Below are positions 1 through 53,687 of a DNA stretch of 53,687 nucleotides, in pieces. The translations under genes were made by a program, and so were the position numbers. The DNA is from Oscillospiraceae bacterium (GTDB taxonomy: Bacteria; Bacillota; Clostridia; Oscillospirales; Oscillospiraceae), in assembly GCA_015067935.1 (NCBI GenBank), contig SVLL01000005.1, positions 1 through 53,687 on the forward strand, written 5' to 3'. Position 1 is the first letter of the stretch. Every line of letters begins with the position of its first letter. The notes below the pieces were generated by a model. The model was not told where the DNA came from, searched no databases, and saw nothing but the letters and a program-made list of their open reading frames with translations.

Positions 1-2198
1 TCCAGGCGAAGCACCTGATCCTGCGCCTCACGCAGCTGCTCCTGGGCAGTATTCAGCTGGTATTCCACCTGATCTGCCTGCCGCTGGGCTTCCGTCAGCT
101 CCAGTTCGGTTGCCGCCTTTTCCTCGGTCAGTTCCTTTTCCTGCGCGGTCAGCTTTTCCAGCTCATTGGCACGGGAGAGAATACCGGCTTCCTTGTTCAC
201 AGAACCGCCGGTCATAGAACCGCCCGGGTTCATCACCTGACCGTCCAAGGTAACGATCTTGAATCGGTTGTTATACTTTCCTGCCATTGCAATGGCGGCA
301 TCCATATCCTGCACCAGTACGGTACGGGACAGCAGATATTCCACAATGCCCCGGTATTGCTTCTCGCAGCTTACCAGCTCCGACGCAATGCCCACATAGC
401 CACGGCATTTATCAAGGCCGTTTTCGGTCAGTTTCCTGCCCTCCATCTCAGAAATGGGCAGACAGGTCACACGACCAATACCGGTGCGCTTCAGGTAAGA
501 CAGTACCGCCTTACCGTCCTGCTTGTCACCGACGATAATATTCTGCATCGCACCGCCAAGGGCGATTTCGATGGCAACCGTATAATCATCATCCGTGCGG
601 ATCAAACGGGATACCGGTCCGTGTACCCCCTGAAGGAGACCGCGCTGGGCCTCCAGCATAACCGCCTTAACGGACTTATTGTAGCTTTCAAAATCCCGTT
701 CCATCGCCCGGAACACCCGCGCCTTTGCAGAAACGGAATCCAATTTGGCAGTTTGCTCGCGAAGTGTCTGCGCCAGCTCGTCCCGACGCTTAATGCGGGT
801 ATTCTGTCGCAGGGTATATCCGGAAATGGTATTCTGGGTGGCAGTCACCTCGTCCTGCGCCTTGCGCAGCTGCGCTGTGCAAGCGTCCAGATCGCTCTGG
901 GCGATCGCTTTGCGTTCCTCACCGGATTCCAGATCAGCACGCAGAATATCGCTGCGTTCCTTGGTTTGCTGAATACTCTCTTCCAGACCTCGTACATCTG
1001 CCTCCCGGCCGGCCAGTTCGGCAGAAAGGCTGGATTCCTTGCCACGCAGCTCCAGAAACTGCTTGGTGATGCCCTGTGCGCTGACGGTCATTGCTGTCAG
1101 CTGCTGTTGCAGGGATTCAATTGCATTTTTCCTTTCTGCCAGCTCCGCTTCAATGGATGCGATGCGTTCTTTTGTCTGTGCAATCTGGGCTACGATGCCG
1201 CCGCTGCGGTCATCATCACCCTGCAGTTCTTCTTCGATCCGGGCAATGTTGGCGTTGTTGTTCTCCACATTGCTGCGCAGCACAGCGATCTGTCCCTCCA
1301 GCTGCTGGTGATTGGCATCCAGCATACTGACCTTGACACGGACATTTTCCAGTTCCTCATCCTTTTGGCGAAGCAGCGCACCCAGGCTTTCGCTCTGTGC
1401 ATAGAGTTTATCCAGATCATCCTGTGCCTGCTGAAGTACGAAGGAGGCCGAGGCATAGTCCTCCTCTGCCTTCTTGGCGGCAGCGGACAGCCTGTCCAGC
1501 GTATCCAGCCAAACAGCGACCTCCACACCCTGCAGCTCATCCTTCAGCTCCAGATACTTCTTAGCCTTCTCAGATTGCTCCTTCAAAGGTCCGATCTGCA
1601 TTTCCAGTTCGGAAACCTTGTCGCCTATACGCAGCAGATTATCTTCTGTATGCGCCAGCTTCCGCTCGGTGTCCTCCTTGCGGTGACGGAACTTGGAGAT
1701 ACCAGCAGCTTCTTCAAATATCTCCCGGCGGTCCGCGCTCTTGAGGGACAAGATCTCATCAATGCGGCCCTGACCGATATTGGAATAACCCTCCCGGCCC
1801 AAGCCGGTGTCCATAAACAGCTCGTGAATATCACGAAGTCTCGCGCTCTGACGGTTGATATAGTACTCGCTGTCACCGCTGCGGTAATACCGGCGGGTAA
1901 TCATCACATCATCCGCATCATAGGGCAGAGCCCGATCCTTATTGTCCAAGGTCAGGGTTGCTTCTGCAAAACCCACAGCCGCACGCTTTTGGGTGCCACC
2001 GAAGATAACATCCTCCATCTTTGCGCCGCGGAGCGTCTTGGTGCTCTGCTCGCCCATAACCCACAAAATGGCATCGGAAATATTCGATTTGCCGGAACCG
2101 TTAGGTCCGACAATGGCGGTAATGTCATCACCAAAGCGGATTACGGTCTTATCCGGGAAGGACTTAAAGCCCTGCACTTCCAATGATTTTAAATACAC
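1..2198 (-). CDS. smc: Chromosome segregation ATPase SMC, N-terminal part (cut by window edge)
   Basis: SMC forms the ATPase core of condensin, which organises and segregates the chromosome in the cytoplasm. Reading from a GTG start at 2198 gives an N-terminal MYLKSLEVQGFKSF segment followed by the Walker A motif GPNGSGKS (about residues 32-39). Next come a long heptad-rich coiled coil, a hinge domain (roughly residues 500-640) and the start of the returning coil. About 732 codons are present; the second coil and the Walker B/signature head lie beyond the left edge. The GTG start is chosen because AAGGGG lies 7 nt upstream and the family N-terminus begins exactly there. A TTGCTT-17-TATAAT promoter lies upstream. 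A long open frame on the opposite strand is a shadow. Confidence 0.95.
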   Translation of the reverse strand, partial: MYLKSLEVQGFKSFPDKTVIRFGDDITAIVGPNGSGKSNISDAILWVMGEQSTKTLRGAKMEDVIFGGTQKRAAVGFAEATLTLDNKDRALPYDADDVMITRRYYRSGDSEYYINRQSARLRDIHELFMDTGLGREGYSNIGQGRIDEILSLKSADRREIFEEAAGISKFRHRKEDTERKLAHTEDNLLRIGDKVSELEMQIGPLKEQSEKAKKYLELKDELQGVEVAVWLDTLDRLSAAAKKAEEDYASASFVLQQAQDDLDKLYAQSESLGALLRQKDEELENVRVKVSMLDANHQQLEGQIAVLRSNVENNNANIARIEEELQGDDDRSGGIVAQIAQTKERIASIEAELAERKNAIESLQQQLTAMTVSAQGITKQFLELRGKESSLSAELAGREADVRGLEESIQQTKERSDILRADLESGEERKAIAQSDLDACTAQLRKAQDEVTATQNTISGYTLRQNTRIKRRDELAQTLREQTAKLDSVSAKARVFRAMERDFESYNKSVKAVMLEAQRGLLQGVHGPVSRLIRTDDDYTVAIEIALGGAMQNIIVGDKQDGKAVLSYLKRTGIGRVTCLPISEMEGRKLTENGLDKCRGYVGIASELVSCEKQYRGIVEYLLSRTVLVQDMDAAIAMAGKYNNRFKIVTLDGQVMNPGGSMTGGSVNKEAGILSRANELEKLTAQEKELTEEKAATELELTEAQRQADQVEYQLNTAQEQLREAQDQVLRL

Positions 2199-2237
2199 AG
2201 TAAAACCCCTTATCGTTTATGTAAAAAATATCAATTT

Positions 2238-2266
2238 ATTATACCCTGAAAGTCGAAAAAAAGCAA
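2238..2266 (-). promoter_or_regulatory. Promoter for smc
   Basis: On the minus strand the -35 TTGCTT (2261-2266) and -10 TATAAT (2238-2243) are 17 bp apart, about 40 bp upstream of the smc GTG start. The match is good but not experimentally supported. Confidence 0.6.
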
Positions 2267-2469
2267 GGATTTATTTGCACATTTTCGTGTTTCTTTGCGC
2301 AAATAACTAAGGCAAAACAGCAATCACGTACCATATCCGACCCAAGTGAAAAGAGTTTACAATTTGTTTTCAATTCAAGTTTCTTTCTTTTGTTCTAAAA
2401 CAGCCCCAAAATGCCATATTTACAGTACAAATGTCAGATTTTGGTCATAGTGAATCCCCGTCAGATTTC

Positions 2470-2498
2470 TTGACTTTACACCACAATAATGGTATACT
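2470..2498 (+). promoter_or_regulatory. Promoter of PdaA-like deacetylase
   Basis: TTGACT (2470-2475) and TATACT (2493-2498) are separated by 17 bp, with an extended -10 TG at 2490-2491. Transcription would begin near 2505. That leaves no leader for the ATG at 2511 and supports the ATG at 2535 as the real start. Confidence 0.8.
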
Positions 2499-2534
2499 AT
2501 CTCCAACAAAATGTTCCAAGAAAGGGCGATGCCT

Positions 2535-3662
2535 ATGTTCCATTGCACCAACTGCCACCGTGTTTTCCGCAAGCAGCCACGCAAATGCCCCCACTGCGGC
2601 GGACACTGTGTTTACAAAGAGAATCATAATGTGATCTTGATCATTACGGTCTGTGTTCTGGCATTGATTCTGGCAGGTCTGATTTTCTATTCCTTCCAAC
2701 TGAATCAGGATAGTGATGTGCCCAATCCTCCGGCCTCCTCGACCGGCACGCCCGGATCTTCCTCCTCTTCGGTCCCCTCGTCCTCGGCGACACTACCCAC
2801 GCAGCCCAGCAGCTCTGTACCTGCGTCCTCTCAGCCCACTGCACCCTCCTCTCAGCCCACCACTCCTCCCACGCAGCCTTCAACACCCCCCGCCACAGGT
2901 CCGGAAGTGGGCATCGGTCTGTACACCAGAGAAGAGCTTGAGGCAATGGACAAGACTTACAACCCCAACGGCTTTGGTGCCGGCAGAGCCCCCAACCATC
3001 AGCGTCCCTCTTTCGTGGTGTCTGAGCAGGCAAAATATGAGCAGTACGGCGGTCTGTTCATCGGACCGGACAGCGACACTGTGTATCTGACCTTTGACTG
3101 CGGCTACGAATACTATGCCAAGGACGAAAACGGCAAGGAATACGCAGTCACCGCCAAGATTCTGGATGTGCTGAAAGAGAAAAACGCCAAAGCGGTTTTC
3201 TTTATCACCATGGACTATGTGAATATGTCCCCGGATATTGTTCAGCGTATGATCGACGAAGGTCATGTGGTTGGCAACCACACCGTATACCACCCGGTAA
3301 TGCCCTCCAAGTCCATTGACCGGATGCAGCGGGAGGTTATGAACCTGCACAACCATATTCTGGAAAAATACGGCTACACTATGACCCTCTTCCGCCCTCC
3401 CACGGGTGCTTACTCCATCCAATCCCTCGCAGTTGTGCAGAATCTGGGCTACAAGAGTGTTCTGTGGAGCTTCCAGTATGCGGACTACTTCACCGACAAT
3501 CAGCCCTCCACAAGCAGTGCCTTTAAGCTGATTACCGACAATTCCCACAACGGCTGTATCTTCCTGCTGCATGCAGTATCCGAAACCAATGCCGCTGTCT
3601 TGGGCGATGTGATCGATCATCTGCGCAACGAGCAGAACTACACCATCGGCATTCTCTCTTAA
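2535..3662 (+). CDS. Membrane-anchored PdaA-like polysaccharide deacetylase with N-terminal zinc ribbon
   Basis: Predicted peptidoglycan N-acetylmuramic/GlcNAc deacetylase of the PdaA branch, which makes muramic delta-lactam in spore cortex. The ATG at 2535 (375 aa) follows AAGAAAGGG by 8 nt. Residues 4-21 form a CxxC...CxxC zinc ribbon, 34-54 a membrane segment, and about 60-125 a Ser/Pro/Thr-rich linker, which puts the catalytic domain outside the cell. NodB motifs: TFDCGYE (186-192), HxxxH (249-253), RPPTG (287-291) and LLHAVS (344-349). TFDxGYE is PdaA-type rather than TFDDGP; Cys stands where classical enzymes have the metal-binding second Asp. Followed by a strong terminator and a paralogue. 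Substrate is inferred from motif similarity. Confidence 0.85.
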   Translation: MFHCTNCHRVFRKQPRKCPHCGGHCVYKENHNVILIITVCVLALILAGLIFYSFQLNQDSDVPNPPASSTGTPGSSSSSVPSSSATLPTQPSSSVPASSQPTAPSSQPTTPPTQPSTPPATGPEVGIGLYTREELEAMDKTYNPNGFGAGRAPNHQRPSFVVSEQAKYEQYGGLFIGPDSDTVYLTFDCGYEYYAKDENGKEYAVTAKILDVLKEKNAKAVFFITMDYVNMSPDIVQRMIDEGHVVGNHTVYHPVMPSKSIDRMQREVMNLHNHILEKYGYTMTLFRPPTGAYSIQSLAVVQNLGYKSVLWSFQYADYFTDNQPSTSSAFKLITDNSHNGCIFLLHAVSETNAAVLGDVIDHLRNEQNYTIGILS

Positions 3663-3670
3663 AATACCAA

Positions 3671-3700
3671 AACTTCCCGGTTGCTGCCGGGAAGTTTTTT
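3671..3700 (+). terminator. Rho-independent terminator
   Basis: Perfect 10-bp stem AACTTCCCGG (3671-3680) with its complement (3687-3696), a 6-nt loop and a T run to 3700. It ends the first deacetylase transcript, 8 nt after the stop codon. Confidence 0.92.
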
Positions 3701-3701
3701 C

Positions 3702-3730
3702 TTGCATTCGGTCATACTATATGCTAAAAT
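3702..3730 (+). promoter_or_regulatory. Promoter of the second PdaA-like gene
   Basis: TTGCAT (3702-3707), 17-bp spacer, TAAAAT (3725-3730) with extended TG at 3722-3723. It starts just after the upstream terminator, so the second paralogue appears to be independently transcribed with a very short leader. Confidence 0.55.
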
Positions 3731-3752
3731 CACGAAAAAAGGAGGTGGCATA

Positions 3753-4763
3753 TTGGAGATTCCAAGAAGAGTAAGACGCCCAAGAAAGCGTCACCCAAAC
3801 AAGATGGAACAGCTGATTGTGCTTTTATCCGCAGTACTGGCGATTTGCCTGATCATTGCGCTGCTGATTCCCACTAGCGCGCAGAATTCCGGACCCCAGC
3901 TGCAGAGTACCAATCCTCCCACGCAGCCCAGCTCTTCCGTTGTTCCCCCTTCCTCCTCGGCTGTAACGCCGCCCACTTCCCTGCCTCCGGAGACCTTTCC
4001 TCCCGTTACCACGCCCCCTGCCACCAAACCCGGGCTGGAGTATATCGGCAACCTTTATACCCGGACAGAATTGGAAGCCTTGGATCGGACAATGAACCTC
4101 TATGGTATCGGAAAAAATGTGGATGAAAAGAATCGCCCCATCAACGCTCTTAATCTTGACAAGCAATATGAGAAGTACGATGCACACTTCATCGGTCCTG
4201 ATAACGGCAAGATCTATCTGACCTACACCGCAACCTATGAGCACGAGGGCAATGTAAAGAAAACACTGGATATTCTGAAAGCAAAGAATGTAAAGGCCGT
4301 TTTCTTTGTGGACAAAGCTTTTGCCAGACTTTATCCCGAGCTTACCCGGCAGATCATTGACGACGGGCATATTTTGGGAAATCACTGCACCACCCATCCG
4401 AAGCTTCCCGAGCTGACCATTGACAAGATCGTCAAACAGATTATGGACATCCACGAGTATGTAAAAGCTTACTACGGCTATGAAATGCGTCTGTTCCGTC
4501 CACCAAGCGGCTATTTTTCCGAGCAGGTTTGGGCAATTGCCCAAAGCCTCGGCTACCGCAGCTACAACTACAGCTTCACATATCGGGATTGGGACAGAGA
4601 AAACCAGCCCAACCCACAATCTTCTTTAGACAAGATGATTCATGCGCTGCACAGCGGTGCGATCTATTATCTCCACGCCATTTCCTCTACCAATGTTGCC
4701 ATTATGGAGGATTTTATCGACACTGCCCGCTCTCAGGGCTATGAATTTGAAATATTGCCGTAA
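3753..4763 (+). CDS. PdaA-like deacetylase paralogue lacking the catalytic Asp (predicted pseudoenzyme)
   Basis: Paralogue of the preceding gene. The start is TTG at 3753 because GGAGG (3741-3745) lies 7 nt upstream; a longer frame would begin inside the previous terminator. The 336-aa product has a very basic N-terminus, a membrane segment (about 20-40), a Pro/Ser/Thr linker and a NodB-fold domain. HxxxH (211-215, HCTTH), RPPSG (249-253) and LHAIS (307-311) are kept. Motif 1, TFDCGYE in the neighbour, is here TYTATYE (157-163; bases 4221-4241), so the catalytic-base Asp and the conserved Gly are lost. The frame is intact and has its own promoter and terminator, so a non-catalytic wall-binding or regulatory role is more likely than decay. 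That role is inference. Confidence 0.85.
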   Translation: MEIPRRVRRPRKRHPNKMEQLIVLLSAVLAICLIIALLIPTSAQNSGPQLQSTNPPTQPSSSVVPPSSSAVTPPTSLPPETFPPVTTPPATKPGLEYIGNLYTRTELEALDRTMNLYGIGKNVDEKNRPINALNLDKQYEKYDAHFIGPDNGKIYLTYTATYEHEGNVKKTLDILKAKNVKAVFFVDKAFARLYPELTRQIIDDGHILGNHCTTHPKLPELTIDKIVKQIMDIHEYVKAYYGYEMRLFRPPSGYFSEQVWAIAQSLGYRSYNYSFTYRDWDRENQPNPQSSLDKMIHALHSGAIYYLHAISSTNVAIMEDFIDTARSQGYEFEILP

Positions 4764-4770
4764 GCACAAA

Positions 4771-4800
4771 AGAACGCTTCCGATGGGAAGCGTTCTTTTT
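4771..4800. terminator. Bidirectional terminator
   Basis: 11-bp perfect stem AGAACGCTTCC (4771-4781) with 4786-4796, GATG loop, T run on the plus side and A-rich flank (T run on minus). It separates two convergent deacetylase genes. Confidence 0.9.
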
Positions 4801-4801
4801 A

Positions 4802-6268
4802 TCAGTTTCGTACTGTGTGATGGCACACCGGGCTATTGGGAGTCAATGCTTGGAAGCTATAACCGTTTTGGATGCCCCAAATCAAGATCTGCTCCACCGC
4901 ATCCACGCTGTAATCAAAAATATCGTGCTGCAGGATCACAACCTGCTGTCTGCCGGAAATACCTTCAATTACATTGGCAGCCACCTTGGCTGTCTTTTCC
5001 TCGTCGGTGCCGGTAAATTTGCTGGGATCCGAATCCTGGCTGTCCAAATGCCAGTCAAAATACTGGAACCCCTGATCCTGCACCGCCTGTGTCAACCGGG
5101 TCATAATACCGGGATTAAACCTGCTGATGGTGTTGGAGCTGCCGCCGGGAAAACGCATCAGCGTGGTGGTCACGCCCGTGCAATCCTTGATGATCTTCTG
5201 CATCCCGTAGAGATCGTTGAAAAACGCCTCTTCGCTGGCATAGATCTCGTTATAAATATGGGTCTTGGTGTGGATACCGAGACCGTGGCCGCCGTCTACA
5301 ATGGCGTTGAAAATGGCTTTCATATTATAGCCGGAATTGGTAACAAAGAAGGTTGCCTTGGCATTGTACTTGTTCAGAATTTCCACCAGTTCCATCGTAA
5401 GGCTGCTGGGACCGTCGTCGAAGGTCAGGTAGATGACCTTGCCGTCGGGATGATTCACCGGAGGCTGTTGGATGGCCTTGACATTTACGATTCTGCTCGC
5501 GGTAGCCACATTGCCAAAGCGGTCCGTTGCCGTATAAGTCAGCACATAGGTTCCGGCGCGGTAGATATTCACAGCGCCGGTAATTTCGACCTGATTCGTA
5601 ATATCCCCATCCCGGTCATCCACAGCCGTAAAGCCGGGCTCATCGTAAGAAGTGCCTGCATCAATGGTAATGCTTGCCTCGCCTTTCAGGGTAATCACCG
5701 GGGCATTCATATCCTTGCGAAGAATGTCCCGCGCAACAGTGGTCACATTGCCGGAGCTGTCGGACACCGTGTAGTGAATCACATCACCTTCAAGCCACAT
5801 CTGCACCTGCGTTGTCAAATCACCGTCATAATCATCTGTTGCGGTGTAGCCCTCCTCCTGATATGTCTCACCGGGAACAGGAAAATAATTGGGGTCAGTT
5901 TTCAGCGTAATGACCGGAGCGGTCTTATCCACCACCTTGACCTCCCGGGTGACGGACTTGCTCACCCAAAGATACCGGGCAGTGTATGTGATTTTGTAGG
6001 TGCCCAGCTTGGTCACATCAACCGAGCCGGAGGTTTCCACCTCTAAACGATCTCCGTTGCCGGACGCAACGGCACCTTCCTCCACATAGATGTCCTTTCC
6101 GTAAACCAACTCCAGCGGCTCTGTGCCCCCCACCGGGGTGACGGTGATGTGGATATTAAGTGTGATAATTACAAAAACTACCAATAAAAATGCCAATACT
6201 GCTCCGCCGATGAGCATTTTCTTTGTGTTGGCTTTGGCTCTGTTGTGACGGCGTTCTCTGTTTGTCAT
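4802..6268 (-). CDS. Polysaccharide deacetylase with three Ig-like (DUF5011-type) modules
   Basis: Predicted cell-surface peptidoglycan or polysaccharide N-deacetylase. The 488-aa protein has a basic N-terminus and one membrane segment (about 18-37). Three tandem Ig-like modules follow (about 45-113, 117-183, 189-264), each with the DUF5011-style pattern APVITLK...GxxYxExGxTAxDxxDGDIT...YxVTYTxxDxxGN. The C-terminal NodB domain has canonical TFDDGP (282-287), HTKTH (333-337) and RFPGG. Unlike its two convergent neighbours, every catalytic motif is intact. The ATG follows AGGAGA with good spacing. The Ig modules probably space the enzyme from the membrane or bind wall polymer. Substrate not determinable. 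Confidence 0.9.
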   Translation of the reverse strand: MTNRERRHNRAKANTKKMLIGGAVLAFLLVVFVIITLNIHITVTPVGGTEPLELVYGKDIYVEEGAVASGNGDRLEVETSGSVDVTKLGTYKITYTARYLWVSKSVTREVKVVDKTAPVITLKTDPNYFPVPGETYQEEGYTATDDYDGDLTTQVQMWLEGDVIHYTVSDSSGNVTTVARDILRKDMNAPVITLKGEASITIDAGTSYDEPGFTAVDDRDGDITNQVEITGAVNIYRAGTYVLTYTATDRFGNVATASRIVNVKAIQQPPVNHPDGKVIYLTFDDGPSSLTMELVEILNKYNAKATFFVTNSGYNMKAIFNAIVDGGHGLGIHTKTHIYNEIYASEEAFFNDLYGMQKIIKDCTGVTTTLMRFPGGSSNTISRFNPGIMTRLTQAVQDQGFQYFDWHLDSQDSDPSKFTGTDEEKTAKVAANVIEGISGRQQVVILQHDIFDYSVDAVEQILIWGIQNGYSFQALTPNSPVCHHTVRN

Positions 6269-6323
6269 ATTTGTCTCCTGTGAATCGCGGATCCCACTCT
6301 GGGATGAGGTGATAGGTGTAGTT

Positions 6324-7160
6324 TTATTTCTCTGAAAACAGCGTGCCGATCAGCTCCGGCAGCACCGCTTCAAATTTGACGCCATACCAATGGGCAGGCT
6401 CTTTCCATGTTTTTTCAATACATTTTGCAGTGAAATCCGCCGCAATGACAACTGCCTCTTCCAGCGTTTTTCCCTGCAGATACGCCCCCACAAAGGCAGA
6501 GGCAAATACATCACCGGTGCCGTGGAAGCTCTTCGGAATTTTCTTGTGGACATAGTGCCACCGTTTCCCGTTGCGGGATACCAGCACACCGGTTTCCTCA
6601 TCTTTATAGCCCACACCGGTGAGGACCACATTAGGGGCCAGCTGTTCCAGTTTTCCCATAAGTTCGGAAACAAAATCTTCTGTCAGTTCCTGCTGATAGG
6701 GCATTCCGGTCATCAGGCAGCCTTCTGTCACATTGGGCAGAATCACATCCGCGCAGGAACAGAACTCCCCCATTGCCCGGGCATAATCCATGTCAAAGCC
6801 GGTGTAGAGCTTTCCGTGATCCGCCATTGCCGGATCTACAATGCGCACGCCGCCGGGAATAAGCAGTGTTCTGAAAATTTCCCGAACAAAATCCATATGC
6901 TTAGTGTTCCCCAAATATCCGGTATATACCGCATCAAATACAAAATTTTGTGCCTGCCAATGGTCCAGAATTCCGGAAAATTCCTCCGTCAGGTCCTTGA
7001 TATGGGGCATACCAAAGCCGCCGGTATGGGTAGAAAGTACACCGGATGGCAAAATGCAGGTTTCGTGTCCGCAAGCAGACAAAATGGGCAATGCCACAGT
7101 GATGGAGCACTGTCCGATGCAGGAAATGTCCTGCACTGTCAAAATTCTTTGATAAGCCAT
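6324..7160 (-). CDS. Pyridoxamine/pyridoxal kinase
   Basis: ATP-dependent kinase of the B6 salvage pathway (PdxK/PdxY type, ribokinase superfamily), phosphorylating pyridoxamine, pyridoxal or pyridoxine. The 278-aa length is typical. Visible family features are the N-terminal AYQRILTVQDISCIGQCS segment, the LPSGVLSTHTGGF substrate-lid region, DPAMAD, LPNVTE, and the anion-hole motif FHGTGDVFASAFVG near residue 215 with the catalytic Asp of GTGD. The ATG is preceded by CGGAGG at 6 nt. The gene lies 19 nt downstream of an AEC-family transporter gene on the same strand, so the two are probably co-transcribed. Confidence 0.9.
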   Translation of the reverse strand: MAYQRILTVQDISCIGQCSITVALPILSACGHETCILPSGVLSTHTGGFGMPHIKDLTEEFSGILDHWQAQNFVFDAVYTGYLGNTKHMDFVREIFRTLLIPGGVRIVDPAMADHGKLYTGFDMDYARAMGEFCSCADVILPNVTEGCLMTGMPYQQELTEDFVSELMGKLEQLAPNVVLTGVGYKDEETGVLVSRNGKRWHYVHKKIPKSFHGTGDVFASAFVGAYLQGKTLEEAVVIAADFTAKCIEKTWKEPAHWYGVKFEAVLPELIGTLFSEK

Positions 7161-7179
7161 AATGTGCCTCCGAATAGTC

Positions 7180-8091
7180 TTAGTTCATCAGCAGCTGCAG
7201 CCAAATGGGAATCGTCAGAATCGACAGTGCAGTGCTGATAAGTACGGTTGCTGCACCCAGGCGGCAATCCTTTTCCACCAGCTTGGGGTAGACTATGGTA
7301 TTCATTCCGCAGGGCATCGCATACAGTGCCACTGCCGGGATCAGAGCAATCTGCAGGCCTGTCAGCTTAATCAGCAGCAGAGCCAACGCAGGTGCCAGCA
7401 AAAGTCTTGCGGCGCAAATTACATACACCTTCCAGTTGGAAAGCAGTTCTTTGATGGGAAACTGGGAAATAGCCATACCGGTCAGGAGCATACTGACGGG
7501 TGCAACACAGTTGTTGCCCATCTTCGCCACATCATAAACAGTCTGGGGCAGCCAAATACCGGTAATTCCCACCACACAGCCGATCAGAATGCCGATCAGA
7601 CTGGGGGTAAAGATTTTCTGCCAGATGCTTTTTTGACCCTTGCCGGCTGTGAGCATATTATATCCCACCGTTCCGATATAGGTACTCATCGGCAGGCCGA
7701 ACATCATACAGTCCAGCAGCACAGCCTCTCCGAACACCGCACCCACCAGAGGATAGCCCATATATCCGATATTGCCGGTGGTTATCGAGTATTCATTGAC
7801 ATTTTTCTCATAGTCCTTGCTGCCCAGCATCTTACAAATCAGCTTGGAAACAACCACCATCACCGCCAGCATACCCGCAGAAATGGCCAGCAGCGGCCAT
7901 TGGGTGCTCAAGTAAGCCACATTAAACCGGGCAGAAAAGGTATTAAAGGACATGCAGGGAAAGAAAATATAAACAAGCAGAACCGACAGGGGTTTGCTAT
8001 GCTCAGGATTTACCAGTTTTGTTTTGCACAGAATATAACCGGTCAGGCAAAAAATCAGCAGAATTGCCACCTGTCCAAAAATTGCATCCAT
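7180..8091 (-). CDS. AEC-family (auxin efflux carrier-like) membrane transporter
   Basis: Ten-helix-type membrane carrier of the AEC/bile-acid-sodium-symporter superfamily; bacterial members include malate and malonate transporters. The start is ATG at 8091 (303 aa), where GGAGG lies 9 nt upstream. The longer open frame to 8229 would cover the promoter. Evenly spaced hydrophobic segments run throughout, with the family's central NIGYMGYPLVGAVFG region and a C-terminal PCGMNTIVY segment typical of the crossover motif. It heads an operon with pyridoxamine kinase, so transport of a B6-related or amino-acid-derived compound is possible, but substrate cannot be read from sequence. Confidence 0.88.
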   Translation of the reverse strand: MDAIFGQVAILLIFCLTGYILCKTKLVNPEHSKPLSVLLVYIFFPCMSFNTFSARFNVAYLSTQWPLLAISAGMLAVMVVVSKLICKMLGSKDYEKNVNEYSITTGNIGYMGYPLVGAVFGEAVLLDCMMFGLPMSTYIGTVGYNMLTAGKGQKSIWQKIFTPSLIGILIGCVVGITGIWLPQTVYDVAKMGNNCVAPVSMLLTGMAISQFPIKELLSNWKVYVICAARLLLAPALALLLIKLTGLQIALIPAVALYAMPCGMNTIVYPKLVEKDCRLGAATVLISTALSILTIPIWLQLLMN

Positions 8092-8112
8092 TGAAAACCG
8101 CCTCCATAGGGC

Positions 8113-8141
8113 ATTATAAGACTTAAAACCGGAAATAGCAA
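8113..8141 (-). promoter_or_regulatory. Promoter of the AEC transporter-pdxK operon
   Basis: Minus-strand TTGCTA (8136-8141), 17 bp, TATAAT (8113-8118), 21 bp upstream of the ATG. Divergent from the prfC promoter. Confidence 0.65.
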
Positions 8142-8161
8142 GGCTATTTTGCATCTTCTGC

Positions 8162-8190
8162 TTGTAAATTTTTCTAGAATATGTTAGAAT
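8162..8190 (+). promoter_or_regulatory. Promoter of prfC
   Basis: TTGTAA (8162-8167), 17 bp, TAGAAT (8185-8190) with extended TG at 8182-8183, about 40 bp before the prfC ATG. Confidence 0.65.
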
Positions 8191-8229
8191 AATCCAGCTA
8201 ATCAATAAACCTTCTTCCGGAGGAATCAT

Positions 8230-9822
8230 ATGTCTAATTTAACACAAGAAATCAGCCGGCGCAGAACCTTTGCCATCATCTCTCACCCTGACGCCGGTAA
8301 AACCACTTTAACAGAAAAATTCCTGCTGTACGGCGGTGCGATTGCCCAGGCAGGCGTGGTTAAAGGTAAGAAGAATTCCCGTGCTGCCACCTCCGACTGG
8401 ATGGAAATCGAAAAACAGCGTGGTATTTCTGTTACCAGTTCTGTGATGCAGTTCCAGTACGGCGGATTCTGCATTAACATTCTGGACACCCCCGGTCACC
8501 AGGACTTCTCCGAGGATACCTACCGTACCTTGATGGCGGCGGACTCCGCAGTAATGGTCATTGACGGTGCCAAGGGCGTAGAGCCCCAGACCCGCAAGCT
8601 TTTCAAGGTCTGCGCTATGCGGCACATTCCCATCTTCACTTTCATCAACAAGATGGACCGGGAGACCAAGGACCCCTTTGATCTGCTGGAAGAGGTTGAG
8701 CGGGAGCTGGGCATTGAGACTTATGCAATGAACTGGCCCATCGGCTGTGGCAAGGACTTTCAGGGCGTATATGACCGGGAAAAGGCAGAGCTGCTGTTTT
8801 TCTCCGGTGTTTCCGGTAAAAACCGTGCGGCCCGCCAATCTGTGGACCTTTATGATCCTCAGGTTGCTGACCTGCTGGATTCCGAAGCGAAGCACCAGCA
8901 GCTGATTGATGATGTGGAGCTGCTGTCCGCCGGCCGGGAAATGGATATGGAAGAGGTCCGCTGCGGCCGTCTGAGTCCCGTATTCTTCGGCTCTGCCCTG
9001 ACCAATTTCGGTATCGAACCGTTTTTGGAATCCTTCCTGAAGCTCACTCCTCCGCCTCTGCCCCGTGTAGCTGATTGCGGCACAGTGGATACCTTCAGCC
9101 CGGATTTCTCCGCCTTTGTTTTCAAGATTCAGGCTAATATGAATAAGGCCCACCGGGACCGCCTGGCCTTTATGCGGATCTGCTCCGGCAAATTCCAGAG
9201 AGATACGGAATACTACCATGTGCAGGGCAATAAGAAAATGCGCCTTTCTCAGCCTCAGCAACTGATGGCCGCTGAGCGTGAGATTGTGGACGAGGCTTAC
9301 GCCGGCGATGTAATCGGTGTGTTCGACCCGGGTATTTTTGCGATCGGTGATACCATCACTGTCCCCGGCAAGAAGTTCGCCTACTCCGGTATGCCCACCT
9401 TTGCACCCGAGCATTTCTGCCGGGTCAGTGCCAAGGATTCTATGAAGCGCAAGCAGTTCGTCAAAGGCACGGAACAGATTGCGCAGGAAGGTGCGATCCA
9501 AATTTTTAAAGTTCCCTACTCCGGTATGGAAGAAGTCATCGTAGGTGTTGTAGGTGTGCTGCAGCTGGAAGTGTTCCAGTACCGTATGAAAAACGAATAC
9601 GGTGTGGAGCTGCGGATGGAGACTCTTCCTTATGAGGAGATCCGTCTGATCGACAGCTATCCCGGCGACCTGAGTGACCTGAATCTGGGTTCCGATGCAG
9701 AGCTATTAGAGGACTATCGCGGCCGGAATCTTCTGGTATTCAGCAGCTATTGGGCCATTGATTTCACCTGCAAGAAGAACCCCGGTCTGGTTGTCAAGGA
9801 AATTGTTGTAGAAGAAGGATAA
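8230..9822 (+). CDS. prfC: Peptide chain release factor 3
   Basis: Translational GTPase RF3, which recycles RF1/RF2 from the ribosome after termination. The 530-aa length matches the family. The G domain shows G1 SHPDAGKTT (18-26), RGIS switch I (64-67), G3 DTPGH (86-90) and G4 NKMD (140-143). The RF3-specific insert GxxKGKKNSRAATSDWMEIEK region and the C-terminal domain follow. ATG preceded by GGAGG with 6-nt spacing. It is monocistronic between a divergent AEC operon and a terminator. The RF3-specific early block and length separate it from EF-G and tetracycline ribosomal protection proteins. Confidence 0.97.
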   Translation: MSNLTQEISRRRTFAIISHPDAGKTTLTEKFLLYGGAIAQAGVVKGKKNSRAATSDWMEIEKQRGISVTSSVMQFQYGGFCINILDTPGHQDFSEDTYRTLMAADSAVMVIDGAKGVEPQTRKLFKVCAMRHIPIFTFINKMDRETKDPFDLLEEVERELGIETYAMNWPIGCGKDFQGVYDREKAELLFFSGVSGKNRAARQSVDLYDPQVADLLDSEAKHQQLIDDVELLSAGREMDMEEVRCGRLSPVFFGSALTNFGIEPFLESFLKLTPPPLPRVADCGTVDTFSPDFSAFVFKIQANMNKAHRDRLAFMRICSGKFQRDTEYYHVQGNKKMRLSQPQQLMAAEREIVDEAYAGDVIGVFDPGIFAIGDTITVPGKKFAYSGMPTFAPEHFCRVSAKDSMKRKQFVKGTEQIAQEGAIQIFKVPYSGMEEVIVGVVGVLQLEVFQYRMKNEYGVELRMETLPYEEIRLIDSYPGDLSDLNLGSDAELLEDYRGRNLLVFSSYWAIDFTCKKNPGLVVKEIVVEEG

Positions 9823-9829
9823 TACTGTA

Positions 9830-9860
9830 AATACCGACATCCACATGATGTCGGTATTTT
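9830..9860 (+). terminator. Terminator of prfC
   Basis: 12-bp stem AATACCGACATC (9830-9841) with 9847-9858, CACAT loop, followed by TTTT. Confidence 0.87.
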
Positions 9861-9866
9861 GCATTT

Positions 9867-9903
9867 CTTAAGAAAACTTAAGGTACATTAAGGGCATCTT
9901 AAT
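9867..9903 (+). promoter_or_regulatory. Four phased CTTAAG-type direct repeats (candidate response-regulator operator)
   Basis: CTTAAG at 9867-9872 and 9877-9882, ATTAAG at 9887-9892 and CTTAAT at 9898-9903. The spacing is 10, 10 and 11 bp, one DNA turn each. The array abuts the weak -35 of the glycosyltransferase promoter. This architecture is known for OmpR/PhoB-family activators binding as tandem dimers; the cognate regulator is not in the window. Confidence 0.55.
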
Positions 9904-9932
9904 TAGGCTTTTCGCGAAAAGGATGATATAAT
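9904..9932 (+). promoter_or_regulatory. Promoter of glycosyltransferase gene (weak -35, strong extended -10)
   Basis: TATAAT (9927-9932) with extended TG (9924-9925). The hexamer 17 bp upstream (9904-9909, TAGGCT) is a poor -35, which fits activator dependence from the adjacent repeats. Confidence 0.6.
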
Positions 9933-9964
9933 TCCCGCAGACCCAAGAAAGGTAGGATGTCTTT

Positions 9965-11239
9965 ATGAACAATCTCGCTATACTGAAAGCCATTGCAATT
10001 TGTCTTTCAGTATTTATTTCAATCATCTATCTGTATCAGGGCTTTTACCTGATCCTCCCTCGGCTGAAAAAGCCCAAAAAAGCAACTGCATGCAAACAAC
10101 TGCGCTATGCTGTGCTAATCGCTGCCCGGAATGAAGAAATGGTACTCCCCCACTTACTGGACTCCATCAGAGCACAGGATTATCCGGCAGAACTCATTGA
10201 TATGTATGTTATCGCAGATAATTGCACCGATAACACTGCAAAGGTAGCTGCAGACCATGGCGCAACCGTTTTCAAACGCTTCAACAAAAAGCTTATCGGC
10301 AAAGGATATGCCCTAAACCACTTACTTGCGCAGATAAAAAACCATATTGGTTGGGAGCAGTATGATGCATTTATGATTTTTGATGCAGACAATCTGCTGG
10401 AGCCGGATTACTTCAGCAAAATCAACACTTTGCCCGCCAACGGCTATCAGGCATTTTGCGGATACCGGAACACCAAAAACTACGGCACTAATTGGCTCAC
10501 CTCAGGGTATGCCCTTTGGTATCTGCACGAATCCAGCCACCTGAACAATTCCCGCAGTATATTGGATACCGGCTGCTTCGTAAACGGCACAGGCTTCGGT
10601 TTCTCCCGTCAGCTGTTGGAGCGGCTTGGAGGGTGGCATTTCTTCACGCTCACAGAGGACTTGGAGTTTAACAATTACTGTGCCTCCAACGGCATCAAAA
10701 TCGGCTACTGCAACGATGCCATACTGTATGACGAACAGCCTTTAACCTTCGGTCAGTCTTGGAAGCAGCGTACCCGCTGGGTCAAAGGCGGTTTGCAGGT
10801 ATCGTTCAAATATGTGGGTTCTGTCCTGCGCGGCATGGGGCACAGAGGCTGGCGGGGATACACCTGCTTTGAGCTGTTCTCCATTTCCTTCTGGGCCCTT
10901 TGCTTTGGCACCGCTGCTTCACTCTTTTCTTTCTTCGTTACTGCTTGCAGCTTCCCGTCTGTCCCGGTTTTTGTGCTTCTGTGGCTGTGTCTGGGCCTTT
11001 GCTATTTCGGCATCTGCTTACTCGGTGCATATACCGTCGCCCACGAATGGAAACGAATCCGGGCAACTACCAAAGAAAAACTCGTTTCCATTTTCACATT
11101 TCCACTGTTTCTTGCCACCTATGTGCCGATCACGCTTTGTGCTTTTGTAACCAAATGCAAATGGGACCCCATCGCACACACGGTCGCAATTTCCGCAATG
11201 GATCTGATAAAAGAAAAGCAAGAGACTGCCTCACATTGA
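9965..11239 (+). CDS. Membrane-bound family 2 glycosyltransferase
   Basis: Processive-type GT2 enzyme (cellulose/hyaluronan/poly-GlcNAc synthase-like) that transfers sugars from a nucleotide donor at the inner membrane face. The 424-aa protein has an N-terminal membrane segment (about 7-32) and a GT-A domain with AARNEE, DNCTDN, the DAD motif (FDADNLLEPDY, about 140), TED (FTLTEDLEF) and QRTRW, the QxxRW processivity signature. Three to four C-terminal membrane segments follow. Acceptor and polymer are unknown. It is monocistronic, with a candidate activator-controlled promoter. Its last codons and TGA stop lie within the terminator stem. Confidence 0.9.
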   Translation: MNNLAILKAIAICLSVFISIIYLYQGFYLILPRLKKPKKATACKQLRYAVLIAARNEEMVLPHLLDSIRAQDYPAELIDMYVIADNCTDNTAKVAADHGATVFKRFNKKLIGKGYALNHLLAQIKNHIGWEQYDAFMIFDADNLLEPDYFSKINTLPANGYQAFCGYRNTKNYGTNWLTSGYALWYLHESSHLNNSRSILDTGCFVNGTGFGFSRQLLERLGGWHFFTLTEDLEFNNYCASNGIKIGYCNDAILYDEQPLTFGQSWKQRTRWVKGGLQVSFKYVGSVLRGMGHRGWRGYTCFELFSISFWALCFGTAASLFSFFVTACSFPSVPVFVLLWLCLGLCYFGICLLGAYTVAHEWKRIRATTKEKLVSIFTFPLFLATYVPITLCAFVTKCKWDPIAHTVAISAMDLIKEKQETASH

Positions 11240-11253
11240 GGCAGTCTCTTTTT
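11221..11253. terminator. Bidirectional terminator overlapping the glycosyltransferase stop codon
   Basis: 13-bp perfect stem AGAGACTGCCTCA (11221-11233) with 11237-11249, 3-nt loop, then a T run. The left arm encodes the last glycosyltransferase residues and the right arm begins with its TGA. The convergent murA stop lies at the other edge. Confidence 0.88.
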
Positions 11254-12518
11254 CAATCTTCAACTCTGCGAATCTTCGCACCGAGGGCCGTCAGCTTTTC
11301 GATCAGCCGTTCATAGCCACGCTCAACATAGTGAATATTCTTCACCCAAGTGGTGCCGCGGGCTGCCAGACCGGCAATGATAAGTGCCGCGCCGGCACGC
11401 AGGTCCTTTGCGCTCACCGTTACACCATAGAGATCCTCCACACCGGTAACGATGGCTGTTTTTCCGCTGATCTCAATGTCTGCGCCCATACTCTGCAATT
11501 CCGTGCAGTAGCCGAAAAAGCGAGTTTCATACACGCTTTCCGTCAGGCGGCTGACACCGGAAGCCAGTGCCATACAAACGCAAATCTGCGCCTGCATATC
11601 CGTGGGGAAGCCGGGATAGGGATGTGTCTTAACCGTGGTATTGCACATCCGCCCATCCATTTTTATCCGGATAGCATCGTCATAATTGGTGATCTGTGCG
11701 CCCATTTCCTCCAGCTTGGAAGTTATGCATTCCATATGCTTGGGAATTACATTTCGTACCAACACATCGCCGCCGGTAGCAGCGGTAGCCGCCATATAGG
11801 TGCCGGCCTCGATTTGGTCGGGGATGATGGCATAGGTACCGCCCTTCAGATTCTCCACACCGGTGATCTTAATAGTATCTGTACCGGCACCGGAGATCCT
11901 TGCGCCCATCGTGTTCAGGAAGTTCGCCAGATCAACAATATGGGGCTCCTTTGCGGCATTTTCAATAATACTCTGACCGGGCAGCAAGGTTGCGGCAATC
12001 ATAATATTTACAGTTGCGCCCACAGAGGCCATATCCAAGCTGATACGGTTACCCTTCAGACCGTTGACACCGGGCTGAAGATCCACATACTCATTGGTTT
12101 CCTCCACTGCAGCACCAAGTGCCTTAAAGCCCTTGATGTGCTGGTCAATGGGTCGCACTGCGAAGTTGCAGCCACCGGGCAATGCCACATGGGCTGCGTG
12201 GAAACGGCTGAGCAGCGCACCCATAAAGTAATAGCTGGCGCGCAGCTTCTTTACATGCTCGGTTTCCGGTTCGCGACAGGTGACATTGGTGCTGTCCAGC
12301 TCCACCACACCCGTTTCCGGACGAGAAACTTTGACGCCCATACCCTCCAGAATCGAGAGCAGAATACGGACATCAGAAATATCGGGAACATTTTCAATTC
12401 GGCAAACGCCCTCTACCAGCAAGGCAGCGGGAAGAATTGCCACGGCAGCATTTTTTGCGCCGCTTATGGTAACAGAACCACGCAGAGGGGTTCCGCCTAT
12501 AATTTCATATCGAGCCAA
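11253..12518 (-). CDS. murA: UDP-N-acetylglucosamine 1-carboxyvinyltransferase
   Basis: First committed step of peptidoglycan synthesis: transfers enolpyruvate from PEP to UDP-GlcNAc in the cytoplasm. The 421-aa length is typical. Lys22 in SGAKNAAV and Cys117 in LPGGCNFAVRPIDQH match the catalytic Lys and the PEP-adduct/fosfomycin-target Cys, so a sensitive Cys-type enzyme is predicted. The product begins MARYEII from a TTG codon, chosen because AGGAGAGG is 7 nt upstream. It has its own promoter (12560-12588) and is not in an operon with the upstream methyltransferase. Confidence 0.96.
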   Translation of the reverse strand: MARYEIIGGTPLRGSVTISGAKNAAVAILPAALLVEGVCRIENVPDISDVRILLSILEGMGVKVSRPETGVVELDSTNVTCREPETEHVKKLRASYYFMGALLSRFHAAHVALPGGCNFAVRPIDQHIKGFKALGAAVEETNEYVDLQPGVNGLKGNRISLDMASVGATVNIMIAATLLPGQSIIENAAKEPHIVDLANFLNTMGARISGAGTDTIKITGVENLKGGTYAIIPDQIEAGTYMAATAATGGDVLVRNVIPKHMECITSKLEEMGAQITNYDDAIRIKMDGRMCNTTVKTHPYPGFPTDMQAQICVCMALASGVSRLTESVYETRFFGYCTELQSMGADIEISGKTAIVTGVEDLYGVTVSAKDLRAGAALIIAGLAARGTTWVKNIHYVERGYERLIEKLTALGAKIRRVED

Positions 12519-12559
12519 GGATAATCCTCTCCTTGCAAAGTTTATGTTCAGTGCCAGTT

Positions 12560-12588
12560 ATTATACCATAACAAAAGAGTTATGTAAA
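12560..12588 (-). promoter_or_regulatory. Promoter of murA
   Basis: Minus-strand TTTACA (12583-12588), 17 bp, TATAAT (12560-12565) with an extended TG. It lies 42 bp upstream of the TTG start. Confidence 0.78.
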
Positions 12589-12607
12589 GTACCTTTTATG
12601 GAAACTG

Positions 12608-13903
12608 TTACAAAAAATGCCGCAAGCCCTTCGGATAGTGATTCTTCAGCTGCCTACCGTCGCCCTTTCCCCAGCCGATGGTATAACCGTCCACAGTGAC
12701 AAGACACCAGCCCCTTTTATCAGAGGGCAACACATTGCCGCACAGATAAGCCTGAAGCTGTTTGCTACTGCTTTCCAGTTCTTCTGTACAATTGCAGGTC
12801 TTCAGCCAAAGGGCCAAGGCGTGGGCAGGCTCAAAGCGATCTTTCTTCAGTTCTCCCAGTTCGAGACCCGGTCTCAGAACCTTTAATCCCGTTAAATCCG
12901 GCATATCTGCAGGTGCCCAGTAAAGATGCTCTCCAAACAGCACCGCCTTTCCTTCCGGCAATTGAATGCCCAACTGCTTGGCAAATTCTGTCCAAAGCTT
13001 GGACAGTTTCTCACCCACTTTGCCCTCACCGGCAGTCGGCTCTTCTCCTTTGCGGCGCAGCACCGCACCGAAATGTCCTTCCCCCAACAGCTTATGGGGC
13101 CAGAGACGAAATTGCCCCTCTCCTGCCGGGGTAAACCACGGAGCATCAACATTTTCAAGCACAAATTCCGGATTTCGTTCCAGAAAGCCTGCCACTGCCT
13201 GCTCATTTTCCTCCGGTGCAAAGGTGCAGGTTGAATATAACAGCCGGCCGCCGGGTCGCACCAGCTTTGCGCCCGCATCCAGAATACCGGCCTGCCGCTG
13301 GGCGCACATTTCGACAGTTTCCGGACTCCAATCGGTCACCGCCGCTTCTTCTTTCCTGAACATTCCCTCACCGGAGCAAGGGGCATCGATCAGCACCCGG
13401 TCAAAATAACCGGGCAGCCGCTGCGCCAGACGGTCTGGGGTCTCATTGGTCACGAGAGCATTGGCAATTCCCATTCTCTCGATATTGCCGCTTAAAATCT
13501 TGGCCCGCTTGGAGCTGTATTCATTGCAGAGCAGAAAGCCCTCCCCCATCATACGCCCGGCAATCTGTGTGCTTTTACCGCCGGGTGCGGCACACAGATC
13601 GCAGATCCGTTCCCCGGGTTGGGGATCCAGCAGTGCCACCGCAGACATTGCGCTGGCCTCCTGCAAATAATATACGCCGGCTTCGTGATAAGGGTGCAGA
13701 CCGGGGCGGCTCTGAGGATCATAATAATATCCCATCGGCTCCCACTGCACACGCTCCCCCACAAAGGACAGATTCGGCGTTTCTCCCTTCAGAGGATTAA
13801 ACCGCAGTGCAACGGCACGGGGACGCTCCAAGCTCTGCAAAAAAGCCGGATATTCATCTCCGAGCTGATTTTGCATCCGTTCCAAAAATTCCTGAGGCAG
13901 CAT
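12608..13903 (-). CDS. RsmF/NOL1-NOP2-Sun family RNA (cytosine-C5) methyltransferase
   Basis: SAM-dependent m5C methyltransferase, probably of rRNA. The start is ATG at 13903 (431 aa), because AAAGGAGG lies 6 nt upstream; a longer frame has no ribosome site. The Rossmann core shows CAAPGGK (104-110, SAM-binding motif I), DAPCSG (173-178, with the release Cys) and STCTF (224-228, catalytic Cys). The C-terminal 130 residues resemble the RsmF PUA-like RNA-binding region. It lies 17 nt downstream of a vanZ-like gene, probably in one transcript. Confidence 0.92.
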   Translation of the reverse strand: MLPQEFLERMQNQLGDEYPAFLQSLERPRAVALRFNPLKGETPNLSFVGERVQWEPMGYYYDPQSRPGLHPYHEAGVYYLQEASAMSAVALLDPQPGERICDLCAAPGGKSTQIAGRMMGEGFLLCNEYSSKRAKILSGNIERMGIANALVTNETPDRLAQRLPGYFDRVLIDAPCSGEGMFRKEEAAVTDWSPETVEMCAQRQAGILDAGAKLVRPGGRLLYSTCTFAPEENEQAVAGFLERNPEFVLENVDAPWFTPAGEGQFRLWPHKLLGEGHFGAVLRRKGEEPTAGEGKVGEKLSKLWTEFAKQLGIQLPEGKAVLFGEHLYWAPADMPDLTGLKVLRPGLELGELKKDRFEPAHALALWLKTCNCTEELESSSKQLQAYLCGNVLPSDKRGWCLVTVDGYTIGWGKGDGRQLKNHYPKGLRHFL

Positions 13904-13920
13904 TGCGCGCCTCCTTTCTC

Positions 13921-14427
13921 TTATTTTCCTTTGCGGCAAACTCTAAACAACCGCCATACAATATAACCTGCAATAATGCCCACCATATTCAGCAGCACAT
14001 CATCCACATCGCATTTTCCCAGCAGGGTAAACAGCTGCAAAAGCTCCACGCCGATAATGCACAAAAAACCGACACCGATGGCCTTCCACGCCTTTTGAAG
14101 CTTGGGCCACATTGCGGGTAAAAAGGCACCAAACGGCACAAACATCGCCACATTGCCGATAATATTGATCGCGGCGGCCTTGGCGTGATAGCGGTAAATG
14201 GCATATCCTTCCCATTTTTCCACATAGTAGTCGGGTCTCAACAAAACATCCAAATAGTTGCCAACCGTTTTCCAGAAGGTAAGATTATAATTACTGCACA
14301 CCTGCTCCCAATAGGGCACACCAGCGGTAACGGTACGGTCCCGGAAAAAGAGCAAATAGAGCATCAGTGCCCCATAGGCCAGAAATACCAACGCCCAAAA
14401 AGGATTTCGAATCCGGTCCTTGTTCAC
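13921..14427 (-). CDS. VanZ-family membrane protein
   Basis: VanZ-like integral membrane protein of unknown biochemical function; the founding member gives modest teicoplanin resistance. The 168-aa product has four to five hydrophobic segments and the family features NIIGNVAMFVPFGAFLP and DVDDVLLNMVGIIAGY. The start is GTG at 14427 with GGAGGTGA 6 nt upstream. It sits between rex and the rRNA methyltransferase on the same strand. Nothing nearby suggests glycopeptide resistance. Confidence 0.88.
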   Translation of the reverse strand: MNKDRIRNPFWALVFLAYGALMLYLLFFRDRTVTAGVPYWEQVCSNYNLTFWKTVGNYLDVLLRPDYYVEKWEGYAIYRYHAKAAAINIIGNVAMFVPFGAFLPAMWPKLQKAWKAIGVGFLCIIGVELLQLFTLLGKCDVDDVLLNMVGIIAGYIVWRLFRVCRKGK

Positions 14428-14453
14428 CGGCGTTCACCTCCCAGCAGAAAATA

Positions 14454-14483
14454 TGCCATCCTCTGCAGAATCAGGGGATGGCA
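14454..14483 (-). other. Short hairpin between rex and vanZ-like gene
   Basis: TGCCATCC (14454-14461) pairs perfectly with GGATGGCA (14476-14483). On the minus strand it follows rex by 8 nt and precedes a T-rich stretch, so it may be a weak attenuator or an mRNA-processing hairpin. Confidence 0.4.
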
Positions 14484-14491
14484 CGAAAAGA

Positions 14492-15130
14492 TTACTTGTT
14501 TTCGTTAATTTGCGCCCGCAGGTGCATACTCAGCAGTGCCAGAGAAGTGGCCATATTCTCATATTGTACCAGAATTCCCGTAGGAACCTCCAAATGGGAA
14601 GTAGCAAAGGACCAAACCGCCTTGATACCGCACGCGATCAGCTTGTCACAAACCCCCTGGGCATGTTGGGCCGGAACGGTGATGATGCCCATCAGTACCT
14701 TATTGGTACGGCAAAAGCTCTCTAACTGCTCCATGGGGTAGATAGGTGTGCCCTCCTGCGTATGGGTTGCAGAGGGCGCAGCGTCAAAAGCTGCCAGAAT
14801 ATTCAGGCCGTATGCCTTAAAGCCGCTGTAGCCGCACAGTGCCTGACCCAGCTTACCTGCGCCGATCAGCACCGCATCAGTGGTATTGTCATAACCCAAG
14901 AATTGCTCGATGTCATCGATCAAAGACTCTCGCAGATAGCCGATTTTGGGACGACCGCCATCGGATACCATTGCCAGATCCTTACGCACCTGCACCTCGC
15001 CCATCCCCAAAGCTGCTGCCAATGCAGTTGCGGAAATGTAAGGAGTACCGTCGGCAGGGACAGTCTTCAGATAAGCCAGATATCCCGGTAACCGCTTCAG
15101 TACGGATTTGGAAATCTCTTTGCGTGTCAT
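14492..15130 (-). CDS. rex: Redox-sensing transcriptional repressor Rex
   Basis: Rex senses the NADH/NAD+ ratio and represses fermentation and NADH-oxidation genes at low NADH. The start is ATG at 15130 (212 aa), with CGGAGG 6 nt upstream; a longer frame would run into the promoter. It has an N-terminal winged helix (residues 1-80, with ISATALAAALGMGEVQVRKDLA) and a Rossmann domain with GAGKLGQAL (90-98). It has its own promoter immediately upstream. A 40-bp near-perfect palindrome covers the transcription start, suggesting autoregulation. Confidence 0.95.
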   Translation of the reverse strand: MTRKEISKSVLKRLPGYLAYLKTVPADGTPYISATALAAALGMGEVQVRKDLAMVSDGGRPKIGYLRESLIDDIEQFLGYDNTTDAVLIGAGKLGQALCGYSGFKAYGLNILAAFDAAPSATHTQEGTPIYPMEQLESFCRTNKVLMGIITVPAQHAQGVCDKLIACGIKAVWSFATSHLEVPTGILVQYENMATSLALLSMHLRAQINENK

Positions 15131-15143
15131 AGTATACCTCCGA

Positions 15144-15183
15144 AATCGATACAAAACTATATCGATATAATTTTGTACCGATT
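15144..15183. promoter_or_regulatory. 40-bp near-perfect palindrome at the rex transcription start
   Basis: Eighteen of 20 base pairs are symmetric around 15163/15164. It contains ATCGAT at 15145-15150 and 15161-15166 and ACCGAT at 15177-15182, exactly 16 bp apart. It overlaps the -10 by 3 bp and covers the predicted start site. It does not match the usual Clostridial Rex site (TTGTTAA-N4-TTAACAA type). Confidence 0.75.
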
Positions 15184-15209
15184 ATAACAGAGCTTTTTCC
15201 GTTTTGCAA
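15181..15209 (-). promoter_or_regulatory. Promoter of rex
   Basis: Minus-strand TTGCAA (15204-15209), 17 bp, TATAAT (15181-15186) with extended TG. It begins 9 bp after the sigE stop codon. Confidence 0.78.
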
Positions 15210-15217
15210 GCTTTTTT

Positions 15218-15928
15218 TCACGCACAACTGGTCTGACGCAAAAATTCTTTTCGCAGTCGCAGCATAATCCGCTTTTCCAGCCGGGAAATATAAGATTGGG
15301 AAATCCCCATCATTTCGGCAATTTCCTTTTGGGTCATTTCCTTGCGTCCGTAAAGTCCGAAACGGAGCAGCACAATTTCCCGCTCCCTTGTGGGCAATTC
15401 TGCCAGCGATTGCCGCAAAACGGACAGCTCCACATCCTCCTCCATGGGGCGGTAGATCTGATCCTCATCGGTGCCCAGAATATCGGAAAGCAGCAATTCA
15501 TTTCCGTCGTAATCCATATTGATGGGTTCTTCCAGAGATACCTCCGCCTTTTGACAGGCAGTTTTGCGGATGTACATCAGAATCTCATTTTCGATACAGC
15601 GGGATGCATAAGTCGCCAGCTTTATGTTTTTGTCCCGACGGTAGGTGTTGATACCTTTGATCAGGCCAATGGTCCCAATGGAAATCAGGTCCTCCAAATT
15701 GATCCCGGTGTTTTCAAACCGTCTGGCAATGTAAACCACCAGCCGCAGATTATGCTCGATCAGCAGCTGCTTTGCCTGTTCATCTCCCTGCGCAAACGCC
15801 TCCAGTGCTGCTTGCTCCTCCCCGGCTTTCAATGGCGGCGGCAGAATATCGCTGCCACCGATATAATAGATTTCTCCGGGATGCACCAAGCCGATTTTGA
15901 TTAAAAAAGCCCACAGTTTTTCCATCAT
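15218..15928 (-). CDS. sigE: Sporulation sigma factor SigE (pro-sigma-E)
   Basis: Mother-cell sigma factor of early sporulation, made as an inactive precursor. The ATG at 15928 follows AGGAGGGAG and overlaps the spoIIGA stop by 4 nt (ATGA). The 236-aa product has an N-terminal pro-sequence ending near [12 protein letters not shown] (residues 16-25), matching the known SpoIIGA cleavage region. Regions 2.1-2.4 ([17 protein letters not shown]..., [14 protein letters not shown]) and region 4 with helix-turn-helix [21 protein letters not shown] follow. A longer open frame into spoIIGA is spurious. Confidence 0.96.
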
Positions 15929-16695
15929 ACGCTCCCTCCTGCCAATGCCTGATAACCTTCTGCTCCACCGATTTCCTCCGGGGAAAACGCCACCATTGGA
16001 CTGATGCTTTTTCCGTTCAGCCGCACCCCATCCAAGCGCAGCAGCAGGAGCATCCCTCCCGGTTTTCCTACCGCTCTGTAGGGGATCAGCCGCGCACCGG
16101 GCAGCGGCTTCCGGGGCAGCATTTGTATGGGCTCCCGGATCAGATCCTGTGAGATGCCCAAGCGATGCCCCACCTCCATCCCCACGACCAGCACGCTGCC
16201 CCCGGTGATGGGATCGCGAAGGGTATTGCCTGTATCCAGTAAGGCGGTAAGCTTGACGCTTTGTCCTCTCCAGATAAGCTCTACCGGCTGAAATTTTGCC
16301 GTGCCGAGAGGTAAGCGGATACCCAAAGCGCACAGTAATACCAGCCCAACAGCCGCCAGCACAAGAGACAAAAAGCTGCCGTTTCCCATTCCCATTGCCA
16401 TTCCGCCCAGTGCCATACTCAGCAGCACAAACACCGTTCCCCGACGCACCGCACTCAGCTGCCATCCGTAAGCAATGATCGCCATGGCAATCAAAACAAG
16501 CAAACGCCAGAACACACCGCCCAAAAAGCGGAAACCCGGCAGCATACATACCCCTGCATAGCCGCCGCCAAGTAATGCTGCCAATGCGCATCGCCGCCAC
16601 CCGGCAGGATGGCCTGTCAGGCGGTTTGCCCCCATCAGAAGCAGCCCATCCACCAGGAAATTCAATAAAACCACAACATCCAGATAAACCGTCAC
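15925..16695 (-). CDS. spoIIGA: Sigma-E processing peptidase SpoIIGA
   Basis: Septal membrane aspartic protease that cleaves pro-sigma-E once SpoIIR signals from the forespore. GTG at 16695 gives 256 aa beginning [13 protein letters not shown], as in the family; AGGGGG lies 7 nt upstream. The N-terminal half has five hydrophobic segments. The C-terminal half carries the aspartic-protease motif [11 protein letters not shown] (DTGN at 154-157). It overlaps sigE by 4 nt, so translation is coupled. A candidate -10 TATACT lies at 16726-16731, but I could not assign convincing Spo0A boxes. Confidence 0.94.
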
Positions 16696-16833
16696 CCCAT
16701 CGCCCCCTCGTAAGATGATGGCTTCAGTATACGCCCATCTCCTGAAAAAGTCGGTCGCATTCTCCCACGGCATTGCCGACAGATACAACCCCTCCCCCAC
16801 AGATTCCGGGGCAAAGCAAGTCCATCAAGCAGA

Positions 16834-16864
16834 AAGCGGCAGCTGAATTTATCAGCTGCCGCTT
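16834..16864 (-). terminator. Terminator-like hairpin overlapping the DUF951 stop
   Basis: 13-bp perfect stem (16852-16864 with 16834-16846), 5-nt loop. The T tract is short (TTTCT), so efficiency is uncertain. The DUF951 TGA stop is inside the stem. Confidence 0.6.
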
Positions 16865-17061
16865 GAATCTGTCGAGGAGTTTTCACTTTTACTGATTGCC
16901 CGGATGTTTTTCTCTGCTTTGAACCGGGGCACCATAATTTCGTGACCGCAGCCGAGGCATTTCAGCCGTAAATCCGCACCGGTGCGCAGTACCTGCCACC
17001 GCTTTTCACCGCAGGGATGGGCCTTTTTCATTGTGAGAATGTCGTTCAGTTGAATATCCAT
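16852..17061 (-). CDS. DUF951-family small protein
   Basis: 69-aa conserved Firmicute protein of unknown function. The N-terminal half has the family pattern (DILTMKKAHPCGExxWxVxRxGADLRLKCLGCGHxIMVPR) with a conserved CxxC (LKCLGCGHE) that could bind metal. The C-terminal tail is Ser-rich and low complexity. The ATG is preceded by GAGGTG. It lies 9 nt after rarA on the same strand, so it is very likely co-transcribed. A role in nucleic-acid or translation processes is only a guess from CxxC. Confidence 0.9.
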   Translation of the reverse strand: MDIQLNDILTMKKAHPCGEKRWQVLRTGADLRLKCLGCGHEIMVPRFKAEKNIRAISKSENSSTDSSGS

Positions 17062-17070
17062 CGCCGCACC

Positions 17071-18333
17071 TCACTTGCCCTTGATGGCGTCCCAGTATTG
17101 CTTGGCCGCCTGTTCCAGCTTATTGGGACCGTACTCATAATAGGTCTTATCCGCAATGTCGTCTGGCAGATATTGCTGCTTGACCCAATGGTTGGGATAA
17201 TTATGGGGGTACAGATATCCCTGCTCCCTCTCCTGGGTATAGGTATCCGCGTGCATATTCTGCAGCTGGCGGGGGAAGCCCCGGCCCAAACCGTTGCGCA
17301 CATCCTCCAGAGCCGCATCAAAGGCGATATGGGCGGAGTTGGATTTGGGAGATGTCGCCATCAGCACCGCCGCATCCCCCAGAGGAATCCGAGCCTCCGG
17401 CATGCCCAGCATCAGAGCCGCATCCACGCAGGATTTGACAATGGGAATGATCTGGGGAAACGCAAGACCCACATCCTCACAGGCAATGACCATCAATCTG
17501 CGGCACGCCGCCTGCATCTGCCCCGCTTCCAACAAACGAGCCAGATAGTGGCAGGCCGCATCCGGATCGGAACCGCGGATGGATTTTTGCATTGCAGATA
17601 AAAGATCATAAAAGTTGTCCCCGTCCCGGTCAGCACGCAACGCACTTTTTTGGGAAACGGCTTTGGCATCCTCTAATGTCAGCACCAGCTCCCCGTTTTC
17701 CGGCTTACCGGCAGAAAAGAGAACCTCAACGGCGTTCATTGCCTTGCGCAGATCGCCGCCGCAGGAGCCAGCGATGTACTCCAGCGCACCCGTTTCGGGC
17801 TTTGCAGTCAGGGCTGTGCGTCCCTCCAGATAGGCAACCGCCCGTTTGACTGCCTTCAAGGCCGCCTCAGAATCGATCTGCTTAAACTCAAAGATAGTGG
17901 AGCGGCTGAGGATGGCATTGAAGACATAGAAATAGGGATTCTCCGTAGTGGAGGCAATTAGGGTAATCTTTCCGCTTTCGATATAATCCAGCAGGATCTG
18001 CTGCTGTTTTTTATTAAAGGACTGAATCTCATCCAGATACAGCAAAATGCCGTTGGGTGCCAAAAAAGTGTCCAGCTGGGCGGCAATTTCCTTGATGTCC
18101 GCCGTAGAAGCAGTGGTGGCGTTGAGCTGATACAGCGTGCGGTTGGTCTGCCGGGCAATAATCTTGGCGACGGTAGTCTTACCGGTACCGCTGGGCCCGT
18201 AGAATATCATATTGGGCACTTTGCCGCTGTCGACCAAACGGCGCAGGATGCCGTTTTCTCCCAAAATATGCTCCTGACCGAAAACCTCATCCAAGCTTTG
18301 AGGACGCAGGAGGTCTGCAAGTGGCTGATACAT
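17071..18333 (-). CDS. rarA: Replication-associated recombination protein A (RarA/MgsA AAA+ ATPase)
   Basis: Clamp-loader-like AAA+ ATPase acting at stalled replication forks. The start is ATG at 18333 (420 aa), preceded by AAAGGAG at 6 nt; the longer AT-rich frame to 18543 covers the promoter and is rejected. Walker A GPSGTGKT (46-53), Walker B ILLYLDEIQ (DE at 101-102), a sensor region STTENPYF and the C-terminal tetramerisation region ending in YLPDD...YYEYG..KLEQAAKQYW are all visible. It is followed by DUF951. Confidence 0.94.
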   Translation of the reverse strand: MYQPLADLLRPQSLDEVFGQEHILGENGILRRLVDSGKVPNMIFYGPSGTGKTTVAKIIARQTNRTLYQLNATTASTADIKEIAAQLDTFLAPNGILLYLDEIQSFNKKQQQILLDYIESGKITLIASTTENPYFYVFNAILSRSTIFEFKQIDSEAALKAVKRAVAYLEGRTALTAKPETGALEYIAGSCGGDLRKAMNAVEVLFSAGKPENGELVLTLEDAKAVSQKSALRADRDGDNFYDLLSAMQKSIRGSDPDAACHYLARLLEAGQMQAACRRLMVIACEDVGLAFPQIIPIVKSCVDAALMLGMPEARIPLGDAAVLMATSPKSNSAHIAFDAALEDVRNGLGRGFPRQLQNMHADTYTQEREQGYLYPHNYPNHWVKQQYLPDDIADKTYYEYGPNKLEQAAKQYWDAIKGK

Positions 18334-18374
18334 AGGCCGCTCCTTTCCCATTTTTCTCTTTCCTATTTTTCTAC

Positions 18375-18403
18375 AGTATAGCACACCTTTTCCGAAAATG
18401 CAC
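18375..18403 (-). promoter_or_regulatory. Candidate promoter of rarA
   Basis: Minus-strand GTGCAT (18398-18403), 17 bp, TATACT (18375-18380) with extended TG. It lies 42 bp upstream of the ATG. Confidence 0.5.
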
Positions 18404-18492
18404 GCATTATTTTTATAATTTTCGAATTTTTGTTCTATAATTGTTTTTGGGTGTTTTGCAGTCGATTTTTGTTTCTTTTCAAAAAAATTCTT

Positions 18493-18521
18493 CTGTACAT
18501 TTTCCAGTTTTGTGCTATAAT
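18493..18521 (+). promoter_or_regulatory. Candidate promoter of the sodium-pump subunit genes
   Basis: Strong extended -10 TGCTATAAT (TATAAT 18516-18521). The hexamer 17 bp upstream (18493-18498) is a poor -35. Confidence 0.5.
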
Positions 18522-18560
18522 GGATTTGATATTGTGAAAACATACTTGCGGAGGTAAACT

Positions 18561-19682
18561 ATGGAGGTATTGATTCAAAACTTTGCCAACATCACATGGC
18601 AAATGGTCGTGATGTGGGCAATCGGCGGTGTGCTGATCTATCTGGCCATCTCCAAAGAAATGGAGCCCACCCTGCTGTTGCCTATGGGCTTTGGTGCAAT
18701 TCTGATGAACCTGCCCGTTGCCGAGGCCGGCACCGGTGTTCAGGCTGTTATCGACGCTCTGTTTGCCATCGGTATCGATTATCATGAGCTGTTCCCCCTG
18801 CTGCTGTTCGTGGGTATTGGTGCAATGATCGACTTCGGTCCCCTGCTCAGCAATCCCAAGCTGATGATCTTCGGCGCGGCAGCCCAGTTTGGCATCTTCT
18901 TTACATTGTTTATGGCAACTCTGTTCGGCTTTGAGCTGAAGGATGCCGCTTCCATCGCTATCATCGGTGCCGCTGACGGTCCCACTGCTATTTATGTTGC
19001 CGGTCAGCTGGTTTCCAATTATATGGCTCCCATTATGGTGGCCGCCTACTCCTATATGGCACTTGTTCCCTTGGTGCAGCCGCCCATCATCAAGCTGTGC
19101 ACTACCAAGAAGGAACGCCGTATCAAGATGGCTTACGAGGGTGCGAATGTTTCCAAGCGCACCAAGATTCTCTTCCCCATCGTGGTCACTATGATCGTGG
19201 CTATGGTAGCACCTGACGCAGTTGCACTGATCGGTTTCCTGATGTTCGGCAACCTGATCCGCGAATGCGGCGTGCTGAACTCTCTGTCCGACACCGCACA
19301 AAATGTGCTGGCAAACCTGATCACTCTGTTTTTGGGTATCACCATCGCCGCCCGTATGCGCGCTGCCGAGTTCCTGCAGTGGGAAACCATCCTGATTATG
19401 GCTCTGGGTCTTGTGGCCTTTGTTGTGGATACCTTCGGTGGCATCATGATCGCCAAGATTATGAACATTTTCCTGCCCGAGGGCAAGAAAATCAATCCTA
19501 TGATCGGCGCAGCCGGTATCTCCGCATTCCCCATGTCCGCCCGTGTTGTGCACAAGATGGGTCTGGAAGAAGACAATCAGAACTTCCTGCTGATGCATTC
19601 CATCGGTGTTAATGTGTCCGGTCAGATCGCATCCGTCATTGCCGGCGGTTTGATTCTGGCATTGGTCAAGGGTTTACTGTAA
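18561..19682 (+). CDS. Sodium-ion-translocating decarboxylase beta subunit
   Basis: Membrane subunit (OadB/GcdB/MmdB family) that couples decarboxylation of carboxybiotin to sodium export. The 373-aa product is almost wholly hydrophobic, with the family's conserved PLLLFVGIGAMIDFGPLL and AAIGAADGPTAI-type segment (here IIGAADGPTAI) and the GINVSGQ-like C-terminal block HSIGVNVSGQIASVIAGG. The ATG follows GGAGG at 7 nt. It is followed 12 nt later by a small OadG-like gene. No biotin carrier or carboxyltransferase gene lies in the window, so which acid is decarboxylated cannot be said. Confidence 0.93.
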   Translation: MEVLIQNFANITWQMVVMWAIGGVLIYLAISKEMEPTLLLPMGFGAILMNLPVAEAGTGVQAVIDALFAIGIDYHELFPLLLFVGIGAMIDFGPLLSNPKLMIFGAAAQFGIFFTLFMATLFGFELKDAASIAIIGAADGPTAIYVAGQLVSNYMAPIMVAAYSYMALVPLVQPPIIKLCTTKKERRIKMAYEGANVSKRTKILFPIVVTMIVAMVAPDAVALIGFLMFGNLIRECGVLNSLSDTAQNVLANLITLFLGITIAARMRAAEFLQWETILIMALGLVAFVVDTFGGIMIAKIMNIFLPEGKKINPMIGAAGISAFPMSARVVHKMGLEEDNQNFLLMHSIGVNVSGQIASVIAGGLILALVKGLL

Positions 19683-19694
19683 TAGGAGGCTGTT

Positions 19695-19871
19695 ATGAAC
19701 GATATTATTGTTAAAATCGGTGCAGCTGTCTACGGCTTCTTTGCCGGTATCGACGGTGCGGCACTGCTGCAGGCCCTTTCCATTGTGGGCGTTGGCATGT
19801 TGGGTATCTTCACTGTTACGCTGGTCATCATCGGCGTGGTAACCCTGCTGAATAAGCTTGGCAACAGATAA
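19695..19871 (+). CDS. OadG-like small membrane subunit
   Basis: 58-aa protein starting at ATG 19695, with TAGGAGG 7 nt upstream, 12 nt after the beta-subunit stop. It has one strong membrane helix (about residues 25-52, LSIVGVGMLGIFTVTLVIIG) preceded by a short amphipathic stretch, as in gamma subunits that anchor sodium-pump decarboxylase complexes. The long Pro/Ala tail of classical OadG is absent. The assignment rests on position, length and topology. Confidence 0.75.
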   Translation: MNDIIVKIGAAVYGFFAGIDGAALLQALSIVGVGMLGIFTVTLVIIGVVTLLNKLGNR

Positions 19872-19882
19872 CTGCTTATTAA

Positions 19883-19920
19883 ACAAACGCTGACTTGCAA
19901 AAGTCAGCGTTTGTCTTATT
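19883..19920. terminator. Terminator between convergent genes
   Basis: 14-bp perfect stem ACAAACGCTGACTT (19883-19896) with 19901-19914, GCAA loop. The T tract is modest (CTTATT). Confidence 0.78.
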
Positions 19921-20542
19921 ATATACTCTTCGGCAAATTACTGCTTAAGCTTCCCAGAAAGCCGCAGCTGCCCCTTTCTGCAGCGTGAAATGTGCCATCA
20001 TAAGTATACACCGTTACAGAAGCATTGGGCACCCAAGGAATCTCCTGAGCAGGCTTGTTCAAAAAATAACTTTCAAGCATACGAATGGGCGTTGCGTGAC
20101 ATACAAAACAGACCGTTTCCTCCGGTTCCTGAAGCACCTTCTTCAAGAAAACCGTCACCCGGTCGAACAGCTGCCTGCAGGTTTCTCCCCCATCCGGAGC
20201 AGCATTGTCGATGTCTATTTTCCAAGCCGCATGGGTATCGGGAAATCTCTCGGAAATCTGCACAAAGGTCAACCCCTGCCAAAGGCCTGAATTGATCTCC
20301 ATCAGCTCGTCGCACAACTCTACGGGACAATTCTGCCGCTGGACAATGGGTTTGGCAGTATCCACTGCCCGTTGCAGAGAGCTGACATACAGCTTGTCAA
20401 CCTCGTATTTATCCAGATACTCCGCCATCAATCGGGCCTGCTCTCTGCCCGTTTGCGTCAACGCCGCATTTAACTGACCGGTGAACACTTTTCTGGTGTT
20501 GGTTTCGCTTTCCCCGTGGCGAATCAAAATGATGGTCTTCAT
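19919..20542 (-). CDS. Histidine phosphatase family protein
   Basis: Branch-1 histidine phosphatase (GpmB/CobC-like). The start is ATG at 20542 (207 aa, MKTIILIRHGES), preceded by AGGAG at 6 nt. The catalytic RHGE motif (residues 8-11), SLQRAVDTA, the ELMEINSGLWQG proton-donor region and the second catalytic His in VCHATPIRM are present. The substrate may be a phosphosugar, alpha-ribazole phosphate or another phosphomonoester; sequence alone does not decide. Expressed divergently from the HAD phosphatase. Confidence 0.9.
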   Translation of the reverse strand: MKTIILIRHGESETNTRKVFTGQLNAALTQTGREQARLMAEYLDKYEVDKLYVSSLQRAVDTAKPIVQRQNCPVELCDELMEINSGLWQGLTFVQISERFPDTHAAWKIDIDNAAPDGGETCRQLFDRVTVFLKKVLQEPEETVCFVCHATPIRMLESYFLNKPAQEIPWVPNASVTVYTYDGTFHAAERGSCGFLGSLSSNLPKSI

Positions 20543-20566
20543 AGCACTGCTCCTATGGTAAAAGTC

Positions 20567-20595
20567 TTGACTTATTATAGCGCAAATCGTATAAT
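20567..20595 (+). promoter_or_regulatory. Consensus promoter of gph-asnA operon
   Basis: TTGACT (20567-20572), 17 bp, TATAAT (20590-20595), 33 bp upstream of the ATG. Near-consensus. Confidence 0.87.
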
Positions 20596-20603
20596 AAAGC
20601 AAT
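20574..20603 (-). promoter_or_regulatory. Divergent promoter of histidine phosphatase
   Basis: Minus-strand TTGCTT (20598-20603), 18 bp, TATAAT (20574-20579). It overlaps the plus-strand promoter almost completely, so the two are likely mutually exclusive. Confidence 0.5.
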
Positions 20604-20628
20604 CGGAAAAGAAAAAGCAGGTGTAATT

Positions 20629-21285
20629 ATGACAAAACTATGCATCTTTGATCTGGACGGTACCGTATTGGACACCGTAAAGACCATCGCCTACTATGGC
20701 AACTATGCTTTGAGCAAGCACGGCATTGAACCGATTGAAGTAAAGGAATACAACTATTTTGCCGGCAACGGTGCTGTGAATCTCATCAAACGGGCTCTGC
20801 GTTTTCGAAACGCCCTGACCGACGAGGTTTTCGAAAAGGTCTTTGCCGATTATAATACAGCTTATAACGCAAATACCTCCTATCTCACCGCTCCCTTTGA
20901 CGGCATCAAGGAAACGCTGGACGCCCTCAAAGCCCGCGGCATCAAAATGGCCATTCTGTCCAACAAGCCCCATTTTGCCACCTGCGGCGTGATTACCGAA
21001 TTGTTCGGTGAGGGTTATTTCAACTGTGTTTACGGTCAGCGTGAGGGCGTACCCATCAAGCCGGACCCCACTGCAGTTTTGGGTATTCTGCAGGAGCTGG
21101 ATGCGCAGCCGGAGGAATGCCTTTATGTGGGTGATACCGGTACGGATATGAAAACCGGCAAAAATGCCGGTCTGCCCACAGTGGGCGTCACTTGGGGCTT
21201 CCGTGGAAAAGAAGAGCTGCTGGAAGGCGGCGCGGATGTCATCATTGACGAGCCCCGTCAGCTGCTTGACTGCATTACGATTTAA
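20629..21285 (+). CDS. HAD-superfamily phosphatase, phosphoglycolate phosphatase-like
   Basis: 218-aa HAD hydrolase with motif I DLDGTVLD (Asp8 nucleophile, Asp10), a four-helix C1 cap, motif II SNKP, motif III Lys (PIKPDP) and motif IV GDTGTDMKTGKNAG. The order and spacing are typical of Gph/PpaX phosphoglycolate or pyrophosphate phosphatases. The ATG has AGGTG upstream. asnA follows after 17 nt on the same strand. Physiological substrate unproven. Confidence 0.88.
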   Translation: MTKLCIFDLDGTVLDTVKTIAYYGNYALSKHGIEPIEVKEYNYFAGNGAVNLIKRALRFRNALTDEVFEKVFADYNTAYNANTSYLTAPFDGIKETLDALKARGIKMAILSNKPHFATCGVITELFGEGYFNCVYGQREGVPIKPDPTAVLGILQELDAQPEECLYVGDTGTDMKTGKNAGLPTVGVTWGFRGKEELLEGGADVIIDEPRQLLDCITI

Positions 21286-21302
21286 GAAAGGATTGGTGCG
21301 TT

Positions 21303-22310
21303 ATGAACCAGATCTACATTCCTAAGGGCTATCGACCGGTGCTGGATGCTTATGATACCCAGCGGGCTATCGCCTATATCAAGGAAACCTTTCAGGAGGA
21401 ATTTGCGGCGGCTCTCAATCTGAAACGCGTTTCCGCTCCCCTGTTTGTTACCGAAGAATCCGGTCTGAATGATAACCTGAACGGCTACGAGCGTGCGGTA
21501 TCCTTTGATGTACCTGCGGTTGGTGAGGATGCGCAGGTTGTCCATTCTCTGGCAAAGTGGAAACGGCTTGCCCTGAAGCGGTATGATTTCAGCGTGGGTA
21601 ACGGTCTTTACACGGATATGAATGCTATTCGCCGGGACGAGAGTTTAGACAATATCCACTCCATCTATGTGGATCAGTGGGACTGGGAAAAGGTCATCAC
21701 AAGAGAAAACCGGAACCTTGACTACCTGAAGCTGATTGTCCGTGCTATAGTCCGTGCTATTTGCGACACCAATGACCGGCTGCATGTCCGTTTCCCGCAG
21801 CTGCGTGTGAACTTAGACCGGGAGGTTTCCTTCATCACCACACAGGAGCTGGAGGATATGTACCCGGACCTGACCGGTTCTCAGCGGGAAAAAGCCTATG
21901 TAAAAGACCATCACACCGCCTGCATTATGCAGATTGGCGGTACATTGGCCTCCGGCAAGCCCCACGACGGTCGCGCTCCGGACTATGATGATTGGAGCCT
22001 GAACTGCGACATTTTCTTCTGGGATGAAGTCCTTGACCGGGCACTGGAGATTTCCTCTATGGGCATCCGCGTGGATGCCGAAGCCCTTGCCTACCAGTTG
22101 AAGGAAAGAAACTGTGAGCATCGGGCGCAGCTTCCCTTCCACAAGATGCTGCTGAATAACGAGCTGCCGCTCACCATCGGCGGCGGTATCGGCCAGTCCC
22201 GTCTGTGTATGCTGATGATGGGCTGCGCCCACATCGGTGAGGTGCAGGCAAGTATTTGGGATACGGAAACCGTAAAAGAATGTGAAAAGGCCGGTATTCG
22301 GTTGCTGTAA
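21303..22310 (+). CDS. asnA: Aspartate--ammonia ligase
   Basis: AsnA makes asparagine from aspartate, ammonia and ATP (AMP-forming), independent of glutamine. The 335-aa length and class-II-tRNA-synthetase-like fold motifs are diagnostic: IPKGYRPVLD, SAPLFVTEESGLNDNLNG, SVGNGLYTDMNAIRRDE, SIYVDQWDWE and GGGIGQSRL. It is co-transcribed with the HAD phosphatase. A hairpin follows that may reduce read-through into the MFS gene. Confidence 0.97.
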   Translation: MNQIYIPKGYRPVLDAYDTQRAIAYIKETFQEEFAAALNLKRVSAPLFVTEESGLNDNLNGYERAVSFDVPAVGEDAQVVHSLAKWKRLALKRYDFSVGNGLYTDMNAIRRDESLDNIHSIYVDQWDWEKVITRENRNLDYLKLIVRAIVRAICDTNDRLHVRFPQLRVNLDREVSFITTQELEDMYPDLTGSQREKAYVKDHHTACIMQIGGTLASGKPHDGRAPDYDDWSLNCDIFFWDEVLDRALEISSMGIRVDAEALAYQLKERNCEHRAQLPFHKMLLNNELPLTIGGGIGQSRLCMLMMGCAHIGEVQASIWDTETVKECEKAGIRLL

Positions 22311-22317
22311 AATAAAC

Positions 22318-22346
22318 AGAGCATCTGCAAAGCGCAGGTGCTCTTT
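22318..22346 (+). terminator. Weak terminator or attenuator after asnA
   Basis: 11-bp stem AGAGCATCTGC (22318-22328) with 22334-22344 (one G:U-type pair). Only a short T run follows, so partial read-through into the transporter gene is likely. Confidence 0.55.
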
Positions 22347-22366
22347 CGAAAAATGGAGGTACTCCT

Positions 22367-23668
22367 ATGAAAAAGAAGCTCTCTCCCCGCTTTTGGCTGG
22401 CTCTGAGCTTGTTCAGCCTGTTTGGGCAGGTAGCCTGGGTTGTGGAAAATATGTACCTGAATGTCTTTATTTACAAGATGTTCCGGGCCTCTGCCGCAGA
22501 TATTTCCCTGATGGTGGCCGCCAGTGCTGTCACCGCTACATTGACCACCATTTTGATCGGTGCGCTTTCCGACCGTCTTGGAAAACGCAAGGTCTTCATC
22601 TGCGCCGGATATATTCTCTGGGGCATTTCCGTGATGGGTTTTGGCCTGATCCGTGTGCATGATATTCACAATCTGTTTTTCCCTATGGTGTCCTTCAATG
22701 GTGCTGCACTTTCTCTCTGCATCACCCTGACCATTGTACTGGACTGCGTAATGACCTTCTTTGGCTCTTCCGCCAACGATGCCGCTTTCAATGCGTGGCT
22801 GACAGACAGCACCGATGAATCCAACCGCGGTGCAGCCGAGGGCATCAACGCAATGATGCCGCTGGTGGCGATTCTGGTGGTATTTGGCGGCTTTATGGCG
22901 TTTAATCTGGACTTGGCAGAAAGCTGGACCGCAATTTTCTACATCATCGGCGGTGTCACCATCGTCACCGGTATTTTGGGCTTTTTCCTCATTGAGGACT
23001 CCCCTGCCCAGCCCAGCCAAACTCGCTGGTGGCAGAATGTGATCTACGGTTTCCGCCCCTCCACCGTAAAGGAAAATGCCAAGCTGTATATCCAGCTGGG
23101 TTTGTTTATCGTCTTTAACATTGCCATTCAGATCTTTATGCCCTATCTGATCCTCTACTACGAGGTTTCGCTGCAGATGAAGGACTATGTGCTGATAATG
23201 GCACCTGCCATCATTCTGGCCTCTGTGGCAACAGCCTTTTGGGGACGGGTGTATGACAAAAAGGGTTTCTTCTTCTCCGGTATTATCGCCCTTATTTCTC
23301 TGATTGCCGGCTTTGTTTTACTGTTCCTCTTCAAGGATGTAGTGCTAGTGTTCATCGGTTCCCTTCTGATGATGTGCGGCTACCTTTGCGGCATGGCAGT
23401 TTTCGGTGCAAAGATCCGTGACCTTACCCCTGCCGGCAAGGCCGGAATGCTTCAGGGTGTACGCATCTTCTCCCAAGTGCTGGTGCCCGGTGTGGTGGGC
23501 CCCTATATCGGAAAGCTGGTGCTTTCCAATGCAGAAATGATCACCAATAACGACGGCACGACCTCCTTTATCCCCAATGAAAACATTTTCCTCGCAGCAT
23601 TGGTACCGGCTTTCATCGTATTGGTCGTCTGCCTGCTGACAAGAAAGAAAAAGCAGGAGCAAGTATGA
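22367..23668 (+). CDS. MFS transporter
   Basis: 433-aa major facilitator with about 12 hydrophobic segments. The loop 2-3 motif GALSDRLGKRK identifies the superfamily, and the N-terminal half resembles the glycoside-pentoside-hexuronide-like branch. The substrate is unknown. GGAGG lies 8 nt before the ATG. Its stop overlaps the start of the HD hydrolase gene by 4 nt (ATGA), so the two are translationally coupled. It shares its strand with asnA across a weak terminator. Confidence 0.9.
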   Translation: MKKKLSPRFWLALSLFSLFGQVAWVVENMYLNVFIYKMFRASAADISLMVAASAVTATLTTILIGALSDRLGKRKVFICAGYILWGISVMGFGLIRVHDIHNLFFPMVSFNGAALSLCITLTIVLDCVMTFFGSSANDAAFNAWLTDSTDESNRGAAEGINAMMPLVAILVVFGGFMAFNLDLAESWTAIFYIIGGVTIVTGILGFFLIEDSPAQPSQTRWWQNVIYGFRPSTVKENAKLYIQLGLFIVFNIAIQIFMPYLILYYEVSLQMKDYVLIMAPAIILASVATAFWGRVYDKKGFFFSGIIALISLIAGFVLLFLFKDVVLVFIGSLLMMCGYLCGMAVFGAKIRDLTPAGKAGMLQGVRIFSQVLVPGVVGPYIGKLVLSNAEMITNNDGTTSFIPNENIFLAALVPAFIVLVVCLLTRKKKQEQV

Positions 23669-24318
23669 TGGACTTAGAATTGATTGCCAAAACAGAAGTC
23701 TTTCTGAAAGAAACCTTTTGGGGAAGCGAAGCACTGGAAAGAGATCCTGTAGGCAGAAGCTATCGGCTCGAACATTCCTACAGAGTTGCCAATATTGCGA
23801 AGCACATTGCAGAAGCCGAGAACTTCAATGTAACTTATGCCGTCATAGCGGGATTACTGCACGATATTGGTTACTGTGAAGAAATCGTCACCCACGCGGA
23901 TCGAATGAATCACGGCCGCCGGGGTGCAGAAATTGTAAGACCCTTCTTGGAAAGCCTGAATCTCCCACCGGAGACAGTCAACGAGATATGCTATGGCATT
24001 GCAATTCATGTGGACGATATCCCCTCTTTTGAAGGGGAACGGACACCGTTTGCCGAAACCGTCGCAGATGCCGATAACATCGACCGTTTTGATGCCTACC
24101 GGATTTTCGAAACACTGCACTGGCAAAAATTCGATGAATTGCCCCTTGCTGAAAAGAAATCCCTTGTACTGGCCACCCTTGAAAAGCTAAAGCAATTCAA
24201 GGAAAACAAGCTTGGAACCAGGACCGCACAAAAAATTTGGTCACAGCGTCTGGATTTTTATATTGACTTTTATCAAAGGTTAAATGCGCAATTGAATAAC
24301 AGCAGTTCCATTCTGTAA
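23665..24318 (+). CDS. HD-domain phosphohydrolase
   Basis: 217-aa HD-superfamily protein. Metal ligands are visible: His37 (LEHSYRVA), HD at 66-67 (LLHDIG) and the distal Asp in DADNIDRFD. The fold is typical of nucleotide phosphohydrolases; a (p)ppGpp-hydrolase assignment is not supported. It is coupled to the upstream MFS gene by an ATGA overlap, suggesting they act on the same compound, but the substrate is unknown. Confidence 0.87.
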   Translation: MMDLELIAKTEVFLKETFWGSEALERDPVGRSYRLEHSYRVANIAKHIAEAENFNVTYAVIAGLLHDIGYCEEIVTHADRMNHGRRGAEIVRPFLESLNLPPETVNEICYGIAIHVDDIPSFEGERTPFAETVADADNIDRFDAYRIFETLHWQKFDELPLAEKKSLVLATLEKLKQFKENKLGTRTAQKIWSQRLDFYIDFYQRLNAQLNNSSSIL

Positions 24319-24324
24319 ACAAAA

Positions 24325-24354
24325 AATCTCCGGCTTTGCAGCCGGAGATTTTTA
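24325..24354. terminator. Bidirectional terminator
   Basis: 11-bp GC-rich stem AATCTCCGGCT (24325-24335) with 24340-24350, TTGC loop, T run to 24353 on plus and an A-rich left flank. It separates the HD gene from the convergent hexuronate operon. Confidence 0.9.
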
Positions 24355-24363
24355 TTGCTATGA

Positions 24364-25209
24364 TTACACGCCGGAGTAGGCAGCAAAGCCTGCATCCACG
24401 GGCAGCACAACGCCGGTGATGGCAGAAGCAGCCTTGTCGTCACACAGGAACAGCGTTGCGCCCAACAGCTCACTTGCATCCACGAAACGACCGGTAGGAG
24501 TACCGTTCAGAATCTTGGCGGAGCGTGCTGTGGGAGTGCCGTCATCATTGAACAGCAGTGCCTTGTTCTGGGCAGACACTAAGAAGCCGGGAGCAATGGC
24601 ATTGCAGCGAATGCCGGTGCCGGCAAAATGGGTTGCCAGCCATTGGGTAAAGTTGGAGATACCGGCCTTAGCGGCGGAGTATGCAGGAATCTTGGTCAAG
24701 GGAGTGTAGGCATTCATGGAAGAAATATTCAGAATGCAGCCGGCCTTCTTGGCCACCATATCCTTAGCAAAGGCCTGAGTGGGCAGCAGCGTGCCTTGGA
24801 AATTCAGCTTGAACACAAAGTCCACACCACTTGCTTCCAGATCAAAGAAGGACTTGCCGCCCTCTTTGGCCTCGTGCTGATACTCATTGTCGGTGGTGGC
24901 ACGGGGATTGTTGCCGCCGGCACCGTTGACCAGAATATCGCAGGGACCCAGATCTGCCAAAACAGCCTGATGGACAGCCTCCAAAGCCTCAGGCTCCAGC
25001 ACATTTGCCTTATAGCCTTCGCAGATGAAGCCTTCGGCCTTCAGCTCGTTGGCCAGTGCCTTGACGGCATCCTCATTCAGGTCCAGAGCAGCCACCTTTG
25101 CGCCACTCTGCGCAAAAGCCCGTGCCATTGCGCCGCAGATCAAGCCGCCTGCGCCGGTGACAACCACAACCTTACCGGAATAGTCAATGTTCAAAGGAAG
25201 ATTCAGCAT
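24364..25209 (-). CDS. SDR-family D-fructuronate/mannonate oxidoreductase (UxuB-type)
   Basis: Short-chain dehydrogenase, predicted to interconvert D-fructuronate and D-mannonate with NAD(P)H, as the SDR-type YjmF/UxuB of Firmicutes. The ATG at 25209 is 7 nt after GGAGG (281 aa); an adjacent ATG at 25212 is possible. Cofactor motif TGAGGLICGAMA, NGAGG, catalytic Ser in NISSMNAY and YxxxK (YSAAK) are intact. It lies 14 nt downstream of uxuA, whose product would be the next enzyme in the same pathway. Function is inferred from family and context. Confidence 0.88.
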   Translation of the reverse strand: MLNLPLNIDYSGKVVVVTGAGGLICGAMARAFAQSGAKVAALDLNEDAVKALANELKAEGFICEGYKANVLEPEALEAVHQAVLADLGPCDILVNGAGGNNPRATTDNEYQHEAKEGGKSFFDLEASGVDFVFKLNFQGTLLPTQAFAKDMVAKKAGCILNISSMNAYTPLTKIPAYSAAKAGISNFTQWLATHFAGTGIRCNAIAPGFLVSAQNKALLFNDDGTPTARSAKILNGTPTGRFVDASELLGATLFLCDDKAASAITGVVLPVDAGFAAYSGV

Positions 25210-25223
25210 CATTATACCTCCAA

Positions 25224-26315
25224 TCAGTACTTGCCGGACAGGCGGTCCAGCATATCCCACACGCCCAGCATATACATAATGCCCAGAGCGCGGTCATACA
25301 AACCGTAACCGGGGCGGACAGTGCCTGGGCCCTCGCCCCACAGGTGACGGCCGTGATCGGGACGGATGTAGCCCTCGTAGCCGCAATCGTGGTAAGCCTT
25401 CAGGATCTCCAGAATGCCGGTGTCGCCGTCGCAATCACGATGAGATGCCTCGGAGAAGTCACCGTTTTCAAAGTGCTTGACATTGCGGATATGTGCAAAA
25501 GCAATGCGGTCGCAGTGCTTGCGCACCACATTGGCGACATTGTTATTGGGGTCTGCATTCAGACTGCCGGAGCAAAGGGTCAGGCAGTTGCAGGGATGGT
25601 CCACCATCTCCAGGAAGCGGTCGATGTTGGCCTCGTTGATCAGCAGACGGGGCAGGCCGAAGATGTCCCAAGGGGGATCGTCCATGTGGATAGCCATCTT
25701 GATGCCGCATTCCTCACAGGTAGGCATCAAAGCCTCAAGGAAGTACTTCAGGTTGGCCCACAGCTTCTCGTGATCCACATCGGCATAGGCCTTGAACAGC
25801 TCATCCAGCTTCGCCATACGCTCGGGCTCCCAACCGGGGAAGGACATATTGTACTTCTCTGTGAAGTCCAGAATGTACTTTGCCATAGCGTTGTAGTCAT
25901 CCTGAATCATACCCTTTTCGTAGAACAGAGCGGTAGAACCGTCGCCCACCTCGTGGAACAGATTGGAACGGGTCCAGTCAAAGATGGGCATAAAATTGTA
26001 GCAGATAACCTTCACGCCAAACTTACTCAGATTGCGGATGGTCTGCTTGTAGGCCTCAATGTGCTTATCACGGCTGGGCAGACCGATCTTAATATCATCG
26101 TGGACATTAACGGATTCTACCACATCCATATTAAAGCCATAGGGAGCCAGCTGCTTCTGAACCTCTGCGATTTCCTCCACTTCCCAGACCTCACCGGGCA
26201 TTTTGTGGTGAAGTGCCCAGACGATGCTGGTCACGCCGGGGATCTGCTTGATGTCAGAGAGCTTGATGTTGTCGTTGCCTTCGCCATACCAGCGAAAACC
26301 CATTTGCATAGGCAT
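25224..26315 (-). CDS. uxuA: Mannonate dehydratase
   Basis: Dehydrates D-mannonate to 2-keto-3-deoxygluconate in hexuronate catabolism. The 363-aa length matches. The TIM-barrel family is recognised by its N-terminal MGFRWYGEGND, HHKMPGEVW and VVESVNVHDDIK, and the metal-binding segments AIHMDDPPW, HIRNVK and RPDHGRHLWGE. GGAGG is 7 nt upstream of the ATG. It is the first gene after a promoter with a large inverted-repeat operator and is followed by the SDR reductase. Confidence 0.96.
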   Translation of the reverse strand: MPMQMGFRWYGEGNDNIKLSDIKQIPGVTSIVWALHHKMPGEVWEVEEIAEVQKQLAPYGFNMDVVESVNVHDDIKIGLPSRDKHIEAYKQTIRNLSKFGVKVICYNFMPIFDWTRSNLFHEVGDGSTALFYEKGMIQDDYNAMAKYILDFTEKYNMSFPGWEPERMAKLDELFKAYADVDHEKLWANLKYFLEALMPTCEECGIKMAIHMDDPPWDIFGLPRLLINEANIDRFLEMVDHPCNCLTLCSGSLNADPNNNVANVVRKHCDRIAFAHIRNVKHFENGDFSEASHRDCDGDTGILEILKAYHDCGYEGYIRPDHGRHLWGEGPGTVRPGYGLYDRALGIMYMLGVWDMLDRLSGKY

Positions 26316-26347
26316 AGTTTTTCCTCCTATATTTTCAGATTACGGAC

Positions 26348-26376
26348 AGTATACCACGAAATATTTGCAATGGAAA
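26348..26376 (-). promoter_or_regulatory. Promoter of uxuA operon
   Basis: Minus-strand TTTCCA (26371-26376), 17 bp, TATACT (26348-26353) with extended TG. The proximal arm of the inverted repeat overlaps the -35 and spacer. Confidence 0.65.
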
Positions 26377-26408
26377 GGGCAAATATTGTCAATTCCATTG
26401 CAAATATT
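26360..26408. promoter_or_regulatory. Large inverted repeat operator upstream of uxuA
   Basis: Perfect 16-bp arms AATATTTGCAATGGAA (26360-26375) and its complement (26393-26408), separated by 17 bp that contain a third half-site GCAAATATT (26379-26387). It lies over the -35 region of uxuA, suggesting binding of a multimeric or AraC/LacI/GntR-type regulator. Confidence 0.75.
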
Positions 26409-26416
26409 CTACATTT

Positions 26417-28666
26417 TTACTTCTTTGCCTTCATTTTGATGCGAACGAGCTTCTTGTTCAGCTTCAGCAGGTCTTCCTTGGTGAATTTTACATCCATCAT
26501 ACCGCCTGCCATAGTCAACAGACGCAGAACGGTAAAGCCGCCCATCATACTCATCAATTCGGGAGTCATCTCAAAGCCCATAGGCTTTGCCTTCTCGCCC
26601 TTCTTTTTACCGCCCAGCATCTTGCCCATCAGCTTGGCAAAAAGCAGCTTTCCGCGGAAGGTAACGATCACATCGCTCATCTTGGAGTTCAGGGAAAGAC
26701 GGCCATCCTTCTCCTCGATATCAAACCAGTTCAGGATTGCGCCCTCTTCCTTCAGGCGATACTCCTCATTGAAGGTGTCCACCTTGCGGATGACGCTCTC
26801 ATCCTTCAGCTCACCGGCCACAGCCACCAGTTTTGTTTCGCCCACATTGGGAACATCGAAATAGAAGAAGTGATCTGCACTTTCCTTCACGCCCACAGAC
26901 ACACCGTTGGCAAACAGCTCAACAGAGGGCAGGTTGGAGTAAACAGTGACCTTGGTCACATCCTCTACCCGGTCGATGTAACGCTTGCCGCACAGGTGGA
27001 TCATAGGCTCGGGATTCAGCCATGCCTTGTAAGCGTAGAAGGCATCCTTTTTGTACTTGCGGTCGAAGGTAATCAGACCCTTGTGGTTCTGGCCGTTCTC
27101 GCCGCCCTCTGCACGGGCATCGGCACCGAAGTCAAACATATTCCACACATGGGTTGCCCACATATACTGACGGGAGAACAGCTGCTTGATCAGCTCCTCG
27201 TGGTAGTATGCCTGATATTCCTCAGTGTAGTCGCCCTGACGGGGATCGGAGTTGTGCCAGTTCAAGGCCTCACAGCCGTACTCGGAGCAACCGATGGGAA
27301 TATTGGGATGCATAGCGTGGAACTTATCGAACCAAGGTCCGTTCATAGAGGTATCGCCGCCGTACCAGCCGAAGTAGTGGTTATAGGAAACCACATCGGG
27401 AATCTGCAGGTAGGGATCATCCATTTTGCACATGGACACAGCTGCGATGGTGGTCTTACGGGTCTTGTCCATCTCGTGGCACAGTTCATTCAGTACCCGG
27501 TGATTATCCAACAGGTCTGCATCGGAACCGCCGATGGAAATTTCGTTGCTCAGACCCCAAACCACAATGCAGGGGTGGTTGTAGTTCTGAGTAATCAGTT
27601 CCTTCATCTGTGAAATGGTATTCTCGCGGCCGCCGGGCATATGCTTGGAAATATAGGGAATTTCAGCCCAGATAACCTGACCGTACTGGTCACACAGGTC
27701 GTAGAAATACTGGTCGTGCTGATAGTGAGCCAGGCGGATGGTGGTAGCACCTACCTCGCAGATCAGCTCAATATCTTCCTTGTGATCTTCCTTGCTGAGC
27801 GCATTGCCCTTGCCCCAGCGGTCCTGATGGCGGGACACGCCCCGCAGGGGGTACTCTTCTCCATTGAGGATGAAACCCCGGTTGGGATCGATCTCATAGC
27901 TGCGGCAGCCGAAAGCGGAGGAAACATTGTCCACAACCGTCTCGTTTTCCACCAGCTCAGCCTTGGCACTGTACAGATAGGGATCCTTGCGGCCATGCCA
28001 CTTGTGAACATTCTCGATCACACAGTCAGCCTTAGTTTCTGCCGTCACAGTCTGGGCAACCACATTGCCCTCGGCATCGGTCAGCGTATAACGGATGGTC
28101 TGGTCTTCTTTCTGATTGGTCAGGTAGACCTTCACTTCCACATTGGCATTCTTGCCGTCGATGACAGGAGTCACCTGAATGCCGGGGCCGCCGTAGTAAT
28201 CCAGATCAAAGTGAGAATCGGCAACTGCAACGATGTTTACATCCCGGTACAGACCGCCGTAGAAGGTGAAGTCAGCCATCTGGGGATATACCTGCTCATT
28301 GGCAGCATTGTCAACCGTGATGACCAGCAGGCTGGTCTCCTGCAGGGTTTCCGTAAGGTTCACACGCCAAGTGGAGTAGCCGCCGTCGTGATGGGCAAGG
28401 TGCTTACCGTCCAGATATACATCTGCAGAGGAGTTTGCACCCCGGATTTCCAGATAATACTGTTGGGCAATGGGCAGTTCTGCCTTGTTAAGCACCTTGG
28501 CATAGCAGGCAGTGCCGCGGAAATAGTCGTTGCCGCCGTCCTGACCGTCCACAGCATTCCAGCTGTGGGGCAGGTCCACCTTCTCCCAGTCGCCGGGCAG
28601 CATGGCAGGAATTTCGCTTTGCTTGTTGAACACCCATCCGGTGTTCAGGTTAATAATTTGTCGCAT
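26417..28666 (-). CDS. GH2 glycoside hydrolase, probable intracellular beta-glucuronidase
   Basis: 749-aa GH2 enzyme without a signal peptide, so cytoplasmic. It has the sugar-binding, Ig-like and TIM-barrel domains. Catalytic acid/base Glu375 (GLSNEI) and nucleophile Glu462 (CSEYG) are present. N527-H-K529 matches the N-x-K pattern of beta-glucuronidases, though some GH2 beta-galactosidases share it. About 120 extra C-terminal residues include a Lys/Met-rich stretch (GGKKKGEKAK). The hexuronide symporter upstream and uxuA/SDR downstream favour glucuronides over galactosides as substrate. The start follows GGAGG at 7 nt. Confidence 0.85.
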   Translation of the reverse strand: MRQIINLNTGWVFNKQSEIPAMLPGDWEKVDLPHSWNAVDGQDGGNDYFRGTACYAKVLNKAELPIAQQYYLEIRGANSSADVYLDGKHLAHHDGGYSTWRVNLTETLQETSLLVITVDNAANEQVYPQMADFTFYGGLYRDVNIVAVADSHFDLDYYGGPGIQVTPVIDGKNANVEVKVYLTNQKEDQTIRYTLTDAEGNVVAQTVTAETKADCVIENVHKWHGRKDPYLYSAKAELVENETVVDNVSSAFGCRSYEIDPNRGFILNGEEYPLRGVSRHQDRWGKGNALSKEDHKEDIELICEVGATTIRLAHYQHDQYFYDLCDQYGQVIWAEIPYISKHMPGGRENTISQMKELITQNYNHPCIVVWGLSNEISIGGSDADLLDNHRVLNELCHEMDKTRKTTIAAVSMCKMDDPYLQIPDVVSYNHYFGWYGGDTSMNGPWFDKFHAMHPNIPIGCSEYGCEALNWHNSDPRQGDYTEEYQAYYHEELIKQLFSRQYMWATHVWNMFDFGADARAEGGENGQNHKGLITFDRKYKKDAFYAYKAWLNPEPMIHLCGKRYIDRVEDVTKVTVYSNLPSVELFANGVSVGVKESADHFFYFDVPNVGETKLVAVAGELKDESVIRKVDTFNEEYRLKEEGAILNWFDIEEKDGRLSLNSKMSDVIVTFRGKLLFAKLMGKMLGGKKKGEKAKPMGFEMTPELMSMMGGFTVLRLLTMAGGMMDVKFTKEDLLKLNKKLVRIKMKAKK

Positions 28667-28702
28667 AAAAAAGCCTCCAGCTTATTTCGGATTTCGGACG
28701 CA

Positions 28703-28731
28703 CTGCCGCATCCGAAAATCAGATGCGGCAG
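28703..28731 (-). other. Intercistronic hairpin between symporter and GH2 genes
   Basis: Perfect 10-bp GC-rich stem CTGCCGCATC (28703-28712) with 28722-28731, no T run. It probably stabilises or processes the operon mRNA rather than terminating it. Confidence 0.55.
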
Positions 28732-28741
28732 CTATCAGATA

Positions 28742-30343
28742 TTATTCAGCAGCGTGGCGTTCAGCCAGCTCAGCATTCATTTTATCAACCGTCTTCTTGT
28801 CAATATTGTACACAAGTGCAACACCAACAAACTGGCAAACGGCACTGAACAGATACAGAATGGCTACCAGCCAGCACATATTCTCAGCAGTCTGAGCAGA
28901 CTGACCAATGGTACCCAGCTTCTCTTCGTAGCCGATGAGGCCGGTGCCCATAATGGCAATGACAGCAGCAGGACCGACACCCTGTGCCAGCTTACGGAAG
29001 AAGGAGTGCAGTGCGTAAACAACACCCTCCTCGCGCTGACCGAATTTCCATTCCTGATAGTCGATGGCATCGCCCATCATAGCCCAGGAAACGCAGTTAT
29101 AGAAGCCCATGCCGAGACCGAAGAAGACCAGACCGAGCATATAAACGATCAACTGGAGATTTCTGGGGCACAGGGGGAAGATGCACAAAATGGCACCGCC
29201 GATCAAACCGGCAATAGAACCGATAGAAGCGACTTCCTTCTTGCCATGCTTCTTAACGAGCTTGGTGGCAAAGGGCATAAAAATGAACATAGGCAGGAAG
29301 CCAACCATCTGCACCAAACCGGACAAAGATGCCTGACCAAAGTGGGTAGCGAACATAATGGTATTGGCGGTGGTAGCGGATTGCATACCCAGGAACATAC
29401 CCATAGCAGCGATGGTGCAGCCAACAGCGGGACGGTTCTTCATAAAGGTACCAAAGGACTTGAACAGGTTGACCTTTTCACCGGTCTCCTGCGTGGATTG
29501 TGCATACTCATCGCCGCGGATGGTAATATTCTTGATCATAAAGATGAAGAACACAAACGCCAGAACACCCATAATCAGGGCAGCCCAGAAAACCATTTCA
29601 CCCTTCAGAACCTCCAGCTGTGCACCGGTCAGAGGGCTGTAAACCGCATCGCCGATCTCATAAAGCTGACCGGCCTTATCGCCGAAAATTTGGGGATTGT
29701 TGGGGTAATGTGTAAAGTCCTCAGCGGTGAGACCGGTGCCTTCCAGAGTAGGAGCGATCTTGTCCCAGAAAGCAGCAGTGCCTTCTGCAGTCCAGGTAAT
29801 CTTATTCCAAATCAGCATAGGCAGGATCATACCGGGAACCATACCGCCCACTGCACCGCCGATGGAACGGAACACGGAAAGAGAGGCTCTCTCCTCGTTC
29901 TTATCGGTAACCAGGTTCAGCATCGTGCCGTAGGGAACATTTGCCATGGTGTAGGCAGCATCCCAAATCACATAACCCATAATGAAGACGAGAGCCTTCA
30001 CCCATGTATCAGTAGTCTGAGGATTCAGGGGCAGGAATACAGCTGCACCGCCGATCAGCAGACCGCAGGCACCCAAGAAGATGTACTGCTTATACTTGCC
30101 CAGCTTGTATCTTCTCTTGTCGTTGTCGATCAGGGAGCCGATCAGAGGATCGTTGATTGCATCCCACGCCTGCACGATCAGCAGAAGGATGGAGAACAAA
30201 CCGGTTTCCATCATCATAAAGACCAGCCAGAAAGTCTGAACTGTGCTCTTTAAGCCGAAACTCAGGTTACAACCGGCGTCGCCGGCTGCATAAGCCAGTT
30301 TGTCGCGAATGCCAAAGGGTCTTGTTTCGTTTTTGGTTTTCAC
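28742..30343 (-). CDS. GPH-family glycoside/hexuronide:cation symporter
   Basis: 533-aa MFS-superfamily carrier of the glycoside-pentoside-hexuronide group. The N-terminal FGIRDKLAYAAGDAGCN and the AWDAINDPLIGSLIDN motif are diagnostic, as is the later GMGFYNCVSWAMMGDAIDYQEW. About 12 membrane segments are seen. It is longer than usual because of an extracellular stretch around residues 185-240. The start is GTG with GGAGG 8 nt upstream. It lies directly upstream of the GH2 gene on the same strand, so it probably imports the glycuronides cleaved inside the cell. It is divergent from an AraC regulator. Confidence 0.92.
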   Translation of the reverse strand: MKTKNETRPFGIRDKLAYAAGDAGCNLSFGLKSTVQTFWLVFMMMETGLFSILLLIVQAWDAINDPLIGSLIDNDKRRYKLGKYKQYIFLGACGLLIGGAAVFLPLNPQTTDTWVKALVFIMGYVIWDAAYTMANVPYGTMLNLVTDKNEERASLSVFRSIGGAVGGMVPGMILPMLIWNKITWTAEGTAAFWDKIAPTLEGTGLTAEDFTHYPNNPQIFGDKAGQLYEIGDAVYSPLTGAQLEVLKGEMVFWAALIMGVLAFVFFIFMIKNITIRGDEYAQSTQETGEKVNLFKSFGTFMKNRPAVGCTIAAMGMFLGMQSATTANTIMFATHFGQASLSGLVQMVGFLPMFIFMPFATKLVKKHGKKEVASIGSIAGLIGGAILCIFPLCPRNLQLIVYMLGLVFFGLGMGFYNCVSWAMMGDAIDYQEWKFGQREEGVVYALHSFFRKLAQGVGPAAVIAIMGTGLIGYEEKLGTIGQSAQTAENMCWLVAILYLFSAVCQFVGVALVYNIDKKTVDKMNAELAERHAAE

Positions 30344-30405
30344 AAAAAATGCCTCCTTTGTATTATTTCATAAGATTTCCAGTTGAAAACCTCTCTTGCT
30401 CCGTC

Positions 30406-30434
30406 ATTTTACCAAAAGAAAAGGCTTGAGAAAA
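30406..30434 (-). promoter_or_regulatory. Candidate promoter of the symporter-GH2 operon
   Basis: Extended -10 TGGTAAAAT (30406-30411 on minus) with a poor -35 (TTTTCT, 30429-30434), consistent with activator dependence. It overlaps the divergent araC-type promoter. Confidence 0.4.
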
Positions 30435-30454
30435 CAACAAATCTGTGTTATACT
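30426..30454 (+). promoter_or_regulatory. Promoter of AraC-family regulator
   Basis: TTGAGA (30426-30431), 17 bp, TATACT (30449-30454) with extended TG, 36 bp upstream of the ATG. Confidence 0.72.
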
Positions 30455-30490
30455 ATCATAAATCTTATAATTTTAACAAGGAGTTAACAA

Positions 30491-31744
30491 ATGGTGGAAA
30501 AAGTTCGGTTAATCAGGGAATTCTCGGCCCTTTTTCCCTGTGCAGAATTCCATTTAATGCCCAATTCCGAAGAGGGCGTGCGGTCCTATTTGCGGGATGT
30601 CCTCTCTCCGCGTCTAGGTGCGGATCTGAGCAATCACCCTGCTGTTCCCCACATCCGCACTCTGGATTCTGAGCATATCTATGAATTTGGCCCTTTCCCC
30701 GGTATCATTGCCTTGATCTATGTTTGCAAAACCACCGGGCAGATTCTCTTTGTGGGACCCGTAACCACAGAAAGCTACACGAGCAATCACCTGATTGCCT
30801 ATCTGCAGCAGCAGAATGTACCTCAAAAAACAATTCAGCAGTTTCTGGAAACTGCCAGTCATCTCCCCTCCGTGACCGTATACAATCTTTATTGCTTTAC
30901 AGATCTTTTGCTGCGGCACATCTGCGATATCCACCTGCCCATTCCCGTTGTGAAGGCAGAGCAAACCTTCCCAGTCAACCCCACCGAGCTTCTGGCAGAT
31001 TCCCAACCCATCAAAAATGTCAGTATGATCCGTCAGGTCGAGGACCGCTATGAAATCAGCAGCCTTTTGACAGAGGCGGTGAAGCTGGGAAATCTTTCTT
31101 TGGCACTGCAGGCCTTGCGTCACAGCGGTGAGCATTATGATTCCTTTAACCGCAGTCAGAATCCTCTGCGAAATATGCAGAACCAATGTATTATCCTCAA
31201 TACGCAGCTGCGCCACTCTTTGGAAGGCAGCGGCATCCATCCCTATGATCTGGATCAGCTTTCCAATAACATCGGTATGCAGATTGAGCGGCTGAACACC
31301 CCCAGTATGGTCACACCCTTCACCACTTATATCATTGAACAGTATTGCCATCTGGTGCAGGAACAATCCTACCGCTCACTGAGTAACCTGTCCCATCAGG
31401 CGGTGATCTATATCAAGAACAACCTGAACGGCAATCTGACGGTAAAGGAAACCGCCAAAGAGCTGTCGGTGCATCCGGACTATCTCTCCCATCAGTTCAG
31501 CAAGGAAATGGGAATGACCTTTATTGCATTTTTGAATAGAGAGCGATGTGCGCAGGCCGCCAATCTTCTGAAGCACACCAGCCTGCAGATCAAGCAAATT
31601 TCCGCCATCGTCGGCTTCAATACCATCAGCTATTTTACCAAGCAGTTCACCCAATTCTATGGCAAAACACCCCGGGATTACCGAAACGAACGCATATTCC
31701 GTAATCAAAAGCATACAAACGGACAAAAGGAGAACAGATTATGA
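30491..31744 (+). CDS. AraC-family transcriptional regulator
   Basis: 417-aa regulator with a long N-terminal sensing region (about 1-310, no recognised cupin motif) and a C-terminal double helix-turn-helix: YIKNNLNGNLTVKETAKEL through VGFNTISYFTKQF and YGKTPRDYR. AGGAG lies 7-8 nt before the ATG. It is divergently transcribed from the hexuronide symporter, the usual position for a local activator of a sugar locus, so it is the prime candidate regulator. Its stop overlaps the nitroreductase start (ATGA). Confidence 0.92.
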   Translation: MVEKVRLIREFSALFPCAEFHLMPNSEEGVRSYLRDVLSPRLGADLSNHPAVPHIRTLDSEHIYEFGPFPGIIALIYVCKTTGQILFVGPVTTESYTSNHLIAYLQQQNVPQKTIQQFLETASHLPSVTVYNLYCFTDLLLRHICDIHLPIPVVKAEQTFPVNPTELLADSQPIKNVSMIRQVEDRYEISSLLTEAVKLGNLSLALQALRHSGEHYDSFNRSQNPLRNMQNQCIILNTQLRHSLEGSGIHPYDLDQLSNNIGMQIERLNTPSMVTPFTTYIIEQYCHLVQEQSYRSLSNLSHQAVIYIKNNLNGNLTVKETAKELSVHPDYLSHQFSKEMGMTFIAFLNRERCAQAANLLKHTSLQIKQISAIVGFNTISYFTKQFTQFYGKTPRDYRNERIFRNQKHTNGQKENRL

Positions 31745-32268
31745 ATTTTTACGAAATCGCAAAAAACCGCCAATCCTGCCGCTGCTATGACAGCACAAAG
31801 CCTGTGGAGGAAGAGAAAATCACTGCCATTCTGGAATCTGCACGCCTCTCCCCTTCCGCCTGCAACGGGCAGCCCTACCATCTGAGTGTGTGCCGGGGAG
31901 AAAACGCCAAAGCCGTAGCCAAGGCAACGATGGGTATGGGGATGAACAAGTTTGCCGCCGATGCCCCGGTGCTGCTGGTCATCTCCGAAAAGCCCTATGT
32001 GAAATCCGCCGCATTGGGTGCAAAGGTGAAGAAAAACGACTACCGTTCCATCGACATCGGCATCGTTGCCGCCTATATCACCTCTGAGGCGGCTGCACAG
32101 GGGCTGGGAAGCTGTATTCTGGGTTGGTTTGAAGATGACGACATCCGAAAAATCTGCGGTCTGGAAGGCACTGTGCGCCTCGTCATCACCATCGGCTACC
32201 CCAAGGAGAATGATAAGCTCCGGGAGAAAAAGCGCAAGACTTTGGAAGAGCTGGTAACACAGTTATAA
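31741..32268 (+). CDS. Nitroreductase family protein
   Basis: 175-aa FMN-dependent nitroreductase-like oxidoreductase. Family features: N-terminal AKNRQSCRCYD (R-S-x-R-x-Y/F type FMN contacts), ARLSPSACNGQPY, IDIGIVAAYITSEAAAQGLGSC and the C-terminal VITIGYPKE. The physiological substrate is unknown. It is translationally coupled to the AraC regulator by a 4-nt overlap. This is an odd pairing for the hexuronide locus and may simply be read-through architecture. Confidence 0.9.
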   Translation: MNFYEIAKNRQSCRCYDSTKPVEEEKITAILESARLSPSACNGQPYHLSVCRGENAKAVAKATMGMGMNKFAADAPVLLVISEKPYVKSAALGAKVKKNDYRSIDIGIVAAYITSEAAAQGLGSCILGWFEDDDIRKICGLEGTVRLVITIGYPKENDKLREKKRKTLEELVTQL

Positions 32269-32273
32269 GAATT

Positions 32274-32303
32274 GCCCCTTCGGTTTGAACCGAAGGGGCT
32301 TTA
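32274..32303. terminator. Bidirectional terminator
   Basis: GCCCCTTCGG (32274-32283) pairs with 32290-32299, with further A:T pairs inside. T-rich flank on plus; convergent gene ends at 32306. Confidence 0.85.
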
Positions 32304-32305
32304 TC

Positions 32306-32707
32306 TCAATACTTTTTCCGGACGATCATATAGCTGACCCAGTAGAGCAGCAGTTGCGCATAAGACATAATGGAAACGATAGCACCATACTTAGAAAGGC
32401 CAACACCTTTCAGAATGATGCTGACTACCAGACCGCCAATTACCGACAAATACCCAGCCCATGACCAAGCTTTCATTCGCAGAAATTTATTTCGTTCGTC
32501 CTCGCGTGCTACATCCACATTCTCCTGATACTCTTCATCAACATGATAACGAATATATCTGAAAAGAAATACCGCACCAACCATAACCAACGAAGTACCG
32601 AGGCCACTCCAATAGTTGTCCAGAACATTGGTTTCGCCGCAGATAATCAATGCGCCGCCAATAAGGATTTCCAGAATAATGGAAAGCAATCGGATTCTTT
32701 TTCTCAT
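32306..32707 (-). CDS. Small four-helix membrane protein of an XRE-regulator pair
   Basis: 133-aa hypothetical membrane protein with four hydrophobic segments (about 6-24, 35-50, 82-100, 108-128) and a charged cytoplasmic loop (YHVDEEYQENVDVAREDERN). Its start overlaps the stop of the upstream XRE regulator by 4 nt (ATGA), an arrangement common for XRE/small-membrane-protein pairs. I do not recognise a specific family or function. It is probably under the autoregulated promoter upstream of the regulator. Confidence 0.8.
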   Translation of the reverse strand: MRKRIRLLSIILEILIGGALIICGETNVLDNYWSGLGTSLVMVGAVFLFRYIRYHVDEEYQENVDVAREDERNKFLRMKAWSWAGYLSVIGGLVVSIILKGVGLSKYGAIVSIMSYAQLLLYWVSYMIVRKKY

Positions 32708-32907
32708 ACCTCATCCTCCTCGAAAATAAAAACTTCTTCAATGGTCATACCAAAGTATTTCGCAATGCTGTGGGCAAGATTGATGGACGGATTGTACCGC
32801 CCGGTTTCCAGCGAGCTGATGGTCTGCCGGGAAACCCCAAGGACTTTCGCAAAATCCTCCTGCCGGATTCCCCGCTCTTTTCGAATCGCTTCTATTCTGT
32901 TCTTCAC
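32704..32907 (-). CDS. XRE-family transcriptional regulator
   Basis: 67-aa Cro/CI-type helix-turn-helix protein, almost the whole length being the DNA-binding domain (IRKERGIRQEDFAKVLGVSRQTISSLETGRYNPS), with a short acidic tail. The start is GTG with AAGGAGCG upstream. It is coupled to a membrane-protein gene. Two 18-bp dyad sites flank its promoter, one over the -35 and one in the leader, which predicts autorepression. Confidence 0.92.
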   Translation of the reverse strand: MKNRIEAIRKERGIRQEDFAKVLGVSRQTISSLETGRYNPSINLAHSIAKYFGMTIEEVFIFEEDEV

Positions 32908-32923
32908 ACGCTCACGCTCCTTA

Positions 32924-32941
32924 TGTAAAGCTTCCTTGACA
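32924..32941. promoter_or_regulatory. XRE operator site 1 (leader)
   Basis: TGTAAAG-N4-CTTGACA imperfect dyad (6 of 7 bp per arm), between the -10 and the GTG start of the XRE gene. It is related to site 2 as an inverted copy. Confidence 0.65.
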
Positions 32942-32943
32942 TT

Positions 32944-32971
32944 AGTATAGCATATTATTCTTTTTTGTCAA
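32944..32971 (-). promoter_or_regulatory. Promoter of XRE regulator operon
   Basis: Minus-strand TTGACA (32966-32971), 16 bp, TATACT (32944-32949) with extended TG. Confidence 0.78.
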
Positions 32972-32983
32972 GTACGCTTTACA
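32966..32983. promoter_or_regulatory. XRE operator site 2 (over -35)
   Basis: TGTCAAG-N4-CTTTACA dyad covering the -35. With site 1 it makes a longer inverted arrangement: ATGTAAAGC-N4-TTGACA ... TGTCAA-N4-GCTTTACAT. Confidence 0.65.
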
Positions 32984-32998
32984 TTTCACAAAAAGAAA

Positions 32999-33048
32999 AT
33001 GCCACCCACAAGGGGTGGCTTTTTTATTGGTGGACTTGAGGAGATTCG
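32999..33048. repeat. Partial copy of tRNA-Ala 3' end plus its terminator (copy 1)
   Basis: 50 bp matching 33151-33201 except for one T in a T run. It contains the terminator hairpin (33001-33019) and the last 21 nt of the tRNA gene including CCA (33028-33048), then diverges within the T-loop. It resembles an attachment-site core or a remnant of a lost tRNA copy. Confidence 0.85.
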
Positions 33049-33150
33049 TATAATCATTGTTCGCCTCCGTCGAGCCGTCGGCGGTAACGCTCATCCGCGT
33101 TACATTTCATCATTCGAATCCCCTCTGCGTGAATACCATACCAACAAAAA

Positions 33151-33201
33151 ATGCCACCCACAAGGGGTGGCTTTTTTTATTGGTGGACTTGAGGAGATTC
33201 G
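33151..33201. repeat. Copy 2 of the tRNA-end/terminator repeat, within the intact tRNA-Ala locus
   Basis: Same 50-51 bp block as 32999-33048, here continuous with the full tRNA. The two copies are 152 bp apart, separated by about 100 bp with no recognisable gene. Confidence 0.85.
33153..33171 (-). terminator. Terminator of tRNA-Ala
   Basis: GCCACCC pairs with GGGTGGC around a 5-nt loop. On the minus strand it is followed by ATTTTTTG. An identical hairpin lies at 33001-33019. Confidence 0.88.
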
Positions 33202-33256
33202 AACTCCCGACCCCCACAATGCGAATGTGGTGCGCTCCCAGCTGCGCTACAAGCCC
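33181..33256 (-). tRNA. tRNA-Ala (anticodon CGC)
   Basis: 76-nt cloverleaf on the minus strand with encoded CCA. The acceptor GGGCTTG pairs with CAAGTCC, giving the G3:U70 wobble pair that specifies alanine. The D arm is present. Anticodon stem CCACA/TGTGG encloses loop TTCGCAT (anticodon CGC, reads GCG), and the T arm holds GTTCGAATC. A consensus promoter and a terminator flank it. Short ORFs drawn across it are not genes. Confidence 0.96.
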
Positions 33257-33272
33257 ATAGGATACGCTCCAA

Positions 33273-33301
33273 ATTATACTGCACGGCATTCCATTTGTCA
33301 A
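33273..33301 (-). promoter_or_regulatory. Consensus promoter of tRNA-Ala
   Basis: TTGACA (33296-33301), exactly 17 bp, TATAAT (33273-33278), 16 bp upstream of the tRNA 5' end. Perfect hexamers. Confidence 0.92.
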
Positions 33302-33398
33302 GCACACCACACTGATTAAGAGAAAAATACTCCGTAATTCTTTGTACTATCTTTTTTCCTCTTTTTGCGTTATAATATGCGAAAAGGAGTGACTTCAT

Positions 33399-34103
33399 AT
33401 GTTTAAGAAGTATAAGAATCCCATTGCCATACTCTGCTTTTTGGTTGTGGAAGCCATACTCTATTATTTCATCCTCACTGCCGGTGGGGATTTCCTTCGG
33501 TACAGTTCCTATGTGTCCATCATTGTTTGCTTTGCCTTTGCGTTGGTAATGGGCTTTCGAAAGAATCCCCTCATTGTGGGCGGTCTGCTTTGCACTGTGG
33601 GCGCAGATTTCTGCCTTGTAATGTGCCAACCCATCCAGCAGCTTTGGGGTATGGTATTCTTCTTGGGCGCGCAGATGCTCTACGCTATCCATCTGCACAA
33701 AAAGCAAAGCTCCACTCCCCTGCTGATTGGAAGGCTTGCTTTGACCGCTGCAGGTGTTGGGATTGCCATTCTTGTGCTGCAGGATAAAACCGACGCACTG
33801 GCACTGGTGTCCATCTGCTACTACGCCAACCTGATCATGAATCTGATCGTCGCCTGCACCCAGTGGAAAAGCGGCAAACTGTTACCCATTGGCTTTGCTC
33901 TGTTTATTCTGTGCGACACCGTCATCGGTCTGCAGGTGGCTTCCGGTGGATATCTTCCCATCCCGGAGGATTCTGCGCTGCACAATCTTCTGTTTATGCC
34001 CTTTAACCTCTCCTGGTTTTTCTATCTCCCCTCTCAGGTGCTGATTGCCCTGAGCAGCCTTACGAAAGGAACGCGCAATGAAAAAGAGAACGAAAAGAAG
34101 TGA
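33399..34103 (+). CDS. YhhN-family membrane protein (lysoplasmalogenase-like)
   Basis: 234-aa protein with seven to eight hydrophobic segments. The family's GADFCLV-type motif (VGADFCLVM) and FFLGAQMLYAIHLH match YhhN/TMEM86, whose animal members hydrolyse lysoplasmalogen vinyl ethers. Clostridia make plasmalogens, so a lipid role is plausible but unproven here. AAGGAG precedes the ATG, and TATAAT (33371-33376) gives a likely -10 with a weak -35. Its 3' end overlaps the next gene by 26 nt. Confidence 0.75.
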   Translation: MFKKYKNPIAILCFLVVEAILYYFILTAGGDFLRYSSYVSIIVCFAFALVMGFRKNPLIVGGLLCTVGADFCLVMCQPIQQLWGMVFFLGAQMLYAIHLHKKQSSTPLLIGRLALTAAGVGIAILVLQDKTDALALVSICYYANLIMNLIVACTQWKSGKLLPIGFALFILCDTVIGLQVASGGYLPIPEDSALHNLLFMPFNLSWFFYLPSQVLIALSSLTKGTRNEKENEKK

Positions 34104-34848
34104 AGACCTCAGAAAGGACCGGCTCAATGAGCTGCTGGGACAAAAGGTCCATGTGGTGGTTGATCGCCCCATCGGGTACGAGCATAACGGCATCACCTAC
34201 CCCATCAACTATGGCTATATCCCCGGTTTGCCCGGCGGCGACGGTGAGGAGCAGGATGCCTACATTTTAGGTATCAAAGAACCTCTGACCGAATTTGACG
34301 GCTGGGTCATCGGCGGGATCCGACGACTGAATGACGAAGAGGACAAGCTGGTGGTTGCCCCGGAATACGATGTCTTCCATCAGGCGGAAATCGAGGAAGC
34401 CACCTACTTTCAGGAGCAATTTTTCGAATCCTTCATTGTTTCCCTCTTCCGCAAATCCTGCGGTGTAGTCCCCTATCGTGAGGTGAACGGGCAGAAGGAA
34501 TTTCTGATCATCCGCGATCCCCACGACAGCGGCTATTGGGGGTTCCCCAAGGGACACATGGAGGTCTGTGAAACAGAGCTGGACACCGCAAAGCGGGAGC
34601 TGATGGAAGAGGTCGGTTTGCAGGCAGAGATTGAGCCGGACACCAGAGCAGAAATGATGTACCCCCTTTTCTGCAACCGTTTTGGCAAAAAGGTGCAGAA
34701 GCAGGTGGTATTCTTCCGGGGCAAGGTCAGCGGTGAACCCATACCCAACCCCGACGAGGTAAAAGAATGTAAATGGGCCACCGAGGAAGAGCTTTGGAAT
34801 CTTCTTTTTTACAGCACCGCACACCATTTGCAAAATCTGTTCAAATAA
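34078..34848 (+). CDS. Fusion protein: inorganic pyrophosphatase-like domain + Nudix hydrolase
   Basis: 256 aa with two catalytic-looking domains. Residues about 20-110 resemble a small type-I pyrophosphatase: VDRPIGYEH, YPINYGYIPG (41-50), a D-GEEQ-D metal site (Asp55...Asp60) and DEEDKLVVAP (86-95). Residues about 118-256 are a Nudix domain with a full Nudix box, G159-x5-E165-x7-R173-E-L-M-E-E-V-G (ends 180), preceded by GYWGFPKGH as in diadenosine-tetraphosphate hydrolases. The ATG has AAAGGA 7 nt upstream. It overlaps the YhhN gene by 26 nt in another frame. A fused enzyme could hydrolyse a nucleotide and the pyrophosphate it releases, but this is inference. Confidence 0.85.
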   Translation: MKKRTKRSEDLRKDRLNELLGQKVHVVVDRPIGYEHNGITYPINYGYIPGLPGGDGEEQDAYILGIKEPLTEFDGWVIGGIRRLNDEEDKLVVAPEYDVFHQAEIEEATYFQEQFFESFIVSLFRKSCGVVPYREVNGQKEFLIIRDPHDSGYWGFPKGHMEVCETELDTAKRELMEEVGLQAEIEPDTRAEMMYPLFCNRFGKKVQKQVVFFRGKVSGEPIPNPDEVKECKWATEEELWNLLFYSTAHHLQNLFK

Positions 34849-34878
34849 AAGAACCGGGAGTTTTCTCCCGGTTCTTTT
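34847..34878. terminator. Bidirectional terminator
   Basis: 14-bp perfect stem (34847-34860 with 34865-34878), TTTT loop, A-run on the left and T-run on the right arm. It separates the Nudix fusion from the convergent leucine-rich-repeat gene. Confidence 0.88.
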
Positions 34879-34885
34879 CAGTTTA

Positions 34886-37279
34886 TTACGGTTTCTTTCT
34901 CATCAGAAGCACGATTGCAGTACATCCGGCCAGTACAAGAACACCGGCAATGACTACAATGATCCCCGTCGGGTCATTTTGCTGAGGCTGCTGCACTTGC
35001 AGCGTCGGCTGGGTCGGCGCGCTCCCGGCAGTGCCACTGGTAGGAATGGGAATAATGGTAGGCTGCACCGTGGGTGATGCAGGCGCTGTTGTAGGCTGAG
35101 TGGGTGTCGTCGGTTTTGTTGTGGGCTGGGTGGATCCAGATGCATGGCCCCATTTCTTCGCATTCAGCAATTCGTCATTTCCGACATCAATATCAATGGC
35201 ATCCCACTGGGATTGACTGCCTGCATAGTTCACCTTTGTCAAGGCGGAGCACATTTTAAAGGCTTCGCTACCGATCGTGGTCAAACTGGAAGGAAGAGTG
35301 ATTTCTTCCAGTTTTTTACAAGCTAAAAAGGCCAATTGATTGATATTCGTAACTTTATTCGGGATGTGGATCTTCTGAATTGCACAACACCAAAACGCTC
35401 CGTAACCAATGGTCGTCAAATTGGGTGGCAACACGACTTCTGTCAAAGAAATACATTGGGTGAACGCATATTTGGGAATATCCGTAACGCCATCCGGAAT
35501 GATAATGGCACGCAGACTTTGGCAATCGCCAAATGCATAGTATTCGATGGTCTGCAGGGACGCAGGCAAATGGATATTCTCCAACGCATCACATTCCTTA
35601 AACGCAAATTGTCCAATTGTTGTTATGCTATCCGAAAGCGTAACTTTTTTCAGTTGTCTGCAGCAATTAAACATTTGAGATGCAATCCTAGTAACACCTG
35701 ATCCAACGGCAGCCTCTGTGAGTCGCCAGCACCCATCAAATGCACCAAGGCCAATACTGGTAACCGTATCTGGAATCACGATACTCTGGATACTGCTGCA
35801 GCTAAATGCCCATTGGTCGATGGTTTTCACATTCTGCGGCAGGGTAACAGTCGTAATATCCATCAGGTTAGAGAATGCATTCCCGCCAATGGTTGTAACG
35901 GGGTAGCCAGCAATGGTTTCCGGGATAACAATCACGCCGGTGGCCTCCGAGTCACAGTCGGTAATGGTAACCGCGCCACTGGAAACGGTATAGGAAAGAT
36001 ACCCAAACTTGAGTGACGAAGGGGGTGTGCTTTGAATGGTCAGTTTCGCACTTGTCACCTTTTCATTATACTCGCCTATTTTGATAGCATTCCATTGCGC
36101 CAGCGTGCCATTAAAGGTTACTTTGCTTAACGATGAGCAGGTTGAAAATGCGCCATTGTCAATCTCTTTCAGGCTTGCCGGAAGTGATATATGAGAAATA
36201 CTGTGGCTATGGGCAAATACCCATTGCCCAATATACTCCAGATTATTGGAGAACCGGATGTTTCTAAGCTCATAATTCGACTCGAACGCATGATCATCAA
36301 TGCGCTTAACGCTGTCAGGAATGTGTACAGTTACCAGATTCTTGCAGGTCGCCAGCAAATAACTTTCGATAACCGTCAATCCCTCCGGCAGATAAACGGC
36401 CGACGCACCGATGCTGCAAAGAGCATAGGGACCCATTTTTGTAACTGAATCGGGAAATACAATATCCGTCATTTTGCTTTGACCGGAAAAGGCGTAGCCC
36501 TGAATGATTTGCACGCCGTCGGGAACCTCATATTTCCCCTCAAGGCTCACCATCGCACGCACCAGTACTGTTTTGTCCTTATTAAACAAGACGCTGTATT
36601 CATCCACCGTAAAATGCGGATGGTCTTCCGGCACACTAATTCTGCCGAATGCACCGTCGCCAATACTGGAGATATTTTTAGGAAGAACAAAGCTCTCCCC
36701 CAGCGGGCAACCCGCAAATGCGCGGCTGCCTACGGTTGTCACGGAATCCGGAATAACGACCTCCTTCAAGGAATTGCAATACTCAAAGGTCTCTTCCTTG
36801 ATTTCTTGTATACCGTCGGGAATTGTGATTGCAGGAAGCTTTCTGCAAAACACAAATGCACCGCTACCGATGCTGGTCACGCTCTCAGGGATGTTAATCT
36901 CAGTCAGGGCTTCACACGCATAGAAAGCCCCGTTTCCGATACTGGTCAGGCCTTCCGGAAGGGTGATTTTAACAAGGGTTTCGCACTCGCGGAATGCCAA
37001 ATTAGGAATCTCTGTAATGCCATTTGGCACAACGATTTCCTTAATACCGGTGCATTCCCAAAATGCACCTTCTCCGATTTTCGTCACCGGATAACCGGCA
37101 ATGGTATCCGGAATGACCAGCTTGCCGGAAGCATCCTCATCACAATCCGTGATGGTGACTTCCCCATCTTCGATGGTGTAGTACAAGTACCCTTCCGTTG
37201 CCGCATTGGCTTCTGTCGGGATCAATGCAAGGCAAAGGATCAGCAAACCTCCGAAAAGAATAATGCTCAGTTTTTTCAT
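34886..37279 (-). CDS. BspA-type leucine-rich-repeat surface protein (shorter paralogue)
   Basis: 797 aa. ATG at 37279 is 7 nt after AAGGAGG. Signal peptide (about 1-26, ending EANA), then two modules, each opening with a GYLxYTxxxGxVTITDCDxxA cap and followed by LRR_5 repeats of the IPDSVTxIGxxAFxxCxxL type. A Thr/Pro linker and a C-terminal membrane segment with LLMRKKP follow. There is no LPXTG, so anchoring is by the membrane helix. It is 32 nt downstream of a longer paralogue with near-identical ends. The family is used for adhesion or host interaction; the ligand is unknown. Confidence 0.92.
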   Translation of the reverse strand: MKKLSIILFGGLLILCLALIPTEANAATEGYLYYTIEDGEVTITDCDEDASGKLVIPDTIAGYPVTKIGEGAFWECTGIKEIVVPNGITEIPNLAFRECETLVKITLPEGLTSIGNGAFYACEALTEINIPESVTSIGSGAFVFCRKLPAITIPDGIQEIKEETFEYCNSLKEVVIPDSVTTVGSRAFAGCPLGESFVLPKNISSIGDGAFGRISVPEDHPHFTVDEYSVLFNKDKTVLVRAMVSLEGKYEVPDGVQIIQGYAFSGQSKMTDIVFPDSVTKMGPYALCSIGASAVYLPEGLTVIESYLLATCKNLVTVHIPDSVKRIDDHAFESNYELRNIRFSNNLEYIGQWVFAHSHSISHISLPASLKEIDNGAFSTCSSLSKVTFNGTLAQWNAIKIGEYNEKVTSAKLTIQSTPPSSLKFGYLSYTVSSGAVTITDCDSEATGVIVIPETIAGYPVTTIGGNAFSNLMDITTVTLPQNVKTIDQWAFSCSSIQSIVIPDTVTSIGLGAFDGCWRLTEAAVGSGVTRIASQMFNCCRQLKKVTLSDSITTIGQFAFKECDALENIHLPASLQTIEYYAFGDCQSLRAIIIPDGVTDIPKYAFTQCISLTEVVLPPNLTTIGYGAFWCCAIQKIHIPNKVTNINQLAFLACKKLEEITLPSSLTTIGSEAFKMCSALTKVNYAGSQSQWDAIDIDVGNDELLNAKKWGHASGSTQPTTKPTTPTQPTTAPASPTVQPTIIPIPTSGTAGSAPTQPTLQVQQPQQNDPTGIIVVIAGVLVLAGCTAIVLLMRKKP
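34892..35071. repeat. 3'-end repeat of LRR genes, copy A
   Basis: About 180 bp encoding the Pro/Thr linker and membrane anchor. It aligns without gaps to 37318-37497 with only scattered substitutions, indicating recent duplication or gene conversion. Confidence 0.85.
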
Positions 37280-37311
37280 AGGGTTACCTCCTTTTTGGTT
37301 TGTTGCGATGC

Positions 37312-40167
37312 TCAGTCTTTCTTTCTCATCAGAAGCACGATTGCCGTACACCCGACCAGAATAAGGACACCGGCAATGACCGTAATGATCCCCGTCGGGT
37401 CATTTTGCTGCGGCTGCTGCACTTGCAGCGTCGGCTGGGTCGGCGCGCTCCCGACAGTGCCACTGGTGGGAATGGGAATAATGGTAGGCTGCACCGTTGC
37501 AGGCGGAGCAGGCTCCACAGGTTTTGTGGTAGGCAGAGTGGGTGTCACAGCAAATTCCTTTTCATAGAAACAGATCGTGCATCTTCCATTGTAGAAATAG
37601 TGGTGGGTATCCGCATCTTCCTTTATTCCGCAATGGATACAATACCGCCAATGGCCGCTATCATTGGCCCGGTATGATCCGTAGTTATGCCCTACCGTAT
37701 TTACAAAGACGATCTGCGTTGTATCGCAAATTTTGCAGTACGCCTCTGTCTGTCCCATTGTAGTGCAGGTGGGTTTTACAAGAACCTTCTGATTGATCAG
37801 GGTATGGGTGTTCCATTTAGCCTTGAGAAGATCAGCATTGCCATCTCCGGTTTCGTCGATGTTGATCCAGTATCTGCTGACGCAGGACGAAACCTCGGTC
37901 AAAGATGTACAATAGGAAAATGCATGGCTGGCGATTACCTTCATACTGGCGGGAATATCGATAGCAGTGAGGTTATGGCAGCTTACGAAGGCATACATTT
38001 CAATGGTCATTACGCCCCGAGGGATTGTGAAGTGTCCGCTCAAATTTTTGGGTGCTCCCATCAAAACCGTCATATCCTTGGAATACAAAACGCCCTTCTC
38101 GTCGCTGCAGTAATTGGGATTCTCCGGATCGACCCACACACCGTTTTTTGTTATGGGCGCATTCTCCAGTGTTACCACACCGGCAGGAATGCGGAGTTCC
38201 TCCAAACCGGTACAGTTCCAGAACGCGTTAAACTGGATCTTCGTCACGGTGCTGGGGATATTGATGTTTGTCAAGCTGCTGCAGCCGCTGAATACGGAAT
38301 CCCGCAAAACAGTTAATCCTTCTGCAAGCACGATGTTATCCAGGCTTTTGCACCCGATAAAGGCCGCATCTGCGATGCCAGTAACATGGGAAAGATCAAT
38401 TGACTTCAGGCTTTCGCAGTAAGCAAATGCCTCAAATCCGATGTTGGTGACCGTTTCCGGCAGGATCACATATTCCAAAGCGGTACACTCCAGAAAAGAG
38501 CTGTCGGGAATTTCGGTCACACCATAGGGAACAGTGATGCTCTTCAGGCTGGTGCATTCCTTGAACATATAACCGCCCTTGCCGCCCAGGCTCCGCACAC
38601 CGGCCGGAATGTTCACACTTTCCAGCTTGCTGCACCAGCCAAAGGCGCCCTCCCCTATTCGGGTCACGCTCTCCGGCAGAATGATCTGTGTCAGGTTTTC
38701 GCAGTTGGCAAATGCGCGGTATGCTATATTCTGCACACCATCTTTAACTGTGTATACACCTGTTAGACTCGCAGGAACCCCGTACAGGGTTTTCCCATCT
38801 TTGGAATAGAGTGCGCCCCGGCTGTCGCTGGTGAGATAGGGATTGTTTTCATCTACCCGTATCAATGCTTTACATTGGTAGGTTCCGATCTCCTTCACGC
38901 TGTCAGGAATAAAGATGCCGGTAAGCTTATCACATTTGGAAAAAACATATCCGAGGATCTTCGTTACCGGATAACCGGAAATGGTATTCGGAATGATCAA
39001 CTCTCCGGACAGCTCCTGATCCACGGCCGTGATCGTCACCTCTCCGTTTCTGATGACATAGGAAAAACGGTCATCGGCGGTTGACGGAAAAACCAGCGTA
39101 GCATTTTTCAGGCTTTCATTTTCCGTGCCGATCGTAATAGCTTCCCACTGCTGCGCAGACCCCAGGTAGGTCACCGTTTTCAGGTTCGTGCAGGAATCAA
39201 ACGCTAACCTGCCGATGGAAGTCAGACTCTCCGGAAGGGTGATCTCCTCCAGAGCATAACAGCCTCTGAATGCACTTGAGCCAATGCTTTCCACGCTCTC
39301 AGGAAGTCGGACCGTTTCCAAATTGCGACACCACAGAAAAGTATCCGATTCGATGGCGGTAACTCCATCGGGAATATATATGGAAGTCAAAAATCTGCAT
39401 CCGTAAAACGCATTCGGTCCGATATAGGTCACAGAATCGGAAATATATATCTCCTCGAAATCGCAGCCGTAGAATGCAGAGATTTCAATCGTGGTAATCC
39501 CGTCGTGCAATACCACTTCCTCCAAACCGGTGCAGTAGAACACACCACCCTCAATGACCGTAACCCCCTCCGGGATCACAGCAGAGGTGAGGCTGACACA
39601 TTCTGCAAAAGCACCGCTGCCCAGTTTCCGCAAGGCGGCAGGCAGGTTGACGCTTTCCAGATCATAGCAGCGTTCAAACGCCGAGCCGCCAATTTCGGTC
39701 ACGCTTTCCGGCAGGGTAACCTTTTTCAGATTTTCGCATTCGAAAAACATTTCCCTCGAAATGACCGTCACGCCCTCCGGAATGACGATTTCTTCAAGGA
39801 GACCGCAGTAATAAAATGCTCCCTCCCCAATGGTCATAACGGTATCCGGAATATGGAGTGTCTTAAATTGGCAACCGGTAAACGCCCCCGTGCCGATACT
39901 CTTCAGACCTTCCGGCAAGGTAATATCTGTGATATACCCACACCCAGCAAAAGTCCCATTCCCAATTTTGGTGACCGGATAACCCTCGATGGTGGCCGGA
40001 ACAACAATTTCTCCGGAGGCTGTTTGATCACAATCGGTGATGGTAACTTCCCCGTTTTCAATTTCGTAAGTAAGATATCCTTCCGTTGCCGCTTGGGTTT
40101 TCGCGGGCAGCAGCGCAAGGCAAAGGCACAGCAGCGCACCCAAAAGGATAGTACTCAGTTTTTTCAT
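37312..40167 (-). CDS. BspA-type leucine-rich-repeat surface protein (longer paralogue)
   Basis: 951-aa secreted, membrane-anchored protein. The ATG follows GGAGG at 7 nt. Signal peptide (about 1-26, ending KTQA), first cap module and LRR_5 array, second cap (about 365-410) and array, then a His/Cys-rich segment (about 790-885) with CTTMGQTEAYCKIC, CIHCG and CTICFYEKEF, which could bind metal. A Thr/Pro linker and C-terminal membrane helix (LLMRKKD) follow. It is first in the two-gene operon from a promoter at 40269-40297. The Cys-rich segment is absent from the shorter paralogue. Confidence 0.92.
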   Translation of the reverse strand: MKKLSTILLGALLCLCLALLPAKTQAATEGYLTYEIENGEVTITDCDQTASGEIVVPATIEGYPVTKIGNGTFAGCGYITDITLPEGLKSIGTGAFTGCQFKTLHIPDTVMTIGEGAFYYCGLLEEIVIPEGVTVISREMFFECENLKKVTLPESVTEIGGSAFERCYDLESVNLPAALRKLGSGAFAECVSLTSAVIPEGVTVIEGGVFYCTGLEEVVLHDGITTIEISAFYGCDFEEIYISDSVTYIGPNAFYGCRFLTSIYIPDGVTAIESDTFLWCRNLETVRLPESVESIGSSAFRGCYALEEITLPESLTSIGRLAFDSCTNLKTVTYLGSAQQWEAITIGTENESLKNATLVFPSTADDRFSYVIRNGEVTITAVDQELSGELIIPNTISGYPVTKILGYVFSKCDKLTGIFIPDSVKEIGTYQCKALIRVDENNPYLTSDSRGALYSKDGKTLYGVPASLTGVYTVKDGVQNIAYRAFANCENLTQIILPESVTRIGEGAFGWCSKLESVNIPAGVRSLGGKGGYMFKECTSLKSITVPYGVTEIPDSSFLECTALEYVILPETVTNIGFEAFAYCESLKSIDLSHVTGIADAAFIGCKSLDNIVLAEGLTVLRDSVFSGCSSLTNINIPSTVTKIQFNAFWNCTGLEELRIPAGVVTLENAPITKNGVWVDPENPNYCSDEKGVLYSKDMTVLMGAPKNLSGHFTIPRGVMTIEMYAFVSCHNLTAIDIPASMKVIASHAFSYCTSLTEVSSCVSRYWINIDETGDGNADLLKAKWNTHTLINQKVLVKPTCTTMGQTEAYCKICDTTQIVFVNTVGHNYGSYRANDSGHWRYCIHCGIKEDADTHHYFYNGRCTICFYEKEFAVTPTLPTTKPVEPAPPATVQPTIIPIPTSGTVGSAPTQPTLQVQQPQQNDPTGIITVIAGVLILVGCTAIVLLMRKKD
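37318..37497. repeat. 3'-end repeat of LRR genes, copy B
   Basis: Counterpart of 34892-35071, offset by 2426 bp. Both copies encode VQPTIIPIPTSGT followed by the QVQQPQQNDPTGII anchor region. Confidence 0.85.
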
Positions 40168-40268
40168 ATCGTTACCTCCCTATAATATGCTTCTATATAT
40201 AGGACGAATGAGAAGGGCAAAATAAGACACACAATTTTAAAATTTTTCAAAAAATTTTTTCTGCTTAT

Positions 40269-40297
40269 ACTATACCTTGATTATATGCATTTGACAA
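40269..40297 (-). promoter_or_regulatory. Promoter of the LRR operon
   Basis: Minus-strand TTGTCA (40292-40297), 17 bp, TATAGT (40269-40274). The leader is about 95 nt and very AT-rich, with A/T-run inverted repeats. Confidence 0.65.
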
Positions 40298-40314
40298 GAT
40301 TCGCCACATAATAA

Positions 40315-40350
40315 ATCGGGCGAGCCGCACAAGCGGTTCGCCCGATAAAT
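40315..40350 (-). terminator. Terminator of the MacB-like gene
   Basis: 14-bp GC-rich stem (40333-40346 with 40315-40328), loop of 4. On the minus strand it follows the ABC gene stop and is trailed by TTTATTATG. Confidence 0.8.
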
Positions 40351-43300
40351 TTATTCAGTTCTCAGGGCCACAACAGGGTCCTTCTTGGCAGCACTTCTGG
40401 AGGGAATGATGCCTGCGAACATCGTCAGCAGCACGCTGATGGCGATGAGGATCACACCCACCTTCCAAGGCAGGAATGCTTTCAGATTGCCCAGCCCGGT
40501 GAGCGCATACAGAATCGCATTGATGGGGATGCACAGCAGCCATGTCACACCCACGCCAATGGCACCGGCCGCAAAGCCGATCATCACCGTTTCCGCATTG
40601 AACATACTGGATACATTCTTTTTCGATGCACCGATGGCTCGCAGTACACCGATTTCCTTGGTACGCTCCTGCACGGAGATCAGGGTGATCACACCGATCA
40701 TAATGGAGGAAACGATCAGGGAGACCGCCACAAAGGCAATCAGCACATAGGTGATGGCGTCGATGATGGTGGTAATAGAGCTCATCATCAGGCCGATATA
40801 GTCGGTATACTGAATCTTGGTCAACTCGTCCTTGTCCTTGTTGTACTCTGCAATTACCTCTTCGATCACATCCTTGCTCTCGAAGGTGGTGGCATACAGA
40901 TTGACGGACGCAGGAGATTCCAAATCCAGATAGCCAAGCGTGAGCAGATTATCCTTATAGCTGGTTTTGGCAAATTCCAGCACCTCGTCATGATACTGGG
41001 CACACTGCTGGGCAGTATACTGCGCTTTCTCCATATTCAGAGCCATCACAAGCTGGGCTTCGGGAATCTTTGCCATCTGCGCCTTCACCTGTGCGGCATA
41101 CTGCATCTTCACCTGCTGGGTAATAATCTGGGTGAACATCTCGTTGATGTCCTCATCCTTCATATTCTCCATATAGCCCTTCAGCTCTTCCTCGCTCATA
41201 CCCGTCTGGGTCATCAGTGCCTGCAGCAGAACAGCCTTTTTAGCCTCAGCTGTGGGATAGTTTGCCATTGCGCCATCCACCATTCCCTGCAGCTGCTCAG
41301 CGGAGGGAATGCACTTGATCTTGATATAGGTCTGTGCCTTTTCGTTATCGGACAGCTCCTCCAGATAGGCGAAGAAGGCCGTTTGCTTTTCTTCATCGCT
41401 CAGGTTGCCGGTATTCTCCTTGAAGGGCAAACCGGTAAAGATATCCGTATGGGGAGATGCCAGCTGCGCCAGAATGGCCGGAGCATCCTTGGACTCCTCA
41501 ATCACATACTCTGTCAGCTTATGGGTATAGACGATGGTGCTGGAGAGCATCGGTGCGCTGGCGTCCTCCTTGGGACGGAGAATACCGGTGATCTTCAGAT
41601 CCAGACCATTGTCGTACAGGTACTTCATACCCTCCTGCGTCTTGCGCAGGTCGGTATAAACATCGCCTACCTTCGTGAAGCAATCCGCGTTGAACACCAC
41701 CCGGTAATCCAGCGCGCAAATTTCTTCATAGCTCCAGTTCTTCCGGTCCACCTCAATGGGCAGCTTATCCTTGGACGCCTGCGCCAGCGCGTCCATATCT
41801 TCCTTGGACTTCAGGCCCAACGCATAGAGGGTCATATCGTCAATCTCGTTCTTCTCATCCACAACGATCATAATCTCGTTGTAGTCATTGGGCCAGTCGC
41901 CATAGATCACATCGTACTGGTTTTTCACCATTTCGTTGATGAGACCGCCGTTTTCACCGGGAAGGATTTCCTGAAACAGATTCACGGAGCCGCCCATAGG
42001 TCCCATACCGGCCATTGCATCCATATCAAAGCCATAGGACTCACCCATCTGCAGCATAGAGGACATATCCATATCCAGATGCTCGATCATCAGCTCCTGC
42101 ATCAGCTCCATGGTATCGGAGCGGATGATCTTACCGTCAATGCTCTTGGTATAGACCACCATATCCAAATCGTAGGTATACTGCACACCGCTGAGAGCTT
42201 GGGACAGCTTGCTGTCCGGGTCCTTCAGCTGTTCTTCAATGAACACCTTAAAGCTCTTCAGGTCGTTGTAAGAAGTCTCCATATTATTCAGAGCATTGAC
42301 CAAATCATAGAGCATCGTCTTCTGATAGATGGCATCATTTTCGTGCTCTCCGGCAGACTGGGCACTGCCCATAAAGGAGAGCATCAGGCTGCCCATATTG
42401 ATGGATTCCGCCTGAATGGTCAGAGGGTAAGAAGAAAGGGTTTCTTCCTGAATGATATTGATATAGGTGGTCATACCCTGACTCACCGCATAGATCAAGG
42501 CAATGCCGATAATACCGATAGATCCGGCAAAAGAGGTCAGCGTGGTACGCCCTTTCTTGGAAATCAGATTCCGCAGGGACAGACCAAAGGCCGTCCATAG
42601 GGACATAGAAGGCTTTTTTTCCTTCTTCTTGGTGTTTTCCTTGTCCGTTGCCGCCTGCTTTTCTGCCGCGTACTCTTCCATAGTCAACGGTGCGGTATCG
42701 CTGATTACCAGACCGTCCACCACCCGAACAATACGAGTGGAATATTCCTCGGCAATGTCAGGGTTATGGGTAACCATGATCACCAACCGATCCTTGGCAA
42801 TTTCTCTCAGAATGTCCATAACCTGCTTGCTGGTTTCGGTGTCCAATGCGCCGGTGGGCTCATCCGCCAGAATAATATCCGGGTTGTTAACAATGGCACG
42901 GGCAATCGCCACCCGCTGCATTTGACCGCCGGACATCTGATTGGGCTTTTTCCGCAGCTGATCGCCCAGACCCACCATTTCCAGAGCCTCTTTGGCGCGT
43001 TTTCTGCGTTCCGCTTTGGAAACACCGGACAGAGTCAATGCCAGCTCCACATTCTGCAGCACGGTCTGATGGGGAATCAGATTGTAGCTTTGGAACACAA
43101 AGCCAACGGAATGGTTTCGATAACTGTCCCAGTCTCTATCGTTGTAATTCTTTGTGGAGCGACCGTTGATTACCAAATCGCCGCTTGTGTACTGGTCCAG
43201 ACCGCCGATGATGTTCAGCATCGTGGTCTTGCCGCAGCCGCTGGGGCCGAGAATGGACACGAACTCGCTCTTGCGGAATTGCAAACTGACGCCCTTCAAG

Positions 43301-43359
43301 GCCTCCACCTTGCCGTCACCAGCGGGGTACTCTTTCTTAATGTTGATAAGTTCAAGCAT
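40351..43359 (-). CDS. MacB-like ABC exporter: fused ATPase and FtsX permease with large extracellular domain
   Basis: 1002-aa mechanotransmission-type ABC protein. Residues 1-220 are the ATPase: Walker A GPSGCGKT (38-45), Q-loop near 90, signature MSGGQ (142-146), Walker B IILADEP (162-168) and H-loop His198. A Lys/Glu linker leads to TM1 (about 275-293), then an extracellular region of about 550 residues, and three C-terminal membrane segments (about 850-1000) with the FtsX pattern EIGVLRAIGASKKNV. Such proteins export or sense peptides or lipids rather than import. It is monocistronic, with its own promoter and terminator; cargo is unknown. Confidence 0.92.
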   Translation of the reverse strand: MLELINIKKEYPAGDGKVEALKGVSLQFRKSEFVSILGPSGCGKTTMLNIIGGLDQYTSGDLVINGRSTKNYNDRDWDSYRNHSVGFVFQSYNLIPHQTVLQNVELALTLSGVSKAERRKRAKEALEMVGLGDQLRKKPNQMSGGQMQRVAIARAIVNNPDIILADEPTGALDTETSKQVMDILREIAKDRLVIMVTHNPDIAEEYSTRIVRVVDGLVISDTAPLTMEEYAAEKQAATDKENTKKKEKKPSMSLWTAFGLSLRNLISKKGRTTLTSFAGSIGIIGIALIYAVSQGMTTYINIIQEETLSSYPLTIQAESINMGSLMLSFMGSAQSAGEHENDAIYQKTMLYDLVNALNNMETSYNDLKSFKVFIEEQLKDPDSKLSQALSGVQYTYDLDMVVYTKSIDGKIIRSDTMELMQELMIEHLDMDMSSMLQMGESYGFDMDAMAGMGPMGGSVNLFQEILPGENGGLINEMVKNQYDVIYGDWPNDYNEIMIVVDEKNEIDDMTLYALGLKSKEDMDALAQASKDKLPIEVDRKNWSYEEICALDYRVVFNADCFTKVGDVYTDLRKTQEGMKYLYDNGLDLKITGILRPKEDASAPMLSSTIVYTHKLTEYVIEESKDAPAILAQLASPHTDIFTGLPFKENTGNLSDEEKQTAFFAYLEELSDNEKAQTYIKIKCIPSAEQLQGMVDGAMANYPTAEAKKAVLLQALMTQTGMSEEELKGYMENMKDEDINEMFTQIITQQVKMQYAAQVKAQMAKIPEAQLVMALNMEKAQYTAQQCAQYHDEVLEFAKTSYKDNLLTLGYLDLESPASVNLYATTFESKDVIEEVIAEYNKDKDELTKIQYTDYIGLMMSSITTIIDAITYVLIAFVAVSLIVSSIMIGVITLISVQERTKEIGVLRAIGASKKNVSSMFNAETVMIGFAAGAIGVGVTWLLCIPINAILYALTGLGNLKAFLPWKVGVILIAISVLLTMFAGIIPSRSAAKKDPVVALRTE

Positions 43360-43390
43360 TTTTGTTGCTCCTTACGAACAGATTTTTTAC

Positions 43391-43419
43391 ATTATAGCAA
43401 ATATAACATATCAATGCAA
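43391..43419 (-). promoter_or_regulatory. Promoter of MacB-like gene
   Basis: Minus-strand TTGCAT (43414-43419), 17 bp, TATAAT (43391-43396) with extended TG, 31 bp upstream of the ATG. Divergent from the acyltransferase promoter. Confidence 0.78.
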
Positions 43420-43442
43420 TACTAACAATTCAATAAGAATAT

Positions 43443-43471
43443 TTGACAAATCTATGAATTTTTGGTATGCT
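43443..43471 (+). promoter_or_regulatory. Promoter of acyltransferase-acyl-CoA ligase operon
   Basis: TTGACA (43443-43448), 17 bp, TATGCT (43466-43471) with extended TG, 38 bp upstream of the ATG. Confidence 0.77.
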
Positions 43472-43509
43472 ACTACAGAATAAAAACCAAAATAGAGAGA
43501 GGTTTTATT

Positions 43510-44370
43510 ATGAAAAAATTCGGTGACAGAAAAGACGGCATCAAGTTGCGTAAGATTCATTCCATGCATGTAATTATGCCCCTGATTTTCCCCAACCGTT
43601 GTGACAACGAAGCATTCATCAGTGACCGTATCGATCTGACGGCCATCAACGCATATCTGGCAAAGAAAAATGCTGAAAAACCGGAATATGCTTACAATCT
43701 TTTTCAGGTCATCGTCACCGCCGTTCTGAAGACGATGGTCCTGCGTCCGAAAATGAACCGATTCATCGCAAACAATACAATGTATCTGCACAAGGAGACC
43801 TCCGCATCCTTTACGGTGAAAAAGATTTTCACTGACGATGGTGCAGAAGCCCTGGCGCAGGTTCGTGTCAACGGCACAGAAACCATTGACGATATCCATA
43901 ACGAGATCTTCCGTCAGGTCTCCTTCTGCCGAAGCGACAAGCTGGACGGCGGTACAGAGAGCCTGAACGCAGTTGCCGCGATCCCCGGTTTTCTGAAGAA
44001 AATCGTGGGCGCAGGTGCCCGTTTTCTGGACCGTCACGGCTGGATGCCCGCCAGCGTCACAGAAGGCGACCCCTTCTATGGCTCCGTTTACTTATCCAAT
44101 CTCGGCTCCATCAAACTGGGTGCCGGCTATCACCACCTTGCAAACTGGGGCACCTGCTCTGTGTTCTGCACCATCGGTGAGAAGAAAATGCGCCCGTTTT
44201 ACTATGCAGACGGCACAATGCAGATCAAAGAATGTGTGGACTTAGGTCTCACCATCGACGAACGCATTGCCGACGGCTACTATTATTCCCGCACTGTCAA
44301 GCTGTTAAAACACTTGCTGGAAAATCCCGAGCTGTTGGAAAAGCCTTTGAACGAGGAGGTTGACTACTGA
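43510..44370 (+). CDS. 2-oxoacid-dehydrogenase E2-like/CAT-like acyltransferase, catalytic His replaced
   Basis: 286-aa stand-alone acyltransferase domain of the E2/chloramphenicol-acetyltransferase fold, with no lipoyl or subunit-binding domain. ATG at 43510, AGAGAGG upstream; a longer frame begins inside the promoter. The fold is recognised by NLFQVIVTAVLKTMVLRPKMNRF and by LTIDERIADGYYYSR near the C-terminus. The latter aligns with the E2 catalytic DHRxxDG, but Glu replaces the catalytic His. The stop overlaps the acyl-CoA ligase start (TGATG). A partner role in moving an acyl group made by that ligase is likely, but the acceptor is unknown and catalysis without the His is questionable. 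Confidence 0.8.
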   Translation: MKKFGDRKDGIKLRKIHSMHVIMPLIFPNRCDNEAFISDRIDLTAINAYLAKKNAEKPEYAYNLFQVIVTAVLKTMVLRPKMNRFIANNTMYLHKETSASFTVKKIFTDDGAEALAQVRVNGTETIDDIHNEIFRQVSFCRSDKLDGGTESLNAVAAIPGFLKKIVGAGARFLDRHGWMPASVTEGDPFYGSVYLSNLGSIKLGAGYHHLANWGTCSVFCTIGEKKMRPFYYADGTMQIKECVDLGLTIDERIADGYYYSRTVKLLKHLLENPELLEKPLNEEVDY

Positions 44371-46085
44371 TGATTACCGCAAAAACCCCTTGGAAGGATT
44401 ATCTGGGCGAAGTACCCATGCATCTTGATTATTTTGAAGGCTCTATGTTTGAAGCGGTGCAGGCCATTGCCAAAAAGCACCCCAAGAACATCGCTTTTGA
44501 CTTTATGGGCAAGTCCACCGGCTATCCTGAGCTGGTCGCCCAAATCGAAACCTGCGCCAAAGCTCTGAAAACTCTGGGCATCCGGGAGGGCGACAAGGTG
44601 ACCGTCGCCATGCCCAACTGCCCGCAGGCGATCTATATGTTCTACGCCATCAACCGTGTGGGTGCCATTGCCAATATGATCCACCCCCTGTCCGCAGAAA
44701 AGGAAATTGAGTTCTATCTGAACGATTCCGAATCCGTGGCCGCCATTACGCTGGATCAGTTCTACGGCAAGTTTGCCGCCATCCGGGAAAACACCGGCAT
44801 CCGGAATCTGATTATCACCAGCATAGCCGATGCCCTCTCCCCTGTTATGAAGGTCGGCTATGCGCTGACGCAAGGACGAAAGATCGCTCCCATTCCCAAG
44901 GATGCCCCCGTCATTATGTGGAAGGATTTTCTTTCTCTCAGCTTCTGCGGCCACAATTACGCGGTCAAGCGTACCGGCAACGATCCTGCAGTCATCCTCT
45001 ACTCCGGCGGTACAACCGGCACCAGTAAGGGCATTGTGCTGACCAATCTGAATTTTAACGCCTTGGGTCAGCAGGTCATTGCCGCCAACCAAATGTTCCG
45101 CCCCGGAGATAAAATGCTGGCCGCAATGCCCATTTTCCACGGCTTCGGCTTGGGCGTTTGCATTCATACGATGCTTTCTCAGGGCGGTCGATGCATTTTG
45201 GTTCCCCGGTTCACTCCCAAGACCTATGCCAAGGATCTGGTGAAGCACCGCTGCAATTTCATTGCCGGCGTGCCCACCCTTTACGAGGCCCTTCTGCGTC
45301 TGCAGGATATGGACGGAGCGGACCTCAGCTGCCTGAAGGGCGTATTTTCCGGCGGCGACAGCTTGTCTGTTGAGCTGAAGAAAAAGCTGGACAAGTTCCT
45401 CTATGACCACAAGGCGGTCATTCAGGTCCGGGAGGGCTACGGCACCACCGAAACCGTCACCGCCTGCTGTCTGACCCCATCCCACATGTTCAAGGAAGGC
45501 TCCATCGGCCTGCCCTTCCCCGACACTTATATCAAGATCGTTGAGCCGGGTACCGACAAGGAAGTGCCCTACGGGCAGGAGGGTGAGATCCTGCTGGCAG
45601 GTCCTACGGTGATGCAGGAATATATGCACCATCCCGAAGAAACCGCCGAGACTCTGCGACTGCACAAAGACGGTCTGACTTGGGTCTATACGGGCGATCT
45701 TGGCATTATGGACGATCAAGGCTTTGTATATTTCAAGGGCAGAGCCAAGCGGATGATCATCACCTCCGGCTATAATGTCTACCCTGCGCAGCTGGAAAAC
45801 ATTCTGGACGCTCACGAATTTGTGCAGATGAGCTGTGTAATTGGCATCCCCGACCCTTATAAGATTCAGAAGGTCAAGGCCATCGTCAAGCTGGCGGCCG
45901 GTGTGGAGGAAAGCGAAGCAACTAAGCAAGCCATTCTGGACCACTGCCGCAAGCATATTGCCAAGTATGCGATGCCTTATGACATTGCCTTCCGGGATGA
46001 TATGCCCAAGACCTTGGTGGGTAAAGTTGCCTACCGGGTACTGGAAGAGGAAGAGCTGGCAAAGCTGAAGGCTGAACAGGAATAA
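44370..46085 (+). CDS. AMP-binding acyl-CoA ligase (long-chain fatty-acid-CoA ligase-like)
   Basis: 571-aa ANL-superfamily adenylating enzyme that activates a carboxylic acid to acyl-AMP and then acyl-CoA. The P-loop YSGGTTGTSKG, GYGTTET, YTGDLG, KGRAKRMIITSGYNVYP and the C-terminal catalytic Lys region (PKTLVGKVAYR) are all intact. It overlaps the upstream acyltransferase gene by 1 nt, so they are produced together. Its length and motifs fit medium/long-chain acids, but the substrate is not readable from sequence. Confidence 0.93.
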   Translation: MITAKTPWKDYLGEVPMHLDYFEGSMFEAVQAIAKKHPKNIAFDFMGKSTGYPELVAQIETCAKALKTLGIREGDKVTVAMPNCPQAIYMFYAINRVGAIANMIHPLSAEKEIEFYLNDSESVAAITLDQFYGKFAAIRENTGIRNLIITSIADALSPVMKVGYALTQGRKIAPIPKDAPVIMWKDFLSLSFCGHNYAVKRTGNDPAVILYSGGTTGTSKGIVLTNLNFNALGQQVIAANQMFRPGDKMLAAMPIFHGFGLGVCIHTMLSQGGRCILVPRFTPKTYAKDLVKHRCNFIAGVPTLYEALLRLQDMDGADLSCLKGVFSGGDSLSVELKKKLDKFLYDHKAVIQVREGYGTTETVTACCLTPSHMFKEGSIGLPFPDTYIKIVEPGTDKEVPYGQEGEILLAGPTVMQEYMHHPEETAETLRLHKDGLTWVYTGDLGIMDDQGFVYFKGRAKRMIITSGYNVYPAQLENILDAHEFVQMSCVIGIPDPYKIQKVKAIVKLAAGVEESEATKQAILDHCRKHIAKYAMPYDIAFRDDMPKTLVGKVAYRVLEEEELAKLKAEQE

Positions 46086-46092
46086 ACGATTG

Positions 46093-46120
46093 AAAAGGCA
46101 CCGCTTTTGCGGTGCCTTTT
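46093..46120. terminator. Bidirectional terminator
   Basis: 12-bp perfect stem AAAAGGCACCGC (46093-46104) with 46109-46120, TTTT loop. It separates the ligase from the convergent surface-protein genes. Confidence 0.88.
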
Positions 46121-46122
46121 GT

Positions 46123-46995
46123 TTATTCGCTGTCCGGGATCACTTCTGCTGTTGTTTCTGCCTTCTTTTTCTTCTTGCGGATGATAAGCACCGTGGTCAC
46201 CGCCACTCCAGCGACAATTACAACAGCGAAACCAATTCCCACGATCAGCCAGGGAAATTCCGGTTCTTCCACTTCTTTTTCTAGCGGCAAGGGCGCATCC
46301 GGGTCAAACTTGGGGGATGTCCAGTCGTAGGACGAAAAATCCAGTTCCAGAGTATACCGCGCCCCCATCAGAAGGCCATGTAATTTTTTCTGTTCTTTTT
46401 GATACGCACTCCACGCCTTCAGGTACTCATTAAAGCGGCGAACAGTCATCATCATCGGTTGGAGTCTTTCGGTACCAAAAAGGACAAAATCCCCCATATT
46501 GGTCTTATAGAATATTGTACCATCGTAAGTGCCAAAAAATGGAAAATTAAAACAGTAAACGCTTTCTATCTGAACATCAGGAGAAACTGCATAAATTGCC
46601 TCACGGGTCAACATTTCATACATTGTAAACGGGATTTCATCATCATCAATTGTATATTCACCAGTTTGTACCGCCAAACCTTCTTCATTAATATCGTAGT
46701 ACTTTTCTACACCTGATATAATCACAGCGTATCTGCCATCTTTATCTACCAAAAATTCTGCCATTGCCTTTACATCTATCTGCTCTCCCCAGTCTACACC
46801 CCACGGTGACGCCGCATAGGATCGATAGATAATCTCTGCATTTTCGTGTTCAGGGATTTTTTCTATGATTTCCGGAGGGATTTCAAGGGCATCATGGGGG
46901 TCGGTATATTCTTCGGCTTCCTCAGCAGCAGCACTGAAACAGAGCATCGATACTGTCAGCACCAGTATTAAAAATAATACAATTGCTTTTTTCAT
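46123..46995 (-). CDS. Membrane-anchored extracellular protein of unknown function (paralogue 1)
   Basis: 290-aa type-I membrane protein: signal peptide (about 1-24, ending SAAAEE), an acidic aromatic-rich extracellular domain, a membrane helix (about 248-270) and a Lys-rich cytoplasmic tail (IIRKKKKK...). The same overall plan and the anchor VTTVLIIRKKKKK are found in the adjacent upstream gene. No known domain recognised. It lies 15 nt downstream of that gene, so same operon. The extracellular part is encoded by AT-richer DNA than the flanks. Confidence 0.8.
   Translation of the reverse strand: MKKAIVLFLILVLTVSMLCFSAAAEEAEEYTDPHDALEIPPEIIEKIPEHENAEIIYRSYAASPWGVDWGEQIDVKAMAEFLVDKDGRYAVIISGVEKYYDINEEGLAVQTGEYTIDDDEIPFTMYEMLTREAIYAVSPDVQIESVYCFNFPFFGTYDGTIFYKTNMGDFVLFGTERLQPMMMTVRRFNEYLKAWSAYQKEQKKLHGLLMGARYTLELDFSSYDWTSPKFDPDAPLPLEKEVEEPEFPWLIVGIGFAVVIVAGVAVTTVLIIRKKKKKAETTAEVIPDSE
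46162..46200. repeat. 39-bp exact repeat, copy 1 (anchor region)
   Basis: Identical to 47053-47091. It encodes VTTVLIIRKKKKK in both genes, although the flanking sequences differ. This suggests a copied anchor cassette. Confidence 0.88.
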
Positions 46996-47010
46996 AGGCT
47001 TCTCCTTTGT

Positions 47011-47841
47011 CTATGTCTCCTCCGAGGTTTCTCCTATTTCTTCCGGCTCTGTCTTCTTTTTCTTCTTGCGGATGATAAGCACCGTGGTCACTGCGGCAGC
47101 GGTCAGAACCAGTACGCCACCACCAATGCAACCCCAAATAAGGTATGGCGATATTTTTTTACTAAGCGGTGCGTGAGGATTGAAATCGGCCGAACGGTAG
47201 TCATAAGGAGAAAAATCCAATTCTTTAATAGCATCCTCATCATATCCCAACTCGATTTGGCCGTTCTCTCTCATCTCATATGTAGCATTCTGCAACTCAG
47301 CAAAAACATCCAAAGCAAACAGGCAGTCAATATTGTCTTCGTTATAATAGACATAGTCACCTAGATTTGTTTGGTAGTAAATAGCGGCACCCATCAGAGA
47401 GAATCCTCCGTCCAGATAATAGGCACTCTTTACCACAATATCGGAATTCACTGCTTTGATCGCTTCACCACTCAGCCATTGTTGTATTACTGGGTCATCC
47501 CTTTCAGGAAACCAAAAAGCTGTTACATAATTGTAATTACCATCCATATCCGGACTATAGCCAACTACTTCCGAATCAGTGATTTTATAATAAGTGATAT
47601 AATAATCATCGAGTTCACTCAGAATCTTACCAATATCATTATCATACTTACGAAACATATATCCAATCGTCATTTCGTAGACCTTAACAACCACATCACC
47701 ATCTTCTGGTTGAATGACTTCCAACACTTGAGGAGGTATTTTACCGGAATCATATGCACTCGCATTCACGAATGCATAACCGACTGTCGCCATTGAAAAT
47801 AGCGTAAGAGCTATAACAACACCTATTAATATTTTACGCAT
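47011..47841 (-). CDS. Membrane-anchored extracellular protein of unknown function (paralogue 2)
   Basis: 276 aa: signal peptide (about 1-23, ending VGYA), an acidic, Tyr-rich extracellular domain, a membrane helix (about 236-258) and a Lys-rich tail. Both this and the downstream protein share a weak DFSxYDxxSxxFxPxAPL block before the helix and the identical anchor. CGGAGG lies 8 nt before the ATG. It sits between an 89-aa ORF and paralogue 1 on the same strand. Function unknown. Confidence 0.8.
   Translation of the reverse strand: MRKILIGVVIALTLFSMATVGYAFVNASAYDSGKIPPQVLEVIQPEDGDVVVKVYEMTIGYMFRKYDNDIGKILSELDDYYITYYKITDSEVVGYSPDMDGNYNYVTAFWFPERDDPVIQQWLSGEAIKAVNSDIVVKSAYYLDGGFSLMGAAIYYQTNLGDYVYYNEDNIDCLFALDVFAELQNATYEMRENGQIELGYDEDAIKELDFSPYDYRSADFNPHAPLSKKISPYLIWGCIGGGVLVLTAAAVTTVLIIRKKKKKTEPEEIGETSEET
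47053..47091. repeat. 39-bp exact repeat, copy 2 (anchor region)
   Basis: Partner of 46162-46200, 891 bp away. Confidence 0.88.
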
Positions 47842-47864
47842 AACTTTTACCTCCGCATTATATC

Positions 47865-48134
47865 TTAATTTGCTTGCGTGTAAGGAATATCATAATCAGA
47901 ATATTCGGTCTGTACTGCAATAAAACCACACCAAGTATAATCAAGATTACTTGCTTCATATTGGTCAAAACGAATCCAATCGTATGTTTTCACCAGCTGC
48001 TGACCTGCATTTATATAAAGATCAACATCTGGCCATGTATCTTCAGTCGTTCCTTCAGGCCACGGATCATAAATGATATATCGATATTCCAATACTCCGT
48101 TAATATAGTTTGATGCGCTGTTATATGGCTGCAT
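47865..48134 (-). CDS. Small aromatic-rich ORF, possible truncated surface protein
   Basis: 89-aa ORF upstream of the two anchored proteins, rich in Tyr, Trp, Asp and Asn (extracellular-like composition) but with no signal peptide or membrane helix. The only good ribosome site (GAGGGAGG near 48150) is 15 nt before this ATG; it is better placed for another ATG (48141) whose frame stops after six codons. This suggests a frameshifted remnant of a secreted protein. A real short protein is not excluded. Confidence 0.4.
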   Translation of the reverse strand: MQPYNSASNYINGVLEYRYIIYDPWPEGTTEDTWPDVDLYINAGQQLVKTYDWIRFDQYEASNLDYTWCGFIAVQTEYSDYDIPYTQAN

Positions 48135-48342
48135 ACACCATCGGAATCGCCTCCCTCTAATAAATGTAACGAATCAGAAACTCCAAATTAGACAGTTTTC
48201 AAAAAAAAATTTTATCTTTCTATAATCATTACACAATCTGCACAAAAAACGCAACATCAATTTTTTGCAATTGGTAGATCATACAGTTTAATTTTTTGCA
48301 AGCAGTAAAAAAGCCACCGCTTTCGCGGTGGCTCGTTGTTAT
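48135..48342. other. AT-rich leader region with direct repeats
   Basis: About 210 bp between the Opp operon end and the surface-protein operon. AATTTTTTGCAA occurs twice (48259-48270 and 48290-48301), 31 bp apart, upstream of a weak minus-strand promoter (TTGTGT 48231-48236, 16 bp, TAAAAT 48209-48214). The Opp-operon terminator is also here. Confidence 0.5.
48312..48333 (-). terminator. Terminator of the Opp operon
   Basis: 9-bp GC-rich stem AGCCACCGC (48312-48320) with 48325-48333, GAAA tetraloop on the minus strand, followed by TTTTTTA. It lies 9 nt after the small membrane-protein stop. Confidence 0.9.
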
Positions 48343-48549
48343 TTAAGTGAAGATCAGAAAGGCTACGCCGCAAATCAGCAGCAACACCAGCAGACAAGGC
48401 AGTACAATAGTCAGGAAACCTGCGATAATCATCGCAACGGCATCCTTTATGCCTACCTTCTCTTCCTGCATCTGCTCGCGGAATGCCTCTTCATCCTTCT
48501 TGGAAGCCTTTTTCAGCTTCCTGAAAATGCCAAACTCTGCCTTACTCAT
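48343..48549 (-). CDS. Small single-pass membrane protein at the end of the Opp operon
   Basis: 68 aa: a highly charged N-terminal half (KLKKASKKDEEAFREQMQEEK, amphipathic helix-like) and one strong membrane segment (about residues 36-66). Its ATG shares one base with the OppF stop (TAATG), so it is translationally coupled to OppF, and the operon terminator follows directly. I do not recognise a family. Coupling suggests an accessory subunit of this ABC transporter. Confidence 0.78.
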   Translation of the reverse strand: MSKAEFGIFRKLKKASKKDEEAFREQMQEEKVGIKDAVAMIIAGFLTIVLPCLLVLLLICGVAFLIFT

Positions 48550-50174
48550 TATGCTTCCTGATTGGGCTGGTTGACCTTGAACAGATAGTTGCCGTTCTCA
48601 TCCAGCTTTGCTTCCGGGAAATGGCAGGTTACGAAGTGACCGGGCGCAACCTCCGTAGTGGGAGGCGGCACGACCTTACACTTGTCGCAAGCCATATAGC
48701 ACCGGGTGTGGAACTTACAGCCCTCGGGCGGACGGATGGGGCTGGGGATGTTACCCTCCAGCAGGATACGCTCCTTCTTCAGGGCGTTCACATCCGTTGT
48801 GGGGATGGAAGACATCAGTGCAACCGTGTAGGGATGACGGGGATCTGCAAAAATCTCTTCCGCAGTACCCAGCTCCACCATATTGCCCAGATACATAACG
48901 CCGATACGGTCGGAAATGTAGCGGACAACGGACAGGTCGTGGGAAATGAACAGATAGGTCAGGTTTTCCTTTTCCTTCAGCTCTTCCAGCAGATTGATGA
49001 TCTGAGACTGAATGGACACATCCAATGCGGAAACACATTCGTCACAGACGATGAACTTGGGCTTCACAGCCAGCGCACGGGCAATGCAGATACGCTGACG
49101 CTGACCACCGGAGAACTGGTGGGGATAACGGTGCAGCATATAGTCCTGCAGGCCGCACTGCTCCATCACCTTGATGATATAGTCCTTCATTTGTCCATCG
49201 CCGGCCTTGAAGAACTTATGGGTGGTCAGGCCCTCGCCAATGATCTGACCCACGGTCATACGGGGGTTCAGAGAGGAGTAGGGATCTTGGAAGATGATCT
49301 GAATATCCTTACGCAGTGTGCGCATTTCGGAATACTTCAGGCGGCTCAGGTCGATGCCGTCATCCAGCATTGCTTCATACTCCTGGAACTTGGCATTGCC
49401 GGCATACTTTGCCTTCGCTGCTCTAACCTGATTGTCAGCTTCCTTCAGCTGGGCATTGAGCTTGTCCAACTCAGGCTGCAGCTTTTCCTTCTTTGCACGG
49501 AAGGACTCGGCCTTCTTCAGAGCCTTTTCTGCCTTAGCAGCCGCGTTCTTAACGGTTTCGTCCGCTTCCAGCTCCTTTGCCAGAGCCTCATAGAAAGCAA
49601 CTTCGCCATTCATATCGCGGATCTTTTCGTTGATCTTACTGATCTTGATGCTGATCTCAAACTTCTTCAGCAGAAGACCTGCTCCCTCGCGAGGATCATC
49701 CAGTGCGGCAAAACCGCCCAAAATCTTGACAACACTCTGGAAAGCTGTTTCCGCTTCTGCGGCAGTCAGATTCTTTCTCTGATGCTGGAAGAAGGTTGCA
49801 CTCTCCCCTGCTGCATCACATTCTGCAGCAGCGGCGGCGGCTTTCGCCTGCATCTTCTTATAGTTGGCAATCAGCTTGGTTGCGTTGCGCATAGTGGCAG
49901 CAGCATAGGAGGGCACGAAATCCTCCAAGGTGCGGCCATAGTACATAGTACTGCCTGCAGTCTGATCGTACAGCTGCAGAATGGTACGACCCAGCGTGGA
50001 CTTGCCGCAGCCGGATTCACCAACCAGACCAAAGGTCTCGCCATTCTGGATGTCGATGGTGATTTCCTCATTTGCCCGGACATACAGCTGCTCCTTCTGG
50101 AAGATGCTGGACTTGGCGACAGGGAAATATTTCTTAAGATTCGTGATCGACAAGAGCGTGTTTGTGTTCTTCAC
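48549..50174 (-). CDS. oppF: Oligopeptide ABC transporter ATPase OppF with large coiled-coil insertion
   Basis: 541 aa against about 310-340 for ordinary OppF. Walker [10 protein letters not shown] (52-60), Q-loop [12 protein letters not shown] (293-304), signature FSGGQRQR, Walker [13 protein letters not shown] (Cys replaces the usual Pro) and the C-terminal oligopeptide-transporter block ([17 protein letters not shown], Cys-rich) are intact. Residues about 82-275 are an extra Ala/Lys/Glu-rich helical segment with heptad-like periodicity, placed between Walker A and the Q-loop, in the surface loop after YYG. The start is GTG at 50174, AAAAGGAGG 9 nt upstream, overlapping oppD by 41 nt. Confidence 0.92.
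49350..49931 (-). other. Segment encoding the coiled-coil insertion in OppF
   Basis: Codes for residues about 82-275 of OppF: alanine/lysine/glutamate-rich, almost no Pro after residue 161 apart from Pro234, with predicted long helices ([37 protein letters not shown]). Confidence 0.85.
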
Positions 50175-51153
50175 TGCAGCGTACCTCCTTTTCAGGATAA
50201 TGGCACCGAATCTTCTGACCGGGTGTTACCTCACGCAGTGTGGGCTCCTGCTCGAGACACTGCTGGGTTGCATACTTACAACGAGGAGCAAACTTGCAGC
50301 CCTTTGGCAGGGCCAGAGGATGGGGAACCACACCGGGAATGGGTTCGAGCTTATGGGTAATATTATCGATGCGGGGAATGGAGTGCATCAGGCCCTCCGT
50401 ATAGGGATGGCTGGTGGGGCAATCCGTAAAGATCATCTTTGCGGAGGTCTGCTCAACCACCTGACCGCAGTACATAACGACCACATCATCAGCCATCTCA
50501 TTGATAACGCCCAAATCGTGGGTGATGAAAATGATGGCGGTGCCGTTTTCTCTCTGCAGATCATTCATCAGGCGCAGGATCTGTGCCTGAATGGTCACAT
50601 CCAAAGCGGTGGTGGGCTCGTCCGCGATCAGGATCTTGGGCTTACAGGCCAGTGCCATTGCGATCATAACGCGCTGGCGCATACCGCCGGAAAGCTGGTG
50701 AGGATACTGCCGCAGAACTGCCTCAGGGTTGGGGATCTGCACGGCGTGGAGCATTTCCAGAGCCTTCTGCTCTGCCTGCTTCTTGGACATATTCTGGTGA
50801 ATCATAAACGGCTCAGACAGCTGCTTTTTCACCGTGAACACGGGGTTCAGGCTGGTCATAGGCTCCTGGAAAATGACAGAAATCTTGTTGCCGCGGATCT
50901 CATACATTTCCTGCTGGCTCAGCTTGGTCAGGTCCTTGCCCTCGAAGATCACTTCGCCCTCGGCAATATAACCGTTGCCATCCAGCAGCTGCAGGATGCT
51001 CATCGCGGAAACGGACTTACCGGAACCGGACTCACCAACGATACCGATGGTCTTGCCGGGCTCCAGTGCATAGGAAACATCGTTAACTGCCTTAACGATA
51101 CCCTTTCTGGTTTTGAAATAGGTATGAAGGTTCTTTACTTCTAACAAAGCCAT
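50134..51153 (-). CDS. oppD: Oligopeptide ABC transporter ATPase OppD
   Basis: 339-aa nucleotide-binding subunit of normal length. Walker A GESGSGKS (40-47), Q-loop [12 protein letters not shown], signature LSGGMRQR, Walker [13 protein letters not shown] and H-loop ITHDLGV are intact. The C-terminal oligo_HPY region ([21 protein letters not shown]) carries Cys residues typical of Fe-S-binding Opp/Dpp ATPases. It pairs with OppF to power peptide import. It lies 18 nt after oppC and overlaps oppF by 41 nt. Confidence 0.96.
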
Positions 51154-51171
51154 AATTCTACCTCCATCCTA

Positions 51172-53139
51172 TTATCTTTCCTGGCTGCTCTTGGGATCGA
51201 GAACATCCCGCAGAGCGTCGCCGATGATGTTGATGCTGATGGTGGCAATTGCCAGGAAGATGGCGGGGAACACCCACTGCCACCAGTAGTTCTGAATGAC
51301 GATGGAGTTGTTTGCGCCATAGAGCATATTGCCCCAAGTGGGCTGAGGCTGCTGAACACCGAAGCCCAGATAAGACAGAGAAGATTCGGTCAGCATACAG
51401 CCGGCAAAGTCCAGCGTCAGGTTCACCAAGATGATGGATGCCACATTGGGCAGGATGTGCTTAAAGGCGATCCGGCTCTCCTTGATGCCCATGGACTGGG
51501 CAGCAATGACAAATTCCTTCTCACGCTCGGCCAGTACCTGTGCACGGATCATTCTTGCCAGACCTGTCCAGCTCAAAAGACCAAGGATACACATGATAAT
51601 GAATATTCGCGTGGTCTCGTCAATGGGCTGCGTTCTGATAACATACGACAGCATCATTGCAAAGGGCAGGAACGGAATGGAAGAACAAATCTCAGTGATA
51701 CGCATCAGCAGCATATCCACCCAGCCACCGAAGTAGCCGGAAATACAGCCGATAATGATGGCGATGATGGTGGAAACAATAACCGCCACAGCACCAATGG
51801 TCATAGTCATCTTACCGCCGTGAATAATACGGGTCAACACATCACGGCCGCGGTTGTCGGTGCCGAACAGATAACCCTTAAAGCCAGACTTTTCGGTAAC
51901 TTCGTCGTTTTCATTCACCAGATAGGTCTGCTTGGAGCCGGTGAAAATCCGGCTTGCCTTAGCACCGTCAATGTCGGTCTGACCGCCGTCATTATGGCCC
52001 CATGCACGCACGGTGCCATCCTCAGTCATGGCCACAAAGTGACGGGTACCGGAAACAACAGAGACATACTTCTCCCCTGCTGCAAGAGCAGGTGCATCAT
52101 TTTCACCGTAACGGGCTGCGCCGAAGGTGACGATGCTGCCGTCTTCCATAACGATTGCATAGCAGTTATCGGTAGCAGCGATATCAACAGCCTTGTGCTT
52201 CATCAGGTAAGACCGCAGATCGGTGATCTTGCCCTCGGTGGTGGAATAAGCGGTGGTACCCATAAAGCTCAGGGAGTTACCGCCGGTAACGGTGCCGTCC
52301 TTCAGCAGAACGATTGCATAGTAGTTGGAGAAAGCAATTTTCTCAACATTGGTGTTCATTTTACCGTTGGTGGTCAGTTCTTCCAAGCTGAGCATTGCGT
52401 TCTTGTTGCCCCAAACATAGAGGGTGCCGTCCTTCATAACGATAGCAGAGCACTGATAGCCGCAGACGAGCTGCTGAACCTCAGTGTAATCCACAACGCC
52501 GGTGAGCATTCTCTTGGGCATTTCAATATAGAACTGCTTGTCTGTCTCCGCCAGCGCACCGTACTGACCGTTGGTCTTATTACCCCAGCCAACCACCTTA
52601 CCACCGGTGGTGATGGCAATGATGTGGTCAGAACCTGCAGCAGCAAAAGCCACATTACCGTCCACGATCTCTTCCGGGAACTTGGACAGATCGATGTTGG
52701 TCAGGTTGTTCTCGGTCATACCCCAGATATACAGCTTCTTGTCGTTGCTGACACCAACAGAGAAGTTGGCAAAGCCGTTCACATCCTTAACATTACCGGC
52801 AAGCTCGTCGGGGATATTCAGGAAGGTGTAGTTAGGGGCGATATTGGCCTGCAGGGCATCGGTGTAGGTCAGGTCCATAGGCATGAACTCAGGTCCGATG
52901 AATACCAACAGGAACATTGCAATGAGAACGATCAGCGCAGTAACAGCCAGCTTACGGCGAAAGAACGCCTTAACGGCCATCATACTGGGGCTTTCGATCT
53001 TTTCAACAAAGAGCTTTTCGTCTTCGGTCAACTCCTTGCTGGCACCCAGGAACATTCTCTTGGTCCAACGCCACAGCGTTGCACCGATGCGCACGAATAC
53101 ATTCTTTTTGGCAGTATTCTTTTCTTGATTCTTTGACAT
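51172..53139 (-). CDS. oppC: Oligopeptide ABC transporter permease OppC with inserted RCC1-like seven-repeat propeller
   Basis: 655 aa against about 300 for ordinary OppC. Order: cytoplasmic N-terminus, TM1 (about 64-82), a Phe/Pro stretch, then about residues 105-418 holding seven RCC1-like repeats (near 124-140, 164-186, 223-244, 266-288, 318-340, 359-381, 395-418). Each has the pattern hydrophobic-xGxxxxxAhxxDGxhxxWG. The standard OppC sequence resumes at YLFGTDNRGRDVLTR (423-437), followed by five membrane segments and the EAA loop (IIAAQSMGIKESRIAFKHILPN type). Topology puts the insertion outside the cell beside the solute-binding-protein docking face. The frame is continuous. The ATG follows AAGGAGG. 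Confidence 0.95.
   Translation of the reverse strand: MSKNQEKNTAKKNVFVRIGATLWRWTKRMFLGASKELTEDEKLFVEKIESPSMMAVKAFFRRKLAVTALIVLIAMFLLVFIGPEFMPMDLTYTDALQANIAPNYTFLNIPDELAGNVKDVNGFANFSVGVSNDKKLYIWGMTENNLTNIDLSKFPEEIVDGNVAFAAAGSDHIIAITTGGKVVGWGNKTNGQYGALAETDKQFYIEMPKRMLTGVVDYTEVQQLVCGYQCSAIVMKDGTLYVWGNKNAMLSLEELTTNGKMNTNVEKIAFSNYYAIVLLKDGTVTGGNSLSFMGTTAYSTTEGKITDLRSYLMKHKAVDIAATDNCYAIVMEDGSIVTFGAARYGENDAPALAAGEKYVSVVSGTRHFVAMTEDGTVRAWGHNDGGQTDIDGAKASRIFTGSKQTYLVNENDEVTEKSGFKGYLFGTDNRGRDVLTRIIHGGKMTMTIGAVAVIVSTIIAIIIGCISGYFGGWVDMLLMRITEICSSIPFLPFAMMLSYVIRTQPIDETTRIFIIMCILGLLSWTGLARMIRAQVLAEREKEFVIAAQSMGIKESRIAFKHILPNVASIILVNLTLDFAGCMLTESSLSYLGFGVQQPQPTWGNMLYGANNSIVIQNYWWQWVFPAIFLAIATISINIIGDALRDVLDPKSSQER
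51880..52842 (-). other. Segment encoding the RCC1-like propeller insertion in OppC
   Basis: Codes for residues 100-420 of OppC. Seven repeats with DG turn and terminal W/F-G, as in seven-bladed RCC1-fold propellers. No frame change, stop or composition break marks the junctions, so it behaves as a domesticated domain. Confidence 0.85.
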
Positions 53140-53153
53140 AAAATACCGCCTCC

Positions 53154-53687
53154 TTACTTATTGACACGGACACGAGGATCCACCAGACCGTAGGCAAGGT
53201 CGATCAGCAGGTTTCCGAACAATGCGATGGTAATATAGAACATCTGCAGAGCCAGCACAACTTCGTTATCGTTGCCGTTCAGGGCATCGTAATAGGTCTT
53301 ACCGATACCGTTCAGAGCAAAGATGTTCTCGATCATCATGGAGCCACCGAAGATACCCAAAAACCAGCCGATGATCAGGGTGGTGATGGGCAGCAGGGCG
53401 TTGCGCCATGCGTGGGAGTAGATGACAACCTTCTCACGCAGACCCTTTGCCCGGGCAGTACGGATGCAGTCCATATTCAGAGCTTCGATCATAGAAGCGC
53501 GGACAAAACGGGTCATACCGCCAAGAGAAGTAAAGGTCATAACGATCAAGGGCAGAGCCATGTGATACATGCGGTCCCAGAACTTGTCCCAATCGGACCA
53601 TTCCAGGCTGCCTGCAGTCTGCATACCGGATACGGGGAACCAACCCAGAATAATGGCAAACAGCCAGATAAAGACGATTGCCAGAAT
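53154..53687 (-). CDS. oppB: Oligopeptide ABC transporter permease OppB, C-terminal part (cut by window edge)
   Basis: 178 codons run to the stop at 53154; the N-terminus lies beyond the right edge. The segment LAIVFIWLFAIILGWFPVSGM, the EAA loop (DCIRTARAKGLREKVVIYSHAWRNAL) and the ENIFALNGIGKTYYDAL and LIDLAYGLVDPRVR ends are typical of OppB/DppB. It is followed after 14 nt by oppC. The visible part is of ordinary length with no insertion. A solute-binding protein OppA is expected upstream, outside the window. Confidence 0.95.
   Translation of the reverse strand: MLAIVFIWLFAIILGWFPVSGMQTAGSLEWSDWDKFWDRMYHMALPLIVMTFTSLGGMTRFVRASMIEALNMDCIRTARAKGLREKVVIYSHAWRNALLPITTLIIGWFLGIFGGSMMIENIFALNGIGKTYYDALNGNDNEVVLALQMFYITIALFGNLLIDLAYGLVDPRVRVNK

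Follow-up and report, generated by a model that had tools for sequence, protein, structure and literature searches.

What does a seven-bladed propeller do in the outer loop of an oligopeptide permease? The window, the whole stretch of DNA that was analysed, is contig C5 in its entirety (53687 bases). It ends inside oppB and holds an opp operon on its minus strand, in the order oppB (cut), oppC, oppD and oppF. The initial annotation placed a 655-aa OppC at 51172-53139 without stating the strand; a single ORF with an ATG start, together with its Pfam domains, confirms this protein on the minus strand, while the plus-strand reading of the same interval is an unrelated antisense frame. The operon is laid out as follows.

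53154..53687, minus strand: oppB, cut by the contig end, 177 codons seen (PF00528, 1.7e-28)
51172..53139, minus strand: oppC, permease with the propeller insert, 655 aa (ORF, Pfam, AlphaFold2, PDB matches)
52834..52992, minus strand: OppC_N and TM1, residues 50-102 (PF12911, 1.4e-8; model helix 63-85)
51877..52833, minus strand: RCC1/BLIP-II-like seven-bladed propeller, residues ~103-421, in the TM1-TM2 loop; predicted strand groups 117-140, 163-186, 221-245, 265-305, 317-340, 358-381 and 391-419, the seventh shorter
51841..51864, minus strand: GTDNRGRD, residues 426-433, directly after the last propeller strand at 414-419 (sequence, model)
51190..51762, minus strand: BPD_transp_1 membrane domain, residues 460-650 (Pfam)
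50134..51153, minus strand: oppD, 339 aa (PF00005, PF08352 oligo_HPY)
48549..50174, minus strand: oppF, 541 aa, with a 41-base overlap with oppD (PF00005 in two stretches, PF08352)
~49320..49952, minus strand: extra Ala/Lys/Glu-rich segment of OppF, residues ~75-285 (Walker A to Q-loop distance)

The permease portion of OppC matches BPD_transp_1 (2e-33, 116.1 bits against a cut-off of 26.4) and OppC_N (1.4e-8, 34.9 bits against a cut-off of 23.9). The best of 28 NCBIfam models is Opp4C (NF045476), whose score of 307.8 bits falls below the cut-off of 350, so the window protein is an OppC by its domains but a member of no curated equivalog. The ORF, Pfam and AlphaFold2 agree with the initial annotation that about 320 residues (103-421) separate TM1 from GTDNRGRD. 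In contrast, the OppC or DppC chains of E. coli OppBCDF (8z21) and DppABCDF (8z1y) and of M. tuberculosis OppABCD (8j5q-t) have a short, propeller-free TM1-TM2 loop, where the window OppC has a loop of ~320 aa with the propeller. These solved chains are 287-302 aa long, in line with the ~300 aa that had been given for a usual OppC.

An RCC1 profile search of the insert, named as a check in the initial annotation, puts RCC1_2 (PF13540) well above its cut-off (1.7e-28, 98 bits against 22), and three stretches pass individually. The RCC1-like whole-domain model WD40_RLD (PF25390) reaches 8e-33 and 114.7 bits, below its curated cut-off of 150, which the relative L094 exceeds with 159.6 bits. The second repeat model, PF00415, scores 14 bits in the window OppC, below its cut-off of 21.7; it has no match in the window's own genome and none in 14 controls, and this oppC is the only gene in that genome matched by PF13540. 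The AlphaFold2 model of the window OppC has seven blades (pLDDT ~91), so the proposal of seven RCC1-type repeats folded as a propeller stands. The modelled membrane part superposes on E. coli OppC and the insert on BLIP-II (PDB structure matches), which is the nearest small bacterial fold match, at an identity of ~21%. BLIP-II (1jtd), UVR8 and RCC1 belong to the same propeller class, and in these solved structures the propeller is not inserted in a transporter permease. BLIP-II itself is described, in part of PMC9218822, as a secreted beta-lactamase binder.

The propeller is predicted to be extracytoplasmic, given the topology known for the family and the structural match with E. coli OppC. 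The linkers on both sides are modelled with pLDDT values, in 10-residue blocks, of 80 at 91-100, 90-94 at 101-120 and 89-94 at 411-430, and six residues separate the last propeller strand from GTD (426). These confident linkers and the six-residue gap indicate that the propeller is kept near the outer face of OppC; since the linkers are short and well predicted, it should sit at or beside the OppA docking site. Its conservation is far below that of the membrane core, with a mean column entropy of 1.97 bits versus 0.78 bits, and the inter-blade loops, as classed by DSSP, are its most variable part (2.40 bits). Column conservation combined with DSSP classes revealed no conserved surface patch on the propeller beyond the RCC1 motif positions.

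Relatives of this protein are numerous. Among 7997 candidates scored, 2079 proteins match at E <= 0.001, and the 120 matches listed all carry RCC1-type, OppC_N and BPD_transp_1 domains in chains of 603-666 aa. Of 396 pattern-matched stretches in the genome collection, 382 encode a relative. The best 80 of these 382 relatives' loci align with most of the query, with identities of 40-91%, and are titled as metagenome-assembled or uncultured Clostridia, many of them Oscillospiraceae, with some Lachnospiraceae and Christensenellaceae and one 'Bacilli'; the name given for locus L040 falls in Myxococcota by taxonomy. RCC1_2, WD40_RLD and BPD_transp_1 are found in all 70 aligned relatives, the window included, and OppC_N in 68. 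The initial annotation had named a misassembly absent from related genomes as the finding that would overturn it, and this is ruled out by the propeller in 70 of 70 aligned relatives together with the membrane-domain tree.

The distribution of the propeller was followed by an insert-only search in genome samples of the order, the class and the phylum, which share genomes. Any RCC1-type match at E <= 1e-3 occurs in 101 of 394 genomes of the order sample. At E <= 1e-15 the number is 27 of 394, counting the window's own genome; 25 of these 27 frames are 605-667 aa long and two are shorter, and 13 of the 27 matches, again with the window, are confirmed as OppC. The class sample has 18 of 391 genomes at E <= 1e-14, three of them with frames of 819-832 aa. 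In G661, the one genome scanned among those with these longer frames, the sole OppC-like match is a separate gene of ~300 aa, so not every class-sample propeller match is an OppC. Four of 398 genomes in the phylum sample match the insert. Propeller OppC is thus patchy within Clostridia, and even within the genus (present in G111 and G319; no match in G268 and G355).

In a quick tree of the membrane core with the insert excluded, one branch (SH-aLRT 99) separates 88 propeller-bearing rows from 23 propeller-free ones, row L102 having been left out because of a stop codon; this clade apparently acquired the propeller a single time. With so few propeller-free rows, several of them long-branched, there may be a closer sister lacking the propeller. 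Three look-alikes without a propeller, P0155, P0172 and P0205, found among the 120 matches listed of 7990, combine a C-terminal half of the propeller type with a different N-terminal half. Over 185 residues, the C-terminal half of P0155 and P0172 shows 100% identity to the L006 propeller protein, so both are probably assembly chimeras. P0205 (91% to L023) is a less clear case that may reflect a true loss or exchange. Among the matches listed, the remaining short rows lacking RCC1 annotation mostly resemble fragments or have late starts.

Four propeller-free OppC proteins of 516-536 aa (L095, L096, L105 and L106) carry other inserts of ~200 residues in the same TM1-TM2 loop. These have no RCC1 match, the two that were scanned (L095 and L105) have no further Pfam match, and the operons (L135-L138) come from the same bacterial family. 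Non-RCC1 inserts at the same place indicate that this loop takes up domains repeatedly. Two of the four operons also encode an OppD of 715-720 aa. A separate oddity lies on contig C3 of genome G282 (~89217-122672), where RCC1-type matches fall inside one open frame reported as 40694 codons; in a 19.9-kb part of it (L139) one frame is stop-free (6633 codons), and an antisense frame also stays open.

The initial annotation considered that the propeller might replace OppA, and the operons speak against this. oppA lies upstream of oppB in 73 of the best 80 relative loci (in L003 and L014 only in part), and the remaining seven have a contig end no further than 1.5 kb from oppC. All 17 further assembly regions, chosen among propeller matches, read oppA-oppB-oppC-oppD-oppF, one of them with oppA cut by the contig end. 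OppA is therefore present in every region with room for it (73 of 73 loci and 17 of 17 further regions), indicating that the propeller works alongside OppA and not in its place. No oppA belonging to this operon is visible in the window's own genome, since the contig stops within oppB. That genome has two family-5 binding proteins, one on contig C12 beside an ordinary OppC and one on C36; the C12 genes (~16262-19643; L081, L084) form a second Opp set, with an ordinary OppC of 326 aa and its own binding protein.

Outside the operon, no gene is conserved across the 80 loci, the commonest flanking family occurring in 21, and Rfam gave no RNA elements at the operon in 8 of the 80. L050 has a Peptidase_M3 gene upstream of oppA (L050:2845-4548), and a related ORF is found in 5 of the 80 loci, the Peptidase_M3 identity of this family being that of its L050 member alone. 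Within the operon, Walker A and the Q-loop are 242 residues apart in OppF versus 54 in OppD, with ~200 extra Ala/Lys/Glu-rich residues between the two motifs. Downstream OppF frames were found in 77 of the 80 loci and span 326-598 aa, at least 500 aa in 55 of the 77, and some of these frames or starts may be misassigned (for example in L004).

In most propeller operons seen, OppA is a circular permutant of a family-5 binding protein. A profile of ~80 residues, made from residues 78-165 of the L001 OppA, matches one copy per protein in 71 classifiable OppA sequences; 47 have it close to the N-terminus and the other 24 at the C-terminus, and none of the 71 has two copies at E < 1e-3. The segment is N-terminal in 6 of the 17 further regions and C-terminal in 11, one of these cut. 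A profile from 16 C-terminal copies alone matches the solved OppA 9p48 at residues 503-555 of 562 (1.7e-13), near the end of the chain, which makes the C-terminus the usual place of the segment. In the permuted proteins (L001:3246-5432 and 46 further loci), this usual C-terminal segment stands between the lipobox and the usual N-terminus. We had also considered the segment as a mobile extra module partnering the propeller, and rejected this because it is the usual C-terminal end of family-5 binding proteins.

In a model of the L001 OppA (pLDDT 92.1, pTM 0.88), the stretch from residues ~143-168 to 724 aligns with canonical binding proteins beginning at their N-terminal end, for example with 1ola 1-446 of 517 and 1dpe 1-442 of 507, and the last stretch of the canonical proteins is unmatched. 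Such a modelled alignment is what circular permutation predicts; the moved segment would pack where the usual C-terminus lies. The free quick tree needs at least two permutation changes, and a tree with one permuted clade that includes the window's row has a higher likelihood than the free quick tree (p-AU 0.672). The sequences are compatible with a single origin of the permutation, and several independent permutations are not needed. The closest relative of the window with a full operon, L001 (91% identical OppC), has a permuted OppA; the window's own oppA lies beyond the contig end. Natural circular permutation of an ABC binding protein is described in part of PMC4990184 for Tp0684/MglB-2 (the proposed 'Cluster Bc'). 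Tp0684 is a glucose-binding cluster B protein with its usual N-terminal strands near the C-terminus (PMC4990184), and is thus permuted the opposite way from the OppA of propeller operons, a family-5 peptide-binding protein with its usual C-terminal segment at the N-terminus. In the same passages, the authors raise the possibility that anchoring favoured the permuted topology (PMC4990184).

We then compared the divergence of the propeller with that of the other subunits. Over 68 loci, and with the other subunits held constant, propeller and OppA distances have a rank partial correlation of 0.58, reached by none of 500 label permutations, versus 0.07 for the propeller and the membrane domain of its own chain. 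Comparison pairs give 0.81 (permease domain and OppB) and 0.85 (OppD and OppF). The propeller-OppA value is 0.44 in the 46 loci with permuted OppA. In the 22 canonical loci it is 0.16, which 27 of 500 permutations reach, and propeller-OppB is higher there (0.40). OppA correlates at 0.13 with OppB and at 0.06 with the OppC membrane domain in the full set, despite the contacts expected in any such importer. This tracking of propeller and OppA is suggestive only, and shared fast evolution of the outer parts or saturated distances could lie behind the 0.58. As a separate observation, OppD and OppF distances barely follow the permease subunits over the 68 loci (rank correlations 0.19-0.42) and do follow them in the 22 canonical loci (0.64-0.87); the ATPase genes may have been partly exchanged within the clade.

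From topology, short ordered linkers, the constant company of OppA and the weakly correlated divergence, we favour a propeller that serves as a docking or positioning platform for OppA and works like MalF-P2, with a predicted contact and a predicted effect on transport. We give this reading a probability of about 0.5. The system would be a type I oligopeptide importer, OppABCDF, with the peptide cargo expected from family membership, whose OppC appears to have gained an RCC1/BLIP-II-type propeller in the extracytoplasmic TM1-TM2 loop. As a rigid platform for the lipoprotein OppA, the propeller would keep it next to the entrance of the channel or set the orientation of its two lobes; the peptide would then be handed from OppA to OppB/OppC, much as MalF-P2 meets MalE. 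Ordinary Opp systems function without a propeller, which counts against the platform. According to part of PMC12136057, the binding protein of E. coli DppABCDF sits as a cap over the top of DppB and DppC, with a scoop motif of DppB reaching into its cleft, and a small permease scoop loop that works with the binding protein is common in type I importers.

MalF-P2 (residues 91-271) contacts MalE, as stated in part of PMC3150292. Like the propeller, it is a folded domain inserted in a single permease subunit on the extracytoplasmic side, next to the binding protein; it differs in its ~180 residues and in that its MalE contact is known, whereas the OppA contact of the propeller is predicted. MalF-P2 also belongs to another permease family, another loop and another fold. 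A more far-reaching idea, which we offer tentatively, is an undescribed ABC importer architecture in which the permease-borne propeller both docks and gates its binding protein, permuted in that lineage. In that case the propeller would govern the place and manner of OppA docking, or would bind peptide first and hand it over, and permuting OppA would re-site its lipid anchor to fit that geometry.

Peptide pre-binding is also the main rival to the OppA platform. The propeller would then be a second receptor on the outside of the cell, catching peptides or cell-wall fragments that bear peptides and enriching or preselecting them for OppA. Its long and highly variable inter-blade loops would suit a diversifying binding surface, but no conserved pocket was identified, a dedicated binding protein is present wherever visible, and RCC1-type propellers of known structure are mostly protein binders; we consider this reading unlikely. 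BceAB-type transporters, of another superfamily and fold, are not known to use a binding protein. One of them, SaNsrP, resembles the propeller OppC in having a large outer domain in a Gram-positive ABC permease. In part of PMC12484072, this outer domain is described as binding the antibiotic itself, and the extracellular domain alone as binding bacitracin, which lends the receptor some support.

It is rather improbable that the propeller instead tethers the transporter to some other component of the surface or cell wall, such as a peptidase, a cell-wall protein or a glycan, in a way unrelated to OppA docking. Propellers are common interaction scaffolds, non-RCC1 inserts occupy the same loop in other OppC proteins, and the ORF family with the Peptidase_M3 member is found at a few loci; yet none of the genes around the operon is conserved across loci, although a partner could be encoded elsewhere. 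A shield or decoy against phages, bacteriocins or hydrolases that enter via Opp, by analogy with the inhibitor BLIP-II, is very improbable given the low identity to BLIP-II and a propeller divergence that tracks OppA in the full set. We give no more credence to a near-neutral insertion retained by descent. Its poorly conserved surface loops would fit, but the ~300-aa insert keeps recognisable RCC1 repeats in every aligned relative, down to 41% identity, and the propeller-free P0155 and P0172 are probable chimeras, P0205 being less clear.

In open-licence PMC papers, searched partly by title, we found no description of an RCC1 propeller in OppC or in a transporter permease. The combination of RCC1 and OppC domains is visible in precomputed Pfam annotation, so databases hold this architecture unremarked. 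The circular permutation of OppA in propeller operons is new here. This propeller-bearing peptide importer is one of uncultured gut bacteria, and a propeller the size of BLIP-II sits at the expected docking place of the binding protein and is kept across diverse uncultured Clostridia. Propeller OppC would be a natural test of the role of the permease outer face in binding-protein docking, selectivity and gating, and canonical and permuted OppA beside the same type of permease offer a ready natural comparison.
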